Shown one piece after another: positions 1 through 64,000 of a stretch of 64,000 bases of DNA. Within the stretch, counting starts at the first letter, position 1, and every line of letters begins with the position of its first letter. The notes below the pieces were generated by a model. That model was not told the origin of the DNA, ran no database searches, and saw nothing but the letters and a program-made list of their open reading frames with translations. Source of the stretch: Verrucomicrobiota bacterium (lineage in GTDB: Bacteria; Verrucomicrobiota; Kiritimatiellia; SS1-B-03-39; UBA6053); contig JAFIGD010000003.1 in the NCBI GenBank assembly GCA_020831625.1, forward strand, positions 62,001 through 126,000, read 5' to 3'. The position numbers and the translations under genes were made by a program.

Positions 1-1005
1 CGCGAAAATCCGTTCCAGACTGCGCCGGGAGATGTTCACATACGCGGCGACATCCTGAACCTGCACCGGCTCGCCCGCCTGCACCTGTTCCCAGATCCAG
101 CGCGCGGCCCGGCCCGCCACCGGATGCGCGCAGGCGTAGCCCGCCGTGGAGGACCGGCCCACGGTGCCCACCGGTGCAAACCGGCGCACCAGCCCCTCCG
201 CGGGCACGTCCTCCTTGCGGCCGAAATCCGTCATCCAGCGCACAATCGCCTGGCCGATCGCGTAAAATCCCGGAATCACCGAACTCAGCTCCGGGCGAGC
301 GTCCACCCAGGTGTAGCGGGTATCGCCGCCGTTATCCACCCCGATCACCCCGCTGGTGTGCAGGCGCTCCGGAAAATCATCCCGCAGGATATCCAGGATC
401 ATGCCCGCCAGCCAGTCGTTTGCCCCGAAAAAACCGGTGTCGGGCGGCAGGTCGCGGATGACAGGTGCCAGGGCTTCCGCCACCTTTTCCGCATAGAGTC
501 CCGGACTCCAATCCTTCTCCATGGGGACGGACGGAAGCACCTCTGTCCGCACCGTCCCGCCTCTGCGCTCCACCTCCCGCGCAAAGCCCTGCAGGCGCTC
601 CTGCGAAAAACACCTTGCCGGATAGCCCATCCCCCAGAAACTCCGGTATCCCGCCTCCCAGAGGTGAACGGCCGCGAGCCGCCCCACCGTCGCGTCGTCG
701 TTCATAAAATGCAACAGCCCCGGTGTGGGTTCAAGGGTGTGACTGACCACAAACACCGGGTACGGCCTACCGGCCAGATCCCTCGACATTTCAGGCAAAT
801 GTAGGGGAACCACCATGCCCGCACAGCGTTTGTTTTCGGGAATGTCCACATGCCGCGGGTCCGCCAGTTTGAGTTCCAGCACCGGACGGTGCTTCCGCGC
901 CTCCTCCTTCAGTCCCCGCCACAACTCCACCCCCACCGGCTGGTTCAAATCGTAATGCACGCTCAGAAAACGGTGCGCCTCCGCAGATGGATGGTTGGTC
1001 TTCAT
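1..1005 (-). CDS. XylR-type AraC-family transcriptional regulator, 3' end cut by the window
   Basis: Reading leftward from ATG at 1003-1005, one frame stays open for 335 codons to the window edge. The first about 280 residues resemble a periplasmic-binding-protein-like sugar sensor of the LacI/XylR type, with segments such as GVIGVDNGGD and FFGANDWLAG. The last visible residues, VNISRRSLERIF, are the recognition helix start of an AraC helix-turn-helix. Sensor followed by AraC reader is the layout of XylR, a cytosolic sugar-responsive activator. The second half of the DNA-binding domain lies outside the window. The gene is divergent from the PEP-CTERM gene at 1158, so the 152-bp gap probably holds both promoters. 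The family call is confident; the ligand is unknown. Confidence 0.85.
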   Translation of the reverse strand, partial: MKTNHPSAEAHRFLSVHYDLNQPVGVELWRGLKEEARKHRPVLELKLADPRHVDIPENKRCAGMVVPLHLPEMSRDLAGRPYPVFVVSHTLEPTPGLLHFMNDDATVGRLAAVHLWEAGYRSFWGMGYPARCFSQERLQGFAREVERRGGTVRTEVLPSVPMEKDWSPGLYAEKVAEALAPVIRDLPPDTGFFGANDWLAGMILDILRDDFPERLHTSGVIGVDNGGDTRYTWVDARPELSSVIPGFYAIGQAIVRWMTDFGRKEDVPAEGLVRRFAPVGTVGRSSTAGYACAHPVAGRAARWIWEQVQAGEPVQVQDVAAYVNISRRSLERIFA

Positions 1006-1157
1006 CCAACCCTTTTAACCGTTCCAGATTCAAATATCCACACGTTTGTCGCATTTCGTCGAATATTTTGCCCGTGACGGTCTATCGGAAACCGGGTGGA
1101 GGGAGTAGAATGATCAGAATCAGAAAATCTGAAATCCCCACAAACAGGAGCCACCCT

Positions 1158-1967
1158 ATGCATTGCACCAAAACATCTCTTCTCACCGCCCTCACCCTGG
1201 GCTTCACCGCCGCCTCTCTCCACGCCGCGCCGATGTCGCTGGCGAGCTTTGGGTTTTCGGATGCGCCTGTAATCGAGACAAATACCACGACAGCGATGAA
1301 TGAAGGAGTGGTCTTGACCTCCACGGCCGAAACGGTCGGGCCGGGAATCAGTGCCGCCACCTTTAGCGTGGTGCGAGATAGCACGACCAACCAATCTCAA
1401 TCCGGCATCGCCAATGTGGCAGGCTCCAGCAATGTCGGTGCGGCCCAGATTTCCGGGCAAACAAACAACACCTATGCATGGGAAACTGCAGGTCTGAATT
1501 ATTTTCAATTCACGCTGGATTTTGATGGCAAAACCGCCAGCGAGATTGACCTTGCTTTGGGAAGTTTAGTGCTTAACGGCCGCACTGCGGTTGAGTGGAC
1601 GAATACCGGGGTCTTGGGCACCTACAACAGCGGTCGCGGATCCTCCATCACCCTCCGGTCCAGTCTCGACAATTTTGCCGCGAATATCGGCAGTGAAGTG
1701 ACCCCCGCTTTTAGCAACACCAATAATGATTGGGTCACCACGACGATAGATCTTTCTAGTTTAAATGTACTTCTTGGAACCCAAGAATCGGTCACTTTCC
1801 GGATTTACACCCGGACGAATACCCCGACCCAGACCGGAAACAATCTCTTTAACCGCACCCAGCTCAACTCGGTGGAACTCACCGGAGTGGCGATTCCCGA
1901 GCCGGGGACGCTGGCGCTGGTGGGGATTGCGTTGGGATCGCTGCTGCTCTTCCGCCGGCGCAAGTAA
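1158..1967 (+). CDS. PEP-CTERM sorting domain protein, secreted
   Basis: A 269-aa exported protein. I chose ATG 1158 because CAGGAG lies at 1145-1150 and a signal peptide (about residues 1-22, LTALTLGFTAASLHAA) begins at once; upstream in-frame codons add only unlike sequence. The body is rich in Thr, Ser, Asn and Gly with alternating strands, like a beta-sandwich surface protein. The C-terminus is IPEPGTLALVGIALGS followed by LLLFRRRK: PEP motif, membrane helix, basic tail. By family knowledge, such tails are recognised and processed by an exosortase during export with exopolysaccharide. No exosortase lies in this window. The tail matches that of the second PEP-CTERM gene at 8336. The function of the body is not recognisable. 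Confidence 0.88.
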   Translation: MHCTKTSLLTALTLGFTAASLHAAPMSLASFGFSDAPVIETNTTTAMNEGVVLTSTAETVGPGISAATFSVVRDSTTNQSQSGIANVAGSSNVGAAQISGQTNNTYAWETAGLNYFQFTLDFDGKTASEIDLALGSLVLNGRTAVEWTNTGVLGTYNSGRGSSITLRSSLDNFAANIGSEVTPAFSNTNNDWVTTTIDLSSLNVLLGTQESVTFRIYTRTNTPTQTGNNLFNRTQLNSVELTGVAIPEPGTLALVGIALGSLLLFRRRK

Positions 1968-2046
1968 GGAGAGAGATCAGACAAATCCGGACGCTTCGGA
2001 CAACTCTGACCTCTACCCTCTACCCTCTACCCTCTTCTTTGTGGGG

Positions 2047-2079
2047 CCCGTCTCTGGCGCAAGCCGGGGGCGGGTTTTT
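2047..2079 (+). terminator. Rho-independent terminator after the PEP-CTERM gene
   Basis: CCCG at 2047-2050 pairs with CGGG at 2071-2074, with partly paired arms inside (TGGC/GCCG around a GCAA loop), followed directly by TTTTT. It lies about 80 bp after the stop of the PEP-CTERM gene. Before it is a short TACCCTC tandem run (about 2010-2035). A second small hairpin, GCGGC-GAA-GCCGC, is at 2084-2096. Confidence 0.6.
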
Positions 2080-2147
2080 ATTTGCGGCGAAGCCGCTTCT
2101 ACCGTTATCTCCTTTTCAGCCCCCTGTCATTTCGCTAAACCAAGCCC

Positions 2148-2352
2148 ATGAATTCACTTTCGGAATCCGCCTCTCCCGCCGCCAAACCCTATCACTGGGA
2201 TGCCGAAGGCAACCTGGTCATCACCGACCCCTCCTTGGGCAAAGACTGGTGGAACCGCTTAAAACTCGCCCCACTTCGGCCGCACCAGCGGCACCCTCGG
2301 CACCGGCACCGTCCCCTGGGTCTTCCTCACCCTGCTCGATAGCCTGCTCTAA
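2148..2352 (+). pseudogene. Frameshifted remnant before the glycosidase operon
   Basis: ATG 2148 opens a frame whose first about 40 codons look coding (YHWDAEGNLVITDPSLGKDW is aromatic-rich and protein-like). The frame then degrades into Arg/His/Pro-rich nonsense. From about 2272, the frame one base over continues as HFGRTSGTLGTGTVPWVF and then LTLLDSLL before TAA at 2350-2352. The pattern fits one short reading frame broken by a single-base indel, or the fused ends of a deleted gene. I do not recognise the family. The start resembles the N-terminus of some inverting glycoside phosphorylases only vaguely. It lies 36 bp before the six-hairpin glycosidase and is probably a relic of the same catabolic cluster. 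Confidence 0.35.
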
Positions 2353-2388
2353 TCGTACTCCGCATTTCCTCATCCTTTAGAAAACACC

Positions 2389-4083
2389 ATGCCTGCCGAA
2401 AAACCCAACGCCCAAACCTGGGTTCGTGAATCCGGGGGACTCCCCCTGGGAAACTTCGCCCTCTGCGCGAATGTCCCTCCCCGGACCATCCTCAAAAACC
2501 CCGGCTGGCTCGGCAAGTGGCTGCAACCGCTGTGCAGGGGGCAATGGACCGTGCGCGCGGATGGTGTCACCCACGCCTGGGAGGACCTGGAGCTGCTCTC
2601 GCCCCCCGCCGCCTGGCCGCTGCCGGTCCTGCGCGTGCGGGTGCCGTCCTCTCCGCCGCGCGAGGTGGAACTGACCGCTTTCGCGCCGCTGGGCTTTGAT
2701 GACGCGGACACCTCCTCTCTCCCCGTTTTGTGCCTGGAGTTCCGCGCCACCGCCGGTCCCCCGCTGGAGATCGCCTTCCAAATCATTGAGCGCGGCGATT
2801 TTGAGGTTCAAATCATGACCGAAGACGGCCCCGCGGATTCGGTCACCCTGTCCGCCGAACAGCCCGTCCGCCGCATGGTGCTGCTGGCCCTGGATGCCGA
2901 CGACCTGGCCGCAAGCCGCTTCGACGACCCGCAGGCGCTCGCGCGGCGGGTCTTTCATGACTGGACGTTTCTGCGGGAGGCGACCGGGGCGCTTTCCCGC
3001 CGCCTGCCGGATGCCTTCGGCCTGGGGGACACCCTGCGGGCCTACATGGGCGCGGCGGTGTATCTCACCCGTGTGACCCGGCGGGGCGAAGTCCTGACCA
3101 TGGGCTACACCGACCTCAACCAGCGGGACAGCTACTGGACCAGTTGGGCCCACCTGCATCTGTGGCCGGGACTGGAGCGGCGCATGATCGAGGCCTCCGC
3201 CAGCGCCATGAAGACCGACGGCAAAATCCCCACCTGCATCCTCTCTCAGAAATACGAGCGCGAAGACGATCTCGACATTAACGCCTACTTTGTCCTGCGG
3301 GTGCTGCGTTATGCGAACACCTTCTCGGACCGCGAATTCATGTACCGGCTCTGGCCGCATGTGGTCTGCGCGCTGCGATGGCTGATGCGGCGCTGCGAGG
3401 ACGGCCTGCCGGTGCAGGGCTCCTTCTGGGGCGACTGGAAGGACGTGCGCGGCGTCGAGGGCCGCAAGTTCAGTCCCCACGCCTGCCTGCTGTACCTCGC
3501 CGCGCTGACCCGGGCCCTCGTCTGGGGCCGCCGGCTGAACATGCCGGAGCTTGATGAATTGGAGGCCGCCCGCGCGGCCGCGGAGGCGCGTCTGAACCGG
3601 CCGGTGCAAGAAGGCGGCCTTTGGAACGGCCGCTGTTATGTGCAGGTGTGGCACGACGGACGCGGGGACGACCACGTTCTCCAGGACCAGTGCGTGGGCC
3701 TGCTCTTCGACGTGGTGCCGCCGGACCGGGCCCAGGCGATTGTGAAGGCGCTCGCGGACAACCGCACCCCCTTCGGCGTTCGCGAGACCTGGCCCTATTT
3801 TCCCGCCGAATTCGGCTATGAGCCGGGCTGTTACCACAATGGCGGCATTTGGCCCTGGCTGAGTTTTGTGGATGCCTGGGCCCGAGACCACGCGGGACAC
3901 CGCGAAGAGGCGCTGGCCATCGTCCGGGATGTCGCCCGCGCGGATCTGCTGGCGGGCGGCGACGGTGTCCCCCACGAATATCTTCACGCCGACACCGGCG
4001 AAAACCGCGGCTTCCCCCTGCAGGGCTGGAACGCCAGCCTGTTTGGATTTCTCTCCCACCTCGATCATCAGGACATTCCATGA
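2389..4083 (+). CDS. Six-hairpin (alpha/alpha)6 glycoside hydrolase
   Basis: 564 aa without a signal peptide, so probably cytosolic. The first about 160 residues are a beta-rich N-domain with LTAFAPLGFDDADTSSLPVL, a layout seen in GH116/DUF608-type proteins. The rest is an alpha-helical barrel with the clusters LNQRDSYWTSW, GSFWGDWKDV, YHNGGIWPWL and PLQGWNASLF. The last two recall amylo-alpha-1,6-glucosidase/GH63-type catalytic domains. Acidic residues in the DLNQRDSYW and WGDWKD blocks are candidate catalysts. Its stop overlaps the GH13 start as ATGA, so the two are translationally coupled. The most likely role is trimming glucosidic or related oligosaccharides for the GH13 enzyme. The exact GH family is uncertain. 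Confidence 0.75.
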   Translation: MPAEKPNAQTWVRESGGLPLGNFALCANVPPRTILKNPGWLGKWLQPLCRGQWTVRADGVTHAWEDLELLSPPAAWPLPVLRVRVPSSPPREVELTAFAPLGFDDADTSSLPVLCLEFRATAGPPLEIAFQIIERGDFEVQIMTEDGPADSVTLSAEQPVRRMVLLALDADDLAASRFDDPQALARRVFHDWTFLREATGALSRRLPDAFGLGDTLRAYMGAAVYLTRVTRRGEVLTMGYTDLNQRDSYWTSWAHLHLWPGLERRMIEASASAMKTDGKIPTCILSQKYEREDDLDINAYFVLRVLRYANTFSDREFMYRLWPHVVCALRWLMRRCEDGLPVQGSFWGDWKDVRGVEGRKFSPHACLLYLAALTRALVWGRRLNMPELDELEAARAAAEARLNRPVQEGGLWNGRCYVQVWHDGRGDDHVLQDQCVGLLFDVVPPDRAQAIVKALADNRTPFGVRETWPYFPAEFGYEPGCYHNGGIWPWLSFVDAWARDHAGHREEALAIVRDVARADLLAGGDGVPHEYLHADTGENRGFPLQGWNASLFGFLSHLDHQDIP

Positions 4084-5678
4084 ACAAACCCAGCACCCAT
4101 CCCGCCTGGCTGGACCGGGCCGTCGGATATCAAATTTACCCCCAGAGTTTTCAGGACAGCAATGGCGACGGCATCGGGGACCTTCCGGGCATCCTCTCGC
4201 GGGTCGATGATCTCGCCGGTCTCGGCGTCAACCTGATCTGGCTGAGCCCGATTTACGACTCCCCCTTTCTCGATGCCGGCTACGACGTGCGCGACTTCAA
4301 GGCCGTCGCCCCCCGCTACGGCACCCTGGAGGATGTGGACCGGCTGATCGATGCGCTGCATGAACGCGGCATGCGGCTGATGCTCGATTTGGTGCCGGGA
4401 CACACCAGCATCGACCACCCCTGGTTTCTGGAATCCTGCAAACACGATCCCAATCCTTACACCAACCGCTACGTCTGGACCGACAGCATGTACCAGGTGC
4501 CGGCCGGGTCGGGGGCGGGCTTTTTGCAGGGCTACGGCGAACGCGAGGGCGCGGTGGCCGTGAATTTCTTCTGGTCGCAGCCCAAGCTCAACTTTGGCGT
4601 GCTGAACCCCGATCCGGCCAAACCCTGGGAACTGCCCTTTGACCATCCCGATGTGCAGGCCCTCTGGCGGGAAATGTTCGACATCATCCGCTTCTGGCTG
4701 GACCGCGGGGTGGACGGATTCCGCATCGACAGCGCCAAGTCCATTTGCCCCGACCATCCCCCGCGCGGCGAAGGACGCTTTTACCGGGAACTGCGGGAGA
4801 TTTTCGACCGCGAATATCCCAACGCGGCCCTGCTCACCGAATGGGGCTGGCCCTGCGACGCGCTGGCCACCGGAGTGCACGCGGATTTCCTGCTGCACAA
4901 TCATCCCGCCTTCAACGAACTCTTTTCAATGCCCGACTGGGAAAACGGCGTGCCGGAACCGGTGTTCAGCGATCAGGGGGGCGATGTCGCGCGCTTTTAT
5001 CAGCAGTATCTGCCGCATCACCGTCAGCGCCACGGCGGCCTCATCTGCATGATGAGCGGCAACCACGATTACATGCGCTGCGGAACGGGCCGCTCCATCG
5101 ATCAGCTCAAAGGCCTGTTCACCTTTCTGCTCACCATGCCCGCGCTGCCGATGATGTACTACGGCGACGAGGTGGGGATGCCGAACGTGACGGGTCTGAA
5201 AAGCAAGGAGGGCGGCTACCGCCGCACCGGCTGCCGCACGCCCATGCAATGGGACGCGGCGGACGGCTTTTCCACCGCCCCGCACGAAACCTGGTATCTG
5301 CCGCCGCACGCCAACCCCGGGGAGCGCACCGTCGCCGCCCAGACCGGCCGGGACGACAGCCTGCGCACGCAGGTGCAACGCCTGATCGCGCTGCGGAAAA
5401 TCCATCCCGCTCTCGATCCCGACGCGCCCTGGGTGCCCCTCCTGGAGGACGGTCCCACCCTGCTGTACCGGCGCGGAGACGGAGAGAATGCCCTCCACGT
5501 GCTGGTGCATCCCTGCACAAGAGAGCGGAGCATCGACCTGCCCCAATCTCTGGCCGGGAAGTACCCGAACCCGTCGTTTTCCAGCGGAGTGAGCGTGTCG
5601 GCGTGTGAAGGACGCCTTCACCTCTCATCCGCCTCGTATGCGGTGTTTTCGGCGAGTTCCGGAATGTTAACGGGTTAA
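4080..5678 (+). CDS. GH13 alpha-glucosidase / oligo-1,6-glucosidase-like
   Basis: 532 aa, starting at the ATG of the ATGA overlap with the upstream glycosidase. The start is typical of the family, with VGYQIYPQSFQDSNGDGIGD. All GH13 catalytic signatures are visible: GVDGFRIDSAK with nucleophile Asp about 217, LLTEWGW with acid/base Glu about 254, and SGNHDY with His329-Asp330. The QxxxDSNGDGIGDL calcium-type loop is also present. No signal peptide is seen, so it acts on imported oligosaccharides in the cytosol, releasing glucose by a retaining mechanism. The C-terminal beta domain is present and of normal length. Linkage preference (alpha-1,4, alpha-1,6 or sucrose) cannot be read from these motifs alone. 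Confidence 0.93.
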   Translation: MNKPSTHPAWLDRAVGYQIYPQSFQDSNGDGIGDLPGILSRVDDLAGLGVNLIWLSPIYDSPFLDAGYDVRDFKAVAPRYGTLEDVDRLIDALHERGMRLMLDLVPGHTSIDHPWFLESCKHDPNPYTNRYVWTDSMYQVPAGSGAGFLQGYGEREGAVAVNFFWSQPKLNFGVLNPDPAKPWELPFDHPDVQALWREMFDIIRFWLDRGVDGFRIDSAKSICPDHPPRGEGRFYRELREIFDREYPNAALLTEWGWPCDALATGVHADFLLHNHPAFNELFSMPDWENGVPEPVFSDQGGDVARFYQQYLPHHRQRHGGLICMMSGNHDYMRCGTGRSIDQLKGLFTFLLTMPALPMMYYGDEVGMPNVTGLKSKEGGYRRTGCRTPMQWDAADGFSTAPHETWYLPPHANPGERTVAAQTGRDDSLRTQVQRLIALRKIHPALDPDAPWVPLLEDGPTLLYRRGDGENALHVLVHPCTRERSIDLPQSLAGKYPNPSFSSGVSVSACEGRLHLSSASYAVFSASSGMLTG

Positions 5679-5760
5679 GCGTTCCGGGGAGAGACAAAGC
5701 GGGGGGCTTTTGGTAACAGGCGGATGCCTTTCATATTCACTTCGACCCGGATCAATTCAA

Positions 5761-7203
5761 ATGCCCCCATCCCCCACATCCACCCTCGTCGTCTGTCCCG
5801 TCCCGAATCCGAAGCCCTTGAAACGGGGCTGGGCCCTTGGGGCGAACACCTGCCACGCCCCGATGGTGATGCGGTCGGATCTTCAGGCTCACATGCGCCG
5901 TTCCCGGGAGGAACTGGGATTTCGGTATTGGCGGGCGCACGGAACGCTGAGTGATGATGTGGCGGTCTATTCCCTGTCCGCCCAGGGAACGCCGCAGTAT
6001 ACCTTTTCGGGCTTGAAGCGGATTCTGGACGCGGTGCTGAAAACCGGCTTAAAGCCCTTTCTTGAACTGTCCTTTATGCCCGCTGCACTGGCCCGGGATC
6101 CGGCGCAAACCATCACGCACTACCGCGGTATCACCTCTCCGCCAAACGATTTTACGCGATGGGAGGCGCTGGTGCGGGAGGTGACGGCCTTTCTGCTGCG
6201 GACGTACGGCGGTGAGGAGCTGAAGACCTGGATCTTCGAGGTTTGGAACGAACCCAACATTCCCTTTTGGCGCGGAACCCGGGAGGAATATTTCACGCTC
6301 TACGAACATGCCGCCCGCGCGGTGAAATCCGTGCACAGCGGTTTGCGGGTAGGGGGACCCGCCACCGCCCGCGCCGAGTGGGTCGGGGAATTTCTGGATT
6401 TCTGCACGGCCCATGATGTGCCGGTGGACTTTGTTTCCACCCACATCTATCCCAGCGACCTGGCTTTTCTGGACGCCGCCGAGGGAGAGGTCGATTTGCT
6501 CGGGATGGATTTTCTGCATCAGCACTTCGCCCGGGTAAGGAAAGAGGTGGACGTGCGCTTCCCGGGGATGCCTGTTTACTGGGGCGAATGGAACTCCTCC
6601 GCCGGACCGCTGGCGGAAAATCATGACACCTGCGAAAACGCGGCCGTCATCGCCTCCGCCCTGGCGGGCATGGAACGCTGGGCCGACGGCAGCCTCTTCT
6701 GGAATCTTTCCGATATCTACGAGGAGTGTCAGTTTCATTTCAGTCCCTTCCATGGCGGATATGGACTGCTCACCGTGGACCACCTGCCCAAGGCCGCGTT
6801 CCGCGCGTTTGAATTTTTCCACCGGCTGGAACGTGATGCGCTGCCGGTCGAAGGCGCACCGGAGACCGCGGAGCGCGGGGTGATCGGCAGCGTGTCGGAA
6901 GACGGCGGCCGGCTGTCGCTGATACTGTGGAACACCTGCGCCCCGGGGGAATGGCGGGTTACCTTCGAGGTGCCCGACTCCTATCATCCTGTGGCGCTGG
7001 AAAGAATTCTTCCCGGCTGCGGCAGCGCCTATGAGACCTGGACCGCGATGGGGCGTCCTCTGAACCTTAGTCCGGAGCAACAGCAGGCCCTGCAGGCCGC
7101 CTCTGTGCCTGAAACCGTGTCAGACTGGGAGGTCACATCTCTGACCCTGCCGCCCGGCACGGTCGCGTTCGCCGTCTTTGAAATGACCCCCGTTTACGGA
7201 TAA
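5761..7203 (+). CDS. GH39 family beta-xylosidase-like glycoside hydrolase
   Basis: 480 aa from ATG 5761; the frame can begin at a TTG at 5710, but the added residues look non-coding. A (beta/alpha)8 barrel of clan GH-A. WIFEVWNEPNIPFW carries the acid/base Glu (about 164) in the NEP motif, and VYWGEWNSSAG carries the nucleophile Glu (about 276). The fold and motif spacing fit GH39, whose known members are beta-xylosidases, alpha-L-iduronidases and newer specificities. A C-terminal beta domain follows (about 370-480). There is no signal peptide, so it should work in the cytosol. It lies 82 bp after the GH13 gene in the same direction. The substrate is not determined. Confidence 0.88.
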   Translation: MPPSPTSTLVVCPVPNPKPLKRGWALGANTCHAPMVMRSDLQAHMRRSREELGFRYWRAHGTLSDDVAVYSLSAQGTPQYTFSGLKRILDAVLKTGLKPFLELSFMPAALARDPAQTITHYRGITSPPNDFTRWEALVREVTAFLLRTYGGEELKTWIFEVWNEPNIPFWRGTREEYFTLYEHAARAVKSVHSGLRVGGPATARAEWVGEFLDFCTAHDVPVDFVSTHIYPSDLAFLDAAEGEVDLLGMDFLHQHFARVRKEVDVRFPGMPVYWGEWNSSAGPLAENHDTCENAAVIASALAGMERWADGSLFWNLSDIYEECQFHFSPFHGGYGLLTVDHLPKAAFRAFEFFHRLERDALPVEGAPETAERGVIGSVSEDGGRLSLILWNTCAPGEWRVTFEVPDSYHPVALERILPGCGSAYETWTAMGRPLNLSPEQQQALQAASVPETVSDWEVTSLTLPPGTVAFAVFEMTPVYG

Positions 7204-7322
7204 ACAGAATTCTTCTTGTGGCTTACATCTTTTGGAGTAGGCGATACAAAACCGCTTTTTGCCCGCACTCAACAGCCGGAAATCCGCCATGAACGCGGCC
7301 CCGGCGCAACCCCGGAGACATC

Positions 7323-8324
7323 ATGACGCCATCCATCCGCACCACCACCGTCGGTTCCTATTCCCCCATTGACTGGCTGGCAGCTCTGCCCAGCGAGCAG
7401 GCGGTCCTTGACGCGACCGCAGTTGTGTTCGCCACCCAGCAGCGCGCGGGCATTGACTTGCCGACCGACGGCGAACTGTATCGTTTTGATCCCAACCATC
7501 CCGACACCAACGGCATGATCGAGTACTTTATTTCACGTATCGGGGGCATTGACACGCGGATCGGGATCTCCGACACCCGAGCCTTCCGCGCCAAGCAGGA
7601 AATGAGTTTCCGCCGCAAGCCCGCCGGGGTGGTCCGCGGCCCGCTCACCGAAGGCGCCCTGGATCTGGAGGAGGCCTGCGCCCGCTCCGCCTCCGTCGCG
7701 CCCGGTCCGTTTAAATTCACCCTCACCAGCCCCTACATGCTGGCCCGCACACTGCTTGACACGCATTACGGCTCGCTTGCCGACCTGACGCTGGCCCTGG
7801 CGGATGTCCTTGCCGAACAGGTGGCGGATCTGCCCTGCGCCTGTGTGCAGGTGGACGAGGCGAATGTTCCCGGCAGTCCGGAAAACGCTCCGGTGGCGCT
7901 TGCGGGGATCAACCGGATTTTAGACCGGGTCACCGTGGAGAAGGCCGTCCACTTTTGTTTCGGGAACTACGGGGGACAAACGATTCAGGGCGGTGAATGG
8001 AAGGCGCTTGTCGATTTTCTGAACGGCCTCCACACCGACCACCTGGTGCTGGAGCTTGCCCACCGTCCGGACGCGGATTTGCAGGCGCTCAAAGACATCG
8101 ACAAACGCATCACCCTGGGACTGGGGGTCATCGACATCAAGGTCAACCATGTCGAATCCCCGGAAGAGGTGGCCCGCCGTATTGAAACCGCCGCGGCGGT
8201 TCTCGGCGCGGAGCGCATCGGCTGGGTGCATCCCGACTGCGGGTTCTGGATGCTGAAACGCTCGGTGGTCGACCGCAAGCTGGAGGCCCTGGTTCAGGGG
8301 CGTGATTTGTATCTCGGGCGTTGA
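7323..8324 (+). CDS. MetE C-terminal-like cobalamin-independent methyltransferase
   Basis: 333 aa, the size of a stand-alone MetE catalytic barrel rather than the 750-aa two-domain enzyme. GGAG about 7 nt upstream supports ATG 7323. The zinc ligands of the family are all in place: His210 and Cys212 (VHFCFGNYG), Glu244 (LVLELAHR) and Cys306 (HPDCGFWML). The family transfers a methyl group to a thiol, homocysteine in MetE, from a folate or another donor. Because the N-terminal folate-binding barrel is missing, the donor here may differ; short archaeal and epoxide-coenzyme-M-like relatives have the same architecture. It sits alone among sugar genes and converges with a PEP-CTERM gene 11 bp away. 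Confidence 0.85.
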   Translation: MTPSIRTTTVGSYSPIDWLAALPSEQAVLDATAVVFATQQRAGIDLPTDGELYRFDPNHPDTNGMIEYFISRIGGIDTRIGISDTRAFRAKQEMSFRRKPAGVVRGPLTEGALDLEEACARSASVAPGPFKFTLTSPYMLARTLLDTHYGSLADLTLALADVLAEQVADLPCACVQVDEANVPGSPENAPVALAGINRILDRVTVEKAVHFCFGNYGGQTIQGGEWKALVDFLNGLHTDHLVLELAHRPDADLQALKDIDKRITLGLGVIDIKVNHVESPEEVARRIETAAAVLGAERIGWVHPDCGFWMLKRSVVDRKLEALVQGRDLYLGR

Positions 8325-8335
8325 CAGGCGGGGCT

Positions 8336-9067
8336 TCAGTCCCTGCGGCGGAACAACAGCATGGAACCCAGGGCGATTCCGATCAGAACCAGGGTGCCGG
8401 GCTCGGGAATGGCGGTGAGTTCCATGGCGTTGATGTGCTGGGCGTTTACGCCGGAACCCGTCGTGGTGCTTTGAAGAATGATGCTTCCGGATCCGTTGGT
8501 GGAGAGATTGAAAAAGGTATGAACCAGGCCGTCGTCAGGATCTACTAATATTGAAGTTTGGTTCACCCCCGGATTGGCGACCCAGGCATGGGCGTTTCGG
8601 CCTGCGGTATTGGCGGAGAGGATCGAAAGGTTGTAGATCAGGTTGTCGTCCAACCCGGTGAAAATGTATTGCTGCCCCGCTTCGGTATGAAATGTCAGTC
8701 GCCTTTGCGCCGCGTCTGGAATCGCCCCCGATACTGGAAAGGCGCGTGAAGCGTCCGGAGCCTCATTTCTTCCTCCCAAGCCAAAATTTTCTCCGGTGAA
8801 GTTGTCAATTTGAAGACCTACACCTGTATTATCACCATCAGAAAGCCGGATCAGATCCGAAATCAAGGTCAGGGGTGCCGGGTCCGTAATCGATGAATCC
8901 AACGTTGCAACATAATCATTCCAGTTCCCACCAACTGTATTTGCGGACTCTGTGAAATTGATGACCACGGTGTCGCCGACAAGCAAAGCGGCGGAAACGG
9001 GACCGGTGGCAAGCATGCAACCCAGAGCAAGAATCCAAAGGGTTTTCAGTTTGAATGCATTCATCAT
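8336..9067 (-). CDS. PEP-CTERM sorting domain protein, secreted
   Basis: 243 aa. AGGAG lies about 5 nt before the first ATG (9065-9067). A signal peptide ends near PVSAALLVG (about residue 27). The body contains repeated Asn/Thr/Gly-rich strands, and no enzyme motif is evident. The C-terminus, IPEPGTLVLIGIALGS followed by MLLFRRRD, is nearly the same as that of the protein at 1158, so both belong to the same exosortase sorting class. It is transcribed away from the LacI regulator at 9182 with a 114-bp shared upstream region containing a palindrome at 9147-9160, so that regulator may control it. Confidence 0.88.
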   Translation of the reverse strand: MMNAFKLKTLWILALGCMLATGPVSAALLVGDTVVINFTESANTVGGNWNDYVATLDSSITDPAPLTLISDLIRLSDGDNTGVGLQIDNFTGENFGLGGRNEAPDASRAFPVSGAIPDAAQRRLTFHTEAGQQYIFTGLDDNLIYNLSILSANTAGRNAHAWVANPGVNQTSILVDPDDGLVHTFFNLSTNGSGSIILQSTTTGSGVNAQHINAMELTAIPEPGTLVLIGIALGSMLLFRRRD

Positions 9068-9146
9068 GGTGTCTCCTGTGAAGTTAAGGCGGGGTTAATT
9101 TTCGGGAGTATGCCTCAGCGTCGGTGAATGCACAACCGGAATTTAT

Positions 9147-9160
9147 TTGTAACTATACAA
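9147..9160. promoter_or_regulatory. Candidate LacI operator, TTGTA-ACTA-TACAA
   Basis: A perfect 5-4-5 inverted repeat 22 bp before the LacI start at 9182 and 80 bp before the divergent PEP-CTERM gene. Its core (AACTAT) is also the core of the palindrome at 12506-12519 in front of the second LacI gene; 10 of 14 positions agree. Autoregulation is the natural reading. Confidence 0.55.
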
Positions 9161-9181
9161 GAAATCGGATACAGGTGCTGT

Positions 9182-10222
9182 ATGGCGAGTTCAAACAGAC
9201 GAATCACGTTAAAAGAAATCGCGGCGGCGGCGGGAGTGAGCCCGATGACGGTGTCGTATGCGCTGCGGAATCATCCGGCGGTGAACGCGGAGACGGGGCG
9301 GCGGGTGCGGGAGGTGGCGGAGGCGATGGGCTATGCGCCGGATCCGGCGTTGTCGGCGCTGGTGGCGTATCGGACCGGGAACCGCCTCCCCTCGTCGCAC
9401 GGCAGTTTGGCCTGGATCACGGACACACCGGAATCCCGCCGAATCCACGCGTATTTCGAGGAGCCGGTGTTCCGCGCGGCGGCGGCGCGGTCGAAGTCCC
9501 TGGGATACGCGTTGGAAATCTTCCGGCTGGGACCGGGGGAGTACAAAGCCGCTCAACTCGAAAGGCTTTTTCATAGCCGGGGCATTCAGGGGGCGCTGGT
9601 CGCGCCATTGAACGAGCAAAGGGTTTTGGAGGGTATGACCTGGGAAAGGATTTCGGCGGTGGCCATTGGTCGCTCCCTGCGTCAGCCGCGTTTGGATCAT
9701 GTGACCGCCGATCATTTTGAGGCAGGGTACCGTATTTGCGCCACGCTGAAGGAACGCGGATACAGGCGGATCGCGTTTCTCTCGCCCAGCCGCACCGATG
9801 ACCGGGTGCAGCACCGTTTTTACGCCTCGATCCGCGCGGCGGCGCTGGACGGGGAACGCGGGTGGACGCCTCCCTTTCTGATCGGAGAGTCGGATCCCGT
9901 GGTTCTCGCGCGCTTTGTGGAAAAACACCGGCCGGACGCGGTGGTGTCCGATGATCCCGCCGGGCTGGTCTCACTTCGCGCCGCCGGGCTCCGCATTCCG
10001 GAGGATCTGGGATTCGCCTCGACGCGGATTTTTGGTGACGATCACACGATCAGCGGCATCCGACCCGCGATGACGGACATCGGGGAGCGGGCGGTGTCGT
10101 TTTTGCACATGAAGCTGCTGGTGGCCGAGCGCGGCATTCCCGACCGCGCCGCCGGGACGGTGTTTCCGGGGCACTGGCAGGAGGGAGAGACGCTGCGTTT
10201 GTCCGCTTACAATCCGAACTGA
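9182..10222 (+). CDS. LacI-family transcriptional regulator
   Basis: 346 aa from ATG 9182. In-frame codons upstream are less likely because the helix-turn-helix begins only a few residues after this start. RITLKEIAAAAGVSPMTVSY is a canonical LacI helix-turn-helix (about residues 7-27), followed by a hinge helix and a periplasmic-binding-like sensor for a small ligand, probably a sugar. The C-terminus is shorter in motifs than classical LacI, with an XylR-like sensor (AVVSDDPAGL, LGFASTRIFGDDHTISGI). It probably regulates itself and the divergent PEP-CTERM gene through the palindrome at 9147. Its 3' end overlaps the convergent beta-helix gene by 16 bp. Confidence 0.9.
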   Translation: MASSNRRITLKEIAAAAGVSPMTVSYALRNHPAVNAETGRRVREVAEAMGYAPDPALSALVAYRTGNRLPSSHGSLAWITDTPESRRIHAYFEEPVFRAAAARSKSLGYALEIFRLGPGEYKAAQLERLFHSRGIQGALVAPLNEQRVLEGMTWERISAVAIGRSLRQPRLDHVTADHFEAGYRICATLKERGYRRIAFLSPSRTDDRVQHRFYASIRAAALDGERGWTPPFLIGESDPVVLARFVEKHRPDAVVSDDPAGLVSLRAAGLRIPEDLGFASTRIFGDDHTISGIRPAMTDIGERAVSFLHMKLLVAERGIPDRAAGTVFPGHWQEGETLRLSAYNPN

Positions 10223-12231
10223 TCGAGCGCGAAGTGACCGGAATCTCTGAGGGTATGCCAGGCATTGATTTTTTCCGCGTCCCAGGGGGTGCCCAGGATT
10301 TCCGCCAAGGCGGCGAGGTCGGGCGCGGGGCCGGATTCGCGGACGGAATTCATCTCCTGCGGGGTGTCGGGCCGGCGGACGGCGATGGTGGCGCGCCATT
10401 GGTTCAAATCGCCGCGGGACAAGTCGATGAGATGGAAACCGGCTTCGGGGATATCGGAGACGTAGCGGTTGTGATCGGCGTCGAGCACATCGAGCACAAA
10501 GGGAATTTGTTCCGCGGGTTCGATGTTGCGCCGCAGGAAGGTGATAAAGTGTTGACCCTCCTCCGCGTACATCAGGTTGTCGCGGAGGGTGACCAATTCC
10601 CATTCCGCGGCGGAGCGGGGGCCTTTCACCTGGTGTTTGCGCACTTTGAACACGATTTGCCCCCGGGAGATTTCCGCCTCGAGTTCGCCGCCGCCGTTGT
10701 GGGCGATGACATTGTTGAGCACCCGGGTGTTGGCGGCCATGGAAATGAAGACGCCGGCTCCGGTGTTCCGGGCGACAATGGAGTTTCGGATTTCCCAGTT
10801 GCCGCCGTTGGGCGCGGCGAGTTCCATTTCCACGCCCAGACGGCCGTTGCCGTAGAGCAGGGAGCGGTCCACCAGCATGTCGGTGCAGTAGACATCCCAC
10901 CAGACGCCGCCGCCGTAGTTGCCGATGGCGGTGTGGCGGCGGAATTCCACCCGGTGCACATTGCCGAGTTTGATGCCGGCCGGATCCCAGCGGCGGAAGT
11001 CGGTCCAGTGTCCGCGCACATTGTTGTAAGAGGTTTCTGAATCCTCCAGCAACAGGTCGCGGGTGCTGCCGATGCCGATTCCCTTTTGACCGTTCCGCAG
11101 GGCGGACACGCGCCGCAGAATCACCTGTTCGGAACGCTGCATGCTGAGGCCGGTGTTGACGTTTTCGATGAAGCGGACATCTTCGATGAGCACATTGGCG
11201 GAGTCGGCGATGAGCAGGGCGGCGCTGAGGTAGCCGCTGTTGGCGTGGGTAAAGGTGAGATTGCGCAGGACCAGATTGTTTTTGAAGGCGATGCGCATGA
11301 GCGGGGCGTCCCGGTGGCGCATCAGCGGAATTTCCACGTTTTCGGGCGGGCCCTCACCGGGGGCGCGGCGGACAAAAATGCGACCGCGCAGGGCTTCCGG
11401 CGCGTCGGGATGGGTGATGACCGTAAAGTCGCCGGGCTCGCGGAGGAAGTCGGAGACGGAGTCGGTGACGAATCCCTCGAAACGCATATAACCGGGGTTG
11501 ACGCGTCCCAGCGGGCGTCCGCCCGCATCGGCTCCCGGCGCGCCGCCGGGCTGGTGCCAGGCCCATTTCTCGATGGCCCGCAGGCGCATCATTTCCCCGT
11601 TCACCGACAGCGCCTCGCGGCGGGCGGTTTCGTCGCGGATTTCGGGATGACCGAAGGTTGCGACCCAGGGGCCGGGGTCGGGTTCCCATGCATGGGGCCA
11701 CTCGGCGCTCCAGAGGGTTTCATCGTTCTGCGCCGGACGCCATTCCGCCTCGAACGGAACGGAACCGGAAAACACGGTGCCGCCCTCGGGATCGCCCTCG
11801 AGGATCAGGGGGGTGTTTTGCACGGTTTCGGTGGATTCTTTCAGGCGAAGAAAGCCGGAGAGATCCTCACGGTACACGCCGGGACCGATTTGCAGTTTCA
11901 CCGGCGTGCCCGCTCCCAAAAGCGCCAGCAGGCGCGGGGCGGCGGCGGTCACACTGCCGAAGGGTGCCTCTGCGGTTCCGCTGCCGCCCCGGACACCGGC
12001 CCGGACGTGAATCACGGTTTGCACCCTGGATTCATCCAGCTCCGCCAGGGCGGTGACCGGCGAAAAACCGCTGTCGAAGTTCGCCCGCGGGAGGGTGGCC
12101 GGGGCGGTTTCCGTCCGCGCGGGGTCCGTCCGCGCGGAGTCCGGGGAGGGGACCGTCGGGGAGGTTTCGCGGGGCGCCGGGGCGCAGGCGGACAGGATAA
12201 GTGCGGGAAGCAACAACAGGGAGGTTTTCAT
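10207..12231 (-). CDS. Right-handed beta-helix lipoprotein, pectate-lyase/polysaccharide-depolymerase-like
   Basis: 674 aa. The N-terminus MKTSLLLLPALILSAC is a lipoprotein signal with a lipobox ending at Cys16; a Pro/Thr/Ser-rich linker follows to about residue 60. IHVRAGVRGGSGTAEAPFGS and IGPGVYREDL are the usual start of a parallel beta-helix. From about residue 310 the chain carries repeated coils (NNLVLRNLTF, NVLIEDVRFI, QVILRRVSAL, RDLLLEDSET), as in PF13229-type proteins. Such proteins are polysaccharide lyases, epimerases or hydrolases acting in the envelope. Catalytic residues cannot be assigned by eye. A tiny membrane-peptide gene with its own terminator lies directly upstream, so this gene probably has its own promoter. 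Confidence 0.82.
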   Translation of the reverse strand: MKTSLLLLPALILSACAPAPRETSPTVPSPDSARTDPARTETAPATLPRANFDSGFSPVTALAELDESRVQTVIHVRAGVRGGSGTAEAPFGSVTAAAPRLLALLGAGTPVKLQIGPGVYREDLSGFLRLKESTETVQNTPLILEGDPEGGTVFSGSVPFEAEWRPAQNDETLWSAEWPHAWEPDPGPWVATFGHPEIRDETARREALSVNGEMMRLRAIEKWAWHQPGGAPGADAGGRPLGRVNPGYMRFEGFVTDSVSDFLREPGDFTVITHPDAPEALRGRIFVRRAPGEGPPENVEIPLMRHRDAPLMRIAFKNNLVLRNLTFTHANSGYLSAALLIADSANVLIEDVRFIENVNTGLSMQRSEQVILRRVSALRNGQKGIGIGSTRDLLLEDSETSYNNVRGHWTDFRRWDPAGIKLGNVHRVEFRRHTAIGNYGGGVWWDVYCTDMLVDRSLLYGNGRLGVEMELAAPNGGNWEIRNSIVARNTGAGVFISMAANTRVLNNVIAHNGGGELEAEISRGQIVFKVRKHQVKGPRSAAEWELVTLRDNLMYAEEGQHFITFLRRNIEPAEQIPFVLDVLDADHNRYVSDIPEAGFHLIDLSRGDLNQWRATIAVRRPDTPQEMNSVRESGPAPDLAALAEILGTPWDAEKINAWHTLRDSGHFALDQFGL

Positions 12232-12248
12232 AAGCGGAGACCGGTGTG

Positions 12249-12282
12249 AAAACGCCCGGAGAAACCGATGTCCCGCCGGGCG
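12249..12282 (-). terminator. Terminator of the 37-aa membrane peptide gene
   Basis: On the minus strand, CGCCCGG (12276-12282) pairs perfectly with CCGGGCG (12253-12259) around a 16-nt loop and is followed by TTTT (12249-12252). It lies 26 bp after the stop of the small gene and 18 bp before the beta-helix gene start. Confidence 0.55.
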
Positions 12283-12307
12283 ATTGACGTTGAAGGACGG
12301 GACGAGT

Positions 12308-12421
12308 TTACGCGTTGCGGCGCTTAAAGGCCAGCGCGGAAATCAGGAGAAAAATGACGGTGGCGGAGGCGGAGACCGCAAAGAGGGTTGCGGCGCAGAA
12401 TAAGGTCAGTGGTTTGTTCAT
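12308..12421 (-). CDS. 37-aa single-pass membrane peptide
   Basis: A short gene that ordinary length cut-offs miss. ATG at 12419-12421 is preceded by AAGGAAAGGA at a suitable distance. The product is MNKPLTLFCAATLFAV followed by SASATVIFLLISALAFKRRNA: almost all hydrophobic, with a Lys/Arg/Arg stop-transfer end and a termination hairpin 26 bp after the stop. A good ribosome site, a clean membrane profile and its own terminator support a real gene. The tail (hydrophobic helix, then KRR) resembles the last part of PEP-CTERM signals but has no PEP motif. I do not recognise the family. Possible roles are a small membrane regulator or a toxin-like peptide. Confidence 0.6.
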   Translation of the reverse strand: MNKPLTLFCAATLFAVSASATVIFLLISALAFKRRNA

Positions 12422-12484
12422 GATGAGGTATCCTTTCCTTGGGGATGGGTTGTGCGTTCTGAATGACTATCGCATGAATGCGCC

Positions 12485-12519
12485 TTGACAGACAACCTCT
12501 TGATCATGCATAGTTGCAT
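12485..12519 (+). promoter_or_regulatory. Promoter with overlapping operator for the LacI gene at 12521
   Basis: TTGACA at 12485-12490 is followed 18 bp later by CATAGT (12509-12514). The palindrome ATGCA-TAGT-TGCAT (12506-12519) covers the -10 element and ends one base before the ATG. A repressor bound there would block RNA polymerase, so autorepression is likely. The start codon is only 7 nt from the -10 element, implying a leaderless or nearly leaderless mRNA. Confidence 0.6.
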
Positions 12520-12520
12520 T

Positions 12521-13531
12521 ATGAAGAACAGGCAACCCTCCCTGCGCGACATCGCGGAAAAATCCGGCGTGCATCAATCCACGGTGAGCCGGGTGTTGAA
12601 AAACGATCCGAGGATTTCGGCGGCCACCGTGGAAAAGGTGCGGAAAGCGGCCGGGGAGCTGGGGTATGTTCCGGATCCGCAGTTGGGGAAACTGATGGCG
12701 CATATGCGGGCGATGCGGGAAAAGAGTTTTGAGTCGGTGGTGGGCTTTTTGCTGCCGGAGAAGCCGTATCCGGATGTGTTTGCCCGGGAGTTGCTGAAGG
12801 GGTCGGAGGCCCGCGCGAAAGAGCTGGGCTATGTGGTGAACCGCTTTCCGTCCGATATGTCGCCGGAGAGTCTCCGCACGGTGAACCGGGTGGTGAAGGC
12901 CCGGGGAATCGAAGGGCTGCTGTTGCTGCCGCGGGTGAGCAACACCCCGCCCCCGGAATTGGAGATGGACGCGGTGACGGTGGTGAGTGTGACCTCGTAC
13001 ACCGAACCGTTCGCGGTGCATGAAGTGCTGCCGGATCACGTGCAGAACATGGAGCTGGTGCGGCAGGCCCTGGAGCGGCAGGGGGCAAAAAGGCCGGGTC
13101 TGATTTCATGGCCGGATCTGGACCGGCGGCAGCGTCAGGCCGGCCCCCGCATGATGTATCAGTATGCGTATGAGACCTTAAAGAAAACGCCGCTGCCGAC
13201 GATGATCTGGCAGGGCGGCGATGAGGAAATCGAAGCCGCGTTCCTGCGCTGGTTCCGGAAAAACAAGCCCGACGCGCTGGTGTTGCCCAATCCGGTGATT
13301 CACAAGGCGGTATGCAGGATTTTGCAGGCCATGGGGGAGTCGGTGCCGGCCTGTTTCGCCTCGGCGCTTTACGGGGAGGATCTGCCGGGCGTGGATCAGC
13401 AGCCGGAGGAAATCGGCCGGGCGGCGGTGGATATGCTGACCGCCCACATGCAGCGGAACGAGAAAGGCTGGCCGCGGATCACAAAACATATGCTGATTCC
13501 GGGGTGCTGGAGCTCAGGCTTTTCCGCCTGA
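12521..13531 (+). CDS. LacI-family transcriptional regulator
   Basis: 336 aa from ATG 12521. SLRDIAEKSGVHQSTVSRVL (about residues 7-26) is a textbook LacI helix-turn-helix, followed by a hinge helix (VEKVRKAAGELGYVPDP) and a sugar-sensor domain. There is no Shine-Dalgarno sequence before the start, matching a leaderless promoter whose operator overlaps the start region. It stands divergent from the 37-aa peptide and beta-helix genes and in line with the 660-aa glycosidase-like gene at 13694. It therefore probably controls one or both sides in response to a breakdown product of the polysaccharide. Confidence 0.92.
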   Translation: MKNRQPSLRDIAEKSGVHQSTVSRVLKNDPRISAATVEKVRKAAGELGYVPDPQLGKLMAHMRAMREKSFESVVGFLLPEKPYPDVFARELLKGSEARAKELGYVVNRFPSDMSPESLRTVNRVVKARGIEGLLLLPRVSNTPPPELEMDAVTVVSVTSYTEPFAVHEVLPDHVQNMELVRQALERQGAKRPGLISWPDLDRRQRQAGPRMMYQYAYETLKKTPLPTMIWQGGDEEIEAAFLRWFRKNKPDALVLPNPVIHKAVCRILQAMGESVPACFASALYGEDLPGVDQQPEEIGRAAVDMLTAHMQRNEKGWPRITKHMLIPGCWSSGFSA

Positions 13532-13554
13532 TTCTTCTTCTTCACGTATCGGGT

Positions 13555-13592
13555 AATGAGATGTCTGCGCTCCACGGGCAAGCCCGTAAATC
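13555..13592. repeat. Dispersed repeat copy with CGGGCAAGCCCG hairpin
   Basis: The sequence around CTCCACGGGCAAGCCCGTA matches the stretch at 45933-45970 over about 38 bp with a few differences. It contains a short palindrome (ACGGGCAAGCCCGT). It lies in the 162-bp gap between the LacI gene and the 660-aa protein gene. Confidence 0.6.
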
Positions 13593-13693
13593 GCTTTTTC
13601 CATTTCACCCCACCCATTCCCGGATACGCTCTTTTAAGTCCTGACGGGCATTTTGGGTTTTTAATCGGTTTTAAAATCGGGTAAAGATCCCGC

Positions 13694-15676
13694 ATGTTTC
13701 CCACACCCCTTCCCTCGACGCTGATTGCGGACCGCACCTGGATTTTTGACGATGTGACTCCGGATCTTTTTGTGTTTATGCCGGCGGGTCTGTACGCCGG
13801 AAACCGATTTCCCTCTCTGTGTGTGGATTATTCCCCGCGGGTGCCGGAGGACCGGCTGCGCGGGAAAGAGACCCCGCCGTATATCACCGATGTGCCGCGT
13901 TTGCGGCTGGAGGAGGGCTTCTCCTCTGTGCAGCTGAAATCCGGAGACCTGGCGTTTCCGGCCTTCGGTTTTTATGATCCGCGGTCCGGCCGCGGCTGGC
14001 TGGCGGTGGCGGAGGATCCGGCGGCGGCGGCGGACTGGCTCTGGGAAATCGAGGAGTCCGGCGACCGCCGGCGGATTTGCTTTCGGGTGTCGAATCCGGC
14101 CGTGCGCCGCTCTCCGGTGTATTTGATGCCGAAAATGCAGCGGGAATCTCTCGATGTGCCGCCGGATCAACCGGGCGTCACGCCGTCTGTGCGGATTGTG
14201 GAGGGGGATTATGCGACGCTGACGGACTGGCTGGACGCGGTGTTCTCTCTGCGGGCCGGTCTGTGCGACGGCCAGACCGTGCCCGCCACGGTGCCGATGT
14301 CTCACGCGTTTGATCTGATTGAGGAACATTACAACCGCGACAGTTGGAACGAGGCCGTCGGTGTGTTCACAACCGACTGTAACCCGCAGTCGCGCTATCC
14401 GTTTCAAACCGGCTGGTGCGGGGGGATGATCGCCACGCAGGGGCTGCTCGCGGGCCGGGATCCGCTCACCCGGACGCGGCTTCTGAAAAATCTGGAGACA
14501 TTTCTTCTCCGCGCGCCGCGTCCCTGCGGTCTGTTTTACGGGCGGGCGAGTCTGGACGGTGAATGGACGCCCGATTTCGCGCATCAGCCGGATAAGCCGT
14601 ATACGCATCAGTGGACGCTCACGCGGCGTCAGGGTGACGCGCTGTTGTATCTGATCCGTCAGCTTCAGGCGTTGGGGGAAGAGGTTCCGGACGCCTGGTG
14701 GGGGGCTGTGCGCCGGGCGGCGGATTTCTGGGTGGACCTTTGGCGGCGCGAGGGGCAGTTCGGTCATTTCCTGCATCAGGAGACCGGCGAAATTTTTGTC
14801 GGCGGTTCGGCATCCGGGGCGGTTGTGCCTGCCGCGCTGGTCGCCGCGCACGCGCGTTTCGGGGATGAACGCTATCTGGAGACCGCCGAGGCATCCGCGC
14901 GGATGTTCGCCGGGGAGTTTCTGAGCCGGGGCGTGTTTACCGGCGGACCGGGGGACGCGATGCAGAATCCCGACAGCGAATCGATTTCCGCCTATGTGGA
15001 GTCCTGCGCCGCGCTGTATCAGGCGACCGGCGCGCCGGAATGGCTGACGCACGGCCGCGCCGCCGCCGCGCTGGCCGCGACCTGGGTGATGCCCTATAAT
15101 TTTCCGTTTCCCGCGGAGACTGAATTCGGGCGGCACCGGATCCACAGTCGGGGATCGGTCTTCGCCAACACCCAGAACAAACATGCCGCGCCGGGGATTT
15201 GCACGCATTCCGGTCTGGGTCTGCTGACGCTTTTCCGCGCCACCGGCGACGAGCGGCTGATGGATCTGTTGCGGGATATTGTGCGCTTTATGCCGCAGAC
15301 GGTGTCGCGGCCCGACCGTCCGGTTCATGATGCGCAGGGAAACGCCATGCCGTCGGGATGGATCAATGAACGGGTGAACACCAGCGACTGGGATCACAAT
15401 GTGGGGGGCGTGTTTTACGGATCGTGTTGGTGCGAGGTGTCGCTGTTGCTCAGTTATGCCGAACTGCCCGGCGTGTATGCCCGGAGCGATTCGCGCAAGA
15501 TTTGGTGTCTGGACAATGTCGAGGCGGAATGGGAGGGCGACACCCTGCGGCTCCGCAATCCCACCCCGTATCCCGCCCGGGTCAAGGTGTGGATCGAGAC
15601 GGCGGAGGACGCGGCGAAACCCCTGCCGGTTTTGGCCCTGCCCGGTTGCAGGCTGTTTACGCTGGATCCGGCGTGA
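13694..15676 (+). CDS. Unrecognised 660-aa (alpha/alpha)-barrel glycosidase-like protein
   Basis: 660 aa with no signal peptide. The first about 200 residues are beta-rich, like an N-terminal sandwich domain. From about 215 onward the chain is helical with evenly spaced aromatic clusters: YPFQTGWCGGMIATQGLL, HFLHQETGEIF, AYVESCAALYQATGAPEW, NKHAAPGICTHSGLGLLTL and WDHNVGGVFYGSCWCEVSL. This is the rhythm of an (alpha/alpha)6 or 7 barrel as in uncharacterised glycoside hydrolases or lyases. The conserved-looking HQETGE and SDWDHN segments are candidate active-site loops. It follows a LacI gene in the same direction and precedes a sulfatase cluster, which suggests a polysaccharide role. I cannot name a family. 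Confidence 0.6.
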   Translation: MFPTPLPSTLIADRTWIFDDVTPDLFVFMPAGLYAGNRFPSLCVDYSPRVPEDRLRGKETPPYITDVPRLRLEEGFSSVQLKSGDLAFPAFGFYDPRSGRGWLAVAEDPAAAADWLWEIEESGDRRRICFRVSNPAVRRSPVYLMPKMQRESLDVPPDQPGVTPSVRIVEGDYATLTDWLDAVFSLRAGLCDGQTVPATVPMSHAFDLIEEHYNRDSWNEAVGVFTTDCNPQSRYPFQTGWCGGMIATQGLLAGRDPLTRTRLLKNLETFLLRAPRPCGLFYGRASLDGEWTPDFAHQPDKPYTHQWTLTRRQGDALLYLIRQLQALGEEVPDAWWGAVRRAADFWVDLWRREGQFGHFLHQETGEIFVGGSASGAVVPAALVAAHARFGDERYLETAEASARMFAGEFLSRGVFTGGPGDAMQNPDSESISAYVESCAALYQATGAPEWLTHGRAAAALAATWVMPYNFPFPAETEFGRHRIHSRGSVFANTQNKHAAPGICTHSGLGLLTLFRATGDERLMDLLRDIVRFMPQTVSRPDRPVHDAQGNAMPSGWINERVNTSDWDHNVGGVFYGSCWCEVSLLLSYAELPGVYARSDSRKIWCLDNVEAEWEGDTLRLRNPTPYPARVKVWIETAEDAAKPLPVLALPGCRLFTLDPA

Positions 15677-15742
15677 CGCGCTTGTAAGGGATGCGGGGTA
15701 ACGGGGTTCTGTTTTGGTGCTGTGATGGTTTCCCCATCTCAT

Positions 15743-15794
15743 AATCTTAATCTTAATCTTAATCTTAATCGTAATCGTAATCGTAATCGTAATC
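15743..15794 (+). repeat. Hexanucleotide tract (AATCTT)4(AATCGT)4
   Basis: Four AATCTT units are followed by four AATCGT units and a final AATC, starting 66 bp after the stop of the 660-aa protein gene. The same structure, inverted with the reading direction, is found at 37988-38027 after the ABC permease gene. In both cases the AATCTT block is nearer the stop codon of the preceding gene. Confidence 0.85.
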
Positions 15795-16089
15795 TAAGCT
15801 TGATACCGTTGACCTCAAGGAGAGACAGAGTGCTGCGGGGCATGGATAGGGGGAGACCACGGATGGAAGACCACGGAGGCTGTGGTATTTTGAACAGAAG
15901 GACGCTAAGAAAAACAAAGCACCTTCACGGCATCTCCCGGCCCAAAGCCTTCGTTTCTTTCCTTATCTTCTGTATTGCAGGTGCAACGATGCAGACTTCC
16001 CGGACGGCTCTTGCTGGCGGGAGGACGGGGTGGTGTGATACAGTGAATGGGTATCGTAAAAACCTTATCTGTTAACCCCGGGTGCCGAC
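15795..16089. other. Intergenic stretch without a recognisable gene
   Basis: Together with 15677-15742 and the repeat tract, this forms a 413-bp gap. It contains the near-repeat CCACGGATGGAAGACCACGG near 15858 and an A-rich stretch. Short frames here show no protein-like composition or ribosome site. I see no RNA gene in it. The promoter for the gene at 16090 should lie near its right end. Confidence 0.5.
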
Positions 16090-16647
16090 ATGACCTTATC
16101 CTTTCGTTTTCTCATTTTACTGATGGTGTGCTCTCTGACCGGCGTCTCCGCCAATGAAGTCCGGAACGGCGATTTCTCGGAAGAGGCCCGCTTTTGGTTT
16201 GTGTTGGTCAACGGCGGGTTTCGGGACAGCGGGGTGATGGCCCCCTTCATGCGGACTTCGGGCGAGGGACTTAACATGCTGGTGGATGAAATTCCGGGTG
16301 ACAAAGATCAGCCCGCCGCAGTGGTGTTGAATCAGCGGGTTCAAACGCTCCAGCCGGGAGGGGCGTATGTGCTTCGCTTTGAACTCCGGGGTAATCGGAA
16401 TGAATCCATCCTGGCGGGGTTGGGGAAGCCGGTGACCTACGGTGAACACCGCGGCAATTTGTCCGGGGGGATCCCCGTCCGGGTACTCGAACTGACCCCG
16501 GACTGGACTCCGGTCGAAATTCCCTTTGTCTACAATGCGGACCACTCGCTGACACTGCCCGGGGACGCACGGGAAACCCTACTTCAATTCCGGGTGGGCC
16601 GGGTGACGAATTTCCATCTTCGCGGTGTGTCCATCACGGAAAAATAA
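16090..16647 (+). CDS. Secreted beta-sandwich protein, carbohydrate-binding-module-like
   Basis: 185 aa with a signal peptide (MTLSFRFLILLMVCSLTGVSA, residues 1-21, cleaved before NEVRNGDF). The mature start VRNGDFSEEARFW, the later LRFELRG and the final strand pattern resemble galactose-binding-like/CBM4_9 jelly rolls, which often begin with a NGDFS...W motif. No catalytic signature is visible. It lies 3 bp before a sulfatase gene in the same direction, so the two probably form an operon. The likely role is holding a polysaccharide or its fragments at the cell surface. The CBM assignment is from pattern only. Confidence 0.65.
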   Translation: MTLSFRFLILLMVCSLTGVSANEVRNGDFSEEARFWFVLVNGGFRDSGVMAPFMRTSGEGLNMLVDEIPGDKDQPAAVVLNQRVQTLQPGGAYVLRFELRGNRNESILAGLGKPVTYGEHRGNLSGGIPVRVLELTPDWTPVEIPFVYNADHSLTLPGDARETLLQFRVGRVTNFHLRGVSITEK

Positions 16648-16650
16648 TCC

Positions 16651-18126
16651 ATGAAGTCCTCGCCGAATGTCCTGATCCTCATGACGGATCAGCACCGATG
16701 GGATTACCTGAGTTGCGTGATCCCGGGCGTGCCGACCCCGAATCTGGACCGTCTGGCCGCGCGCGGCGCGCGGTTTTCCGAAGCGGTGTGCAGTTGCCCG
16801 ATGTGTATTCCCAGCCGTTACAGCGCCTTTACAGGACTGTATCCCTCCCAGTTGGGTGTTCGCAATAACAGTCAGACCATCCAAAATCCGTCGGAGAGTC
16901 CGGTGCCCACGCTGTTTGAGCGTCTACAAGGGGCGGGCTATCACACGATCGGGGCGGGGAAAACGCATTGGACATTGCCCGGCGGCGAGTTTTCGGGGCT
17001 GCAGGCTCCGGCACCGTCCACCCGCGGTTTTGAGCGGCGGTTCATCGGCCGCATGCCTGGCGGTCATGACAGTGAACCCGGTGCCCTGCATTACGGGGAT
17101 GCGGCGGAATATCCTCAAAGAATGCTGGAGATTCGAGAATGGAATGTCGAATGCGGATGGGGCGGGGAGGGGGTTGAGGGCTATCGCGGCCGCACCCTGC
17201 CCGGCGACGGCTCGGATTTGCGCGAGGCCTGGCTGACCGATAAAATGTTGCAGGCGCTGGACGAAGCGCCCGCGGACCGCCCCTGGCTGGGCTATCTGTC
17301 GTTTGACGCGCCGCACGCGCCACTCTTCGCGCCCGGGGCCTGGATGGAGAAAATCGATCCCGGAGCGCTTCCGCTTCCCGATCTCTCCGCGCTTGCCGAC
17401 GAGGATCATTTCCCTCCGCTCCGCCACACCCTGGAGGCCGCCCGGGCCTGGGCGGCGATGCCGGAACGGGAGCAGCGTCTCAGCCTCGCCCGCTATGCCG
17501 CCCTGTGCGCGTATTCCGATCACCAGTTCGGACGCGTGCTCGACTGGCTGGATCAGAGTGGACAGCGGGAAAACACCGTTGTGGTGTTTCTGTCCGATCA
17601 CGGGGAAAGTCTTGGGGACCGGGGGCGTTTCAGCAAGTATTCGCTCTATGAAGAGAGTGTGCGCGTGCCTTTGATTTTGGCCGGTCCCGGTGTGCCGGAG
17701 GGGCAGGTGGATGTCCGTCCCGCCAATCTGATTGATCTGGTTCCCACGCTGCTGCAGGTCTGCGGGGGCGACTGTCCAGCGGAATTACCCGGTGAATCTC
17801 TGCTGCGGCCTCCGGTCCGGAAAGGCGCATTTGCGGAAATGCACGGGAACGGGATGAGTCCCCAGCCCGCGCCGCTTTGGATGTGGCGGACCCCGGAATG
17901 GAAACTGGTGACCGGCGGCCGCGGAAGCTGGCGCGACCAGCGCGAACAGCGGCATCCGCCCGTGCGCGAGCTGTATCATCTGGCCACGGATCCCGGGGAG
18001 CGGATCAACCGTTATGCCGACCCTGCCTGTGCCGGCATCCGCGGCGAACTGCAGGAAGCGCTGCTGGACCACCTGCAGAGCACTCTGGCCGTCTGGCCCC
18101 GCCGGGACGGAGCTCCGGTAGATTGA
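16651..18126 (+). CDS. Type I sulfatase
   Basis: 491 aa. VLILMTDQHRWDYL near the start carries metal-binding Asp13. CSCPMCIPSRYSAFTG contains the sulfatase signature C-x-P-S-R, with Cys52 as the residue converted to formylglycine by a maturase. VVVFLSDHGESLGD provides the second metal-binding block, and GKTHW and DAPHAP are further active-site segments. No clear signal peptide is seen, so export or cytosolic action is unsettled. The enzyme removes sulfate esters from a carbohydrate. It follows the carbohydrate-binding-like protein by 3 bp. The sequence just after its stop is the relic of an SGNH hydrolase. Confidence 0.93.
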   Translation: MKSSPNVLILMTDQHRWDYLSCVIPGVPTPNLDRLAARGARFSEAVCSCPMCIPSRYSAFTGLYPSQLGVRNNSQTIQNPSESPVPTLFERLQGAGYHTIGAGKTHWTLPGGEFSGLQAPAPSTRGFERRFIGRMPGGHDSEPGALHYGDAAEYPQRMLEIREWNVECGWGGEGVEGYRGRTLPGDGSDLREAWLTDKMLQALDEAPADRPWLGYLSFDAPHAPLFAPGAWMEKIDPGALPLPDLSALADEDHFPPLRHTLEAARAWAAMPEREQRLSLARYAALCAYSDHQFGRVLDWLDQSGQRENTVVVFLSDHGESLGDRGRFSKYSLYEESVRVPLILAGPGVPEGQVDVRPANLIDLVPTLLQVCGGDCPAELPGESLLRPPVRKGAFAEMHGNGMSPQPAPLWMWRTPEWKLVTGGRGSWRDQREQRHPPVRELYHLATDPGERINRYADPACAGIRGELQEALLDHLQSTLAVWPRRDGAPVD

Positions 18127-18127
18127 C

Positions 18128-18289
18128 TTACGCGTACAGCCCGCTGATGTGTCCGGCAATCAATCAATGCCCCGCCGCATTCGGATGCACGCCATCGGAA
18201 CTGACATACCCCGATCCCAATCAGGCCGGGTCGCCGCGGTCACGGGAGGCGTCGGTGATGCTGTCACCGGGGAATGTATGCAGCGGCGG
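18128..18289 (-). pseudogene. Remnant of a second SGNH hydrolase with internal deletion and two stops
   Basis: On the minus strand the frame of the neighbouring SGNH gene runs on as FPGDSITDASRDRGDPA, stop TGA (18221-18223), then LGSGYVSSDGVHPNAAGH, stop TGA, then LIAGHISGLYA, stop TAA (18128-18130). GDSITDAxRxR...LGxGYV is block I of a classical SGNH hydrolase, and DGVHPNAAGHxLIA is its block V with the catalytic Asp-His pair. The 150 or so residues normally between them are missing. Both internal TGA codons are one C-to-T change away from CGA (Arg), which would fit in GHRLIA. The open frame of the intact gene at 18916 now reads into this relic. Confidence 0.75.
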
Positions 18290-18916
18290 GGTGCCGGTTC
18301 GGAGGATACGGTCGAATTCGCGGCGCAGAAACCCGGCCTGGGCGCGGCTGATCGCAGGGTGGAAATGCACATGATCCTTGTAGAGTTCGCCCGGGAGGGT
18401 GGCGGTGAAATCATACAGATCGATGATGGACACGCCCGAATCCCTCATGACCTCTTTGGAAATTCGATTGTACTCGGCAAGATCGGCTTCCCGCCGGTGA
18501 AAGGCGGAATTACAACGAAGATGCCTCGTTTCATCCAGGGGTGTGGTGGTGATCCAGATCAGGCGTTTGCCGGCGTATCGAAGCAAGGCCGCGATTTCCA
18601 GAAGGTTGGCGCGGTACCGGTCGGGCGGCACCTGAATCTCCCCGGTGTCGGGGTTGCGTTTGATGTCATGCAATCCGCAATTGACCGCTACTGCGGATTC
18701 TGGAAGTCCGGCCTGCAGTTCTTCGCGAAGATGCTCAAGCACCTTTTCGGAATCTCCGCCGTTCGCGCCCTGTGCCGCATCGAGATTCCGGTTCGCCACA
18801 TCCAGGCCGCCTTTGCGCCGGTACACATAGCCCTCCCGCAACAGGACTTCCAGGAACGGATGGTACTGGATGGAGATGCTGTCACCCACAAGGTAGATCG
18901 AAGGAGGATGTTTCAT
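18221..18916 (-). CDS. SGNH/GDSL-family hydrolase, probable carbohydrate esterase
   Basis: 231 aa. IYLVGDSISIQYHPF has the nucleophile Ser of block I (GDS, about residue 13). VAVNCGLHDIKR is an NxGxHD-type oxyanion segment, and DHVHFHPAI carries the catalytic Asp and His (near residue 191). The family usually deacetylates sugars. The last about 19 residues (from TFPGDSITDAS) are not native: they are block I of a decayed second SGNH gene, so the original stop has been lost or the two genes fused. No signal peptide is seen. It lies between two sulfatase genes, consistent with de-esterifying a sulfated, acetylated glycan. Confidence 0.85.
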   Translation of the reverse strand: MKHPPSIYLVGDSISIQYHPFLEVLLREGYVYRRKGGLDVANRNLDAAQGANGGDSEKVLEHLREELQAGLPESAVAVNCGLHDIKRNPDTGEIQVPPDRYRANLLEIAALLRYAGKRLIWITTTPLDETRHLRCNSAFHRREADLAEYNRISKEVMRDSGVSIIDLYDFTATLPGELYKDHVHFHPAISRAQAGFLRREFDRILRTGTPPLHTFPGDSITDASRDRGDPA

Positions 18917-18947
18917 AGGAGGATGTTTTCGGATCGGGCGGGGGTTC

Positions 18948-20360
18948 TCAGGGCCTTGGCCATTCGCTCACATCCCAGTCGCGGCTTCCCGCGCCGGGGT
19001 GAAGTTGATCCCAGGTATTTACCCGTTGGGGGAGGGGAATGCCGATAGGTTCGGGTTCGAGAAGCGGGTCCCGCGTGTCACGCATCCAGGTGTCGAGTTT
19101 GGTCCGCAGATCCTGCAGGGCATTCCGGATTTCACTCCCCACGTCACCTTCCGCACTCCACACTCCACACTCCGCATTCCGCACTTCGCACTCCGCACTT
19201 CCCAAAAGGTTGCGGCGCTCCATGGGGTCGAAGAGCAGGTCGTAAAGCTCCTCCGGCGGCACCGGACGGTCCGTCATGCCGTGGTCCATGAGGAGGCGTT
19301 TGCTGTGACCGTCGTCGCAGTTGGGCATGACGGTGTTACGGGGGAGCGCGTAATTCCGGATGTAACTCCAGCGCTGGGTGCGGACACAGCGTTTGGGTTC
19401 GAAGGCCGCGTGAAAGGTCACTTCGGTGAACAGTTCATCGCGAACGGTGTCGGTTTTTCCTTCGATGAGCGGAAGCAGGGACCGGCCCTCCAGCCAGGCG
19501 GGCGGATCCACCTTCAGCAGGTCGCAAAGGGTGGGATACACATCCAGATGGCTCACGAGTGAATCGAAGACCCTGCCTTTGCCGGCCCCGCCGGGCAGCC
19601 GCAGAATCAGGAGCACGCCGCTGCCGTGGTGGGTAAGGCTACATTTGTGCTCCGGAAAGGCGATGCCGTGGTCGGTAGTGGCGAGCACCAGGGTGTCATC
19701 GGCGAGTCCGGAGGCGTCGAGGGCCTCGAGAATCCGGCCGTAAAAGCTGTCGAGCCGTTCGACGCTGTGACGGAAATCGAGCCAGTCCCGGCGGGTTTCC
19801 GGACTGTCGGGCAGAATGGCGGGAACCTGGACGTAGTCGGGATTGCCTTCGCCGTCTTTGGGGGAATGGTGCGGCATGTTGAAGCCTTGGCAGACCCATT
19901 CGGTGCGGTGGGTTTCGAGAAAACCGGCGTCCAGAAAGAAGGGGACGGAGCCGTTTTGGCGTTTGAGAAAAGCGACCGCGTCCTCCACCACCAGATTGCC
20001 GTCCTGGTGGTCGTGCCGGGCGGACTCCAGATAGCCGTGCGCTTCGTCGGGACCGCCCACATGGGACAGGCCCGATTTATGCGTGAGAAATCCGTGACCT
20101 TTCAGGAAGTTGGCCAGATGCCGTTCCGGGTATTTCAGGGAGCTGCCCCGGTGGCAGAGGCCGACCATGCCGGCGCCGTGGGCGCTTTGTCCGGTAAGCA
20201 GGGCCGCGCGGCTGGGGGAGCAGGTGGGGGCCGCGCAGTGGGCGTCCCGAAAGAAGCAGCCCTGTTCCGCGAGGTGTTGAAGCGCGGGAGTCCGCACCGG
20301 AACGCCGTGGGGTTGAATGCAGCGTCCGGTGTCGTGGCTGTGCAGGTAGAGGATGTTCAT
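18948..20360 (-). CDS. Type I sulfatase
   Basis: 470 aa starting at MNILYLHSHDTGR (ATG 20358-20360), the usual start for heparan- or N-sulfoglucosamine-type sulfatases; nine more upstream codons add nothing. Cys47 lies in CAAPTCSPSRAALLTG, the formylglycine site (C-S-P-S-R). LVLATTDHGIAFPEHKC is the second metal site, and Asp10 with the following Thr/Gly is the first. The NHDTGR-like start with CSPSRAALLTGQ places it close to sulfatases acting on sulfated glycosaminoglycan-like sugars, but the substrate is not proved. Near the C-terminus (19150-19204) the coding sequence contains an imperfect 7-nt tandem repeat encoding AECEVRNAECGVWSAEG, probably an inserted repeat. Confidence 0.93.
   Translation of the reverse strand: MNILYLHSHDTGRCIQPHGVPVRTPALQHLAEQGCFFRDAHCAAPTCSPSRAALLTGQSAHGAGMVGLCHRGSSLKYPERHLANFLKGHGFLTHKSGLSHVGGPDEAHGYLESARHDHQDGNLVVEDAVAFLKRQNGSVPFFLDAGFLETHRTEWVCQGFNMPHHSPKDGEGNPDYVQVPAILPDSPETRRDWLDFRHSVERLDSFYGRILEALDASGLADDTLVLATTDHGIAFPEHKCSLTHHGSGVLLILRLPGGAGKGRVFDSLVSHLDVYPTLCDLLKVDPPAWLEGRSLLPLIEGKTDTVRDELFTEVTFHAAFEPKRCVRTQRWSYIRNYALPRNTVMPNCDDGHSKRLLMDHGMTDRPVPPEELYDLLFDPMERRNLLGSAECEVRNAECGVWSAEGDVGSEIRNALQDLRTKLDTWMRDTRDPLLEPEPIGIPLPQRVNTWDQLHPGAGSRDWDVSEWPRP
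19150..19204. repeat. CACTCCR/GCACTTC short tandem repeat inside the sulfatase coding sequence
   Basis: A 55-bp tract of 7-nt units (CACTCCA, CACTCCG, CATTCCG, CACTTCG) stays in frame with the sulfatase on the minus strand. It resembles in style the noncoding GAGTGACGA repeats at 23756-23970 and 26017-26052. Confidence 0.65.
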
Positions 20361-20380
20361 TTTGATATGGGTATATGGGT

Positions 20381-20409
20381 TTGACAAAATGGGTGGATGG
20401 TTTTATCAT
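20381..20409 (+). promoter_or_regulatory. Promoter of the vapBC pair
   Basis: TTGACA (20381-20386), a 17-bp spacer and TATCAT (20404-20409) make an almost perfect sigma-70-type promoter. The vapB ATG begins at 20416, 6 nt after the -10 element, so transcription should start at or next to the start codon. The mRNA would then be leaderless. Confidence 0.75.
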
Positions 20410-20415
20410 TATGGG

Positions 20416-20661
20416 ATGAAAACAACCCTTGATCTTTCCGATGCTCTGTTGCTTCGCGCCAAGGCGTTGGCAAAAACGGAGCGGACCACCCTTCGCAATC
20501 TGACGGAAGAGGGGCTTTCCAGGGTTCTCGCGGAGCGGGAATCGCGCGGTTCTGTGAAGCTTAAGCCTGTCACCTTTAAAGGAAACGGTCTGACGCCTGA
20601 ATTTGAGCAGGCGGCCTGGTCTGAGATTCGCGATGCCGCGTATGGAATGGAACGCGGATGA
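20416..20661 (+). CDS. vapB: VapB-type antitoxin
   Basis: 81 aa beginning MKTTLDLSDALLLRAKALA, a ribbon-helix-helix type DNA-binding start as in VapB/DUF2191 antitoxins. The C-terminal half (LKPVTFKGNGLTPEF) is the flexible toxin-binding part. I chose ATG 20416 because it fits the family start and the promoter just upstream. It overlaps the toxin gene by 4 bp (ATGA), the usual arrangement. By family knowledge it neutralises VapC and represses its own promoter, which here lies directly before the start codon. Beyond that I see no extended operator palindrome. Confidence 0.85.
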   Translation: MKTTLDLSDALLLRAKALAKTERTTLRNLTEEGLSRVLAERESRGSVKLKPVTFKGNGLTPEFEQAAWSEIRDAAYGMERG

Positions 20662-21089
20662 TTGCGGTGGACACGAACGTGTTGGTGTATGCTCACCGGG
20701 AAGATTCGCCCTTTCACGGACAGGCGAAAGCCGTTCTGGTGGATTTGGCTGAATCCGGCAAGCGTTGGGGGATTCCGTGGCCCTGCGTGCATGAGTTTAT
20801 TTCCATCTGTACCCACCCGAAAATCTATTCCCCTCCCACGCCCCTGCACCTGGTTCTGAAATCCATGGACATCTGGATGGGCTCTCCACTGTGTGAATTG
20901 CTTCATGAGGGGCCCGGATATTGGGGGAAATTGAAAGAGTTGGCTCAGAAGGGAAATGCGCACGGGGGTATGATTCATGATGCCCGAATCGCCGCGCTTT
21001 GCATTCATCACGGTGTCGCGGAATTGTGGACCTGTGACCGGGATTTCTCCCGTTTTGCAGGATTGAAAACGCGAAATCCGCTTGTTTAA
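20658..21089 (+). CDS. vapC: VapC-type PIN-domain ribonuclease toxin
   Basis: 143 aa. MIAVDTNVLVYAHRED gives the first PIN acidic residue (Asp5). VHEFISICTHP supplies the conserved Glu, and MIHDARIAALCIHHGV with TCDRDFSRF supplies the remaining Asp residues. All are intact, so the nuclease should be active on an RNA target such as a tRNA. Length is normal for the family. It is translationally coupled to vapB by ATGA. Together they make a complete type II toxin-antitoxin module of the sort used for plasmid or island stabilisation and stress response. It should not be confused with the broken vapC at 42946. Confidence 0.9.
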   Translation: MIAVDTNVLVYAHREDSPFHGQAKAVLVDLAESGKRWGIPWPCVHEFISICTHPKIYSPPTPLHLVLKSMDIWMGSPLCELLHEGPGYWGKLKELAQKGNAHGGMIHDARIAALCIHHGVAELWTCDRDFSRFAGLKTRNPLV

Positions 21090-21226
21090 CCCCAAAGGGT
21101 CCCGAAAATTCATCGACTCTTATCCAGAGATATATTCATGAGGGATGGTGGGGTTAAGCCAGTCGTTTTAAGAGGTTTTCGGGGACGGGAACCGTGACGG
21201 GGGCGGATTTGATGATGCGGGTGTGG

Positions 21227-22312
21227 TTAGCGCAAATCGGGTCGGGTGTTCTTATCCCAGATTCCGCGCAATTCGGCCAGCAAAACCGTTTCGGAACTTT
21301 TCCCGGCCAGAAACGCGTGCAGGTGTTCGCCGGCGGTTTCCTGAAAGGCGTTCCAGCCGGGGACGCGGGGGCGGAGGAAAGCCTGTTCAAGCGTGTCGCG
21401 CAGATCGCGGAAGAACGGGATGCCGGAGTGCCAGGCGTTGCCGTGGGCGGGCTGACCCTGGTGCTGCAGGTAGGGGCCGCTTTGACAGGCTCCCGAGCAC
21501 AGCCAGGCCGCGGCGCGGATCGCGGCGGGTTCGGTACAGCGGGATGAAACCGCCAGACCCGCTCCGCCGAGCAGGGCGTGGCGGCGGCCGGGAACGGGCC
21601 CGAAGCGAAGGGTGTCGGCATAATGAATGTAGCAGAAGGCCAGCGGGCAATATGCGATGTCGTCGTGCGCGCACATGTGCTCGTAGAGCTGAACGGGATT
21701 CATCTCCAGTGATCCGGGATGGGCTTGTTTCTTCAGTCGTTGCAACAGGTGAAGCACCTCCGCCACCCGGGGATCCTGAAGAAAGCGTCCCTCCCCGTCG
21801 GCGGGCATTCCGGCCTGGGCGCAGAGAGTGAGAAAGCAGCAGAAGACATCGGTGGGGCAAAGCGGTATCGCGAAGGAGAGACCGGAGGACAGAAGCGCCT
21901 CCCAGCTTTCCGGAAAACGGTCGGTCAGATCGGGCCGGAGGCAGGCGCTTTGCATGGCGGCGTCGATCGGCAGGGCCCAGAGGTGACCGTCAAGCTGATA
22001 CGAATCCAATGAAGGGCCGACGGGATTCGCGGTAATCTCCTGCCATTCCTCCGGGGTGAGCAGGGTGTCCAGCGGCAGCAGCGCCCCGTCGCGCGCCGCC
22101 TGACCGCAGTGCGGGTGATCGATGATGAGCAGATCGAAGCGCTCCGCCAGTTCGGTGACCGACGTGTCGCCGAATTCGCGCAGCGATCGGCGGGTCCATT
22201 CAATCCGGCAACCGAAACGCAACTCAATTTGCGGTGACAGGGCCTCAAGCGGGGCATACCCGCGCGGATGATCCCAGGTGATGCCCTGAAAGACTGGGGG
22301 TTCTAAATTCAT
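21227..22312 (-). CDS. Solute-binding-protein-like protein without signal peptide
   Basis: 361 aa beginning MNLEPPVFQGITWDHPRGYAPLEAL. The body follows the extracellular solute-binding protein fold: FDLLIIDHPHCGQAA, DGHLWALPIDAAMQSACLRPD and the FxxDPRVAEVLHLLQ helix. There is no signal sequence or lipobox, so it should remain in the cytosol. I recall similar proteins with the ITWDHPRGY start beside CaiB-type CoA-transferases and enoyl-CoA hydratases in other bacteria, and that is also its context here. It may sense or carry an aromatic or organic acid rather than serve an ABC importer; no permease is nearby. The start overlaps the nucleotidyltransferase stop (ATGA). A neighbouring frame stays open past the stop to 21154, so a 3' frameshift is possible. 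Confidence 0.7.
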   Translation of the reverse strand: MNLEPPVFQGITWDHPRGYAPLEALSPQIELRFGCRIEWTRRSLREFGDTSVTELAERFDLLIIDHPHCGQAARDGALLPLDTLLTPEEWQEITANPVGPSLDSYQLDGHLWALPIDAAMQSACLRPDLTDRFPESWEALLSSGLSFAIPLCPTDVFCCFLTLCAQAGMPADGEGRFLQDPRVAEVLHLLQRLKKQAHPGSLEMNPVQLYEHMCAHDDIAYCPLAFCYIHYADTLRFGPVPGRRHALLGGAGLAVSSRCTEPAAIRAAAWLCSGACQSGPYLQHQGQPAHGNAWHSGIPFFRDLRDTLEQAFLRPRVPGWNAFQETAGEHLHAFLAGKSSETVLLAELRGIWDKNTRPDLR

Positions 22313-22791
22313 AGTTCTAAAAACAGGAGGTCCTGTAGATCCTTTGGCCTCCCACTTGCCAACTTGTTTTTTCGGAGTTCCGCTTTTCCAATATAACAGA
22401 GAGGAAACGTAGTTGTGGATAGCATCATAGAAAGTTCAATACGGTTTTCCCATGCCTCAGAAAACGAAACCCCGTCGATTTGATTCAAAAGGTCAATTCG
22501 ATTTGGGGGCATGCCAAACTGAATAATTTCACCCGATTTGAAATCATTTGGAGACATGACCCCAGGAATATCTCCGCCCCAAAAATCACCTAAAGCAGTG
22601 TAAAGTCGATTCAAATTTTTTGGGTCGATGTTGTAAAAAACATCAATGTCGCCAGTTAGTCTCGCATGGCCATGAAAGATCACGGCCTCACCGCCGACAA
22701 TCAAGAATTCAACCTGATGCTTTGAAAGAATCGAAAGGAACTCCTCGACATCGTTGGAAAAATAACCCGGTCCTATTTCTTTTGAACCCAT
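22309..22791 (-). CDS. Minimal nucleotidyltransferase, AbiEii/DUF6036-like
   Basis: 160 aa from ATG 22791. FLIVGGEAVIFHGHARLTGDIDVF is the nucleotidyltransferase signature, with GG at residues 33-34 and the metal-binding D-x-D at Asp48/Asp50. It is followed by a helical part with LLNQIDGVSF and LASGRPKDLQDLLFL, typical of AbiEii-like or DUF6036 toxins and tRNA-modifying transferases. A 56-aa partner gene overlaps its start by 19 bp. The local base composition is clearly more AT-rich than the flanking genes, suggesting recent acquisition into the CoA operon. The likely role is the toxin or effector half of a two-gene toxin-antitoxin-type cassette. Confidence 0.8.
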   Translation of the reverse strand: MGSKEIGPGYFSNDVEEFLSILSKHQVEFLIVGGEAVIFHGHARLTGDIDVFYNIDPKNLNRLYTALGDFWGGDIPGVMSPNDFKSGEIIQFGMPPNRIDLLNQIDGVSFSEAWENRIELSMMLSTTTFPLCYIGKAELRKNKLASGRPKDLQDLLFLEL

Positions 22792-22943
22792 TCGCGCAAA
22801 TCCTTTCTGGGAAGAGGATAAAAACGGTCCTTCAAGGACTTGGCAATGCGGCGGCGTTGTTCCGGGGTCATCGCAATCTGTTGCGCCTGATCCCACGCAT
22901 CCGCTTCCGCGAATGAACTGGCTTTATTGACGATACGTTCCAT
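22773..22943 (-). CDS. 56-aa partner of the nucleotidyltransferase, antitoxin-like
   Basis: A short gene from ATG 22941-22943 to TAG 22773-22775. The product starts MERIVNKASSFAEADAWDQA and continues with MTPEQRRRIAKSLKDRFYP and KDLREWVQKK. The SFAEADAWD...MTPEQRRRIAKxLKxRFY pattern is, from memory, the common small protein encoded just before AbiEii/DUF6036 nucleotidyltransferases. It is charged and helical with no membrane segment. Its 3' end overlaps the transferase start by 19 bp, so the two are translated together. The role is inferred as antitoxin or chaperone of the transferase. Confidence 0.75.
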   Translation of the reverse strand: MERIVNKASSFAEADAWDQAQQIAMTPEQRRRIAKSLKDRFYPLPRKDLREWVQKK

Positions 22944-22960
22944 GAGTTATTTATATACTG

Positions 22961-23755
22961 TCAGAGGCTTGAGATCAAGTTTTCCCGCTTTTTCTCCCGC
23001 TCCCGGTCCAGGCTTTTCTGTAAAAACTCCTTCAGTTTCGCCTGTGCGGGTTCGGCGCGGTAGAGGCGGGCCAGGGTTTCGTTTTCCAGACACTGGGCGG
23101 CGCTGTTGACGGGTCCGCAGGCGATGCGGCTGAGCTGCTTGAGCACCCGCAGGGCTTCGGGATCCTTGTCGGCGAATTGCCCGGCGAATTCCATGACCGA
23201 TTCCGCGAACCCTTCGGCGGGGAAGATGCGGTTGAGCAGTCCCCGGGCAAAAAACTCCCCGGCGGTGGCGGTGCGTCCGCTCATCAGCAGTTCGTTGGCG
23301 AAACTGTGTCCGAGTTTCTTGGGCAGGCGCTGGGTGCCGCCGCCGCCGGGAATGAGGTGCAATAGAATCTCCGGCAGGCCCATCTTCGCGCCCTCCACCG
23401 CCACCAGCATGTCGCAGGCAAGGGCAATTTCCAAGCCGCCGCCGAAGGCGTGTCCGTTGATGGCGGCGATGACGGGCTTGGAGAGGCCTTCAATGGCGTC
23501 GTACACGCGCCGTCCCAGCACCTGGAAGGATTCAAATTCCTCCCGGGTCTGGCGGGCATATTCTTTGATGTCCGCTCCGGCCATGAAGGCTCGGCCGTTT
23601 CCGGTGATGACCAGCACGCGGATCTCCGCGTCCTGATTGACCCGGTCCAGCGTGGCGATGATCCCCTCCATCATTTCCCGGTTCATGGCGTTGAGCTGCG
23701 CGGGACGGTTGAAGGTGAGGGTGGCGATATGGTCGGTGGTGGTGAATGATATCAT
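22961..23755 (-). CDS. Enoyl-CoA hydratase/isomerase family protein
   Basis: 264 aa, full length for the crotonase family. The oxyanion-hole segments are present: GNGRAFMAGADIKEY (about residues 53-65) and NGHAFGGGLEIALACD. GLPEILLHLIPGGGGTQRL carries the catalytic Glu of hydratases. It should hydrate a 2-enoyl-CoA to a 3-hydroxyacyl-CoA or catalyse a related step. In the same-strand array it follows a CaiB CoA-transferase, an SMP-30 lactonase-like gene and an SDR dehydrogenase. This suggests a pathway in which an acid is activated by CoA transfer and degraded. A 222-bp repeat tract separates it from the SMP-30 gene. Confidence 0.92.
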   Translation of the reverse strand: MISFTTTDHIATLTFNRPAQLNAMNREMMEGIIATLDRVNQDAEIRVLVITGNGRAFMAGADIKEYARQTREEFESFQVLGRRVYDAIEGLSKPVIAAINGHAFGGGLEIALACDMLVAVEGAKMGLPEILLHLIPGGGGTQRLPKKLGHSFANELLMSGRTATAGEFFARGLLNRIFPAEGFAESVMEFAGQFADKDPEALRVLKQLSRIACGPVNSAAQCLENETLARLYRAEPAQAKLKEFLQKSLDREREKKRENLISSL

Positions 23756-23970
23756 GAGGGGAGTGACGAGTGTGTGGAGTGACGAGTGACGAATGACGAG
23801 TGACGAATGACGGGAGCGCCAATCTCCGCATTGGCGGGGCGAAGGGGGGAGAGGGAGTGACGAGTGACGAGTGACGAATGACGAGTGTGTGGAGTGACGA
23901 GTGACGAATGATGAGTGACGAGTATGTGGAGTGACGAGTGACGAATGAGGAATGTGTGAGTGAAGAATGA
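23756..23970. repeat. GAGTGACGA short repeat tract
   Basis: About 215 bp made of imperfect GAGTGACGA, GAATGACGA and TGTGTGGAGTGACGA units, interrupted near 23822 by CGCCAATCTCCGCATTGGCG, an inverted-repeat segment. All frames through it give Arg/His/Ser-rich nonsense (RHSSLVT units). It sits between the SMP-30 and enoyl-CoA hydratase genes. A short piece of the same repeat is at 26017-26052. Confidence 0.85.
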
Positions 23971-23977
23971 CGAGTGG

Positions 23978-24814
23978 TTATTCTGCACTCAACTCGATTT
24001 TTGTGAGATGCCAGCCGCCGAGGTTGGCGGAGAAGAGTTCGTGTGGGCCGCGGAAGGCGAGGTTGGTGCTGTGGTGCAGGAGGTCGGTGGCGGGGTCTTC
24101 GATGAGCAGTTCCAGTGTCTGCCGCGCGAAGGACCAGCGGAGGATGCGGGTGGGATTGTAGATGGAAATGTAGAGGTCCCCGTTCGGATGAAAGGCGAGT
24201 CCGTCGGGTTCATCGCCGGGCAGGGAGAGAAAGGCTTCCTTGGGGCCGGCGCGTCCGTCCGCGAGGATCGGCACGCGGGTCACGCCGGGCAGATGACTTT
24301 CCACGAGATACAGCATGTCGCCGGACGGACTGAGGGCGAGTCCGTTGGCGGAAAGACAGTCCTCCGCCATCCATAATTCGCCATGGGCGGTTTGCAGATC
24401 AAAGCGGAAAATGCCCGGACCGCCGGCGCGGCAGGTGTTGGACACGTAGAGAAACCGTTCATCCCTGGAGAGCACTGCATAGTTGGGGAGTGTCAGGCCT
24501 TCACAGTTGAGTCTGGCGAGGTGATCTCCCTGGTCATCGACTACAAACACCGCCTGATGGTGCAGATCGCAGAGATAGAGGCGGTGTTGGGAGTCCATGG
24601 CAATGCCGAGGAGGAACCCGCCGGTGCAGGCGACGGTTTCGATGTGCAGCCCGTCGGCGGAGATGTGGTACAGTTCGCCCGCCTCGCCGCCACACCAGAG
24701 CGAGCCGTCGCGCGGATCCACGCAGAGGCCTTCGGGATGGTTGAGGCGCTGGGCGTGTAGAATTCCTCCGCAAAAGACGGAGGCGTGTTGGTGGAGATCC
24801 AACAGCGGATTCAC
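23978..24814 (-). CDS. SMP-30/gluconolactonase-like beta-propeller
   Basis: 278 aa from GTG 24812-24814, which overlaps the CaiB stop as GTGA and has CAGGAG 7-8 nt upstream. Six propeller-like repeats are visible: LNHPEGLCVDPRDGSLWCG, LLGIAMDSQHRLYLCD, LSANGLALSPSGDMLYL and PDGLAFHPNGDLYISI. The metal-binding Glu (HPEG) and the Asn and Asp residues of SMP-30 (NGLALS, DGLAFH) are in place, as expected for a divalent-metal lactonase. In context it could open a lactone intermediate of the acid pathway. No signal peptide is present, so it should be cytosolic. Confidence 0.85.
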   Translation of the reverse strand: MNPLLDLHQHASVFCGGILHAQRLNHPEGLCVDPRDGSLWCGGEAGELYHISADGLHIETVACTGGFLLGIAMDSQHRLYLCDLHHQAVFVVDDQGDHLARLNCEGLTLPNYAVLSRDERFLYVSNTCRAGGPGIFRFDLQTAHGELWMAEDCLSANGLALSPSGDMLYLVESHLPGVTRVPILADGRAGPKEAFLSLPGDEPDGLAFHPNGDLYISIYNPTRILRWSFARQTLELLIEDPATDLLHHSTNLAFRGPHELFSANLGGWHLTKIELSAE

Positions 24815-26016
24815 GCGCCGGGCTCCTGCACGGTGAGGGTTCCGGCGCGTTCGAGTTCGGCAATCGCCTCTGCGTTCCAGCCCAGATCCCGCAGAATTTC
24901 GCGGCCGTGCTGCCCCACCAGCGGCGCGGGCCGCCGGATGCTGCCGGGGGTTTCGCTCATTTTGAAGGGAATGTTGGTGATTTTCACGCGGCCGGCGCGG
25001 GGGTGATCGATCTCGGTGAAGGCCTGCAAGTGGCGGACCTGCGGATCGTCGGCCACATCGTTGAGTTCCAGCGCCGGAGCGCACCAGATGTCCAGCGCCA
25101 GCATGATGTCGAGCCATTCGGCGGTGGTTTTCACGCGGATCCGCGTCTGCAACTCCCCGTAGATTTCATCGCGGCGGTCAAAGAGCACCTGCGGATCATC
25201 GTAGGCATCCAGCGCGGAATCGTTCAGCGCCGCTTTGATCTTGGCCCAGGGGTTCATGGCAATGGAGAGCCAGCCGTCGGCGGTCTGGTAAATGCCGAAG
25301 GGCGCGCCGTTGCCGGGGTGGGCGATGCCGGATTCGGGACGTTCAAACCCGCGGCCGAGATTGTGCACCGTGAAAAAATCCTGCATTTCAAAGGCGAGGA
25401 CGCTTTGGAGGAGATTCACCTCGATGCGCTGTCCTTTGCCCATGCGTTCCCGGGCGAAGAGGGCCGCAAGAATGCCCTGGGAGAGATGCATGGCCCCCAA
25501 CTGATCACTCAAGGCGGTGCCGATGGCCACGGGGCCGTCCGACTTTTTGCCGCTGGCGAAGACCGCGCCGCTGAGGCCCTGCACCAGCAGATCCTGGCCG
25601 GGGCGCTTGGCGTAGGGCCCGTCGGGTCCCCACCCGGTGGCGGAGGCGTAGATGATCCGCGGATTGATTCTGCGGAAATCCTCATAGCCGAAGCCCAGCT
25701 TGTCCATCACCCCCGGACGAAAATTCTCCACCACCACATCCGCGGTCTCTGCCAGCTTGTACAGAATCTCCTTCGCCGCCGGCGCTTTCAGATCGATGGC
25801 CAGCGAACGCTTGTTGCGGTTCCAGGGAAGAAAACAGGGGCTTTCCCCGTCTCCGATCCATTCATTAAAAAAGGTCATGGACCGGTAGAGATCCCCGGTG
25901 CCGGGTTTTTCGATTTTGATCACCTCCGCGCCGAGATCCCCCAGCATTTGGGTGGCGTAGGGCCCCTGCAGGAGCTGGGTGAAGTCGAGGATTGTGATGT
26001 TGTCTAGGGCGTGCAT
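24811..26016 (-). CDS. CaiB/BaiF family (class III) CoA-transferase
   Basis: 401 aa from ATG 26014-26016; the start MHALDNITILDFTQLLQGPYATQMLGDLGA is the classic CaiB N-terminus. EVIKIEKPGTGD, NKRSLAIDLKAP and VENFRPGVMDKLGFGYE follow in the usual order, and SDQLGAMHLSQGILAAL holds the Asp that forms the acyl-anhydride. It moves CoA between acyl-CoA donors and acids without free CoA, in the cytosol. It overlaps the SMP-30 gene (GTGA) and is followed by enoyl-CoA hydratase. It is probably the activating step of the operon. The acid is not identifiable from sequence. Confidence 0.93.
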   Translation of the reverse strand: MHALDNITILDFTQLLQGPYATQMLGDLGAEVIKIEKPGTGDLYRSMTFFNEWIGDGESPCFLPWNRNKRSLAIDLKAPAAKEILYKLAETADVVVENFRPGVMDKLGFGYEDFRRINPRIIYASATGWGPDGPYAKRPGQDLLVQGLSGAVFASGKKSDGPVAIGTALSDQLGAMHLSQGILAALFARERMGKGQRIEVNLLQSVLAFEMQDFFTVHNLGRGFERPESGIAHPGNGAPFGIYQTADGWLSIAMNPWAKIKAALNDSALDAYDDPQVLFDRRDEIYGELQTRIRVKTTAEWLDIMLALDIWCAPALELNDVADDPQVRHLQAFTEIDHPRAGRVKITNIPFKMSETPGSIRRPAPLVGQHGREILRDLGWNAEAIAELERAGTLTVQEPGA

Positions 26017-26052
26017 GGAAAAGTGACGAGTGTTGAGTGACGAGTGTCGAGT
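26017..26052. repeat. Short GAGTGACGA repeat copy
   Basis: The 36 bp before the CoA-transferase start repeat the units AAGTGACGAGTGTTGAG and TGACGAGTGTCGAGTG, as in the larger tract at 23756-23970. It separates the CoA-transferase from the SDR gene and occupies the place where a ribosome site would be expected. Confidence 0.7.
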
Positions 26053-26072
26053 GGAAGCAGTTCGGTACGTAG

Positions 26073-26846
26073 TTATACTCTCGGCAGACAGCAAAGCCCG
26101 CCTTCGACCTTGAGGTCGTGGCCGGTGATGAAGCTGGCGGAGGGCGAGCAGAGGAAAAGGGCGGCGTCGGCGACTTCCCGCGGGGTGCCGGTGCGTCCGA
26201 GGGCGTGCATGCGGGCCCACTCCTCGCGGAGCTGTTCGCCCTCGGCGGCGACGCGGCGCTCATTCATGGGGGTGTCGATGGCTCCGGGGCTGATGGCGTT
26301 CACGCGGATATTGAAGGGGCCCAACTGACCCGCCAGCTGGGTGGTCATGGCCAGCAGTCCTCCTTTGGCGGCGGCGTAGGCGGTCCAGTTTTCCCAGCTC
26401 CGGTGCGCCTGGGTGGAGGCGATGTTGAGGATACAGCCCGCCTGGCGTTCTTTCATGCCCGGAAGCACCGCGCGGATCAGGCGGAAGGCGCTGCTCAGGT
26501 TGGTGGAGATCACCCGGTCCCAGTCCGCGTCGGGCATGGAGGCCGGATCCCCGGAAATGGCCACCGCCGCATTGTTCACGAGGATGTCCACGCGGTCAAA
26601 CGCGCGAAACGCTTCCTCGACGGCCGCGTTCACCGCGTCACTGGAGGATACATCCGCGGTCAGGGGCAGGGTGCGGACTCCGTGCCTGGCGGCGAGGGTT
26701 TGCGCCAGTGCGGCGTTTGCCTCCGCCTGCACATCCAGCAGGACCAGGTCCGCACCCGCTTCGGCGAAGCGGGCGGCGATCGCGGCGCCGATGCCGTCGG
26801 CGGCGCCGGTGATGAGGGCAATCTGTGTATCGAGCGGTCTGATCAT
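26073..26846 (-). CDS. Short-chain dehydrogenase/reductase
   Basis: 257 aa from ATG 26844-26846. The nucleotide-binding TGAADGIG (residues 14-20) and NNAA (91-94) are intact, and the catalytic triad is Ser144 (NIASTQ), Tyr157 and Lys161 (YAAAK). The C-terminus INAISPGAIDTPM and FITGHDLKVEGG is typical of classical SDRs. Asp38 after the second strand (LVLLDVQ) favours NAD(H). It is the first gene of the minus-strand CoA operon and probably oxidises a hydroxyacid or sugar-alcohol substrate before CoA activation. Its start is 66 bp from the divergent LacI gene, whose palindrome at 26881 could regulate both. Confidence 0.92.
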   Translation of the reverse strand: MIRPLDTQIALITGAADGIGAAIAARFAEAGADLVLLDVQAEANAALAQTLAARHGVRTLPLTADVSSSDAVNAAVEEAFRAFDRVDILVNNAAVAISGDPASMPDADWDRVISTNLSSAFRLIRAVLPGMKERQAGCILNIASTQAHRSWENWTAYAAAKGGLLAMTTQLAGQLGPFNIRVNAISPGAIDTPMNERRVAAEGEQLREEWARMHALGRTGTPREVADAALFLCSPSASFITGHDLKVEGGLCCLPRV

Positions 26847-26880
26847 GCCGACTATTCTCCCCGAAAGCGTTCCGACTTGC

Positions 26881-26903
26881 AATGTCCAATACTTTCCAAC
26901 ATT
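26881..26903. promoter_or_regulatory. Inverted repeat between the SDR operon and the LacI gene
   Basis: AATGT (26881-26885) and ACATT (26899-26903) form a 5-bp inverted repeat with a 13-bp spacer containing CCAATACTTTCC. It lies 8 bp before the LacI start at 26912 and 35 bp before the SDR start on the other strand, a natural position for an operator acting on both. Confidence 0.35.
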
Positions 26904-26911
26904 AGAAATTC

Positions 26912-27958
26912 ATGCCTCGAATCAAACAAAAAGATATCGCCGATGCGCTTGGGGTGCATGTCACCACGGTGTCAAAGGCACTGAAAAATCATCCCGGCGT
27001 GGCGGAGGCCACGCGTTTGCGGGTGATGGAGGCCGCGGAGAAGATGGGGTATCGGCCGGACCCTGTTTTGCAGTCTCTGGTGGCGTACCGACAGCGGAAC
27101 GCGTCTCCCGTCTACCGGGCGACCCTGGCCTGGTTTTGCAATTATCCGGAGGGCTCGGACATGCGGGTACACGCCGGATATGACGATTATCTGGCGGGGG
27201 CGCGGGAGGAGGCGGACCGTTTGGGCTATCGGCTGGATGTGTTTCACAATCCCGGAGATCCCCGGAACCCCGCCCCGGTGTTCCGCACCCTCCGCGCCCG
27301 CGGCATCCGGGGAATGGTCCTTGCGCCCCAGGCCTGTCCGGGGGTGGACATCGCGCATGATTTCGCGGATTTTTCCGTGGTCACGATCGGATTCACCCTG
27401 ACCGCGCCGCGGGTTCATCTGGTGACCAACGATCATTTCGGCACCATGCTGACGATGGTGGAGCGGGTGCGGGCGCTGGGGCATGTCCGTCCCGGCGCGT
27501 ATCTCAGCGAAGTGGACAATCACCGCATGGGCCGGCGGGCGCGCGGGGCGCTGGAGAGTTACAGCCGGGACCGCCGTCTGCCGGTGCTGCGATACGAGAC
27601 CCCGTCCCGCAAAGCGTTTCTGGACTGGCTGCGCCGACATCCGGGACTGGACGCGCTCATCACCCGCGAGGAGCGCGCCGCTGCCTGGCTGCGGCAGGCG
27701 TGTCGGCCTTTGCCCGTCTACAACTACGCGCTCTCCTCCCCGGATGGCCCCGGGCCCGGCATGTACCACAACAACCGCCGCATCGGCTCCGCCGCCGTCG
27801 ATCTCCTCGCCCGCATGATTTCCCGCAATGAAACCGGGATTCCCGACTTCCCGCTGCGGGTGATGCTCGACAGCCTGTGGGTTCCGGCTCCGGCTGTCCG
27901 GGTTTCGTTACAAGACGGCGGGCAGCTCCAGGGAGCGGATTTCGTGGGGACGGAATGA
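26912..27958 (+). CDS. LacI-family transcriptional regulator
   Basis: 348 aa. MPRIKQKDIADALGVHVTTVSKAL is a LacI helix-turn-helix, followed by the hinge helix RVMEAAEKMGYRPDP and a ligand-sensor domain ending in HNNRRIGSAAVDLLARMI, a typical LacI C-terminal segment. It is divergent from the SDR/CaiB operon with a 65-bp gap and convergent with the GH38 mannosidase gene. The last 51 bp of its coding sequence overlap the 3' end of that gene on the other strand. It probably represses the CoA operon, the mannosidase or both. Confidence 0.92.
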   Translation: MPRIKQKDIADALGVHVTTVSKALKNHPGVAEATRLRVMEAAEKMGYRPDPVLQSLVAYRQRNASPVYRATLAWFCNYPEGSDMRVHAGYDDYLAGAREEADRLGYRLDVFHNPGDPRNPAPVFRTLRARGIRGMVLAPQACPGVDIAHDFADFSVVTIGFTLTAPRVHLVTNDHFGTMLTMVERVRALGHVRPGAYLSEVDNHRMGRRARGALESYSRDRRLPVLRYETPSRKAFLDWLRRHPGLDALITREERAAAWLRQACRPLPVYNYALSSPDGPGPGMYHNNRRIGSAAVDLLARMISRNETGIPDFPLRVMLDSLWVPAPAVRVSLQDGGQLQGADFVGTE

Positions 27959-30277
27959 AAGCTCCCGTCCGTCCACCCGGATGGCGGCGGACTGTCCGTT
28001 GCACTCCTGGAGACGGAGGTGCCAGGCGTCTCCGGTCTCGGCCGCCTCGAGGGCGAGGACATTGACGCGGTCGGGGTCGATTTCAAGTCCGGACCGCTCG
28101 CGGGGAAGGTCCCCGGAGTGTGCGGAGTCGGGCATGATTTCGGCGGGCGTCAGACACTCCCGCGCGAAGCGGTCGGGATGCAATGTGCGAATCGCCTCCG
28201 CACCGCGCCGAATCCAGAGCCGGATTTCACGCCAGCCCTGATCGAGAAAATCAACATAGGTGTCGTCGGTATAATTGAAGGGGGGATGTTCGGCGTACGG
28301 CGCGGAGCGTGCGAGCACCAGGTCCAGCCGTCCGGCTTCGGCCGCGCAGGAATAGAGGGAATCGCTGACCACCACAAAAGCTCCGGAACCGTCTTCGAGT
28401 CCCGCCCATTCGCCGCAGGGCTCCTCGTTGCCGTCGGCGGTCCGCTCCACCCATGCGCCCGCGCCGCGGGTGTGAACACGTCCTTCGGTCAGGCCGGTGT
28501 CGAAACTGATTTTCAGCATCCGGCGCTGTTCCTGCCAGTTGACCCGCACGCGAAGCTCCACATCGCGGGTGTGGGCGAAGGTGACGGTGTCCACGCGGAT
28601 TTCCGAGTGCCCCCATTTGAACCCGCGGCGGACCACGCTGAGCAGGCCGCCGTCCTCGATTACGCGGGTGTCGAAGGATTCGGGGGCGCCAAGATCGTCC
28701 TGATAACGGCTCACACCGTGCCCCCAGGCGCCGCTGGGGTCGTCGATCACCCGCAGGCGGAAAGGCACCGGGGATTCGGGTGTTTTCCGGGAACCGGGAC
28801 CTTGAGGGTCATCGGTTTCCGGGTCCCGGAAAAACTGTTGGTCTGCGGCCTGCTGGGCCTCGAAGGAGTTGTCGGCTTTGGGGACGACGGGGTGACCGGC
28901 GATCCGGAAAACGCGGTACCCGCAGGGCGGCAGTTCCACGGCGGCGGTCAGTTTGCCCCAGGGCAGTCCCCAGGGGCCGAGGTTGGCGTCGGCGTGCTGC
29001 CACTGGACGGGCACGCGGGAGCCGTCGGGGGCTTCGAGGTGGGTGATTTCGAAGATGCCGTGGGGGATTTTGAAGGTGTCGAACGCCACCACGCAGGTGC
29101 GGGACCAGGGGAGCGGGTTGGCGGCGAACAGGACGGAGCCGGTTTCACCGGCGGTGTCCACGCGGCGGGCCAGGGAGAAGACGGACTGCCGGATGCTTTT
29201 GCGGGCGGGGGTGAGGCTGTGGCCGTAGCGCTCACGGGTTTCGCCGTCGTTGGGCGCGGTGCAGGTGCCGGCGAGAATATCGTGGAACTGGTTGAAGAGC
29301 AGTTCCTCCCAGGCGGTGTCCAGTTCCCGGGGCGCGGGACGGTTGGCGAGGTATTGACAGGCCTCGGCGCTGAAAAACAGGGTCTCGCCGCGACGGTTCA
29401 TGGCTTTGGTTTCGCCGTGGGAGCTGTAGCATCCCCGGAAAACCCCGTTGAGTTCTCTGCGGAGCACGGGAAGACCGGCAACCGCGGCTTCCGCCTCGGC
29501 GGCGGCGAAGTATTCGCGCAGGGTGCTGAAGCGGAGTTCGGGCAGACTGTCGTCGGACTGAAGGCTGAGCACGCGCTCGATATGGGCGCGGGTGGGGCCG
29601 CCGCCGTGGTTGCCCACGCCGAACCACATGACTCCGTTCTGAAAGCCGGGGGCGAAAAATTCCCCGGCGGCGCGGCGGACAGTGGCTTCGACTTCGTCGC
29701 AGGTGGCGGCGTAGGACTGGGCGTAGAGTCCGGGAATGCGCTGGGCGAGGACGCGGGAGCCGTCGGGACTTTCCCACTGAAACAGCAGCGGCACCTCCGC
29801 GTCGTCATGGGGCTGGGGACGCATAAAGACGTAGCGGCTGAATCCGGAGAGGCGCAGCAGTTGCGGGAGGCCGGCGGCGTGCCCGAAGGAATCCACGTTG
29901 TAGCCGATGTCGGTGTCGCCCGCGGAGCCGAACCATTCGCGGAAGCGGGCTTTGCCGTGCCGGGCCTGCCGCAGAAAGCTTTCGGCGGAGGGCAGGTTGC
30001 AGTCCGGCTGTTCGACCCAGCCGCCGACGACTTCCCAGCGGCCCGCCTCGATCAGGGCGCTGATGCGGTCAAAGAGACGGGGATCGTATTGTTTCGCCCA
30101 TTCGTAGGTGCGGGAGGAGGAGCGGGTGAATTTGAATTGCGGAAATTCGTCGCAGCGGTCCGCCGCGCTTTGCAGGGTGGTGAGCACTTCCGCGATTCCG
30201 TCCCGCAGGGGCCAGAGCCATACGGGATCCAGGTGGGCCTGGGAGATAAGATGAAGAATTTTTCGTGAAGTCGGCAT
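27908..30277 (-). CDS. GH38 alpha-mannosidase
   Basis: 789 aa. The start ILHLISQAHLDPVWLW gives the zinc ligands His15 and Asp17 (AHLD). DTDIGYNVDSFGHAAG holds the nucleophile Asp129, and HDDAEVPLLFQWESPDGSRV follows as usual. EELLFNQFHDILAGT holds further active-site residues, and the C-terminal beta domains continue to the end. No signal peptide is present, so it is probably cytosolic or periplasmically tethered by other means. It releases alpha-linked mannose from oligosaccharides. At its 3' end it overlaps the convergent LacI gene by 51 bp. Confidence 0.94.
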   Translation of the reverse strand: MPTSRKILHLISQAHLDPVWLWPLRDGIAEVLTTLQSAADRCDEFPQFKFTRSSSRTYEWAKQYDPRLFDRISALIEAGRWEVVGGWVEQPDCNLPSAESFLRQARHGKARFREWFGSAGDTDIGYNVDSFGHAAGLPQLLRLSGFSRYVFMRPQPHDDAEVPLLFQWESPDGSRVLAQRIPGLYAQSYAATCDEVEATVRRAAGEFFAPGFQNGVMWFGVGNHGGGPTRAHIERVLSLQSDDSLPELRFSTLREYFAAAEAEAAVAGLPVLRRELNGVFRGCYSSHGETKAMNRRGETLFFSAEACQYLANRPAPRELDTAWEELLFNQFHDILAGTCTAPNDGETRERYGHSLTPARKSIRQSVFSLARRVDTAGETGSVLFAANPLPWSRTCVVAFDTFKIPHGIFEITHLEAPDGSRVPVQWQHADANLGPWGLPWGKLTAAVELPPCGYRVFRIAGHPVVPKADNSFEAQQAADQQFFRDPETDDPQGPGSRKTPESPVPFRLRVIDDPSGAWGHGVSRYQDDLGAPESFDTRVIEDGGLLSVVRRGFKWGHSEIRVDTVTFAHTRDVELRVRVNWQEQRRMLKISFDTGLTEGRVHTRGAGAWVERTADGNEEPCGEWAGLEDGSGAFVVVSDSLYSCAAEAGRLDLVLARSAPYAEHPPFNYTDDTYVDFLDQGWREIRLWIRRGAEAIRTLHPDRFARECLTPAEIMPDSAHSGDLPRERSGLEIDPDRVNVLALEAAETGDAWHLRLQECNGQSAAIRVDGRELSFRPHEIRSLELPAVL

Positions 30278-30453
30278 ATCAGGGCGGGGTTAGAGGTTGG
30301 AGAGAAGCTTATCCTCCGCGCCGAATCCGCGCAATCCTTCAGGGGGGTTCTTCCGGTTAACAGTGTACTGGATTGGGATGGACGGGATGTTGAAACCCGT
30401 GCCTGGATCATTATTGTTTAGCCAATGGTTGAACCTCTGATCCGCTCTTTCCC

Positions 30454-31377
30454 ATGAAAAAACTCGGTATAGGCTTGTACGGTCGCAACGGGCACCAGGT
30501 GCACGGGCTGTTGCGGGATCATCCCCGCGCCCGCTGCACGGCGGTGGCCGCCTGGGATGAGGCTTGTCCGGAGGGGGCCCGGATGCACGTGGATTTGGAC
30601 GGTCTGCTGGGGGATCCCGAAGTGGCGCTGGTGGTGTTTTGCTCTCCCCGGCGCGACGAGCAGGGGGGGCACATCCTGCGCTGTCTGCAATCCGGTAAAC
30701 ATGCCCTGGCGGAGAAACCCTGTTGTATGGATGTGGACACGCTGGATCGGATTCTGGAGTGCGCCCGGCGCGGACCGGCCCGGTTTCATGAGATGGCCGG
30801 CACCGCGCTGGAGTCGCCCTGGCGCGGGATGAGGGACTGCATCCGCAGCGGGGCGATCGGGGAGGTTTTGCAGGTTTTTTCGCAAAAATCATATCCCTGG
30901 GGGGATTGGAGGCCCGAAGATGAGGGCGTGGACGGCGGTCTGGCGCTGCAGGTGGGTGTTTACAATATGCGTTTCGCGGAGCATGTCGCGGGGATGCGTA
31001 TCCGTTCCGCGCGGATGGAACCTTCGGCGCATCCTGTGCGGGCGGTTTCGTTTATCATGACATTTGAAAACGGGGCGGTGGGCTCCGCCATCGCCAATTA
31101 CGCCTGTCCGGCTCCGCCGGGCTGGTCCGGATGGGGGTACGATATTGTGCGCGTGTTCGGAACCGAAGGCTTTGTGGAGGCCGTTGACGGCGGCCGGATC
31201 ACCACGCTGGCCCGAAACGGATGCCGTCCCGAACCTCTTATTTCACCGCCTGATGATTCGAGCTGGTTCGACCGGGTTGTGGACGAGGCGCTGGACGGCA
31301 CTGGTGATTTTCCCTGGACGCCGGAGGAGGAGCTTCGGCCCACCCGTTGGGCGCTGCTTGCGGGAGGACGGGCGTGA
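30454..31377 (+). CDS. Gfo/Idh/MocA family NAD(P)-dependent oxidoreductase
   Basis: 307 aa with an N-terminal Rossmann fold (KLGIGLYGRNGHQVHGLL) and the family EKP motif (LAEKPCCMD, catalytic Lys88). The second domain carries GGLALQVGVYNMRF, the position of the usual GG...DxGxH signature, but here the Asp and His of that signature are Gln and Tyr. Members oxidise, epimerise or hydrolyse sugars with tightly bound NAD. It overlaps the next gene by GTGA, so the glycosidase and oxidoreductase are made together. The 176-bp gap upstream holds the promoters of this gene and of the divergent GH38 gene. Confidence 0.88.
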   Translation: MKKLGIGLYGRNGHQVHGLLRDHPRARCTAVAAWDEACPEGARMHVDLDGLLGDPEVALVVFCSPRRDEQGGHILRCLQSGKHALAEKPCCMDVDTLDRILECARRGPARFHEMAGTALESPWRGMRDCIRSGAIGEVLQVFSQKSYPWGDWRPEDEGVDGGLALQVGVYNMRFAEHVAGMRIRSARMEPSAHPVRAVSFIMTFENGAVGSAIANYACPAPPGWSGWGYDIVRVFGTEGFVEAVDGGRITTLARNGCRPEPLISPPDDSSWFDRVVDEALDGTGDFPWTPEEELRPTRWALLAGGRA

Positions 31378-32798
31378 AGGCATGGTCCTCTGAAAACATT
31401 CCCGAACCGGTCTACGCTCGCCGGCCGGCGTGGGTGCAATTGTACTGGAGCGCCTGGCGGCTGGCGGCCGGGCACGTGGCGGAGCGGGAAGGGGTGCCCC
31501 AATCGCCCTATATGGACGAGGGTTTTGACCGCAACACGGTGTGGATTTGGGACACCTGCTTTATGGCCGCGTATTGCAAGTACGCGCCGGAACGCTTTCC
31601 GGGGGTGGAGAGCTTTGAAAATTTTTACGGACCGCTGCACGAGGGTAAATCCAGTACGCTGGTGATCCAGCATCCCGACAATCCTCCGCTCTTCGCCTGG
31701 CTGGAACTGGAGCATGCCCGCTTCACCGGAAATCTTGAACGGCTGCGGTCCGTGTGGTCGCGCGGGGTTCTGCAAAAACACGACGCCTTTTTTCAACATC
31801 AACCCCCGCCGCGCACGCAGACCCATCCGGCGGCGCGCTATCATAACGATCTCCATTGGACTGGCACGGGTTTTTTATGGTCCGGGGTGGCCAGCGGCAT
31901 GGACAACACCCCGCGCGGACGGGGCGGAGATCCCCACGGCATCGAGGGACATGAGCGCATCCTTTGGTTCGACGCCCTCGCGCAGCAGGCGCTCTCGGCC
32001 CGCTGTCTGGCGGAAATCGCGGACCTGGTCGGCGATCCCTCCGCCGCGGAGTGGCGGCGGATTTTTGCCGAACGCGCCGCCCGCCTCAACGATCTGCACT
32101 GGTGCGCGGAGGAGGGAATCTATCACGATGTTCTCGCGGAAAGCCCCGGGGAATTCGTGCGGGTGAAAACGCCGGCCGCGTATTGGCCGCTGCTGGCGGG
32201 TGTCTGCACGCCGGTGCAAGCGGAGGCGCTGGCCAAGCTGGCCGCCGATCCGCGCGTGTTCGGCGGCGGCGCGCCCTGGCCCTCGGTCTCCCGCGATGAT
32301 CCCGCCTATGATCCCTCGGGCGGCTACTGGCGCGGCGGCGTTTGGCTGCCGCTGGCCTACATGGCCACCAAGGCGCTGGAGCGCAACGGACACGCGGCCC
32401 TCGCGGACGCCCATGCCCGCGCGCTGATCGACCACATGTGCCGAACCTGGCGGGAGGTGTACCCCCACACCATTTGGGAGGCGTACGCGCCCGAGGCCCC
32501 GCGACCCGCCACCGATAAAGAGGGCGGCGGACGTGTGCGGCCGGACTTCTGCGGCTGGTCCGCCCTCGGCCCCGTGTCCCTCTTTCTAGAAAATGTGCTC
32601 GGCTTCCGGGAGATCAGCGGACTCACCCGCACCGTGGTGTGGGACTGCCCCGACGAGCCCGGTTCCATCGGCATCCGCAATCTGCGCTTCGGCGGGGTTT
32701 GTGCGGATCTGCTTTATAAAAATGGAAAACTCACCACCGCCACCAATCTGCCGTTCACGTTAGTGTTCCGCGGGGAACGGTTGAAGTGTTGCCCGTGA
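31374..32798 (+). CDS. MGH1-like / GH63-type glycosidase
   Basis: 474 aa from GTG 31374, which overlaps the upstream stop as GTGA and has GGGAGGACGG before it; an ATG 27 bp upstream lies inside the previous gene. The (alpha/alpha)6 signatures are clear: GFDRNTVWIWDTCF, GVASGMDNTPRGRGG (the S/G-x-x-D-N-T/S-P-R motif with a catalytic Asp) and PSGGYWRGGVWLPLAYM. These match the MGH1-like/GH63/trehalase superfamily, which includes mannosylglycerate hydrolases and alpha-glucosidases. It is cytosolic and cotranscribed with the Gfo/Idh/MocA enzyme. Given the adjacent GH38, a mannosyl or glucosyl substrate is plausible. Confidence 0.85.
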   Translation: MKAWSSENIPEPVYARRPAWVQLYWSAWRLAAGHVAEREGVPQSPYMDEGFDRNTVWIWDTCFMAAYCKYAPERFPGVESFENFYGPLHEGKSSTLVIQHPDNPPLFAWLELEHARFTGNLERLRSVWSRGVLQKHDAFFQHQPPPRTQTHPAARYHNDLHWTGTGFLWSGVASGMDNTPRGRGGDPHGIEGHERILWFDALAQQALSARCLAEIADLVGDPSAAEWRRIFAERAARLNDLHWCAEEGIYHDVLAESPGEFVRVKTPAAYWPLLAGVCTPVQAEALAKLAADPRVFGGGAPWPSVSRDDPAYDPSGGYWRGGVWLPLAYMATKALERNGHAALADAHARALIDHMCRTWREVYPHTIWEAYAPEAPRPATDKEGGGRVRPDFCGWSALGPVSLFLENVLGFREISGLTRTVVWDCPDEPGSIGIRNLRFGGVCADLLYKNGKLTTATNLPFTLVFRGERLKCCP

Positions 32799-32816
32799 GA
32801 CGGTGCGAATACGGTC

Positions 32817-32852
32817 GGACAAATCAGACAAATCAGGACAAATCAGACAATG
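32817..32852. repeat. GGACAAATCAGACAAATCAG short tandem repeat
   Basis: Three to four imperfect copies of (G)GACAAATCA just after the MGH1-like gene. A related stretch, CAGACAAATCCGGACGCTTC, lies at 1978-1997 after the first PEP-CTERM gene. Both are in 3' regions of plus-strand genes. Confidence 0.6.
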
Positions 32853-32886
32853 CCGCCGCGACTGAACGCCGCTCCATATCCCGAGG

Positions 32887-34278
32887 TTACCCGGGAGTGT
32901 TTTCCGGAAAGATCCATTCCCGCTGGAATTCGGTCATTTCCCGGATGAGGCGGCGGCAGACAGATTCGTTGTCCGGCATCATGGCGTCGTGGCGCAGGGC
33001 TTCGGTCAGGCGGTCCTCATCGTAGGCCTCGCAGCAGGCGGCAAGGTGGAGCTGGCATTGGCCCACCCGCTCGACTTCGCGGATCACGGCTTCGGGAAGC
33101 TGAACCCGGGGACGGATGACCCCGCCGTTTTCGATGCGGCAGTACATTTCCAGGTGTAAATCATCGGACAGTCCCTGCAACGCCCCGCGGTTGCGGAGGT
33201 TGAGGTGAACGTCCACGCGTTTACCGGTGTGGAAGGCCGCGACGATGTCGTCCAGGGGCTCCCGGCTGTGGGCCAGCGGCCAGGCGGCGGTGCTGCCAAA
33301 GTCCCTGCGGGCGGCGGCGAGGGCGGACTCCAGCCAGGCGCGGCTGTTGTCGTGGCGCTCGCCGTTGAGGGGGTTGATCTCTCCGGCGACGGGTTCCACG
33401 CCCCAGTCCATGCCGTGGCGCGAGCGGGGGGTAATAAAGCCCGGCAGGAATTCGATGGGGTGCCGGGGATAGTTGCCGACATAGGCTCCGAAGCGGGACC
33501 AGACCGCTTCGCGGAAGGGGCCGTCGAAGAGATGAGGAGTCAATTCATGAATCTCCGACTGCGGATATATCCGGTCGCCGATTTGAATCTTGTCGGCAAA
33601 CACGAAATGATTGTTGCCCGCGAGTTCCACCCGCACGGCGGGGAGTTCTTTCCGCCAGGCCTGTCCCTGAAAGAGCTCCGGGGCGCAGGTTCCGCTGAAG
33701 AGGGCGTGGGCGATGATGCGCTCGGTGTCCTCGTAGCCGTGACAGAATCCGACCACGCGGATGCCGGGAATCGTGTCGAGACAGGCAGTCAGGGCGTTGA
33801 GCGGATTGGTGAGCTGCAGCAGCAGGGCTCCGGGCCGGCCAACTTCGGCGAGGGTCAATCCAATGGTGCGGATGGCGGGCGCGTGGCGAAGGGCGCGGAT
33901 GGCGCCGCCGGGTCCGGTGCTGTCACCCACGGGCTGGAAGATGCCGTCGAGCTGGGGGTGGGTGGCATCATACCGCCACAGACGGTCGCCGCCGACGGAG
34001 ATGGCGGAGAGACAGGCGGTGGCTCCGGTGAGACCTTCCCGAAGATCGGTGTGGGCGCTGAGGGTCTGGGCGCCGCCCATGCGCCGCCGCGCGAATTCGC
34101 ACCATTCGTGCACGAGGGCGAGACGGTCTTCGAGGACATCAATGAGGCGGATTTCCGCGTTTGACAGGTCCGGATGGCTCATCAGGTCCACGACGATGCT
34201 CCGTCCCCAGTTCAGGGAGCCGGCACCGACGATGGCAATCACGGGGCGGGTTTGGAAAAGTATGTCGGACGGGATCAT
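32887..34278 (-). CDS. GH4 family NAD- and metal-dependent glycosidase
   Basis: 463 aa. VIAIVGAGSLNWG (about residues 13-25) is the NAD-binding loop of GH4. RLIDVLEDRLALV follows at strand 2, and QLTNPLNALT matches the NPxN/T segment. The Mn-binding Cys and His lie in VVGFCHGYEDT and AGNNHFVF. These enzymes oxidise C3 of the sugar, eliminate the aglycone and reduce again; members act on alpha-glucosides, galactosides and galacturonides. With no phosphosugar transport genes nearby, an unphosphorylated alpha-glycoside is more likely. It is divergent from the AraC regulator at 34376, which probably controls it. Confidence 0.9.
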   Translation of the reverse strand: MIPSDILFQTRPVIAIVGAGSLNWGRSIVVDLMSHPDLSNAEIRLIDVLEDRLALVHEWCEFARRRMGGAQTLSAHTDLREGLTGATACLSAISVGGDRLWRYDATHPQLDGIFQPVGDSTGPGGAIRALRHAPAIRTIGLTLAEVGRPGALLLQLTNPLNALTACLDTIPGIRVVGFCHGYEDTERIIAHALFSGTCAPELFQGQAWRKELPAVRVELAGNNHFVFADKIQIGDRIYPQSEIHELTPHLFDGPFREAVWSRFGAYVGNYPRHPIEFLPGFITPRSRHGMDWGVEPVAGEINPLNGERHDNSRAWLESALAAARRDFGSTAAWPLAHSREPLDDIVAAFHTGKRVDVHLNLRNRGALQGLSDDLHLEMYCRIENGGVIRPRVQLPEAVIREVERVGQCQLHLAACCEAYDEDRLTEALRHDAMMPDNESVCRRLIREMTEFQREWIFPENTPG

Positions 34279-34340
34279 AACGGATGCCTGGGTTGGGGTT
34301 AATTCGCATACGTTAGCATCTATATTTGGGAATATCTTCC

Positions 34341-34369
34341 TTGATTTGCGTTAAGATTTCCTGAATAGT
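34341..34369 (+). promoter_or_regulatory. Probable promoter of the AraC gene
   Basis: TTGATT (34341-34346), a 17-bp spacer and AATAGT (34364-34369) fit a sigma-70 promoter in four of six bases each. The start codon at 34376 follows the -10 element by 6 nt, so the transcript would be leaderless. The repeated arrangement seen in other regulator genes here supports the call. Confidence 0.45.
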
Positions 34370-34375
34370 CACTTT

Positions 34376-35212
34376 ATGCGTGATAAATCTTTAGCAACAG
34401 AGGCGGCCAGGGGGTTGCAGGTGTGGCGGAACCGGGAGCCTCCGGTGATGTCGGGGGCGCATTTGCATGCGGACCTGGAGTTGAATCTGGCCCTGGAGGG
34501 CGGACCGCTGCGCTATCTGCAGCGGGGAAGGATCGTGGAGATTCCCGCGGGACGCATGGCCCTGTTCTGGGGCGGAATTCCCCATCAGTTGCTGTCGCCG
34601 GACACGGCGGTGGACGGGGTGTGGCTGACCCTGCCGCTGCCCTGGGCGCTGCAGTGGGAATTGCCGGGAGATCCGGTGCACCGGCTGTTGGCGGGGGAGG
34701 TGTGGGTTGAGTCGGAGGGCGCGGATGATCCGGAGTTGACCCGGCGCTGGGTGGATGATTTTGCCTCGGGGGATCCGCACCGGCTGCGGGTGATGCGGCT
34801 GGAGATTGAAGCCCGGGTTCACCGGATGGTGTTGAACCGCCCGGATCAGCCGCCAACGGTTTCGGTCCGTGCGGGGAATCCCGGCGAGGCGCGTTTGCAG
34901 GAGATCACCGCATGTCTCGCGGAGCGGTACACGGAGCCGCTGCGCATGGAGGACATCGCCGGGGCGGTCGGGCTGAACCCGCGGTATATGATGCGGTTGT
35001 TCAAGGATTGCACGGGCATGACGGTGTGGGAATATCTGTTGCGCCTGCGGATTGCCCATGCCCAGCAGCAGTTGATCGCCGGGGGCGACAAGATCATTAC
35101 CATCGCCCTGGCCTGCGGCTTTGAGACCCTTTCCGCGTTTTATCGCGCCTTCAAGGAATACGGCGGCGGGGAGAGTCCGGGTGAATTCCGGCGGAAGCAC
35201 CGGATGGGATGA
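34376..35212 (+). CDS. AraC-family transcriptional regulator
   Basis: 278 aa with an N-terminal cupin-like sugar-sensing half (HLHADLELNLALEG, PHQLLSPD) and a C-terminal pair of helix-turn-helix motifs from about residue 178: MEDIAGAVGLNPRYMMRLFK and IITIALACGFETLSAFYRAFKEY, which end in SPGEFRRK. It is an activator-type protein that would switch on the divergent GH4 gene. The intergenic 97 bp contains the proposed leaderless promoter. The following lipoprotein gene begins 45 bp downstream and may be cotranscribed. Confidence 0.92.
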   Translation: MRDKSLATEAARGLQVWRNREPPVMSGAHLHADLELNLALEGGPLRYLQRGRIVEIPAGRMALFWGGIPHQLLSPDTAVDGVWLTLPLPWALQWELPGDPVHRLLAGEVWVESEGADDPELTRRWVDDFASGDPHRLRVMRLEIEARVHRMVLNRPDQPPTVSVRAGNPGEARLQEITACLAERYTEPLRMEDIAGAVGLNPRYMMRLFKDCTGMTVWEYLLRLRIAHAQQQLIAGGDKIITIALACGFETLSAFYRAFKEYGGGESPGEFRRKHRMG

Positions 35213-35256
35213 CGGGGAGCGCTTTACTTTTGAGGGGAGGGGCTTATGAGTTAGTC

Positions 35257-36648
35257 ATGATGACATACTTCAACTATTCGCTGGTTTTATTGTTGGTTTT
35301 GGTGTCGGCCTGCGGCTCAACCTCGGATGAGGTTTCGGTGACAGCGGGCCACAACGCGCTGGAGGATATGACCGGTGCGCATACGCGGGTGGTCTGGCTG
35401 CAGGACGCCTGGGAGCATGAGGATGTGTTTTCGGATCAGGGGCGGGTGCGGCTGGTGACACTGGACAGTCGGGACGGACGGGGGGAGCGGATGCGGATCG
35501 AAGGCCCCGCGCCCTTGCGCAAGCCCCTGATCAGTCCCTGCGGAAGCCGGATTGTGTACAGCCGGGATGACGACGGGGGCGTTTGGGTTCTGGACTGGGA
35601 TTCGGATGAGCCGACCCGTTTGACGGACGGGGTGGCGCTGGCGCTGGCGGACGTGGAGGGGACGCTGTGGGTGTACGCAGGGCGGGATCCGGTGAATCCG
35701 GGGGTGAATGTCGCCTATGAGCGGGTGGTGCGGGTCGATGCGGCGGACGGAGGACGGGAGGAAGCCGTCTGGGACGCGGCTCCGGTGGGGCGGGATAATT
35801 TTCAGGTTTCGGCGGACGGCCGCCGGGCGGGAGCATTGTTTCCCTGGCCGAATGCGGGAATCGCGGATTTGGAAAACGGAACCTGGCGGGAAACCGGGCG
35901 GGGATGCTGGACGGGCATGGCCCCGCTGGAGGAGCCGCTGATGTGGATTCTGGACGGGGCGCACCGGAATTTGATGATGGTGCATGGTCCTTCGGGAGAG
36001 CGATGGCAGGTGCCGCTGGCCCGGTATCACACCTTTGGCGGACATGAGATTTATCATCCCCGCTGGAGTTCGCATCCGCGTTTCTTCGCCCTCACCGGTC
36101 CGTATACGATCCGAAAAGGCAGCAACAATATCCGCGGGGGCGGCAATACCGTGGAAATTCATGTGGGGCGGTTTTCGGAGGATTGGCGGTCGGTGGAGGC
36201 CTGGGTTCAGGTGACCGAAAACGCGCACGCGAATTTTTTCCCGGATGTGTGGGTCGCCGGCGCGGACCGGGCGGTTCGGGGGGTGGAGACCGGGGCGGCG
36301 GACAGCGGCGCGGATACGGCCGCGGCGGAGATACACGAGGTGCGGGCGCGTCTGCTGGAAATCACACCGACGCCCTCGCTGGCGGATATTGCGCCCTACA
36401 CCCAGGCGCTGGCTGCGCACATGTACGAAGTGCTTGAGGGACCGGAAGCCTATATCGGCGAACAGATTTTAATCGCCCACTGGGTGATTCGGGACCGGGT
36501 GGAGGTTCAAGGCGCTCCGGATGAGGCGGGCGCGGTGTCGAGGCTGAGAATCCGTGAATATGATTCCGTCCCCGAGCTGGAAGGCGAGCGCCTGGTCATC
36601 GAAGTGAGTGACTTGTTGCTCCCGCTGTATTGGGCCGTCGAGGAATGA
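35257..36648 (+). CDS. Lipoprotein with TolB-like beta-propeller segments
   Basis: 463 aa from ATG 35257; the GAGGGGAGGGG at 35231-35241 lies 15 nt upstream. Residues 1-19 (MMTYFNYSLVLLLVLVSAC) are a lipoprotein signal, so the protein should be tethered to a membrane. The middle contains propeller-like blades such as LISPCGSRIVYSRDDDGGVW and FQVSADGRRAGALFPWPN, as in TolB or WD40-like proteins of the PVC group. The C-terminal about 100 residues include IHEVRARLLEITPTPSLADI and VIRDRVEVQG, similar to secreted proteins with DUF1080-like or unknown tails. The function is not assigned. It sits downstream of an AraC gene and may be part of its regulon. Confidence 0.75.
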   Translation: MMTYFNYSLVLLLVLVSACGSTSDEVSVTAGHNALEDMTGAHTRVVWLQDAWEHEDVFSDQGRVRLVTLDSRDGRGERMRIEGPAPLRKPLISPCGSRIVYSRDDDGGVWVLDWDSDEPTRLTDGVALALADVEGTLWVYAGRDPVNPGVNVAYERVVRVDAADGGREEAVWDAAPVGRDNFQVSADGRRAGALFPWPNAGIADLENGTWRETGRGCWTGMAPLEEPLMWILDGAHRNLMMVHGPSGERWQVPLARYHTFGGHEIYHPRWSSHPRFFALTGPYTIRKGSNNIRGGGNTVEIHVGRFSEDWRSVEAWVQVTENAHANFFPDVWVAGADRAVRGVETGAADSGADTAAAEIHEVRARLLEITPTPSLADIAPYTQALAAHMYEVLEGPEAYIGEQILIAHWVIRDRVEVQGAPDEAGAVSRLRIREYDSVPELEGERLVIEVSDLLLPLYWAVEE

Positions 36649-36839
36649 TATGTTCCGCAGCCCCGGGGCAAGCCCGGAGGTGCGGGGATTGTGTTTGAGA
36701 AATAGACGGGTTTGCATTTCGCTTCGAATGTCTTGACCCGTTTCCATTTCAATCCTGAAGCAATCAAAATGAGGCACAACGAGATGCCTGTCAGCAGGAA
36801 AAAAGTGATTTTGAAGGGGAGTTCGATTGGCCAGAACAT
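36507..36839 (-). pseudogene. Membrane-protein start truncated by a repeat
   Basis: The frame begins MFWPIELPFKITFFLLTGIS and LCLILIASGLKWKRVKTF, a convincing membrane helix with a basic stop. It then runs into antisense of the 36665 repeat (PAPPGLPRGCG) and of the lipoprotein gene's end, which cannot be native sequence. The first about 47 residues look real, so this is the 5' part of a gene whose remainder was lost. Its start overlaps the end of the 121-aa gene by 49 bp. Confidence 0.35.
36665..36687. repeat. GGGGCAAGCCCGGAGGTGCG element, copy 1
   Basis: About 23 bp immediately after the lipoprotein gene. It recurs at 37584-37605 (copy 2) with the same GGGCAAGCCC hairpin core. The core also belongs to the repeats at 13555 and 45952. 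Confidence 0.7.
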
Positions 36840-37156
36840 TGTTTTTTGCCTATTTTAAGGTCCCGATCTGGATGAATGATAAAAGCGCCTCCTCCAGCCA
36901 AAATCAAAAGGATCATGAGAAAAAGAACTTGATAAAATCCATCGCCAGTGGCCAGAGCCAGGAAAAGACCAAGGAGGCTGAAAAAGAAGAGAATGATGAC
37001 CGTGATTTCGATGCGTTTCATCGTTTTTTTACCAAGTTTGTTTTCGAGGCGGTCATACCTTTTCTGAAATCGATCTTTTTGATTTCTTTTTTCTTCCTCG
37101 GTTGCAAAGCTTGGCAGAGCACTCCGAACCATGATGCATAAAACGAAAAATCGCAT
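36791..37156 (-). CDS. Small two-helix membrane protein
   Basis: 121 aa from ATG 37154-37156, with AGAGG just upstream. The N-terminal about 45 residues are charged and coiled-coil-like (KDRFQKRYDRLENKLGKK). Two membrane helices follow, IEITVIILFFFSLLGLFLAL and FYQVLFLMILLILAGGGAFII. The base composition is much more AT-rich than in the neighbours. No family is recognised. The final residues overlap the start of another membrane-like frame at 36839, as though two coupled genes or one frameshifted gene had been inserted here. I judge it probably coding because of its clear amphipathic and membrane profile, but support is moderate. Confidence 0.5.
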   Translation of the reverse strand: MRFFVLCIMVRSALPSFATEEEKRNQKDRFQKRYDRLENKLGKKTMKRIEITVIILFFFSLLGLFLALATGDGFYQVLFLMILLILAGGGAFIIHPDRDLKIGKKQCSGQSNSPSKSLFSC

Positions 37157-37304
37157 CAGGCCTCTGCTTTTTAATATCTATTCCGAAAAAATGAAAAGAC
37201 TTTTTTGTGATGATGTGATTAGACACAAAGTCTTCTGGACACCAGTTGGACATCGTCTCATTTGACTCGAGGATCAATTTCAATGTGCTATCCCTGCATA
37301 AAAT

Positions 37305-37517
37305 TTGCCCCAAAGGGGCATCGCATACCAGCCCGCGGGCGAAGCCCCGGGTCTGTGTGCCATCCTGTTCAGTGCGTTCTGAAGGAACGCCGCATCGTCG
37401 CAACCCAAGACAGAGCCCCTGCCAACGGGTATGCTGCGGTCCTACAGACCGCTGTGGTACACCGCCTTCTACCCAGCGCGTTGCGCTGGGCTGATATGCG
37501 AAGCCCCTTTGGGGCAA
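37305..37517. mobile_element. 213-bp element with 30-bp inverted ends
   Basis: The left end (37305-37334, starting TTGCCCCAAAGGGGC) and the right end (37488-37517, read on the other strand) agree in 28 of 30 positions. The interior holds further palindromes (GCGGGCGAAGCCCCGGG, CGTTCTGAAGGAACG, CCCAGCGCGTTGCGCTGGG). It encodes no protein of its own. The layout resembles a miniature inverted-repeat element or two repeats placed head to head. I see no target-site duplication that I would trust. Confidence 0.7.
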
Positions 37518-37643
37518 TACAAGCTCCGCAAACCAGCCCGCAACCTGAAGAACTCAAGTCCAGAACGATTTGTGTGTAAAGGGCAGGGCAAGCCCGGAGG
37601 TGCGGGGGGACGGGACAAGTCTGGCGTTGCGGGGGATGCAGCG

Positions 37644-37754
37644 TTTTCCGAACATCGGAAAAAGAACGTAACGGTTTTCCGAGGTTCGGAAAATGGAGTG
37701 CATGTTTTTCCGAGAGCGGAAAATTAGGCATGTGTTTTTCCGATGCCCGGAAAA
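37644..37754. repeat. Array of four TTTTCCGANNNTCGGAAAA hairpins
   Basis: Palindromes lie at 37644-37662, 37675-37693, 37706-37723 and 37736-37754, that is every 30-31 bp, separated by 12-nt non-identical spacers. The arms (TTTTCC and GGAAAA) are constant and the loop varies. The unit is too short and too symmetrical for CRISPR, and no cas genes are near. Confidence 0.8.
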
Positions 37755-37878
37755 TAGGTGCAGGGGGGAATGGCACGAACTTATGGTCCCAAAAGGAATT
37801 CGTTTGTCTCCTCACGCCCCCGGATGGGGTGCAAGCGAATGGTTCAGGGTAAATGTGAGACCGAACGGTTCGATTGGA

Positions 37879-37971
37879 CCCCTCCGGGGCCCTAAAATCT
37901 TTTGTCTCTTTTTCCCGGGGCTGCGCTCCTTCGTCGCTGACCCCGGGCTATCCGATTAAACCCCTCCGGGG
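37879..37971. repeat. CCCCTCCGGGG and CCCGGGG...CCCCGGG palindromes
   Basis: CCCCTCCGGGG occurs at 37879-37889 and 37961-37971. Between them CCCGGGG (37914-37920) pairs with CCCCGGG (37941-37947) around TGCGCTCCTTCGTCGCTGA. This is the last of several dispersed hairpin families that fill 36.65-38.03 kb. The sequence between these features holds no convincing gene. Confidence 0.65.
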
Positions 37972-37987
37972 TTACAGAAAACCTTAG

Positions 37988-38027
37988 GATTACGATTACG
38001 ATTAAGATTAAGATTAAGATTAAGATT
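37988..38027 (-). repeat. Hexanucleotide tract (AATCTT)4(AATCGT)2, second copy
   Basis: Read on the minus strand, four AATCTT units are followed by two AATCGT units and AATC, beginning 4 bp after the permease stop codon. It is the same composite tract as at 15743-15794, in the same orientation relative to the upstream gene. Confidence 0.85.
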
Positions 38028-38031
38028 GGGG

Positions 38032-39735
38032 TCAGACGCGGAAGAGGGCGCCCATTTTTTTGCCGAGGAGGAGGCTGCTGCCGACGATGGTGACGGCGAG
38101 GAAGACCATGGCCCAGACGCCGAGGGCGCTGGCGATGTATTTGCCGGTGCCGATGAGCTGGAAGAGTTCGTAGATGGTTTTGGTGATGGGGTAGAAGTCT
38201 TCCCGCTGGGCGAGCATGAGGCTGTCGGACACTTCGAGCATGCTGAAGGCAAAGGCGAGGAGGGCGCCGGCAATGAGGTTGGCGGTGATGAGGGGCAGGG
38301 TGACGCGGCGGAGGCTGACGAGCGGGGGCGCGCCAAGGTTTGCTGCGGCCTCCTCGAGTCCGGCGCTTGTCTGCTGGAGGCCGGCGACGGCGGAGCGGAC
38401 CATGTAGGGCAGGCGGCGGATGCCGTAGGCCATGACGAGGAACACGGTGGGATTGGTGCGGACGTCGAAGATGCCCTGCAGTGCGGGGTTGTCGCGGAAG
38501 ACTTCGTTGGCGAGGTAGCTGCTGAAGGCCAGGTAGCCGGTGGCCATGACGAGGCCGGGCACGGCAAGGGGCATCATCGCGAGGGCGTCGAGAAGGCCGC
38601 GGACTTTAATGGTGGAGCGGACGACGACGAAGGCGATGCCGATGCCGAGGATGAGGTTGAAGAAGACAGCGAGCAGCGAGAAGATGAGGCTGTTGCGGAT
38701 ACTGCGGACGGTCATGGAGTGTCCGAGGGCCTCGATATAGTTGTCGGTGGTGAAGACGTCGGGCAGGACGCTCTGATACCAGCCGCCGGGGGCGGTGAAG
38801 CTGGTGAGAATCACGCCGAGATGGGGGAGGAGGGCGAGGGTGATGACGAGGACGAAGGGCAGCAGCGCGAGCAGGCCTTTGATGCCGGTGAGGCGGGTTT
38901 CCTTGAAGGTGGTGGCGGCTTTGCTCTGCATGGCGTAGGCTTTGCCGCCAAAAAAGTATTTGCTGAGGGCGTAGAGGGAGACGCTGACGGTGAGCATGAC
39001 CACGACGAGCGCGAAGGGGAAGGGATTGCCGCCGATCTCTTTGAGGGCGTCGAACACCTGCACGGAGGCGACGCGGGTGTAGTTCATGATGAGCGGGGTG
39101 CCGAGTTCGGTGAAGGACCAAATGAAGACGATGGTGCCACCGGCGAAGATCCCGGGGGTCATGAGCGGGAGGGTGATGCGGCGGAATTTGGTGAAGCCGG
39201 TGGCTCCGAGGTTTTCCGCAGCCTCGTCCATGGCGTGGTCGATGTTGGCCAGCGCGGCGGAGATGTTGAGATACATGATGGGGTAGAGCGCCAGGGACTG
39301 GAGGAGAATGACGCCGACCCAGCGGCCGCGTCCGAGCCAGTCGACATCGAGTCCGAGCAGGGCGTTGAGGACACCGTATTGTCCGAGGATCTGCTGAAAG
39401 CCGATGGCGCCGACGAAGGGCGGGAGGATCATGGGCACGAGCACGAGGGCGTTGACAAAGCCTTTGCCAAAAAAGTTGTATCGGTTGGACAGCCAGGCGA
39501 GGGGGAGGGAGAAGAGGGTGGCGGTGAGGGTGGTGCCGATGGCGAGGCGGAGGCTGTTGCGGAGGCCTTCGAGGTAGATGGGGTTTTCGAAGACGCCGAT
39601 GAGGTAGCGGAAGGTGAGCTGGCCGTCGGGGGTGACAAAGCCGTTGCGGATGACGAGGATCAGCGGGAAGATGAGGCCGATGAGGAAGACGGCCATGCTG
39701 AGGGTGAACATGATCCAGGCGCTTTGTTTACGCAT
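38032..39735 (-). CDS. ABC transporter permease, FbpB/ThiP type with fused halves
   Basis: 567 aa from ATG 39733-39735. The protein has about 12 membrane helices in two related halves. Each half ends with the ABC-importer permease EAA loop: DEAAENLGATGFTKFRRITLPL and EEAAANLGAPPLVSLRRVTLPL. This duplicated design is typical of iron(III) (FbpB), thiamine (ThiP) and 2-aminoethylphosphonate importers. It overlaps the binding-protein gene by 8 bp and is the third gene of the operon ATPase, binding protein, permease. It builds the channel in the inner membrane. Confidence 0.92.
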   Translation of the reverse strand: MRKQSAWIMFTLSMAVFLIGLIFPLILVIRNGFVTPDGQLTFRYLIGVFENPIYLEGLRNSLRLAIGTTLTATLFSLPLAWLSNRYNFFGKGFVNALVLVPMILPPFVGAIGFQQILGQYGVLNALLGLDVDWLGRGRWVGVILLQSLALYPIMYLNISAALANIDHAMDEAAENLGATGFTKFRRITLPLMTPGIFAGGTIVFIWSFTELGTPLIMNYTRVASVQVFDALKEIGGNPFPFALVVVMLTVSVSLYALSKYFFGGKAYAMQSKAATTFKETRLTGIKGLLALLPFVLVITLALLPHLGVILTSFTAPGGWYQSVLPDVFTTDNYIEALGHSMTVRSIRNSLIFSLLAVFFNLILGIGIAFVVVRSTIKVRGLLDALAMMPLAVPGLVMATGYLAFSSYLANEVFRDNPALQGIFDVRTNPTVFLVMAYGIRRLPYMVRSAVAGLQQTSAGLEEAAANLGAPPLVSLRRVTLPLITANLIAGALLAFAFSMLEVSDSLMLAQREDFYPITKTIYELFQLIGTGKYIASALGVWAMVFLAVTIVGSSLLLGKKMGALFRV

Positions 39736-41421
39736 CGCGTGCTCCCTGTTGCGCCAGGCGGCGGGCGAGGTTGTATTGTTGACGGAAGAAAATGACCCAT
39801 TCGCGCATGTAGTCCATGCGGTTGGCGGGGGTGAAGCGGTCCGGGGCGAGCAGGCCCTCCCAGGTGACGCCTTCGGGGAGGGCGAGGAGCGCCTCCATGG
39901 CTTCGGGAACGGCGTCGGGACCGCCGGCATTGGCAATGGCGGCCCAGGCGGCGCTGAGTTCGTCCCCGGCGTCCATGGCCATGGCGCGGATGAGGTCGCG
40001 GTGGATGCCGAAGTGGCGTCCGGTCCAGGCGGGGACGTAGACGAACTGTTCGGCGAGGGCGTAGGGGTTCACGGAGGGGTCGAAGAGGTCGTCGGCGTTG
40101 TACGGGGCGCGGGCCTCGAAGGCGGCCTGAAGGACGGGGTTGTCTTCGGAGGGATAGAAATCGCGGCGGATGGGGAGGCGGCGGAGGGCGAAGCGTTCGG
40201 GACCGCCGGGGGTGCCGACGCGCTGGTTCCAGAGGCGTTGTCCGGCTTCGCTGACGGTGAATTCCATGAAGCGGACGGCGATTTCGCGGTTGGGCGCGCC
40301 GCGGAGGAGGCTGATGGGGTCGCAACTGACGCTGGAGCCGCCGACGGGGGTGACGTAGCGCATGCGTTCGTTGCCGGTGCGGGGATCCCGGCTGGTTTCG
40401 GCCTGATAGCGGCCGAAGAAGTCGATGGAGATGCCGACAGCGGCGTTACCGGTGCTGACATCGATGGGCACCTTGCCGGCGCTGTCGGTGAAGAAGCGGG
40501 CGTTGGCACCGATGAGGCGGACGAGGTTGATGCCGCTGAGCCAGCCCTGTTGAATGGCGGCGAGGTAGGCGGGATCCTCGGTATCGCCGTCGAAGGCGGT
40601 TTGCCAGGAGAAGCCTGCGGCCCCGACGGCCTGGTTGATCTGCTGATGGATCATCATTTCGAAGGCTTTGGCGACGGAGCCGCTTTTGGTGGGGTCGGCA
40701 ATGCCGAGCTGGCGGTGGAAGCGGATGTCGGTGAGGTCGCTCCAGGACTGCGGGGATTCCTCCACGCCGAGGTCCGCGAGGCGGTCCACATTGTAGACAA
40801 TGCCGAAGGCGCTGACGGCGGTGCCGATGAAGCCCCGGGTGCGCCAGACCTCGCCGCTGAGGCCTTCGGGGATGAGTTCGGTGCCGTCGGGGAGATAAAT
40901 GAGGTGATCGGGAATGCCGTCGGGCCAGGCGGGGGCGGTGAGGCCGCGGGCGAAGGTGCGGGCGTGGTCGAATTCGCCGCCGCCGAAGAAGAGATCGATG
41001 CCGATGTTGAAGAGTGCGGGGTCATCGGTGGCGCGGAGGGTTTCGCGGAGTTCGATGAGGTCGGCGCGGTCGGTGTCGAAGCGGTGTGCGGTGAGGGCGG
41101 AGGTGCCGCCTGCGGGCCAGGGGCGGTCGAGGCCGCGGGTCCACCAGGCGCGGAAGACGGACTGGGTTTCGCCTTCGAGAAAGCGGGCGATTTCGGAGGT
41201 GCCGCCGATGACGCGCCAGTCGACGCGGACGGGGCTGCCGTGGTGTTCGATGTGCCAGCGGTTGAAGGCGCGGGCGAATTCGTAGCGGATGGCCTCGTTG
41301 TGGGGGGAGATGATGACGAGTTCGGGGTCGCCGGGGCGCCACTGATCCTGCGGCGTTTCGCGGCGGAACATGAAAGGAAGCGCAATGACAATGGCGGCGG
41401 TGAGGATCACCAGAACGTTTT

Positions 41422-41425
<4 letters not shown>
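39728..41425 (-). CDS. ABC transporter substrate-binding protein, Fe3+/thiamine class, long form
   Basis: 565 aa, longer than the usual 330-350. The N-terminus MKNVLVILTAAIVIALPFMF is a signal anchor without a clear cleavage site or lipobox. The first part (ELVIISPHNEAIRYEFARAF) and VYNVDRLADLGV match the class that binds iron, thiamine or phosphonates, and GSVAKAFEMM and GNAAVGISIDFFG are the inter-domain segments. The about 200 C-terminal residues (from about 365) extend beyond the standard fold and are helical. Its ATG overlaps the ATPase stop (ATGA). The ligand cannot be read from sequence: I see no clustered Tyr pair as in FbpA. Confidence 0.88.
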
Positions 41426-42522
<1,097 letters not shown>

Positions 42523-42679
42523 GGGATTCTCCGGGATGAGTTGCCGCCGTTCAACGGGGCACCGTGAACGCGGATTTTTACGCAATGTGCATTCAAAGCG
42601 GGGAGAGGTCAACTTTCTTTTACCCCTCAAATGGGATTCTAACGGGGCGGGGTACAATTTTGATTCGTTCGATGGTTTG

Positions 42680-42708
42680 TTGACTGGTTTGTGTTTTCGT
42701 ACTATCGT
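42680..42708 (+). promoter_or_regulatory. Promoter of the orphan antitoxin
   Basis: TTGACT (42680-42685), a 17-bp spacer and TATCGT (42703-42708) lie just before ATG 42716, with 7 nt from the -10 element to the start codon. This is the same arrangement as for the vapBC pair at 20381, including the TATC start of the -10 element. Confidence 0.65.
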
Positions 42709-42715
42709 GCTAACT

Positions 42716-42949
42716 ATGAATGTTACGTTAAAAATTAACGATCCTCTTTTGAAATCCGCCCGGCACCGCGCGGTGGATCAGGGCTTGTCGTTGTCCGCCT
42801 GGATGGCGAAATTGATTGAGCGCGAGGTCGGGGCCGGCTCCGATGTGCCTGCGGCCGACATTCTTACGCAACTGGGCGATGAAACTCTGGCTGACATTCC
42901 ATTGGAGATCGAACCTTCCCGTGAGTTGCCGCGGGAGATTGAGTGGTGA
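42716..42949 (+). CDS. VapB-type antitoxin, orphan
   Basis: 77 aa. MNVTLKINDPLLKSARHRAVDQ and GLSLSAWMAKLIE are a ribbon-helix-helix DNA-binding start of the VapB/DUF6364 kind. The rest (DILTQLGDETLADIPLEI) is the toxin-binding tail. It has its own leaderless promoter. Its partner toxin, overlapping by GTGA, is broken by an internal deletion, so the antitoxin is now without a cognate target in this locus. It may still repress its promoter or interact with the complete VapC elsewhere, though that pair is of a different sequence. Confidence 0.78.
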   Translation: MNVTLKINDPLLKSARHRAVDQGLSLSAWMAKLIEREVGAGSDVPAADILTQLGDETLADIPLEIEPSRELPREIEW

Positions 42950-43115
42950 AACCCGGTATCCTGCTTGACAGTAATGTGCTGTCGGAGCTGCGGAAAGGGC
43001 GGAAAGCGCATCCACAGGTTCAACGGTGGGCGGAGGAATGGTCTCCGGATCAAAAGATTTTGAGGGGCTTGGTGTTGAGCTGATCAATCCTTGGGCTGAG
43101 TCGTCAGATCGTTAA
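42946..43115 (+). pseudogene. vapC toxin with internal deletion and frameshift
   Basis: GTG 42946 opens MKPGILLDSNVLSELRKGRK, the start of a FitB/VapC PIN toxin with its first Asp. After about 36 residues (WAEEWSPDQK) the frame ends at TGA 43081-43083. In the next frame from about 43047 the native toxin end is still readable: SKDFEGLGVELINPW and AESSDR, stop 43113-43115. About 80-90 central residues, including most catalytic acids, are gone. The remaining 32 bp overlap the end of the MsbA-like gene on the other strand. The toxin is certainly non-functional; the antitoxin is intact. Confidence 0.85.
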
Positions 43116-44853
43116 GGCGGCGGTAGACGCCGCCTTTTTGGAGGAGTTCGTTGTGGGTGCCTTCCTCGACGATGCGGCCCTCCTGGAGGACGAGGATGCG
43201 GTCGGCGTGCTGGATGGTGCTGAGGCGGTGGGCGATGACGAGGCTGGTGCGTCCGCGCATCATCTCGTTGATGGCGTCCTGCACGAGGCGTTCGCTTTCG
43301 TTGTCGAGGGCGCTGGTGGCCTCGTCGAGAATGAGGAGGGGGGCGTCGCGGTAAATGGCGCGGGCGATGGCGAGGCGCTGGCGCTGGCCGCCGCTGAGGC
43401 GTCCGCCGCGTTCGCCGACTTTGGTGTTGTAGCCTTCGGTCATTTCGAGGATGAAGTCGTGGGCGTTGGCGCGTTTGGCGGCGGTGATGACCGCGTCCAT
43501 GTCCGCGTTGGCCTGTCCGTAGGCGATGTTGTTGGCGATGGTGTCGTTGAAGAGGAAGGTGTCCTGGGTGACGAGGGCGATGTGGCTGCGGAGCGAGGCG
43601 AAGGTGAGGTCGCGGAGGTTGTGTCCGTTAAGGAAAACATCGCCTGTGGTGGGATCGTAAAAGCGGGGGATGAGGCTGACGAGGGAGGATTTGCCGCTGC
43701 CGGAGGCGCCGACGAGGGCGACGGTTTGTCCGGCGGGAACGGTGAGGGAGATGTCCCGCAGGACGGTAGCGTCGTCGTAGGCGAAGGAAACGTTCTCGAG
43801 CCGGATTTCGCGGACGGGTTCGTTAAACGGAACGGCTTCGGGGGATTCGACCACATCGATGGGTTCGTCGAGCAGGGAAAAAATGCGTTCGGCGGCCCCC
43901 ATGGCTTTTTGAATCTCCATGTGCACCTTGCCCAGCATTTTGGCGGGTTGATACATCATACCAAGCGCGGCGGCGAATGCCAGAAAATCACCCACTTCAA
44001 GGTGGCGGGCCCGGACATACACCATCATGGCCACCACGCCGAGACCCGCCACAAACTCCATCATTGGTTCGTTTACATTGCGGGCAAGGACTGTTTTGAT
44101 GAGCCTCCCAAAAACACTTTGATTTTCATGGTCGAATTTTTTTTCCTCATATGGCTCCATGCCGAAGGCTTTAACCACGCGGACGCCGCTAACGTTTTCC
44201 TGGACCACAGAAGACAATTCCGCGAGGAATTCCTGGCTTTGCCGGGAGTACTTTCGAACCTTGCGACCAAAAATGATAACTGGTGCGACGCAGACGGGGA
44301 AAACGACCAGGCTGAGCAATGCTAAAACGGGGTCTGTTTTGATCATAAACCCCAAGGCGAACATTAACGTGATGGGCTGTTGGACAATGTCGTTTACGAC
44401 CCCAGAAACGGCATGTTGGACCTGCATGGTGTCGTTGGTGACCCGGGAGATGAGTTCGCCAGAGCTGTGGCGGCTATAAAACCCCAGTTGCAGACGCTGC
44501 AGCTTGTGAAAGCTTTCACGCCGCAGTTGCTCAACCACTTTGAATCCAACCCAATTTATTAAATATGTTGAAAAATATTTACTGATTCCTCTGACAATAA
44601 AAAATAAAATCAAAAGGATTGATGCTGCCGCGAATCCAGATTCCAAATGCAGTATATCGGCGAGTGGATCGGGAGCTTCCTGTTCAGTAAACGCCTGGTT
44701 GGTGGTTTTAGAGAGGCTGGAGAGCATGCCGAAAAAAGCACCTCCTCCGATTAATCCAAGAAGGTAGCCTAAGGCTAACCGCCCCTTGTAGGCCAAACCA
44801 TAGCGGTAGAGCCGCCGCAGGGGGCGGTCCTCGATGGGAGGACCTTCACTCAT
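43084..44853 (-). CDS. MsbA-like ABC exporter (transmembrane and ATPase domains fused)
   Basis: 589 aa, the full length of an MsbA/LipidA-type half-exporter. Six membrane helices lie in the first about 330 residues (for example ALGYLLGLIGGGAFFGML, ILLILFFIVRGISKY). The ATPase domain has Walker A GASGSGKSS (about residue 381), Q-loop TQDTFLFND, signature LSGGQRQR and Walker B LLILDEATSALD. ARGVEx-type loops and HSSGELISRVTND match the MsbA family. It moves a lipid, lipopolysaccharide precursor or drug across the inner membrane. Its start overlaps the trxB stop (ATGA), so the two are translationally coupled; that pairing is unusual. The 3' end overlaps the vapC relic. Confidence 0.93.
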   Translation of the reverse strand: MSEGPPIEDRPLRRLYRYGLAYKGRLALGYLLGLIGGGAFFGMLSSLSKTTNQAFTEQEAPDPLADILHLESGFAAASILLILFFIVRGISKYFSTYLINWVGFKVVEQLRRESFHKLQRLQLGFYSRHSSGELISRVTNDTMQVQHAVSGVVNDIVQQPITLMFALGFMIKTDPVLALLSLVVFPVCVAPVIIFGRKVRKYSRQSQEFLAELSSVVQENVSGVRVVKAFGMEPYEEKKFDHENQSVFGRLIKTVLARNVNEPMMEFVAGLGVVAMMVYVRARHLEVGDFLAFAAALGMMYQPAKMLGKVHMEIQKAMGAAERIFSLLDEPIDVVESPEAVPFNEPVREIRLENVSFAYDDATVLRDISLTVPAGQTVALVGASGSGKSSLVSLIPRFYDPTTGDVFLNGHNLRDLTFASLRSHIALVTQDTFLFNDTIANNIAYGQANADMDAVITAAKRANAHDFILEMTEGYNTKVGERGGRLSGGQRQRLAIARAIYRDAPLLILDEATSALDNESERLVQDAINEMMRGRTSLVIAHRLSTIQHADRILVLQEGRIVEEGTHNELLQKGGVYRRLNDLTTQPKD

Positions 44854-45776
44854 GCGTGATCCGTGCGCTCCAGATAGCGCTCGGCTTCAAGGGCGGCCAT
44901 GCAGCCGGTGCCGGCGGCGGAGATGGCCTGGCGGTAGACGCTGTCCTGCACATCGCCGGCGGCGAAAACGCCGTCGAGGGTGGTTTTGGTGGAGTCGGTG
45001 ATGAGGTAGCCGGTTTCGTCCATCTCCAACTGACCTTTGAAGGGGTCTGTGTTGGGCTTGTGGCCAATGGCGAGGAAAAAGCCGTCGACGGCCAGTTCGG
45101 AGGACTCGCCGCTTTTGACGTTTTTGAGTTTCAGGCCTTTGACGGATTTTTCCTCAACCCCGAGCACCTCCTCCACGACCGTGTTGTAGAGGACCTCGAT
45201 TTTCTCGTTGGCGTTCATACGGTCGATCATGATCTGCGAGGCGCGGAATTCCCCGCGGCGGTGGATGAGATAGACCTTGCTGGCGAAGCGGGTGAGGAAG
45301 GTGGCCTCCTCCATGGCGGAGTCGCCGCCGCCGACGACGGCCACGGGGACATCGCGGTAGAAGGCGCCGTCGCAGGTGGCGCAGGAGGTGACCCCGTAGC
45401 CGATGAGGGCCTGTTCGGAGGGGAGACCAAGGTATTTGGCGGAGGCCCCGGTGCAGATGATGACGGCTTTGGCCTCGAGGGTTTCGCCGGAGTCTAGGGT
45501 GAGGGTTTTGACCGGGCCTTCGAGGGAGCAGGATTCGACGGTGCCGTACTGATAGCGGGTGCCGAAGCGGGCGGCCTGCTTGCGCATGATGTCCATGAGT
45601 TCGGGACCCATGATGCCGTTTTCGAAGCCGGGGAAGTTTTCGACTTCAGTGGTGGTGGTCAACTGACCGCCGGGCTCGCGGCCCTCAATGACAAGGGGGT
45701 TGAGGTTGGCGCGGGCGGTGTAGATGGCGGCGGTGAGGCCGGCGGCGCCGGTGCCGATGATGATGACGTTTTCCAT
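44850..45776 (-). CDS. trxB: Thioredoxin-disulfide reductase
   Basis: 308 aa from ATG 45774-45776. Both dinucleotide-binding motifs are clear: GTGAAGLTAA (FAD, residues 8-17) and AVVGGGDSAMEEA (NADPH). The redox pair is Cys132 and Cys135 in SCATCDGAF. VFAAGDVQDSVYRQAISAAGTGC is the conserved FAD-binding end. It transfers electrons from NADPH to thioredoxin in the cytosol. It overlaps the exporter gene by 4 bp and should be the first gene of the pair. The upstream 160 bp up to the tandem repeats probably contains its promoter. Confidence 0.96.
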   Translation of the reverse strand: MENVIIIGTGAAGLTAAIYTARANLNPLVIEGREPGGQLTTTTEVENFPGFENGIMGPELMDIMRKQAARFGTRYQYGTVESCSLEGPVKTLTLDSGETLEAKAVIICTGASAKYLGLPSEQALIGYGVTSCATCDGAFYRDVPVAVVGGGDSAMEEATFLTRFASKVYLIHRRGEFRASQIMIDRMNANEKIEVLYNTVVEEVLGVEEKSVKGLKLKNVKSGESSELAVDGFFLAIGHKPNTDPFKGQLEMDETGYLITDSTKTTLDGVFAAGDVQDSVYRQAISAAGTGCMAALEAERYLERTDHA

Positions 45777-45951
45777 AAAATACTCTTCGTTAAAGGTGAG
45801 CCGTTTCCATATCCGCTTCGGGCGGTTTTGCAAGGCGGGAGTTTTTTGTGACGGGATAACAGGAAATAAGATGGCTGCGCGGAACGGGGCGAGCCCGTTC
45901 CTTGCTGTTTTTTTGGGGGAGCTATTTGTGGAATGAGATGTTCGTGCTCCA

Positions 45952-46108
45952 CGGGCAAGCCCGTAGAGCGTTTATTTCAGCCATTTCGCTCAGTGTTCGT
46001 GGAAAGAGGTTCCCTTTTTTCTCGGGCAAGCCCGTAGATCGTTTATTTCAGCCATTTCGCTCAGTGTTCGTGGAAAGCGATACCTTACTTCACGGGCAGG
46101 CCCATAGA
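45952..46108. repeat. 70-71-bp tandem repeat, about 2.3 copies
   Basis: The unit starts CGGGCAAGCCCGTAGA and contains TTTATTTCAGCCATTTCGCT. It begins at 45952, again at 46023, and a partial third copy starts at 46093 with changes (CGGGCAGGCCC). The 5' edge is related to the repeat at 13555-13592. It fills most of the 340-bp gap between trxB and the next gene; nothing else gene-like is present there. Confidence 0.85.
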
Positions 46109-46116
46109 GTGTATCA

Positions 46117-47700
46117 TTATGCCTTCCTGTCGAGGGTCATGTGAAGCATGTCGAAGAGGGTTTGGGTGTCGAAGGGTTTTTGGAGGTAGAGGGTGGAGGG
46201 GAGGTTGCTGGCGGTGGCGATGCCGGGGTGGGTGGCGGAGAAGCCGGACATGAGGATGACGGGGAGGTCGGTGTCCTGTTCGTAGAGCCAGGAGCGCAGG
46301 GCGATGCCGCGGGTGTCGGAGAGGAGGTATTCGAGGAGGATGAGGTCGGGCGGCGCGGAGGCGGTGAGGTAGTGCTCGCGGAGTTCTTTGCCGCTGCGGA
46401 GCCAGTGCACGCGGGCGCCGTATTCTTTGAACATGTGCTGGAGCTGTTTGGCTTCGGGCTCGTTTTCGAGAACCATCCAAATTTGAGCCGCGTCCGGGTC
46501 GGCTCCGGTCTCCTCGAATGCGGCGGTGGCGTTGAGGGGGAGCAGGAGTTCGATGCGGGTGATGACGTCGTTTTCGCGGAGGATGCGCAGGCGGGCGTCC
46601 ATGCGCTGGGCGAGGCCGACCCAGTCGGCGTATTCCCGGCTGGCTTCGTTTTGTTCGGAGATGACATCCTCGTCCCAGGCGAGGCTGACCCCGGCGAAGG
46701 TGGCGAGTCCGTCGCTGTCGCGGATCTCGAGGTGGAGGACGGTTTGGTTGTCGAGGGTGTCGTTGCGGGTGCCGACCCCGATGAGGCCGCCCTGGGCGCG
46801 CAGACCGTCGGCCACCCCGGCCAGCAGGGTGTAGAGCAGGTGATTGACGGCATGGGGGTTGGCAATGAGGCGGTCCTGAACCGCCTGAAGTTTGAGTTCG
46901 AAGCGGGCTCCGGTTTCCTGTTGCAAATGCGCGGTCCATTTTTGGAGAAGCGAATGAACGGCGACGTTTTCCTGACGTTGCGTTTGCTGACGGTTGAGGC
47001 GCTGCAGTTGTTCGACGAGATGGCGGCCGCGCTGAACGGCGAGGAGCATGCGGTCGGCGGCGCCGGAGCCCGGCAGGGACGGGAGTTCGGCCTGGAGAGC
47101 CTGAAAGAGGTGGGCGAGGTGGTCGGCGAATCCGGGCTGGAGGACGTCCAGGCTGACGCCTGTGGGGGTATCGGTTCCGGAGGCGGCGGGTTCGGGTTGT
47201 TGAAGCAGGCGGCCCATGGCCAGCGCGAGGCGGATTTGCTGCTGATGCAGAATCGGGAGCTGTTCGGGGGTGAAGACCACCATGTTGTCCAGCGCGGCGG
47301 GGAGGTTTTTGACCGAGACACCGCAGGTTTTGGCGAGGGTTTCCTTTTCCGCAGGGGTCCAGGGGTTCACTTTGACCGGGCCGGAGTCGAGGACATGGAC
47401 GACCCGGTGGTCGCGGAGCACGGGGGTGATCCAGCGGGCGGTGCCGAAGGGGCGTTGAAAGAGTTCCGGGCGGCGGCCGCGGGCGCGGCGGAGCACGTCG
47501 GTTTCGAGGCGGAGGGCCTCGAGCTTGCCGGCGGGGGTGCGGGAGAAGACCTGCCTCAGCGCCTCTCCCCCGGCGGGATCGCAGGGGCCGGGTTCGATCT
47601 CTTTCCAGGCGGTCGGCTGTTCCGACGCGTTGAGAAACAGCTCTTTGCGGAGCGATTTCTGTTCCTTGGTGAGTTTTTCGATGAGGGCGGCGGGTTCCAT
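46117..47700 (-). CDS. Degenerate histidine-kinase/receiver-like signalling protein
   Basis: 527 aa, apparently soluble. Residues about 30-170 resemble a small sensor domain. Residues about 215-390 look like a helical dimerisation segment and an ATPase-like domain, with HLVEQLQRLNRQQTQRQENV and ANPHAVNHLLYTLLAGVADGL at the N-box position; the usual Asn and phospho-His are not evident. The C-terminal about 130 residues follow a receiver fold: acid pocket in VLENEPEA, LILLEYLLSDTRG at the phosphorylation loop, LPVILMSGFS and LYLQKPF with the conserved Lys. The acceptor position is Glu457, not Asp. A phosphorelay is thus unlikely; the protein may act as a scaffold or locked-on output. Neighbours give no clear partner. 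Confidence 0.7.
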   Translation of the reverse strand: MEPAALIEKLTKEQKSLRKELFLNASEQPTAWKEIEPGPCDPAGGEALRQVFSRTPAGKLEALRLETDVLRRARGRRPELFQRPFGTARWITPVLRDHRVVHVLDSGPVKVNPWTPAEKETLAKTCGVSVKNLPAALDNMVVFTPEQLPILHQQQIRLALAMGRLLQQPEPAASGTDTPTGVSLDVLQPGFADHLAHLFQALQAELPSLPGSGAADRMLLAVQRGRHLVEQLQRLNRQQTQRQENVAVHSLLQKWTAHLQQETGARFELKLQAVQDRLIANPHAVNHLLYTLLAGVADGLRAQGGLIGVGTRNDTLDNQTVLHLEIRDSDGLATFAGVSLAWDEDVISEQNEASREYADWVGLAQRMDARLRILRENDVITRIELLLPLNATAAFEETGADPDAAQIWMVLENEPEAKQLQHMFKEYGARVHWLRSGKELREHYLTASAPPDLILLEYLLSDTRGIALRSWLYEQDTDLPVILMSGFSATHPGIATASNLPSTLYLQKPFDTQTLFDMLHMTLDRKA

Positions 47701-47727
47701 GAAGCGTGAGGGGGAGACGGGAGGGGG

Positions 47728-48597
47728 TTAGGGTGTGTCCTGCATTTCGCGCAGGGCCTCTTCCCAGGCCCGTTCCTGAACGAGGGCCTGCCGCTCGGAG
47801 GGGTCCACACGCACGCGGGTCTCGGGCGTGAGTTGGCGGCTGAAGAACCAGCGGGTTTCGCCGGTGGGCAGGCGCAACTGCACTTGTCCGCCGGCAAGTT
47901 GTTGAAGGACACCGGTTTGGGTGGTGCCGTCGTTGAGGCGCAGCGTGATGCGTTCTCCGGGTTCGTGCATGGGGTGGTTTTCATTGAGGACACGGGTGTA
48001 TTCCTCGATGAGTTCGGCGCGGCGCTGTTGGATGCGTTCGGCACGGGAGGGCGCGGCGGGTTCCGAAGGCTCAGGTTCCGTTGGTTCGAGGGTTTCCGGC
48101 GGATCGGGTTGGCCGAAGGGGCCTGAACCACCAAACGGATCGTCATCGCCGAAGGGATCCGGATCGGGCTCCGTGTGGGCCACGGGCTGTGCGGCGGGTT
48201 CGGGCTCCGGATCCGGATCCTGAACCGGGGGAGGCGGCTGGACAGGGTGGCGGACCGTCTCTGCAGGCAGGGATGTTTGTTCGGGCTCAGTGGCGCGGAC
48301 AAGGTCGCTCGGATCGATCGGCGCCAGAAGCCGGAGGCGTGCGGTTTCGGTTTCGATCGCGGTATTGCGGTTCTGACTCAGTAGAACCAGCGCCCCCAGC
48401 AGCGCCAAAACGGTCAGGAAACCAAACGCGGTTTTTTCAATGTGATTAGACGGTTCTCCGGGAAGTTCATCTCCGGGCGGGGCCCCGCATTCCGGGCAGA
48501 CGGCCTCGGCGCGGCGAACGAGGATGCCGCAGGCTCCGCAGAGTCGATAGGACTCCTTTCGGACATTGGTGCCGGGGATTTCTGTGATGTCCGTCAT
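47728..48597 (-). CDS. Zinc-ribbon, single-pass membrane protein with Pro-rich linker
   Basis: 289 aa. The start has two CxxC pairs (Cys20/Cys23 and Cys34/Cys37, in YRLCGACGILVRR and VCPECGAP), a zinc ribbon. It is followed by one membrane helix (AFGFLTVLALLGALVLL, about residues 56-73) and an about 80-residue Pro/Glu/Asp-rich linker (DPDPEPEPAAQPVAH). A C-terminal domain of about 100 residues begins at SRAERIQQRR and includes ITLRLNDGTTQTGVL and ETRWFFSRQLTPETRV, like a small beta-barrel adaptor. No enzyme motif is visible. It lies 14 bp after the glyS stop codon and 27 bp before the kinase/receiver-like gene, so the three probably form an operon. Confidence 0.75.
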   Translation of the reverse strand: MTDITEIPGTNVRKESYRLCGACGILVRRAEAVCPECGAPPGDELPGEPSNHIEKTAFGFLTVLALLGALVLLSQNRNTAIETETARLRLLAPIDPSDLVRATEPEQTSLPAETVRHPVQPPPPVQDPDPEPEPAAQPVAHTEPDPDPFGDDDPFGGSGPFGQPDPPETLEPTEPEPSEPAAPSRAERIQQRRAELIEEYTRVLNENHPMHEPGERITLRLNDGTTQTGVLQQLAGGQVQLRLPTGETRWFFSRQLTPETRVRVDPSERQALVQERAWEEALREMQDTP

Positions 48598-48610
48598 AAC
48601 AATATTCCGT

Positions 48611-50185
48611 TTAGAGCCCGTGGGTTGCGAGCCAGGCGCGGACTTCGGTGATGGGAAGGGTGGTTTGTTTCATGGAGTCCCGCTCCCGGATGGTGACGGT
48701 GTTGTTTTCCAGTGAATCGAAATCCACGGTGATGCAGAAGGGGGTGCCGATTTCGTCCTGGCGGCGGTAGCGTCGGCCGATGGCGCCGGTCTGGTCGTAG
48801 TCCACCGCCCAGGTGGTGCGGAGGTCCATGTAAAGCTCTTTGGCCTTGGCCACGATTTCGGGGCGGTTTTTGAGGAGCGGGAAGATGGCGGCTTTCACGG
48901 GAGCCAGGCGGGGAGAGAAGCGCATGACCACCCGTTTTTCGTAGCCTTCGGGGGGCTGCTGTCCGGGCGCGGCCTGAATCGGTCCGCCTTCCTGATCGCC
49001 TTTGGGCACGAATTCTTCGGCGTAGGCCTCGTTGAGCACCACGAGCACGCCGCGGGTGAGACCGGAGGAGGGTTCGATGACGTGCGGCAGGACACGGGTG
49101 TTGGTTTCCTGGTCGAAGTACTCCATTTTTGTGCCGGAGAATTCCTGGTGCTGCGTGAGGTCGAAGGCGCCGCGGTGGGCGATGCCCTCGAGTTCGCCGA
49201 AATCCGGAGCGGTGAATCCGTAGCGGTATTCCACATCGGCGCAGGCGGTGGAATAGTGGGCGAGTTCGTCGGGGTCGTGATCGCGGCGGCGGAGGTTGGC
49301 GGAGGAGACGCCGATGGATTCCCACCATTTGAGGCGGGCCTCGGTCCAGAAGTCATACCATTTTTGGGATTCATCGGGATGGCAGAACCATTCGAGTTCC
49401 ATCTGTTCAAATTCGCGGGAGCGGAAAATGAAATTGCGGGGGGTGACCTCGTTGCGGAAGGATTTTCCGACCTGGGCGATGCCGAAGGGGAGTTTGACCC
49501 GCATGGTGTCGAGGACGTTTTTGTAGTTGGTGAAAATGCCCTGCGCGGTTTCGGGGCGGAGATAGGCGAGGTTGTCTTCGCCGGACGCGGCTCCGATGTA
49601 GGTTTTGAACATCAGGTTGAACTGACGGGGCTCGGTGAGGGTGCCGGGTTTGGCGGCGTCGGGCCCCCAGACGCGGGGGAGGTCGGCGACGGGGATTTCA
49701 GTGACAGGTTTGACGGTGTAGGCGGCCGGGTCGGCTTTGGCCTCTTTTCGGATGCGCTTTTCGGCGCGGGCCTCGTCGCCGACGAGGCAGGCGAAGAGGG
49801 TTCCATCTTTATCGGCCGGCACGTAGACCATCAGGTGGTCGGCGCGGTAGCGGGACTTGCTTTCGCGACAGTCGCACATGGGGTCGTTGAAGCCGCCGAC
49901 GTGGCCTGAGGCTTCCCACACGCGGGGATTTTGAATGATGGCGCTGTCGAGCCCCACGATATCGAGGATTTCGCCGTCGGGACCGATGGGCGGTGTGCGC
50001 ACCAAGTCCTGCCACCAGGCGTCGCGCAAATTATTTTTGAGCGCGGTGCCGAGGGGGCCGTAGTCCCAGAAGCCGTTGAGACCGCCGTAAATTTCGGAGG
50101 TCTGGAAAATAAAGCCCCGCCGTTTGCAGAGCGCGGTAAGGGTTTCAAGGGGAAGGGGATGGTCAGAGTTGTTTTGCATATTCAT
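48611..50185 (-). CDS. glyS: Glycyl-tRNA synthetase, dimeric (alpha2) type
   Basis: 524 aa. RGFIFQTSEIYGGLNGFWDYGPLG is the classical start of the one-chain GlyRS, followed by FNDPMCDCRESKSRYRADH. The class II motifs are visible: NLMFKTYIGAASGEDNLAYLRPETAQGIF (motif 1/2 region), FRNEVTPRNFIFRSREFEQMELEWF (motif 2) and the ATP/glycine-binding EPSSGLTRGVL (motif 3). The anticodon-binding domain closes the protein. It charges tRNA-Gly in the cytosol. This form is the archaeal/eukaryal and many-bacteria type, not the alpha2beta2 enzyme of E. coli. It is the first of three minus-strand genes and is divergent from the FHA protein. Confidence 0.95.
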   Translation of the reverse strand: MNMQNNSDHPLPLETLTALCKRRGFIFQTSEIYGGLNGFWDYGPLGTALKNNLRDAWWQDLVRTPPIGPDGEILDIVGLDSAIIQNPRVWEASGHVGGFNDPMCDCRESKSRYRADHLMVYVPADKDGTLFACLVGDEARAEKRIRKEAKADPAAYTVKPVTEIPVADLPRVWGPDAAKPGTLTEPRQFNLMFKTYIGAASGEDNLAYLRPETAQGIFTNYKNVLDTMRVKLPFGIAQVGKSFRNEVTPRNFIFRSREFEQMELEWFCHPDESQKWYDFWTEARLKWWESIGVSSANLRRRDHDPDELAHYSTACADVEYRYGFTAPDFGELEGIAHRGAFDLTQHQEFSGTKMEYFDQETNTRVLPHVIEPSSGLTRGVLVVLNEAYAEEFVPKGDQEGGPIQAAPGQQPPEGYEKRVVMRFSPRLAPVKAAIFPLLKNRPEIVAKAKELYMDLRTTWAVDYDQTGAIGRRYRRQDEIGTPFCITVDFDSLENNTVTIRERDSMKQTTLPITEVRAWLATHGL

Positions 50186-50243
50186 GTCTAATGCAATATA
50201 GAGGGCGCACGGTCAAGCCCTAGACGCTGCCGGAGTGCTGAAC

Positions 50244-51677
50244 ATGATCAAACTCGAATTTTTAAACGGACCCCTGAGCGGTGAACACCGGCTCTTTCGT
50301 CACACGCCCGTTCGCATCGGGCGTGAGTCTGGCTGTGATTTGATCCTGGAGCATGACACGCTGGTTTCGCGGAACCATGCGCGGCTTCGCGCGGAGTCGG
50401 GGCAGGTGGTTTTGGAGGATTCAGGCGCGAGCAATCCGATTCTGGTGAACGGTCATCCGCTTCGCGGGGAGGCGATGCTGGAGTCGGGGGATGTGTTGAC
50501 GCTGGGGGGCACGGAGGTTTCGTTCCGCTGGATTGACCCGCCCCGGCCGGTACAAATCCGCCGCCGTTCGGCTTTGGAATGGATCGCGATGGCGGCGGCG
50601 GGGGCCATTCTTTTGTCGCAGGCGGTTTTTTTGGTGTTTTATGCGCCAACCTGGCGGTCGAACGTGGATATGGAGGTGTTGCGCCCGACACCGACTCCGG
50701 TTCCGGTGGAACCGCCCGAGGAGCCGGTGCATCCGGATCCTGATTTGGAGGCGGCGACCCCGATAGCCCCCGGCCCGGATGACCCTCAACCGCCTTCAGA
50801 GGAAGCTCCGTCCCCTGAACCGACTCCGACGCCTCCGCCGGTTCCCACGCCCACGCCGATGCCGCTGACCGAATCGCTTACTGCGGAGGAGCAGTTGGAG
50901 CGGGCGCGGGAACTGATCCGGGAACGGCGCATGCTGGAAGCGGACCGTTTGCTCCTTCAGATTCGGGATCAACACCCCTCTTTATTGGGGGCCCAGCTGG
51001 AATATGCCCGGCTCATGGGGCGGCAGTCCCGCTTTCAAGAGAGTATCGATGCGTGGAACGTGGTGCGGGAATTGGCGGAGCCGGGTTCTCCGGAGGCGAG
51101 GGAGGCGGCAATTGAGCTGCCGTTGATGGAGCGCAGGCTGCGCCAGTTGCAACGGCCGTTGCCGGAGCCGCCGCCGCCCAGAGACCCACCCGCACCGCGT
51201 CCGACTCCGCCCGCCCCCCCCCGTGCGGTTCCGCCTCCTCCGGCTGATCGGACACCGGCGGCCCCGAGAGGCGATGTCGTGCGGAATCCTTCGCTCCTGA
51301 TTCAGAATATCACCATGCAGCGTTTCGCGGACCAGAGCGTGACGGATATGCGGGAGATACGGTTTACCCTGCAGCATGTTTTCGGGGCGCGTCCGGTTCC
51401 GGAGGGGCGGGCGCGGGTGGTGGCCCGGTTTTATGAGTCCGACGGTCAACGCGTGTTTCCGGCGAATATTCCCACTCCCGAGGTGACGGTGCGGATCAAC
51501 CGAGAAATGAGCCGCGGAGAAAGCATGCGCGATATTCGGGTCATCTATCAGGTCCCCCGGGGCGCGCGGGGCGCCGGCTCCGGGACCTACTACGGGGTGG
51601 TTATTCGGGTTTATGTGGGAGAGCAACTGGAGCATGAATTGTCGCTCCCCGCCTCGTTGATCCAGATCTCACAATGA
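50244..51677 (+). CDS. FHA-domain, single-pass membrane protein with Pro-rich linkers
   Basis: 477 aa from ATG 50244, with CGGAG 8 nt before it. Residues 1-90 are a forkhead-associated domain, with IGRESGCDLIL, SRNHARLR and DVLTLGGTEVSF, able to bind phosphothreonine. A membrane helix follows (AMAAAGAILLSQAVFLVFYA, about 114-133). The next about 75 residues are Pro/Glu-rich, followed by a helical region (about 215-310), possibly a tetratricopeptide-like repeat (ERRMLEADRLLLQIRDQHPS). A second Pro-rich linker and a C-terminal beta domain (about 350-477; SLLIQNITMQRF, IRVIYQVPRGARG) end the protein. The architecture mirrors the zinc-ribbon protein on the other side of glyS. Function is unknown; envelope signalling or assembly is possible. 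Confidence 0.8.
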   Translation: MIKLEFLNGPLSGEHRLFRHTPVRIGRESGCDLILEHDTLVSRNHARLRAESGQVVLEDSGASNPILVNGHPLRGEAMLESGDVLTLGGTEVSFRWIDPPRPVQIRRRSALEWIAMAAAGAILLSQAVFLVFYAPTWRSNVDMEVLRPTPTPVPVEPPEEPVHPDPDLEAATPIAPGPDDPQPPSEEAPSPEPTPTPPPVPTPTPMPLTESLTAEEQLERARELIRERRMLEADRLLLQIRDQHPSLLGAQLEYARLMGRQSRFQESIDAWNVVRELAEPGSPEAREAAIELPLMERRLRQLQRPLPEPPPPRDPPAPRPTPPAPPRAVPPPPADRTPAAPRGDVVRNPSLLIQNITMQRFADQSVTDMREIRFTLQHVFGARPVPEGRARVVARFYESDGQRVFPANIPTPEVTVRINREMSRGESMRDIRVIYQVPRGARGAGSGTYYGVVIRVYVGEQLEHELSLPASLIQISQ

Positions 51678-51694
51678 CAATACTGTTGCTTAAA

Positions 51695-51717
51695 TACAAT
51701 CTATTGACAAAATTGTA
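51695..51717. promoter_or_regulatory. Dyad TACAAT-N11-ATTGTA upstream of amtB
   Basis: A perfect 6-bp inverted repeat with an 11-bp spacer, about 130 bp before the proposed sigma-54 promoter. The distance suits an upstream activator site, although the sequence is not the classical NtrC site. The 230-bp gap is AT-rich. TTGACA lies within the spacer. Confidence 0.45.
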
Positions 51718-51828
51718 GTGATTTTGTTGGTTTGAAATCCGTCGTGATAATGTCGAAAAGGATACCTTTATGGATTTTTTAGCTTGTTTTTCGCATTTAA
51801 GATTAGTTTTTTATGCGCTTATCAGTTT

Positions 51829-51844
51829 TGGCATTGCCATTGCT
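51829..51844 (+). promoter_or_regulatory. Sigma-54 type -24/-12 promoter of amtB
   Basis: TGGCATTGCCATTGCT matches the consensus TGGCAC-N5-TTGC(T). The invariant GG and GC are separated by exactly 10 nt, as this sigma factor requires. The start codon is 64 nt after the element. Nitrogen-regulated amtB/glnB genes are a classic sigma-54 target. Confidence 0.75.
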
Positions 51845-51907
51845 AGGATTGAAGCCGATGCGTGAGCGTTTCGCGCATTGAATTTCCTTCCCACCCAAGC
51901 AACACGA

Positions 51908-53224
51908 ATGATTCCATATCGAACCCGAGCGTTAATGATGCTATTTGCGATCAGTGCCGCGCCCCTGTATGCAGAGGACGCGTTGTCGCTGGCTTCGCTG
52001 GATTATCGGTTGAACACGCTGTGGCTTTTGATTGCTTCCGTGAAAATTTTCCTGATGCATCTTGGCTTCGCCACGCTGGAGTCCGGTTTGACGCGCGCGA
52101 AAAACACGGTGAATATTCTGTTTAAGAATCTCACGGTGTTGGCACTGGGCATTTTAGGGTTCACGCTTTGCGGGTACAGTTTCATGTTTCAGGGGGATCC
52201 GTTGGTTCCGGTGTCCTCCTGGTTTGGATTTGCAGGATGGGGTGCGGGAGATATGTCGGGGGCGCTGACGTTGAACGCTTCCGGAAACTATGAGGTGACC
52301 CGTTGGAGTTTTCTCCTGTTTCAGGCAATGTTTGCCGCGACCTGCGCGACAATTGTGTCCGGGGCGGTGGCGGAACGCATTAAGCTGTCTGCATTTTTGA
52401 TTTTTTCTTTTGTGTACGTGTCCGTGGTGTATCCGGTTCTGGGATCCTGGACGTGGGGGCAGGGATGGCTGCATCAGCGGGGGTTCACGGATTTCGCCGG
52501 TTCCACGGTTGTGCATTCGGTCGGTGGATGGGCGGCGCTGGCCGGAGCGATTTTTCTGGGGCCCCGGCTGGGAAAATATGTTAACAGCACCACCAAGCCG
52601 ATGATCGGTCACAGCCTTCCGCTGGCGACGCTCGGGGTGTTTATGTTGTGGTTCGGATGGTACGGGTTCAACGGGGGATCGGTGTTCAGCCGGAGTCCGG
52701 AACTGTTGTCCCAAGTGTTTGTGGTCACCACCTTGTCGGCCTCGGCGGGGTTGTTCACGACAATTTTGCTAACCTGGCTTATTCAGGGTAAACCGGATTT
52801 GACCATGATGTTGAACGGAGCGTTAGGCGGCCTGGTCGGGGTCACCGCCGGGGCGAATCTGTATGGCGTGTCAACTTCACTTTGGGTGGGGATCATCAGT
52901 GGCGCGCTGGTGGTGACCTTTATCCCGCTGTTCGATAAATTGAGGGTGGATGATCCGGTGGGCGCGCTCTCGGTGCATTTGGTTTGCGGTGTATGGGGAA
53001 CGCTGGCGGTCGGGGTGTTTTCATCCGCGCATTCCCTGGGGGTTCAGTTTTTAGGCGTCTTCACTTACGGGGCGGCGGCCTTCGCCTCGGCATCGGTGTT
53101 GTTTTTGATCCTGAGAAGCACCTCCGGTCTCCGGGTGTCGGAAGAGGAGGAGCTTGCGGGACTGGATCTCGGCGAGCACGGCATGGAGGCCTACACCGGA
53201 TTTCAGATTTTCACGACCCAATAA
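51908..53224 (+). CDS. amtB: Ammonium transporter
   Basis: 438 aa from ATG 51908, with a signal peptide ([20 protein letters not shown], cleaved near AEDA) and about 11 membrane helices. The conducting twin histidines are in TVVHSVGGW and [11 protein letters not shown]. The aromatic gate is in [10 protein letters not shown], and [17 protein letters not shown] follows as usual. It carries ammonium through the inner membrane, with gating by PII. It is 4 bp ahead of the PII gene, so the two are cotranscribed from the sigma-54-type promoter at 51829. Slightly longer N-terminal starts (TTG 51878) are possible but less likely. Confidence 0.96.
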
Positions 53225-53228
53225 TTTT

Positions 53229-53570
53229 ATGAAACTCATCGTCGCATATATTCAACCCTATCGGCTTAACGCTGTGAAACAGGCTCTTTACGAAAAAGAA
53301 GTCGTAAAGATGTCGGTGACCACCGCGCTGGGGTGCGGGCAACAGATGGGATATCACGAAACCTACCGCGGCGCGGACATTGAAGTGAACCTGTTGAAAA
53401 AGATGCGGATTGAAATCGCGGTGACGGATCCGTTTGTTCAGACCACGATTGACGCGATCATCCAGGGGGCCCGGACCGGCAAGATCGGTGACGGCAAAAT
53501 TCTGGTGATGGACCTGGTGGATTGCATCCGTATCCGGACCGGAGAAGTCGGGGATGAGGCCATCGGATAA
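53229..53570 (+). CDS. glnB: PII nitrogen-regulatory protein lacking Tyr51
   Basis: 113 aa starting [20 protein letters not shown], aligned without gaps to GlnB/GlnK. The T-loop region reads [20 protein letters not shown] then [10 protein letters not shown]. Tyr46 (ETYRG) is present, but the uridylylated Tyr51 is Ile51. The ATP-binding end [14 protein letters not shown] and [15 protein letters not shown] is conserved. It should therefore sense ATP/ADP and 2-oxoglutarate but not be uridylylated at Tyr51. Directly following amtB, it is expected to bind and close the transporter when nitrogen is in excess (GlnK role). The symbol could equally be glnK. Confidence 0.94.
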
Positions 53571-53709
53571 ACCTGTTGACAACTTTATATTTCATGCGAT
53601 ACAAGGTATTTACAAAACTCAAACACTCTGCTAACCTTTCCCGAACGTGCGGGGCAAACACCGTGTTTGTACCCGCCAAAAGACAAACCCAAACGAGAGA
53701 GAGAACAAC

Positions 53710-54399
53710 ATGACCATGAAGAAATTCATTGGAACAATCAGTGCAGCTTTGGCTGCGACCGCCCTTACCGCTTCGGCCGGGGTGGATGTCGATATCGTCA
53801 GCGCATACGTCTGGCGTGGTGTCACCCTCAGTGAAGAAGCCCAGGTTCAGCCCGGCTTTGAAACTGAGATCTTTGGCGGACTGGCCACCTTCGGCACCTG
53901 GGGCAGTTTCGATCTGGATGAATCTCAGTTCATCGAAATCGATTACTACCTGGAAATTCCGCTTCCCCTCGGTGAAGACAGCCCGGTAACGGCCGATGTC
54001 GTTTACACCGAATACACCTACCCGGGTTTTCCTGGCGATGCCGACCGTGAAATCGGTCTGGTCTTCGGCACGGATGTCGGTGAAGTCGGACTGGGCCTCG
54101 GCCTGTTCTACGGTGTGGGCGGCGAAGCTGACAGCTCCCTGTACGTCGAGCTTTCCGCTGAATACGGAATGGCGCTTGCCGAAAACATTGACCTCGGTCT
54201 GAGTGCGGTTCTGCACTACTGGGACATTGACGGCGGCGAATCCGGCTTCAACGCCGCGACCCTGAGCGCCGTGCTTGACCTCGTCATTCCCGAAGTCGAA
54301 TTCCCGATCAGCGTTGGCATCAGCTACGTGATCGAAATCGATGAGGATGTCGCTCCGGTGGACGAAGACCTGTTCTTCACCCTTGGCTTCTCTCTGTAA
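53710..54399 (+). CDS. TorF/Gcw_chp-like outer-membrane beta-barrel protein
   Basis: 229 aa from ATG 53710, with GAGAGAGAG as a ribosome site. The signal peptide (MTMKKFIGTISAALAATALTASA) is cleaved before GVDVDIVSAYVWRG. SAYVWRGVTLSEEAQVQPGF is the diagnostic start of the TIGR02001/Gcw_chp (TorF) family. The rest is alternating hydrophobic strands (LGLGLFYGVGG, LSAEYGMALA, ISVGISYVIEI) and ends in Leu, as outer-membrane barrels do. I recall that such genes often lie beside amtB and glnK, as here, suggesting a porin for nitrogen compounds. It has its own promoter candidate (TTGACA, 53577-53582) and a strong terminator after it. Confidence 0.85.
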   Translation: MTMKKFIGTISAALAATALTASAGVDVDIVSAYVWRGVTLSEEAQVQPGFETEIFGGLATFGTWGSFDLDESQFIEIDYYLEIPLPLGEDSPVTADVVYTEYTYPGFPGDADREIGLVFGTDVGEVGLGLGLFYGVGGEADSSLYVELSAEYGMALAENIDLGLSAVLHYWDIDGGESGFNAATLSAVLDLVIPEVEFPISVGISYVIEIDEDVAPVDEDLFFTLGFSL

Positions 54400-54425
54400 T
54401 TCAGAGCGGATTCCAAACCATCAAA

Positions 54426-54454
54426 CCCTCCGCCTTCGGGCGGAGGGTTTTTTT
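54426..54454 (+). terminator. Strong Rho-independent terminator
   Basis: CCCTCCGCC (54426-54434), TTCG loop, GGCGGAGGG (54439-54447) and seven T residues. The 9-bp perfect stem follows the stop of the outer-membrane protein by 27 bp. It ends the nitrogen cluster. Confidence 0.95.
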
Positions 54455-54509
54455 ATCGGCTCAACCGGAAACCGTTTGCCTTTGGACGGGGAGCGGGTAG
54501 AGTCCGGGT

Positions 54510-55106
54510 ATGAAATTCTTCGGGTGGATGTGCATTATTTGGTTTGTCGCCTCCGTCGGGACGGCGCAGTTGGTCCTGCCTGATTTTTATGTGGACGAGG
54601 AGGAGGGGGACGCTCCGGAACCGTCGCCCCCGGCGGTGGACGGGCCCCATTCCCGCGGTGAAACATCGGATGAAACATCGGATGAGGCTTCACAGATGGA
54701 TCAACAGATGCGTCAGATGATGCAGGCTATGCAGGTGCGGCGGCCGCACACCGCCCGGACAGAACGCCTGGCGGAAGAGGATGAGGCGCTGTCGCGTCAG
54801 GATTTCAAGGCGGGACCGGCTGAACTTATGATAGAGCTGATCCGCCGTGACGGGCGTTCGGTCCGTCTGGAGGTTCCGAATCAAACGCTGATGCTGTCCA
54901 CGCGCGCGGGGCGGCTGCCGGTTCGTTTGCATGAAGTGGCGGAGATGCGGGAGGACGGTGAAGCGATGGTGATTCGGTTTCAGGACGCGGATCAGGTGAC
55001 GGGGCGTCTGGAGCGGATTTATATGCCTGTGGATGGAGAGCCGGGCCGTTTCCGCGCGTTGCCGCTTGACGGCATTTCGCTTATACGGCTGTCATCTCCC
55101 GAATGA
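54510..55106 (+). CDS. Secreted protein of unknown function
   Basis: 198 aa with a signal peptide (MKFFGWMCIIWFVASVGTAQ, cleaved near residue 19). A low-complexity acidic part follows (EEEGDAPEPSPP), then a Met/Gln-rich helix (MDQQMRQMMQAMQV). The last about 110 residues look like a small beta domain (LMIELIRRDGRSVRLEV, LPVRLHEVAEMREDG, VIRFQDADQVTGRL). No family is recognised. It follows the terminator at 54426 and converges with the aminotransferase, overlapping it by 26 bp at the 3' end. Confidence 0.65.
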   Translation: MKFFGWMCIIWFVASVGTAQLVLPDFYVDEEEGDAPEPSPPAVDGPHSRGETSDETSDEASQMDQQMRQMMQAMQVRRPHTARTERLAEEDEALSRQDFKAGPAELMIELIRRDGRSVRLEVPNQTLMLSTRAGRLPVRLHEVAEMREDGEAMVIRFQDADQVTGRLERIYMPVDGEPGRFRALPLDGISLIRLSSPE

Positions 55107-56223
55107 GACCGCAAATCCGGTCGAGGTCGGCCGGTGTCAGCGCGGAACCGGAGGGAAGGCAGAGCCCCTCGGCGTAAAGGCGGTCGGACACCCCCTGAGT
55201 GTACATGCGGAGGTGACGAAGCACGGGCTGCTGATGGAGGGGTTTCCAGACGAGCCGGCTTTCAATGTTATGGCTTTCGAGGTGCAGCCGCAACTCCTCG
55301 GGGGTGCAGGGGCATTCGAGGGCATCGAGCCGGAGAATGCTGAGCCAGCGGGTGGCTGTGTTCCAGGGGGCCTCGGGCATGAAGCGGATTCCGGGGAGGC
55401 CGGCGAGGCGTTCGCGGTAGCCTTCGAAGAGTGCGCGGCGTTTGGTGATGCGGTCGTCGAGCACATCAAACTGGGCCAGGGCCACTGCGGCGAGGAGATG
55501 GCTCATGCGATAATTATACCCGAGTTCACGGTGCTCGTAGTGGGCGACAGGTTCGCGGGCCTGCTGTGAGAGTTTTCGGGCGTGCTCAATGAAATCCTTA
55601 TCGTCGGAAACCAGAAGCCCTCCGGCGGAGGCGGTGATGATTTTGTTGCCGTTTAGGGAGTAAACTTCGGCCCAGGGGGCGGGAGTTTCCGGGAGGGTGC
55701 GGACCGCGCCGAGGGCTTCGGCGGCATCGCAGAGCACGGGAATCCCTTGCGGGGCGCACAAACCCTGAATGGCCTGCATATCACATCGTTGACCATACAA
55801 GTCTGTCGGGAGCACGGCCAGGACGGGACGCTCCTCGGCGCGGGCCTCCGCGAGCGCGTGGGAGAGCAGCACCGGGTCGAGGGTCCAACTGTCCTCCTCG
55901 GCATCGATTAGCCGGACTTCGCATCCCATCTGGAGCGCCGGGGAGATGCTGGCGATGAAACTGAGTGAAGACGCGAGGATGAGAGGCGGGAAAGGGAAGT
56001 TGGCGGGGTGGCGGGTGTCGATGAGATGGCGAATCCCGAGGTGCAGTGCTGCGGTTCCGGATTGCAGCGCGAGCGCATGATTGAAGCCGGTTCGTTCGGC
56101 AACCGCCTGCTCGAGCTCGTCGAGCAGGGGGCCGGTCGGCGCGATATAGTTACTTTCCATCGCGCGTTGAAGGTAAACGCTTTCGGTGCCGGCGAGATGT
56201 GGGGGTGAGAGGAAGATACGCAT
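55081..56223 (-). CDS. DegT/DnrJ/EryC1-family sugar aminotransferase, PglE-like
   Basis: 380 aa. The start MRIFLSPPHLAGTESVYLQRA and ESNYIAPTGP are typical of PglE/WbpE-type UDP-4-amino-sugar aminotransferases. The PLP-binding Lys194 is in LNGNKIITASAGG, and IPVLCDAAEALGA carries the Asp that holds the cofactor nitrogen. It converts a 4-keto-6-deoxy UDP-sugar into the amino sugar (as in bacillosamine synthesis). The next gene encodes the initiating transferase, so both belong to one glycan pathway. The dehydratase and acetyltransferase of such a pathway are not in this window. Confidence 0.93.
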   Translation of the reverse strand: MRIFLSPPHLAGTESVYLQRAMESNYIAPTGPLLDELEQAVAERTGFNHALALQSGTAALHLGIRHLIDTRHPANFPFPPLILASSLSFIASISPALQMGCEVRLIDAEEDSWTLDPVLLSHALAEARAEERPVLAVLPTDLYGQRCDMQAIQGLCAPQGIPVLCDAAEALGAVRTLPETPAPWAEVYSLNGNKIITASAGGLLVSDDKDFIEHARKLSQQAREPVAHYEHRELGYNYRMSHLLAAVALAQFDVLDDRITKRRALFEGYRERLAGLPGIRFMPEAPWNTATRWLSILRLDALECPCTPEELRLHLESHNIESRLVWKPLHQQPVLRHLRMYTQGVSDRLYAEGLCLPSGSALTPADLDRICGLIREMTAV

Positions 56224-56231
56224 ATGTCGGA

Positions 56232-56819
56232 TCAGGACGGGGGTGAGGGTGACCCGGTGAAGGGCGGGGCGGGTTCGGTGCCGCCGGAGGCGAGGCGTAA
56301 AGGGGTGAGGATTAGAATTTTAAGATCCAGAAGCGGGGTCGCATGATCGACGTACCAGACATCCTGCGAAAATTTTTGGTCCCATGACAAGTGATTTCGA
56401 CCTTGAATTTGCGCCCATCCTGTGAGCCCGGGCCGACATTCGTGACGCCGGGCCTGCTCCGGTGTGTATAAAGAAAGGTATTCCGGAAGCAGCGGGCGGG
56501 GACCGACAAAGCTCATGTCGCCTTTCAGGATGTTCCATAGTTCCGGGAGTTCATCGAGGGAGGAGGCGCGGAGAAATCGGCCGAGGGGCGTGACGCGGTC
56601 GGCCTCGGGTTCCTCCCCCGTCCGCATACTTCGGAACTTGTACAGGGTGAAGAGTTTACCGTCTTTTCCTGGACGGGCTTGACAAAAGAAAACCGGGGAA
56701 CCCATCCGTAACCGGATGAGGAGGGCCAGACCGATCATCAGCGGAAGGAGGAAGTTCAGCAGAATTGCGGCGCTGGCGGCGTCGAGTACTCTTTTGACGG
56801 GATGATACGTCCAAGACAT
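56232..56819 (-). CDS. Undecaprenyl-phosphate sugar-phosphate transferase, PglC-like
   Basis: 195 aa, the size of the short PglC-type phosphoglycosyl transferases. The membrane helix AAILLNFLLPLMIGLALLI is followed by GSPVFFCQARPGKDGKLF, LYKFRSM and the SLDELPEL catalytic Asp-Glu pair, then GDMSFVGPRPLLPEY and RPGLTGWAQIQGRN. These are the family's fixed motifs. It places a phospho-sugar on undecaprenyl phosphate to start a glycan. It lies 8 bp upstream of the PglE-like aminotransferase. No glycan polymerase is visible, so the pathway continues outside the window. Confidence 0.95.
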   Translation of the reverse strand: MSWTYHPVKRVLDAASAAILLNFLLPLMIGLALLIRLRMGSPVFFCQARPGKDGKLFTLYKFRSMRTGEEPEADRVTPLGRFLRASSLDELPELWNILKGDMSFVGPRPLLPEYLSLYTPEQARRHECRPGLTGWAQIQGRNHLSWDQKFSQDVWYVDHATPLLDLKILILTPLRLASGGTEPAPPFTGSPSPPS

Positions 56820-56935
56820 TTTGAGGGGAAATGGAAAAGAATTAAATGATTGCAGTCAATACGCCTTGCAAGTTTCGATCAAGCGGCTATATTAACGGAC
56901 GTTATGTCTATTACTCTTATCCCTACACGAGACTC

Positions 56936-57562
56936 ATGAAAGCATCAAATATCCCTGTCCCTCGTTTTTTAACTGTCCCCGAAGTTGGCGTGATTTGCGG
57001 TGTTTCCCGCAATACCGTCTATAATTGGGTTAAAAAAGGCGTTTTGGATGCCTATCAGACTCCGGGACGAACAAACCTCATTCGTCCGGGTGATCTTTTG
57101 CTGTTTATGCAAAAGAATGGAATGTTCATTCCAAACCGACTTATCGAAATTGCCAACGAGGACAGCAAAAATGTGGGATTTGTTCCGAAATCCGAATTGA
57201 ATGCGGGCGATAAGTTACCGGTGGTATTATGCATGGACGATGATCCGAAAGAACGTTCTGTCTGTGAGCGGGCTCTGAAAGGTAAAGCCGAAGTGTTGAC
57301 CGCATCCACAGGGTTTGAAGGGTTGCACTTGTTGACGGTGCGGGATGATATTCAAATCGTTCTTGTGGATACGGATATGCCTGGAATGTCCGGCGAGCAG
57401 ACGTTTGTGCAGGCGAAAGGACTCCGTCCCGCAGTGAAGTTGATCGCGCTGAGCCGAACAGAACCGAAATTTACGGATGCTGTTCATGTGAATGGTTTCA
57501 TTAAAAAGCCTTTGAAGCTAAAATCAGTTTTTGAGGGCTTGACTCCTTTCCTGAACGTGTGA
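56936..57562 (+). CDS. Helix-turn-helix plus receiver response regulator
   Basis: 208 aa from ATG 56936. Residues about 10-57 are an excisionase/MerR-type DNA-binding helix-turn-helix (FLTVPEVGVICGVSRNTVYNW, then TNLIRPGDL). Residues about 93-205 form a receiver domain. Its acid pocket is Asp101-Asp102-Asp103, the phospho-acceptor is Asp145 in LVDTDMPGMSG and the conserved Lys is in FIKKPL, all intact. The order (DNA-binding domain first, receiver last) is the reverse of common response regulators. No kinase is adjacent, so it is an orphan regulator whose phosphodonor is unknown. Base composition is more AT-rich than in its neighbours. It is divergent from the sugar transferase with a 116-bp gap. 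Confidence 0.87.
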   Translation: MKASNIPVPRFLTVPEVGVICGVSRNTVYNWVKKGVLDAYQTPGRTNLIRPGDLLLFMQKNGMFIPNRLIEIANEDSKNVGFVPKSELNAGDKLPVVLCMDDDPKERSVCERALKGKAEVLTASTGFEGLHLLTVRDDIQIVLVDTDMPGMSGEQTFVQAKGLRPAVKLIALSRTEPKFTDAVHVNGFIKKPLKLKSVFEGLTPFLNV

Positions 57563-57572
57563 GTCTTTCCGG

Positions 57573-58517
57573 GTGATTGTTTATCACCCTTATTCTCTTG
57601 AACCGCGCCCGCCTCTTCGTTTGGCGGGAGGAGTTCTCCTGCATGAGCGGAGGGGACTTTTAATACACAACCGCGTAACGGGGGGATGGGGGGATGCGGC
57701 GCCTTTGCCGGGGTTCTCGTACGAGACCCTCGGGGAGATCCTTTCCGGAGAGGCTCTGACTGCGGATTGGCTTCAAAAGTTTCCGAGCGGAAGGTTCGCA
57801 TTGGAGTGCGCCGGTCATTCGGATACGGGGCCGGTTCCGCCGGTGGGGGTGAATTTTTTATGGATTCCGGAAGTGGAACCGCTGGACAGGTTGATGGCCC
57901 GGCTTGAGGGAGTCGCTCATCCCTGCGTAAAAGTGAAATTGGGCCCGAATCCTGATTTCCGGGGCGTTTTGAATTTACTGGCCGATGTTAAAGGCGCCCG
58001 ACTCAGGTTGGATCCCAATCGGCGATGGGATGTGGAAACCGCTCTGAAGATTTTCCGCGCATTGCCGGAAGAGTCGCTTGAGTATATCGAGGAGCCGTTC
58101 GGAGAGTTTGAGTCGTATGCAGCAATTTGGGGGCGTTGCCCGGTGCCTGTCGCGTTGGATGAATCGTTATTGGCTTCAGTGCCCGGCGGGCTGGCGGAAC
58201 ATCCGCAGGTCAAGGCTCTGGTGATCAAGCCGACGCTGATGGGGGACGCAGAGGACCGCGAACCCTGGGTGCGTTTGGCCGCTGAAACCGGCAAATCGCT
58301 GGTCTGGAGTTCCTGTTTTGAGAGCGGTGTGGGGCTTTGGCACTTGGCAAGACTGGCCTCTGAGACCGGGGGTACGGTATCGGGCCTGGATACGGGCCGG
58401 GTGTTTGCGGAGGATTTGGTGGAGCCCCGCCCGCTGCCGAAAGACGGTTTTCTTGCGTGCGCTGAGTGGCGGGTGATTCCGCAGCGATATGCAGATCAAA
58501 ACGAATTGATGGCCTGA
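57573..58517 (+). CDS. Enolase-superfamily enzyme, o-succinylbenzoate-synthase-like
   Basis: 314 aa from GTG 57573. The barrel motifs are visible: Lys in VKVKLG, metal ligands Asp in LDPNRRWD, Glu in YIEEPF and Asp in VALDESLL, and the second Lys in LVIKPTLMG. The set K-x-K/D-N/E/D-E/K is that of MenC (o-succinylbenzoate synthase) and dipeptide epimerase relatives. MenC makes a menaquinone precursor from SHCHC. No other men gene is near, so the assignment to menaquinone is tentative. It follows the response-regulator gene by 10 bp and overlaps the convergent peptidase gene by 22 bp. Confidence 0.8.
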   Translation: MIVYHPYSLEPRPPLRLAGGVLLHERRGLLIHNRVTGGWGDAAPLPGFSYETLGEILSGEALTADWLQKFPSGRFALECAGHSDTGPVPPVGVNFLWIPEVEPLDRLMARLEGVAHPCVKVKLGPNPDFRGVLNLLADVKGARLRLDPNRRWDVETALKIFRALPEESLEYIEEPFGEFESYAAIWGRCPVPVALDESLLASVPGGLAEHPQVKALVIKPTLMGDAEDREPWVRLAAETGKSLVWSSCFESGVGLWHLARLASETGGTVSGLDTGRVFAEDLVEPRPLPKDGFLACAEWRVIPQRYADQNELMA

Positions 58518-59923
58518 AGCCAGGCCTGCTCCAGCGCCTCGGGTGTGGTCCCCATGTGGCGGGCAAGCAATTTTTCGCGGGAAATGTTCACCAACTGGCG
58601 CAGATGGGCGGGATCCCGGATATACTGAAGGTAGGTGAAAAACGCGTCCCGGCGGCTTTCCTGCATGAGATAGCGGAAAAGCACCCAGGACAGCGCATAG
58701 GCCTCGTATGATTTTAAGCCGGGAAGTTCGGCTTCGAATCCCGAGGGTTTACGAATATTGATGAGTTGGGCCAGCGGGGGTATGCGTCCGGATTCGCGGA
58801 GGTTGATCAAAGTGTTCAGGTGCGTGGGGGTGATTTCGCCTGGGGGATCGGACTCAAAATACACGGCCAGCCCTTCAATCAGCCAGCCGTTTTCCGCGTG
58901 AAACCAGGAGTGAACGCCGTAGGTGTAGCTCAAATGATGTGCGGCTTCATGCCGGAGGGTTGCCAGGGTTTCCTGTTGGCCACGCCGGCGGATTTGCTCC
59001 TCGACACGAAAGCGGGTTTGCTCAAGCGATCTGCGTTCCTCGGAGGAGCGGCTGTTTTCGATCAGGTTCGCGAGTTCAGCATTAATTTCCGAGCGCATTT
59101 GACGGGCAAAGGCGGAATGATACTGATTAAAAACCACCATCCGGTCCTCCAGCGGAGAATAAAAACCCGCGGAACCCTCCATTTCGGGCGAGGACCGGGC
59201 CACGGACCGGGCGAAATCCTCCTCGTTGCTGAAAAACAGGACTTGAAGACTTTGTTGACTGCGCCGGGCTTGAACCAGAGGGGAGAAAATTTCCATATAT
59301 TGTTGATATAGACGGTCCAGAACCCGGGCGGTTTCAATGACTTGAAAATAAGGCGCATCCGTTAGGATTGTGTAGGGCCCGTGGTGGAGAAGCTCAAAGG
59401 TCGGGAAATCCATTTGGAAACGGACATCGCGCCAGGTGATACGGGGAATCGGTTCTGTGTAGGACTCAAGAGAAAGGATGTCGCTTCGGTTTATTTCACG
59501 GGTCACCCGGCTTTTCCCTCCAAATGAAAACTGCACGGAGATGCTTTCGGGAGATTCAAATAAAATCCGGATGAGATGTTCTTCTCCGGCGGTGGTTATC
59601 AAACGGTGGGTTGGCCAGCGGTTCCTCAATGCCGCTTCCAGACCGCGTTTTCCGTCGAGTTCCTCGGGAGTGAATTCACTTTCGGGTTTATCCTCCGGCG
59701 GGAGGTTGTAAAAGGAGGGCCAGTTCATGGCCCGGGCCAGGGCCCGTCCCGGAGACGTGGTCAGAAAGTGATAAAACCGGGGGTCGTCATTTCGGTTCCA
59801 GTACACCAGCCGGGAGGCCCCGGCCATCATGGCGAGCAACAGCACCCATCGGGTATACTTCACGGCAAGGTGAAATGTGCGCCAGGGCGAGAGTTTGTCA
59901 GGAGGGGAGGGCACACGGGACAT
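58496..59923 (-). CDS. Membrane-anchored DUF1570-type zinc peptidase
   Basis: 475 aa from ATG 59921-59923; the earlier in-frame start would add about 130 low-complexity residues antisense to sppA. A membrane anchor (TRWVLLLAMMAGASRLV) lies at about residues 20-40. The catalytic HExxH is in LRHEAAHHLSYTYGVHSW, followed by the third zinc ligand Glu in WLIEGLAVYFE, the gluzincin pattern of the DUF1570 family. The preceding region (DILSLESYTEPIPR, YTILTDAPYFQVIETA) is the usual N-terminal domain. Its substrate is unknown. It is divergent from SppA by 82 bp. Confidence 0.85.
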   Translation of the reverse strand: MSRVPSPPDKLSPWRTFHLAVKYTRWVLLLAMMAGASRLVYWNRNDDPRFYHFLTTSPGRALARAMNWPSFYNLPPEDKPESEFTPEELDGKRGLEAALRNRWPTHRLITTAGEEHLIRILFESPESISVQFSFGGKSRVTREINRSDILSLESYTEPIPRITWRDVRFQMDFPTFELLHHGPYTILTDAPYFQVIETARVLDRLYQQYMEIFSPLVQARRSQQSLQVLFFSNEEDFARSVARSSPEMEGSAGFYSPLEDRMVVFNQYHSAFARQMRSEINAELANLIENSRSSEERRSLEQTRFRVEEQIRRRGQQETLATLRHEAAHHLSYTYGVHSWFHAENGWLIEGLAVYFESDPPGEITPTHLNTLINLRESGRIPPLAQLINIRKPSGFEAELPGLKSYEAYALSWVLFRYLMQESRRDAFFTYLQYIRDPAHLRQLVNISREKLLARHMGTTPEALEQAWLQAINSF

Positions 59924-60005
59924 TTGTAAATCGTACGATAACCCACTTCGAAAATCAATGCGTGATCCCGGTTGTTTTTTCAGGGGCGGCGCGTATGATC
60001 CCGTC

Positions 60006-61064
60006 ATGTCAGACTCCTTTAATTTGCCGCCGCCCGAATCGCAGCCTCCGCCTTTGCCCCGCTCCATTGAACCGGGGGATCGTCCGCGCAAACCGGGACG
60101 CTGGCGGCGCAAATTGTTCCGCGGGGTCCTCGGGGTGAGTCTGCTGTTGAATGCGGCGACCTGTTCGCGGATGATGATGCGGGCGCAACTGGGTGAGGAG
60201 GAGTTTCCTCCGGTGTCCGAAACCCTGGCGTTCGGTTCTCCCCATGCCGAAACGAAAGTCGCGCTCCTGAGGTTTGAGGGCGTTATTCTGAGGCAGGCAC
60301 AGGGTTTCTGGGGCACGCTGCCGGATCCGGTGACCGCGCTGTTGCGGGAAATTCAGGCGGCGACCATGGATCCCACCGTTCGTGCGATCCTGTTGGAGGT
60401 GAATTCGCCCGGAGGCGGCGTCACCGCCAGCGACGAGATTTACGACGCGCTGATGCGCTTTCGCGCCTCGGATCCGGACCGCGTGATTGTGGGCATGGTG
60501 CAGGACACGGCGGCTTCCGGGGCATACTATTTTCTGCTGGCAGCTCATGAAATCTGGGCGCAGCCGACCTCGGTTGTGGGTTCGGTGGGGGTAATGGTTT
60601 CCACAATCAATTTTCACCAATTGGCGCAGCGGCTCGGGGTGGAGGATGTGACCCTGACCTCCGGGGGGAACAAAGCGATGCTGTCGCCCTTCCGTCCTCT
60701 GGACACAGAACATGTCGCGATTTTTCAAGACGTGGTGAATGATTTGTATGCCCGTTTCCGGGATCTGGTGGTTGAGCACCGTCCGTTTGATCTGGCGACG
60801 GCTTCGCGTGACGGGCTGCTGGACGGGCGGATTTTCACGGCGCGGGACGCGTTGAGGCATCAGCTGGTGGACGGAATCGGCTATGGCGCGGATGTCCGCG
60901 CGCGGGTGGCGGAGCGTCTGGGCGCGGAGGAGTTGGGGTTTTACACCTTCCGATACTCCGCCGGCTTTTCGGGGCTGTTCGGCGCGCGCGGGCCGTCGCT
61001 TCCGGCGGCGTTGGGTTTGCCGGGTGACGGATCGGCCCGGTTTCTCTATTTGTGGCAGCCCTGA
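60006..61064 (+). CDS. sppA: Signal peptide peptidase SppA, short form
   Basis: 352 aa from ATG 60006. A Pro-rich N-terminus precedes one membrane helix (FRGVLGVSLLLNAATCS, about 38-54). The Clp/SppA fold follows with EVNSPGGGVTASDEIY. The catalytic Ser171 is in DTAASGAYYFL and the general-base Lys223 in SGGNKAMLS. It degrades cleaved signal peptides in the membrane. It is 14 bp ahead of uvrA, so the two are probably cotranscribed. It is divergent from the DUF1570 peptidase; the shared 82-bp region contains both promoters. Confidence 0.93.
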   Translation: MSDSFNLPPPESQPPPLPRSIEPGDRPRKPGRWRRKLFRGVLGVSLLLNAATCSRMMMRAQLGEEEFPPVSETLAFGSPHAETKVALLRFEGVILRQAQGFWGTLPDPVTALLREIQAATMDPTVRAILLEVNSPGGGVTASDEIYDALMRFRASDPDRVIVGMVQDTAASGAYYFLLAAHEIWAQPTSVVGSVGVMVSTINFHQLAQRLGVEDVTLTSGGNKAMLSPFRPLDTEHVAIFQDVVNDLYARFRDLVVEHRPFDLATASRDGLLDGRIFTARDALRHQLVDGIGYGADVRARVAERLGAEELGFYTFRYSAGFSGLFGARGPSLPAALGLPGDGSARFLYLWQP

Positions 61065-61078
61065 GCCGGAAGTAAGGC

Positions 61079-63913
61079 ATGCAGCAAACGCATTTAATTG
61101 TTCAGGGCGCACGCGAGCACAACCTCAAAAATGTGGATGTGACCTTTCCGCGTGACGCGGTGGTGGTGATCACGGGGTTGAGCGGGTCGGGCAAATCGTC
61201 ACTGGCTTTCGACACGATTTTCGCCGAAGGTCAGCGGAAATATGTTGAGAGTTTGTCGGCGTACGCGCGGCAGTTTCTGGATCAGATGCAAAAGCCGGAT
61301 GTGGATCACATCGAGGGCCTTTCGCCGGCGATTTCGATTGAGCAGCGGACGGCGGGTTCGAATCCCCGTTCGATTGTGGCCACCACCACGGAGATTTATG
61401 ATTATCTGCGCCTGCTGTATGCGAGCATCGGCATCCAGCATTGTCCGAAGTGCGGCAAACCGCTGACGCGTCAGTCGGCGGAGGATATCATCAATCTGCT
61501 GATGGATCTTCCCGCCAAAACGCGGGTGATGATTCTGACGCCCTATGTGGACGGCCGCAAAGGCGAGCATTTGGAGGTTTTTCAGGATATTCGCAATCAG
61601 GGTTTTGTGCGGGCGCGGGTGGACGGCAAAGTTCTGGAGCTGGATGATGTGCCGGCGTTGAACAAGAAAACTAAACACAGTATTGACGCGGTGGTGGATC
61701 GGTTGATGATTGACGGGAAGGTCCGTTCCCGTCTGGCGGACAGTGTGGAGCTGGCGCTGCGGTTGGGCAAAGGGCGGATGACGGCCATGGTGGAGGACGG
61801 CAACGGCGGGTTCACGGATCAGTTTTTCAGCGAGGAGTTCGCCTGCATTCCCTGCGGGTTGAGTTTCGAGAAACTGGAGAACCGTCACTTTTCGTTCAAC
61901 AGTCCGTATGGCGCCTGTCCGCGCTGCGCGGGGCTGGGGAGTTTGGAGATTTTTGATGAGGCGCTGCTGGTGCCGAATCCGGAGCTGTCGCTGGAGGAGG
62001 GGGCGGTGGATGTGTGGAAGCGGGGCGGCCGACGGGTGATTTTGTGGTATAAGAAGCTGTTGCGCGGAGTGGCGGAGGCGTACGGGGTGTCGATGGACAC
62101 CCCCTATCATAAACTGCCCGCGAAATTCCGGCGGGTGCTGATGGAGGGCTCCGGGGATGAGATTGTGGAAATGAGCCTGTACCGCGGCGGACGGAAGCTG
62201 AAATACGACAAGCCGTTCGAGGGGGTGATTCCCAATCTGGAGCGCCGGATGCGGGAGACGGAAAGTGATTACACGCGGCAGCGTTTGCGGGAATACATGG
62301 CGAAAAAGCCCTGTCCGGCCTGCGGAGGCGCCCGCTTGAAGGAGGCTTCGCTGGCATGCACGGTCGCGGACAAAAATATTCATCAGGTCTGCACATTGTC
62401 GGTGAAAAACGCCCTGGCGTTTTTTGAGGGGCTGACCCTGGGGGAGACCGAGGCGCGGATTGTGAAGGAGGTGCTGAAAGAGATTCAGCACCGGCTCAGA
62501 TTTTTGAATGATGTGGGACTGGATTATTTGACCCTGGACCGGGAAAGTGGCAGCCTTTCCGGCGGTGAGGCGCAGCGGATCCGTTTGGCCTCGCAGGTGG
62601 GGTCGGGACTGATGGGGGTTCTGTATGTGTTGGACGAGCCCAGTATCGGGCTGCATCAGCGGGACAATCTGAAGCTGATCCACACGATGAAGGGCTTGCG
62701 GGACAGCGGCAACACGGTTTTGGTGGTGGAACACGACGAGGAAACGATCCGCGAGGCCGACTATGTGATTGATATGGGGCCGCTGGCCGGCCGGCACGGC
62801 GGTGAAGTGGTGTTTTCCGGGCTGCCTAAAGATTTGCTGAAGGCGAAGGGGTCTTTGACGGCGGACTACCTGAACGGAAAGCGAAAAATTCCGGTGCCGG
62901 AAACCCGTAAAAAGCCTTCGCGAAAAGCGGTGACAATTCAGGGGGCCTTGGAAAACAACCTCAAGAACGTGGACGTGAAAATTCCGCTGGGGGTCTTTAC
63001 CTGTGTGACCGGGGTGAGCGGAAGCGGAAAGTCGACCCTGGTGGATCAGATCCTGAAACGGGCGTTGTTTCAGAAATTTTTCGGATCAAAAGACGTGCCC
63101 GGAAAGCACAAGAAGATCAACGGTTTACAGCATATTGACAAGGTGATTGTGATCGACCAGAGCCCGATCGGGCGCACGCCGCGATCGAATCCGGCGACGT
63201 ACACGGGGGCGTTTAATTTGATTCGGGATCTGTTTGCGAAGCTGCCGGCAAGTCAGGTTCGGGGATATGGTCCGGGTCGGTTCAGTTTCAATGTGAAAGG
63301 CGGGCGGTGTGAAAGCTGCAAAGGGGACGGGTTGAGGCGGATTGAGATGCATTTTCTGCCGGACGTGTATGTGACCTGCGAGGTGTGTGAAGGGCGGCGG
63401 TACAACCGGGAAACGCTGGAGGTGCGCTACAAGGGTAAAAATATCTCGGATGTGTTGGACATGACCGTTGAGGACGCGCTGGGCTTTTTTGAGAAGGTTC
63501 CTGGTCTGCAGCGCAAGCTGCAGACGCTGGTGGATGTGGGCCTGGGTTATTTGCAGGTGGGTCAGCCCGCGACCACGCTTTCGGGCGGGGAGGCGCAGCG
63601 GGTGAAACTGGCGACGGAGTTGAGCAAGCGGGACACCGGCAATACCTTATATATCCTCGATGAACCGACAACGGGACTGCATTTCGCGGATGTGGACAAA
63701 CTGCTGGAGGTTCTGTTGCGTCTGCGGGACGCGGGGAATTCACTGCTGGTGATCGAGCACAATCTGGATGTGATCAAGACAGCGGACTGGATTATTGACC
63801 TGGGGCCGGAAGGGGGTGAAGGTGGGGGTGAACTGATCGCGGCAGGCACGCCGGAGGAGGTCGCGCAGGTCAAACGCTCCTATACCGGTCAGTTTCTGGC
63901 GGAAATGTTATGA
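61079..63913 (+). CDS. uvrA: Excinuclease ABC subunit A
   Basis: 944 aa, normal length. Two ABC ATPase halves are present: Walker [10 protein letters not shown] (residues 33-41) and GVSGSGKST. Signature [15 protein letters not shown] and [15 protein letters not shown] are both intact, each followed by [13 protein letters not shown] and [13 protein letters not shown]. Four zinc-type CxxC clusters are seen ([24 protein letters not shown], and CESCKGDG with CEVCEGRR). It finds DNA lesions with UvrB and starts nucleotide excision repair in the cytosol. It follows sppA by 14 bp and probably shares its promoter. No lexA-type box was evident. Confidence 0.98.
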
Positions 63914-63922
63914 GTCCCGGCT

Positions 63923-63951
63923 TTTACAAATGCGGGTTTACAGGTTAGAAT
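63923..63951 (+). promoter_or_regulatory. Promoter at the right edge
   Basis: TTTACA (63923-63928), 17-bp spacer and TAGAAT (63946-63951) lie 5 nt before ATG 63957. This is the same leaderless arrangement as at 20381 and 42680. Confidence 0.6.
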
Positions 63952-63956
63952 GGGGT

Positions 63957-64000
63957 ATGATCACAAAACGCCCGCTTTATTTTCTGAACCGTTTGTTTAT
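63957..64000 (+). CDS. Start of a gene cut by the window edge
   Basis: ATG 63957 opens MITKRPLYFLNRLF with no stop before the window ends. It has no ribosome-binding site but stands just after a good promoter, so a leaderless gene is likely. Too little is visible to name it. Confidence 0.45.
   Translation, partial: MITKRPLYFLNRLF

Follow-up and report, generated by a model that had tools for sequence, protein, structure and literature searches.

How does an esterase gene come to end in the remains of a second esterase domain, and did the two halves of such a locus begin as neighboring genes or as one? The question is raised by a minus-strand locus in a Verrucomicrobiota genome, within a stretch of 64,000 nucleotides that was analysed as a whole and is here called the window (contig JAFIGD010000003.1, positions 62,001 to 126,000, numbered below from its first letter). 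One frame of the minus strand reads ...LHTFPGDSITDASRDRGDPA, TGA, LGSGYVSSDGVHPNAAGH, TGA, LIAGHISGLYA, TAA, and this string, with its two TGA codons and its TAA, reproduces exactly what an earlier, sequence-only reading had described. The open frame that starts at 18916 (-) is 231 codons long and is ended by the TGA at 18223-18221. The comparisons set out below very probably mean that the locus descends from one ancestral fused gene for a bimodular esterase, the second domain of which decayed in the lineage of the window.

The first part of the open frame encodes a complete SGNH domain, domain 1 (residues 1-205; 18302..18916, minus strand), recognized by alignment with its relatives and by a match to Pfam family PF13472 of 41.8 bits, above the cut-off of 32.9. 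Its motifs are GDSIS, GANGGDS, NCGLHD, and DHVHF, and wherever an aligned relative covers the block I Ser (of GDS) or the block V Asp-x-x-His, that motif is conserved. Block III reads NCGLHD, not GxND, with a His replacing the Asn, and this form is invariant in every aligned relative of the domain 1 subfamily that covers the block. Departures at block III are also known in other SGNH families (PMC9487903). Because block III departs in this way, membership of domain 1 among the SGNH hydrolases rests on profile and fold, catalytic detail aside. The domain had been called an active-site-complete esterase, which is right as to its completeness but overlooks that the whole subfamily has His at the usual oxyanion-hole Asn position. 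A structure model of the window protein, built from two sequences, has an SGNH-like alpha/beta fold (mean pLDDT 65.4, a modest confidence), and Foldseek matched the model of domain 1 to TesA, BF3764 (4PPY), Axe2, and other GDSL structures with probability 1.00. As modelled, and with modest confidence, domain 1 thus has the SGNH fold. A search of solved structures by sequence with domain 1 gave no match, and an NCBIfam search with it gave nothing. Domain 1 may still work as a single-domain carbohydrate ester hydrolase.

Behind domain 1 the same strand carries the two ends of a second SGNH domain, domain 2. Residues 206-231 (RTGTPPLHTFPGDSITDASRDRGDPA; 18224..18301), which comprise the linker and the beginning of domain 2, now form the C-terminal tail, an assignment based on a gapless alignment to G001, a genome of the same genus described below, and on a chance test. 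The first in-frame TGA (18221..18223), where translation presently ends, is followed by LGSGYV (18203..18220), placed on the block I side by alignment of domain 2 relatives. Beyond a deletion junction lie block V and the C-terminal end of domain 2 (SSDGVHPNAAGH, stop, LIAGHISGLYA; 18131..18202), interrupted by a second in-frame TGA (18164..18166) and closed by a TAA (18128..18130). The chance test ran the corresponding stretches of G001, ungapped and with BLOSUM62, against all six frames of the window; the block I stretch scored 100 at the locus versus 26 at the next best place, and the block V stretch 61 versus 30. On these scores, the block I and block V remnants are not chance resemblances.

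Compared to G001, 438 nt are absent from the window, which is 146 codons and a multiple of three, such that the deletion is in frame. Because a few bases match both sides of the junction, the breakpoint is placed no more closely than 18206-18203 (18203..18206, minus strand). This bears out the proposal that a second SGNH unit was lost through an internal deletion of some 150 residues, to which the nonsense codons are added. Block I and block V do adjoin, as had been claimed, but the boundary between them has to be moved; LGSGYV, past the first TGA, still belongs to block I, and the junction follows its GYV, at about 18206-18203. In the window, domain 2 has lost blocks II and III to the deletion and carries two in-frame TGA codons, and blocks I, II, III, and V are not found together in one open frame. 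The first TGA stands where G001 has Ser (TCG) and where none of the aligned domain 2 relatives has Arg, and the second where G001 has Arg (CGG). Both TGA codons are indeed one transition away from CGA, as was pointed out, but only the second position is Arg in G001, and a change from CGA to TGA is unsupported for the first stop because of the Ser codon in G001 and the lack of Arg in the aligned relatives. From the start of DGVHP to the stop there are 22 codons in the window versus 20 in G001, and because these distances are nearly equal the fused gene probably ended originally at the TAA at 18130-18128. A search of the window's genome for an intact copy of domain 2 elsewhere found none, the best match having 32% identity. 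Stop-codon recoding was considered and rejected by reasoning, since readthrough of TGA would give no working domain with blocks II and III deleted.

The intact form of the gene is found in G001 (Verrucomicrobia bacterium isolate BM_Day0_Bin.15, record JAFIGC010000046.1), where an open frame of 410 codons (L004:1498-2718, also L048) matches the whole of domain 1 at 73% and then continues with the linker LLRPGLPPLQTFLGDSITD and all of a second SGNH domain (GDSITDASRERNDPASLGNGYV ... NLGVSGNR ... GGINDV ... EDGVHPNDEGHRLIAEKVAPS, then a stop). Both halves of this fused protein match PF13472. The alignment of the window with it covers domain 1, linker, and block I and resumes at block V past the 438-nt gap. 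The G001 gene is an orthologue that is still intact, with its domains in the same order and a homologous linker between them. The two genes share this SGNH-SGNH layout, and differ in that the G001 gene has a complete domain 2, an open frame, other gene neighbors, and CTG in the place of the ATG start of the window gene. The CTG, at L004:1498, is either a rare start codon or an indication of a downstream GTG start, which would shorten the first strand. Because a genome of the same genus carries both domains in one open frame, the fusion would predate the decay, with both domains in a single protein in the common ancestor of the window and G001. The comparison was made on the assembled sequence of both genomes, and G001 is the one intact fused relative of exactly this domain pair; a search of genome contigs with its fused protein returned the G001 record alone. 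Another contig, from G002, ends inside domain 1, and in G003 no domain 1 was found. A structure model of the fused G001 protein (mean pLDDT 53.8) was too poor to be used for domain 2.

The sequence-only reading had given the locus a different history, in which two separate SGNH genes stood in tandem, the second decayed, and the first lost its stop and gained a foreign tail. Taken alone, the window sequence is compatible with this order of events, and domain 1 is single-domain in most of its relatives, because of which a stop must have been lost at some time. However, an intact gene losing its stop into a separate wreck is at odds with G001, where both domains stand intact in one frame across a homologous linker. 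Moreover, the neighborhoods fetched for 17 single-domain relatives (reaching at most about 9 kb to either side of domain 1, and shorter where a contig ends) yielded no separate domain 2 gene, and a tandem origin is accordingly improbable. The check that had been proposed, a search of relatives for two tandem SGNH genes between sulfatases, was negative in these 17 neighborhoods, and the G001 gene is not between sulfatases.

In the window, the gene sits between two sulfatase genes identified with Pfam, at 16651-18126 (+) and 18948-20387 (-), whereas the fused gene of G001 has different neighbors. In G001, a contig other than that of the fused gene carries the orthologue of the 16651 sulfatase (64%) at its edge, and the 18948 sulfatase has a 44% relative at best. 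A conserved sulfatase neighborhood was not found in the G001 comparison, and synteny with G001 neither supports nor opposes descent from a fused gene. Two repeats were noticed in the same region. An imperfect 21-nt tandem repeat at 19133-19202 lies in frame inside the 18948-20387 sulfatase gene and adds approximately 26 low-complexity residues, and a short tandem array of TCTTAA/TCGTAA-type units is found at 15739-15792, just past the end of the gene at 13694-15676.

It is also unlikely that the lesions are errors of assembly or sequencing in a gene that is in fact fused and intact like that of G001. The window does come from a draft assembly of 111 contigs, and the deletion is in frame, but three independent lesions would be needed, the 438-nt deletion and two TGA codons outside of it, and the junction is without a long flanking direct repeat for an assembler to collapse.

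The residues beyond domain 1 had been counted as a foreign tail of about 19; there are about 26 (206-231), and single-domain relatives stop at about residue 198-210 with nothing that resembles them. The whole tail aligns gapless to the linker and block I of G001. Because G001 fuses both domains in one open frame via this homologous linker, the tail is, by sequence comparison, the ancestral linker and start of domain 2, and so the gene's own. Model confidence is lowest in the tail (pLDDT about 36, with the last stretch, 215-231, below 50), and these 26 residues are probably unstructured. The present product, if expressed, would have 231 residues, a complete domain 1 with about 26 extra. It is very hard to credit that the tail serves domain 1 as a functional extension under selection, since G001 still uses these residues for the linker and for block I of a domain 2 that is complete, which explains their good conservation, and the tail is missing from single-domain relatives and modelled as disordered.

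The ancestral gene would thus have encoded a bimodular esterase, composed of SGNH domain 1, a short Pro-containing linker, and an Axe2/GDSL-like SGNH domain 2. In the window lineage, an in-frame deletion of approximately 438 nt between blocks I and V and two nonsense mutations, in either order, would have inactivated domain 2, with translation now stopping at 18221 and a 231-residue protein left. Between the window and G001, domain 1 has a dN of 0.21 and a dS of 0.97 over 199 codons (NG86), and the domain 2 fragments have a dN of 0.15 and a dS of 1.31 over 37 codons (NG86), the latter ratio resting on few codons in naturally conserved motifs. The third codon position bears most of the change in both. 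As an indication only, most of the divergence of the fragments from G001 may have gathered while domain 2 was under constraint. Since the changes in the fragments, like those in domain 1, fall mainly at third positions, the decay is likely to be recent when set against the split from G001, with "recent" to be taken in a weak sense. Gene decay of this kind is ordinary, although the two-domain enzyme that it struck is unusual, and the history of the locus is corrected from a gene capturing the tail of a dead neighbor to a two-domain esterase losing a domain.

Among solved structures, the nearest sequences to domain 2 of G001 are PARMER_00689 (4Q9A; E 2.5e-9), which shares GDSITD...GYV and DGVHP motifs in the alignment, and Axe2, the acetyl-xylooligosaccharide esterase of Geobacillus stearothermophilus (3W7V/4JHL; E 1.3e-6). 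Both are single-domain enzymes; of such a domain, only the two ends survive in the window. Fll4 of Flavimarina sp. is a multimodular carbohydrate esterase with one CE6 and two putative CE1 domains (PMC12247016). It resembles the ancestral form of the window gene in joining several esterase domains in one polypeptide, but its domains are not a pair of the GDSL-type SGNH kind, and it shows no decay. The open-licence literature yielded no account of this sort of SGNH-SGNH fusion, which is weak evidence of absence.

Of 387 genomes sampled across the phylum, 30 have a domain 1 homologue, fused or single (E<=1e-25), and some of these homologues are joined to other partners. In G426 (L079:6080-7573, 498 aa) a different SGNH domain stands in front of domain 1, in G568 and G455 (L080:5811-7109 and L081:5780-7093; 433 and 438 aa) yet another SGNH domain stands behind it, and in G544 (L083:5916-8279, 788 aa) it is preceded by GH2 domains. 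Compared in sequence, the three kinds of SGNH partner show hardly any similarity (E about 5e-4 or worse), whereas between G568 and G455 the identity is 62%. In a tree of domain 1, many forks of which are weakly supported, the fused forms stand apart, with G544 beside G347, G568 beside G455, and G001 and the window next to G426. Because they fall in separate places, the tree suggests several independent fusions, and domain 1 looks like a module recurrently fused to other ester- or sugar-cleaving domains. More tentatively, and with rather less than even confidence, the uncharacterised NCGLHD subfamily could be a mobile helper esterase module that was fused in independent events, with domain 1 in either position, to three unrelated types of SGNH domain and to a GH2 glycosidase; the window would hold a partly dismantled example of this module. 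For annotation of carbohydrate esterases in the phylum, treating domain 1 as a repeatedly joined module would be of modest use. One further homologue, in G007 (L053:9213-9869), is interrupted within the domain by an in-frame TAA (TTPCDE, stop, IHN), which may be a sign of another copy in decay or else a base error.

Follow-up and report, generated by a model that had tools for sequence, protein, structure and literature searches.

What does a protein with the fold of a solute-binding receptor do in an operon of CoA-dependent enzymes, when it carries no export signal and has no permease beside it? The question is raised by a locus of a Verrucomicrobiota bacterium (GenBank assembly GCA_020831625.1, contig JAFIGD010000003.1, positions 62,001 to 126,000), the 64,000 nucleotides of which are referred to here as the window. 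A minus-strand operon in the window encodes, from upstream to downstream, an SDR-family dehydrogenase (26073..26846; PF13561, E 3e-71), CaiB, a class III CoA-transferase with the catalytic Asp in a GQD motif (24811..26016; PF02515, E 4e-110), an SMP-30/gluconolactonase-family protein (23978..24814; PF08450, E 3e-16), an enoyl-CoA hydratase of the crotonase family in which the catalytic Glu pair E109 and E129 is kept (22961..23755; PF00378, E 6e-53), a two-gene insert, and a signal-less 361-aa solute-binding-fold protein, named SBPL here, with the sequence GITWDHPRGY at residues 10-19 (21227..22312). A LacI-family regulator gene (26912..27958, plus strand; PF00356, E 3e-13) is divergent from the operon, and such a gene also adjoins the cluster in the relatives L103-L106 and L027. 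CaiB and SBPL are each present as a single copy in the genome, as established by genome search.

The four enzyme genes had been named in an earlier, sequence-only reading of this DNA, and their Pfam matches show them to be real genes of the minus strand. The description of these genes in that reading as tightly packed and partly overlapping applies to the CaiB and SMP-30 genes, which overlap by GTGA, with the most likely start of SMP-30 being the GTG at 24814, as opposed to the mechanical ORF start at 25117, and that of CaiB being 26016; it does not apply to the gaps between SDR and CaiB and between SMP-30 and the hydratase, which contain heptad repeats (a 12-mer of these repeats occurs 254 times in the genome). 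Similarly, the 361-aa reading frame said to follow the hydratase is genuine, but a 56-aa ORF (22773..22943, minus strand) and, overlapping its downstream end, a gene for a DUF6036 nucleotidyltransferase (22309..22791, minus strand; PF19502, E 7e-8) lie in between as an insert outside the conserved cluster. The nucleotidyltransferase gene is missing in L103 and L104. L103, a relative of the same genus, has the order LacI, SDR, CaiB, hydratase, and SBPL, with SMP-30 sequence between CaiB and the hydratase; there, the 56-aa ORF is missing as well, and the hydratase and SBPL genes overlap by ATGA. Judging from this arrangement, the inserted pair looks like a recent intruder, and the SBPL gene would have been coupled to the hydratase gene ancestrally. 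A PADLOC search returned only weak, AbiEii-like matches for the nucleotidyltransferase and none for the 56-aa ORF.

The assignment of SBPL to the solute-binding fold, as the sequence-only reading had proposed, is borne out by structure and profile. As a single sequence, SBPL remains under every Pfam cut-off (SBP_bac_1, E 0.1, 13 bits against a cut-off of 26), and neither the Pfam nor the NCBIfam scan yields a family match, enzyme families included. The best member of its alignment matches SBP_bac_8 at E 6e-13, and a profile of 36 relatives reaches the trehalose/maltose-binding protein 1eu8 at E 1e-21. The AlphaFold2 model (pLDDT 96, pTM 0.93) retrieves more than 1000 PDB matches at E<=0.001 in Foldseek, headed by sugar-binding proteins at E 1e-18 to 1e-16, and places SBPL within the two-lobed type II binding-protein fold. 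ABC sugar-binding proteins of the SBP_bac_1 and SBP_bac_8 families, including 1eu8 (TMBP), LpqY, MalE3, and SmoF, share this fold with SBPL over the full length (TM-score ~0.75-0.82), and the kinship by profile extends to an Arg of the ligand site, which is matched by R314 of SBPL. Unlike these proteins, SBPL has no signal peptide and no permease partner, adjoins CaiB, carries a TWDHPRG signature at the extreme N-terminus, and has Ala in place of the acidic sugar ligand.

The location of SBPL can be assessed from the protein itself and from its relatives. In the model, the first beta-strand comprises residues 7-13, and therefore no room is left for a signal peptide. A scan of 84,980 species genomes identified at least 572 encoded SBPL relatives, the best 80 of which, biased towards the nearer kin of the query, were used as survey loci located through SBPL; these best 80 of at least 572 relatives represent 43 genus-level units from 11 bacterial phyla, so that SBPL occurs in at least eleven. 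None of 102 SBPL relatives has a signal peptide, the presence of a signal peptide or lipobox being called by the length and hydrophobicity of the N-terminus: the TWDHPRG motif is preceded by a median of 10 residues, and N-terminal hydrophobicity does not exceed 1.32, versus 1.6-3.1 in nine of ten secreted binding proteins encoded at the same loci, the tenth having its start annotated inside the protein. Longer readings of SBPL ORFs enter the upstream gene in another frame. Same-strand ABC permease genes within 3 kb are present at five of the 80 loci (five among the 43 genera); at four of these loci another gene encodes the binding protein, and the remaining one, L032, is a contig of 5.5 kb. 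In the window, the nearest ABC permease gene noted, at 38-40 kb, lies ~11 kb outside the region of interest and, judged from sequence, is part of another system. The absence of a signal peptide and of a nearby permease, both claimed beforehand, is therefore upheld, and there is strong support for the notion that this binding-fold protein is cytosolic and associated with enzymes of CoA metabolism.

An ABC receptor role of SBPL was rejected, given that it has neither a signal nor a permease of its own. A receptor with a missed or non-classical export signal, or a decaying former receptor, has already been largely refuted and is very improbable. In its favor are the NCBI annotation of SBPL members as 'extracellular solute-binding protein' or carbohydrate ABC solute-binding protein and the ABC sugar importers found in some clusters; however, those importers own a separate binding protein, in most cases with a signal, the Bacteroidota clusters examined contain MFS transporters, and the SBPL gene overlaps or abuts its same-strand neighbor in many loci, while decay is difficult to reconcile with conservation over eleven phyla. 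A large and widespread family of proteins thus carries the annotation of extracellular transport receptors, whereas the evidence presented here is that it works inside the cell.

The constant neighbor of SBPL is CaiB. The neighborhood survey suggested in the sequence-only reading, which had named signal peptides beside ABC permeases as the contrary outcome, instead found CaiB within 8 kb of SBPL in 41 of the 43 genera. In 37 genera, the two genes share a strand and lie no more than 3 kb apart, and at 53 of the 80 loci a same-strand CaiB is separated from SBPL by at most 60 bp. Among 195 Verrucomicrobiota genomes, CaiB was detected in 15 and SBPL in nine, all nine falling within the 15; the probability of such co-occurrence by chance is ~5e-12, or 3e-8 when counted by genus, both values being inflated by shared ancestry. 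In the CaiB tree, a branch with SH-aLRT 95 divides all 72 SBPL-linked domains, which derive from many phyla, from unlinked CaiBs, the latter sampled from Verrucomicrobiota only. The catalytic Asp is retained in all 140 aligned CaiB domains that cover the position. The notion that every CaiB needs SBPL is ruled out by eight CaiB loci without SBPL in this phylum, three of them in genomes where a linked CaiB is present as well.

A related pattern is provided by a second signal-less protein of the SBP_bac_1 family, SBP1x, which occurs in clusters of Bacteroidota and in some clusters of Pseudomonadota, Thermomicrobiota, and Verrucomicrobiota. Two CaiBs are present in 35 of the 37 loci with SBP1x, versus four of the 37 without it, and SBP1x together with a second CaiB thus occurs in 35 of 74 loci. 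SBP1x is a further instance of a binding-fold protein that accompanies CaiB enzymes, although the rule is not strict: the numbers of binding proteins and CaiBs are equal in 66 of the 74 loci, mostly of one clade, and a fixed ratio of one binding protein to one CaiB is weakened by seven loci outside that clade, L058, L077, L081, L092, L107, L108, and L110, which break it.

Of the three roles offered in the sequence-only reading, sensor, substrate carrier, or new enzyme, that of carrier or partner fits best because the constant neighbor is CaiB. We propose, with about an even chance of being right, that SBPL binds a sugar acid in the cytosol as the partner of a dedicated CoA-transferase; the transferase would form a sugar-acid-CoA that is subsequently dehydrated by the hydratase. 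This proposal is built on gene context, from which we infer that a sugar acid is bound, that a physical complex forms, in what order the reactions proceed, and which kind of sugar is used. A sensor or buffer, which would bind an intermediate and regulate CaiB or shield the CoA thioester without presenting the substrate, is distinctly unlikely. Sensing is a common role of binding proteins, and the constant partner here is CaiB, with the transcription regulator beside the clusters varying (LacI, IclR, and others); nevertheless, some lineages should be able to dispense with a pure sensor, a consideration to be read with loci that were sampled from SBPL.

The nature of the pathway is indicated by the remaining enzymes of the clusters. 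The hydratase slot is occupied by MaoC only in 25 of the 43 genus-level units and by an enoyl-CoA hydratase (ECH) only in 13, both together in none, and neither in five, with at least seven switches between the two on the SBPL tree; the catalytic Glu pair is kept in all 26 aligned crotonases. The occurrence of two unrelated enzymes of the same chemistry in one slot suggests that a CoA thioester is hydrated or dehydrated at this step. The lactonase slot likewise recurs with three unrelated families (SMP-30, Amidohydro_2, and PF10282), and a dehydrogenase of the SDR or Gfo/Idh type is found near 67 of the 80 loci (84%). Rhamnose or fucose genes are present in many clusters, and related clusters contain rhamnose mutarotase, GH106 alpha-L-rhamnosidase, GH95, and sugar transporters (importers or MFS permeases). 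Judging from mutarotase, GH106, and the sugar importers or MFS permeases, clusters of the MaoC type would serve deoxysugars; for relatives of the crotonase type of the window, the nearby GH95, sulfatase, and KdgT are hints only to the sugar.

Since the clusters look like sugar catabolism, the acid of the pathway would most probably be a sugar-derived aldonate. The earlier label of a CoA-dependent acid pathway needs to be changed to this extent, the clusters holding sugar dehydrogenase, lactonase, mutarotase, alpha-L-rhamnosidase, and a LacI regulator. Degradation of a non-sugar carboxylic acid, for instance an aromatic or carnitine-like one, with incidental sugar genes nearby, is quite improbable: such acids are the usual substrates of CaiB and crotonases and an AMP-ligase lies near two plasmid loci, but an AMP-ligase is found near only one of the 80 loci, and the frequency of SDR or Gfo/Idh and the recurrence of lactonases, mutarotase, and rhamnosidase speak against it. 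Taken as a whole, the observation made in the sequence-only reading is partly confirmed and its interpretation partly supported.

In the proposed mechanism, a sugar-binding-protein fold would have lost export and would now serve, in the cytosol, as partner to a particular lineage of class III CoA-transferases (CaiB). The SDR or Gfo/Idh enzyme would oxidize the sugar to a lactone, which the lactonase (SMP-30, Amidohydro_2, or PF10282) would open to the sugar acid; CaiB and SBPL would then put CoA on this acid, the role of SBPL being to bind the polyhydroxylated molecule and present it, after which ECH or MaoC would take water off the CoA thioester. The CoA would finally be handed to another molecule of acid, much as CaiB and CaiD recycle it in carnitine dehydration. 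A more far-reaching version, in which SBPL and CaiB together constitute a two-component sugar-acid-specific CoA-transferase, with a former transport receptor recognizing the substrate, and feed a widespread, undescribed aldonate-CoA dehydration pathway, is offered tentatively, as a possibility on the doubtful side. If the pairing is functional, CoA-transferases would have a partner of a new kind, and rhamnose and similar sugars may be processed by a CoA-dependent route that is missing from described pathways. SBPL is carried by S. meliloti, where it is paired with CaiB on pSymB, and by cultured Pedobacter species, which makes the idea directly testable.

Several observations count against the proposed partnership with CaiB. 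SBPL occurs without CaiB at a plasmid locus (L015), the ratio of binding proteins to CaiBs is not strictly 1:1, and no SBPL-CaiB fusion was found among the loci, the long ORFs being over-extended readings. MR_MLE or UxuA dehydratases are present in some clusters, and CoA-dependent dehydration would therefore be redundant there; these clusters are not easily accommodated in the scheme, nor are some in Acidobacteriota and Chloroflexota in which a family I CoA-transferase is present and a hydratase is missing.

The predicted ligand cleft bears on both the partnership and its main competitor. Positions that are invariant among the 36 aligned sequences include G10, W13, H15, R17, G18, W39, D60, D65, H66, P67, D117, A119, Q277, G286, Q287, P288, W294, R314, and P315. 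In HMMER alignments, R314 corresponds to R356 of an alpha-glycoside-binding protein (R356A being the mutant of 6jam) and A119 to D118 of the same protein (mutated in 6jai), and D65 aligns with an Asp of 1eu8; from PDB titles and general knowledge, we take R356, D118, and the Asp of 1eu8 to be ligand-site residues. With R314 retained, D65 matched, and Ala at the D118 position, the site appears to have been kept but rebuilt, H15, R17, H66, and D117 being further invariants. With an invariant Ala where the canonical acidic sugar ligand would be, SBPL may bind something other than a plain sugar, which also counts against the partnership as proposed.

The same residues give some weight to SBPL as a pathway enzyme that reuses the solute-binding fold, for instance with lyase, epimerase, or hydrolase activity towards the sugar acid or its CoA thioester, which is kept as the second reading and regarded as rather unlikely. 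Invariant polar residues (H15, R17, D65, H66, and D117), two of which, D65 and D117, lie in segments containing ligand-site residues of homologous binding proteins, the loss of the acidic ligand residue to Ala, and the use of interchangeable enzymes for the other steps but not for SBPL, in loci found through SBPL, are all consistent with catalysis. There are also precedents, as MqnA, MqnD, and NMT1/Thi5 are enzymes in which the binding-protein fold is reused in the cytosol. On the other hand, SBPL matches no enzyme family of Pfam or NCBIfam, its closest structures are all transport proteins, and it differs from these precedents in belonging to the MBP-type subclass of the fold, in which we know of no enzyme; the MqnA/MqnD and NMT1 profiles gave no Pfam match at E<=0.1 among 20 SBPL members.

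Several known systems resemble the proposed partnership between SBPL and CaiB in part. In the open-access literature, to which the search extended, no published account of SBPL-type proteins with CaiB was found. Carnitine is dehydrated by CaiB and CaiD, a class III CoA-transferase and a crotonase, with recycling of CoA. The same two enzyme families adjoin here with their catalytic residues kept; the present clusters differ in also having a sugar dehydrogenase, a lactonase, a sugar regulator, and a binding-fold protein, and in sometimes using MaoC as the hydratase. The window CaiB scores 135.5 bits against the L-carnitine CoA-transferase model, below the cut-off of 413, and the PDB chains nearest to it belong to succinate-HMG and formyl-CoA transferases.

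The non-phosphorylated L-rhamnose/L-fucose pathway offers a second comparison. A 2013 study of bacterial rhamnose pathways (PMC3870299) gives a four-enzyme scheme of dehydrogenase, lactonase, dehydratase, and aldolase, and neither 'CoA' nor 'MaoC' appears in its text. The dehydrogenase and lactonase families of this deoxyhexose pathway are present here at the level of family match, with mutarotase and rhamnosidase in related clusters; however, the pathway as described has no place for CaiB, the hydratase, or SBPL, and the window operon contains no dedicated sugar-acid dehydratase or aldolase among its genes. Lastly, two-subunit class III CoA-transferases, such as benzylsuccinate CoA-transferase (PDB 9fn0) and SmtAB, resemble the paired or fused CaiB-CaiB proteins of several relatives and differ from the window system, in which CaiB is single and SBPL is not a CaiB-fold subunit; the fused CaiB pairs occur in Hymenobacter and in two relatives of the class of the window.

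At the junction between the enoyl-CoA hydratase gene and that of SBPL, the 361-aa signal-less solute-binding-fold protein, lies the exact insertion point of a DUF6036 nucleotidyltransferase gene and a 56-aa ORF (window 22309-22943), and four weaker relatives of this nucleotidyltransferase are found at other sites of the same genome. Gaps between operon genes (window 23760-23976 and 26022-26053) are filled with heptad repeats, the units of which read GAGTGAC or GAATGAC on the plus strand; the genome contains 254 copies of the repeat 12-mer CACTCGTCACTC and none of its reversed control. At window 20353-21089 lies a gene for a toxin of the VapC family (TIGR00028), which has a small partner upstream.

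Among the related loci in other genomes (L-numbers), L028, L033, L034, L101, L107, and L108 encode CaiB-CaiB tandem fusions of approximately 770-820 aa. A fused family I CoA-transferase (PF01144; L041 8259-9995 and L045 6886-8805) is encoded inside SBPL clusters that lack any hydratase. A different, second signal-less solute-binding-fold protein, designated SBP1x, is exemplified by L038 13442-14722, L018 1423-2610, and L110 11380-12582, with its host clusters mostly carrying two CaiB genes.

Two different Verrucomicrobiota carry sulfatase genes close to the cluster (window 16651-18126 and L027 11244-13049; the two enzymes are 58% identical), a pair that hints at a sulfated sugar as the source. 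In the same-genus cluster L103, a KdgT-type 2-keto-3-deoxygluconate permease is encoded at 8362-9591, approximately 2.5 kb from the LacI gene.
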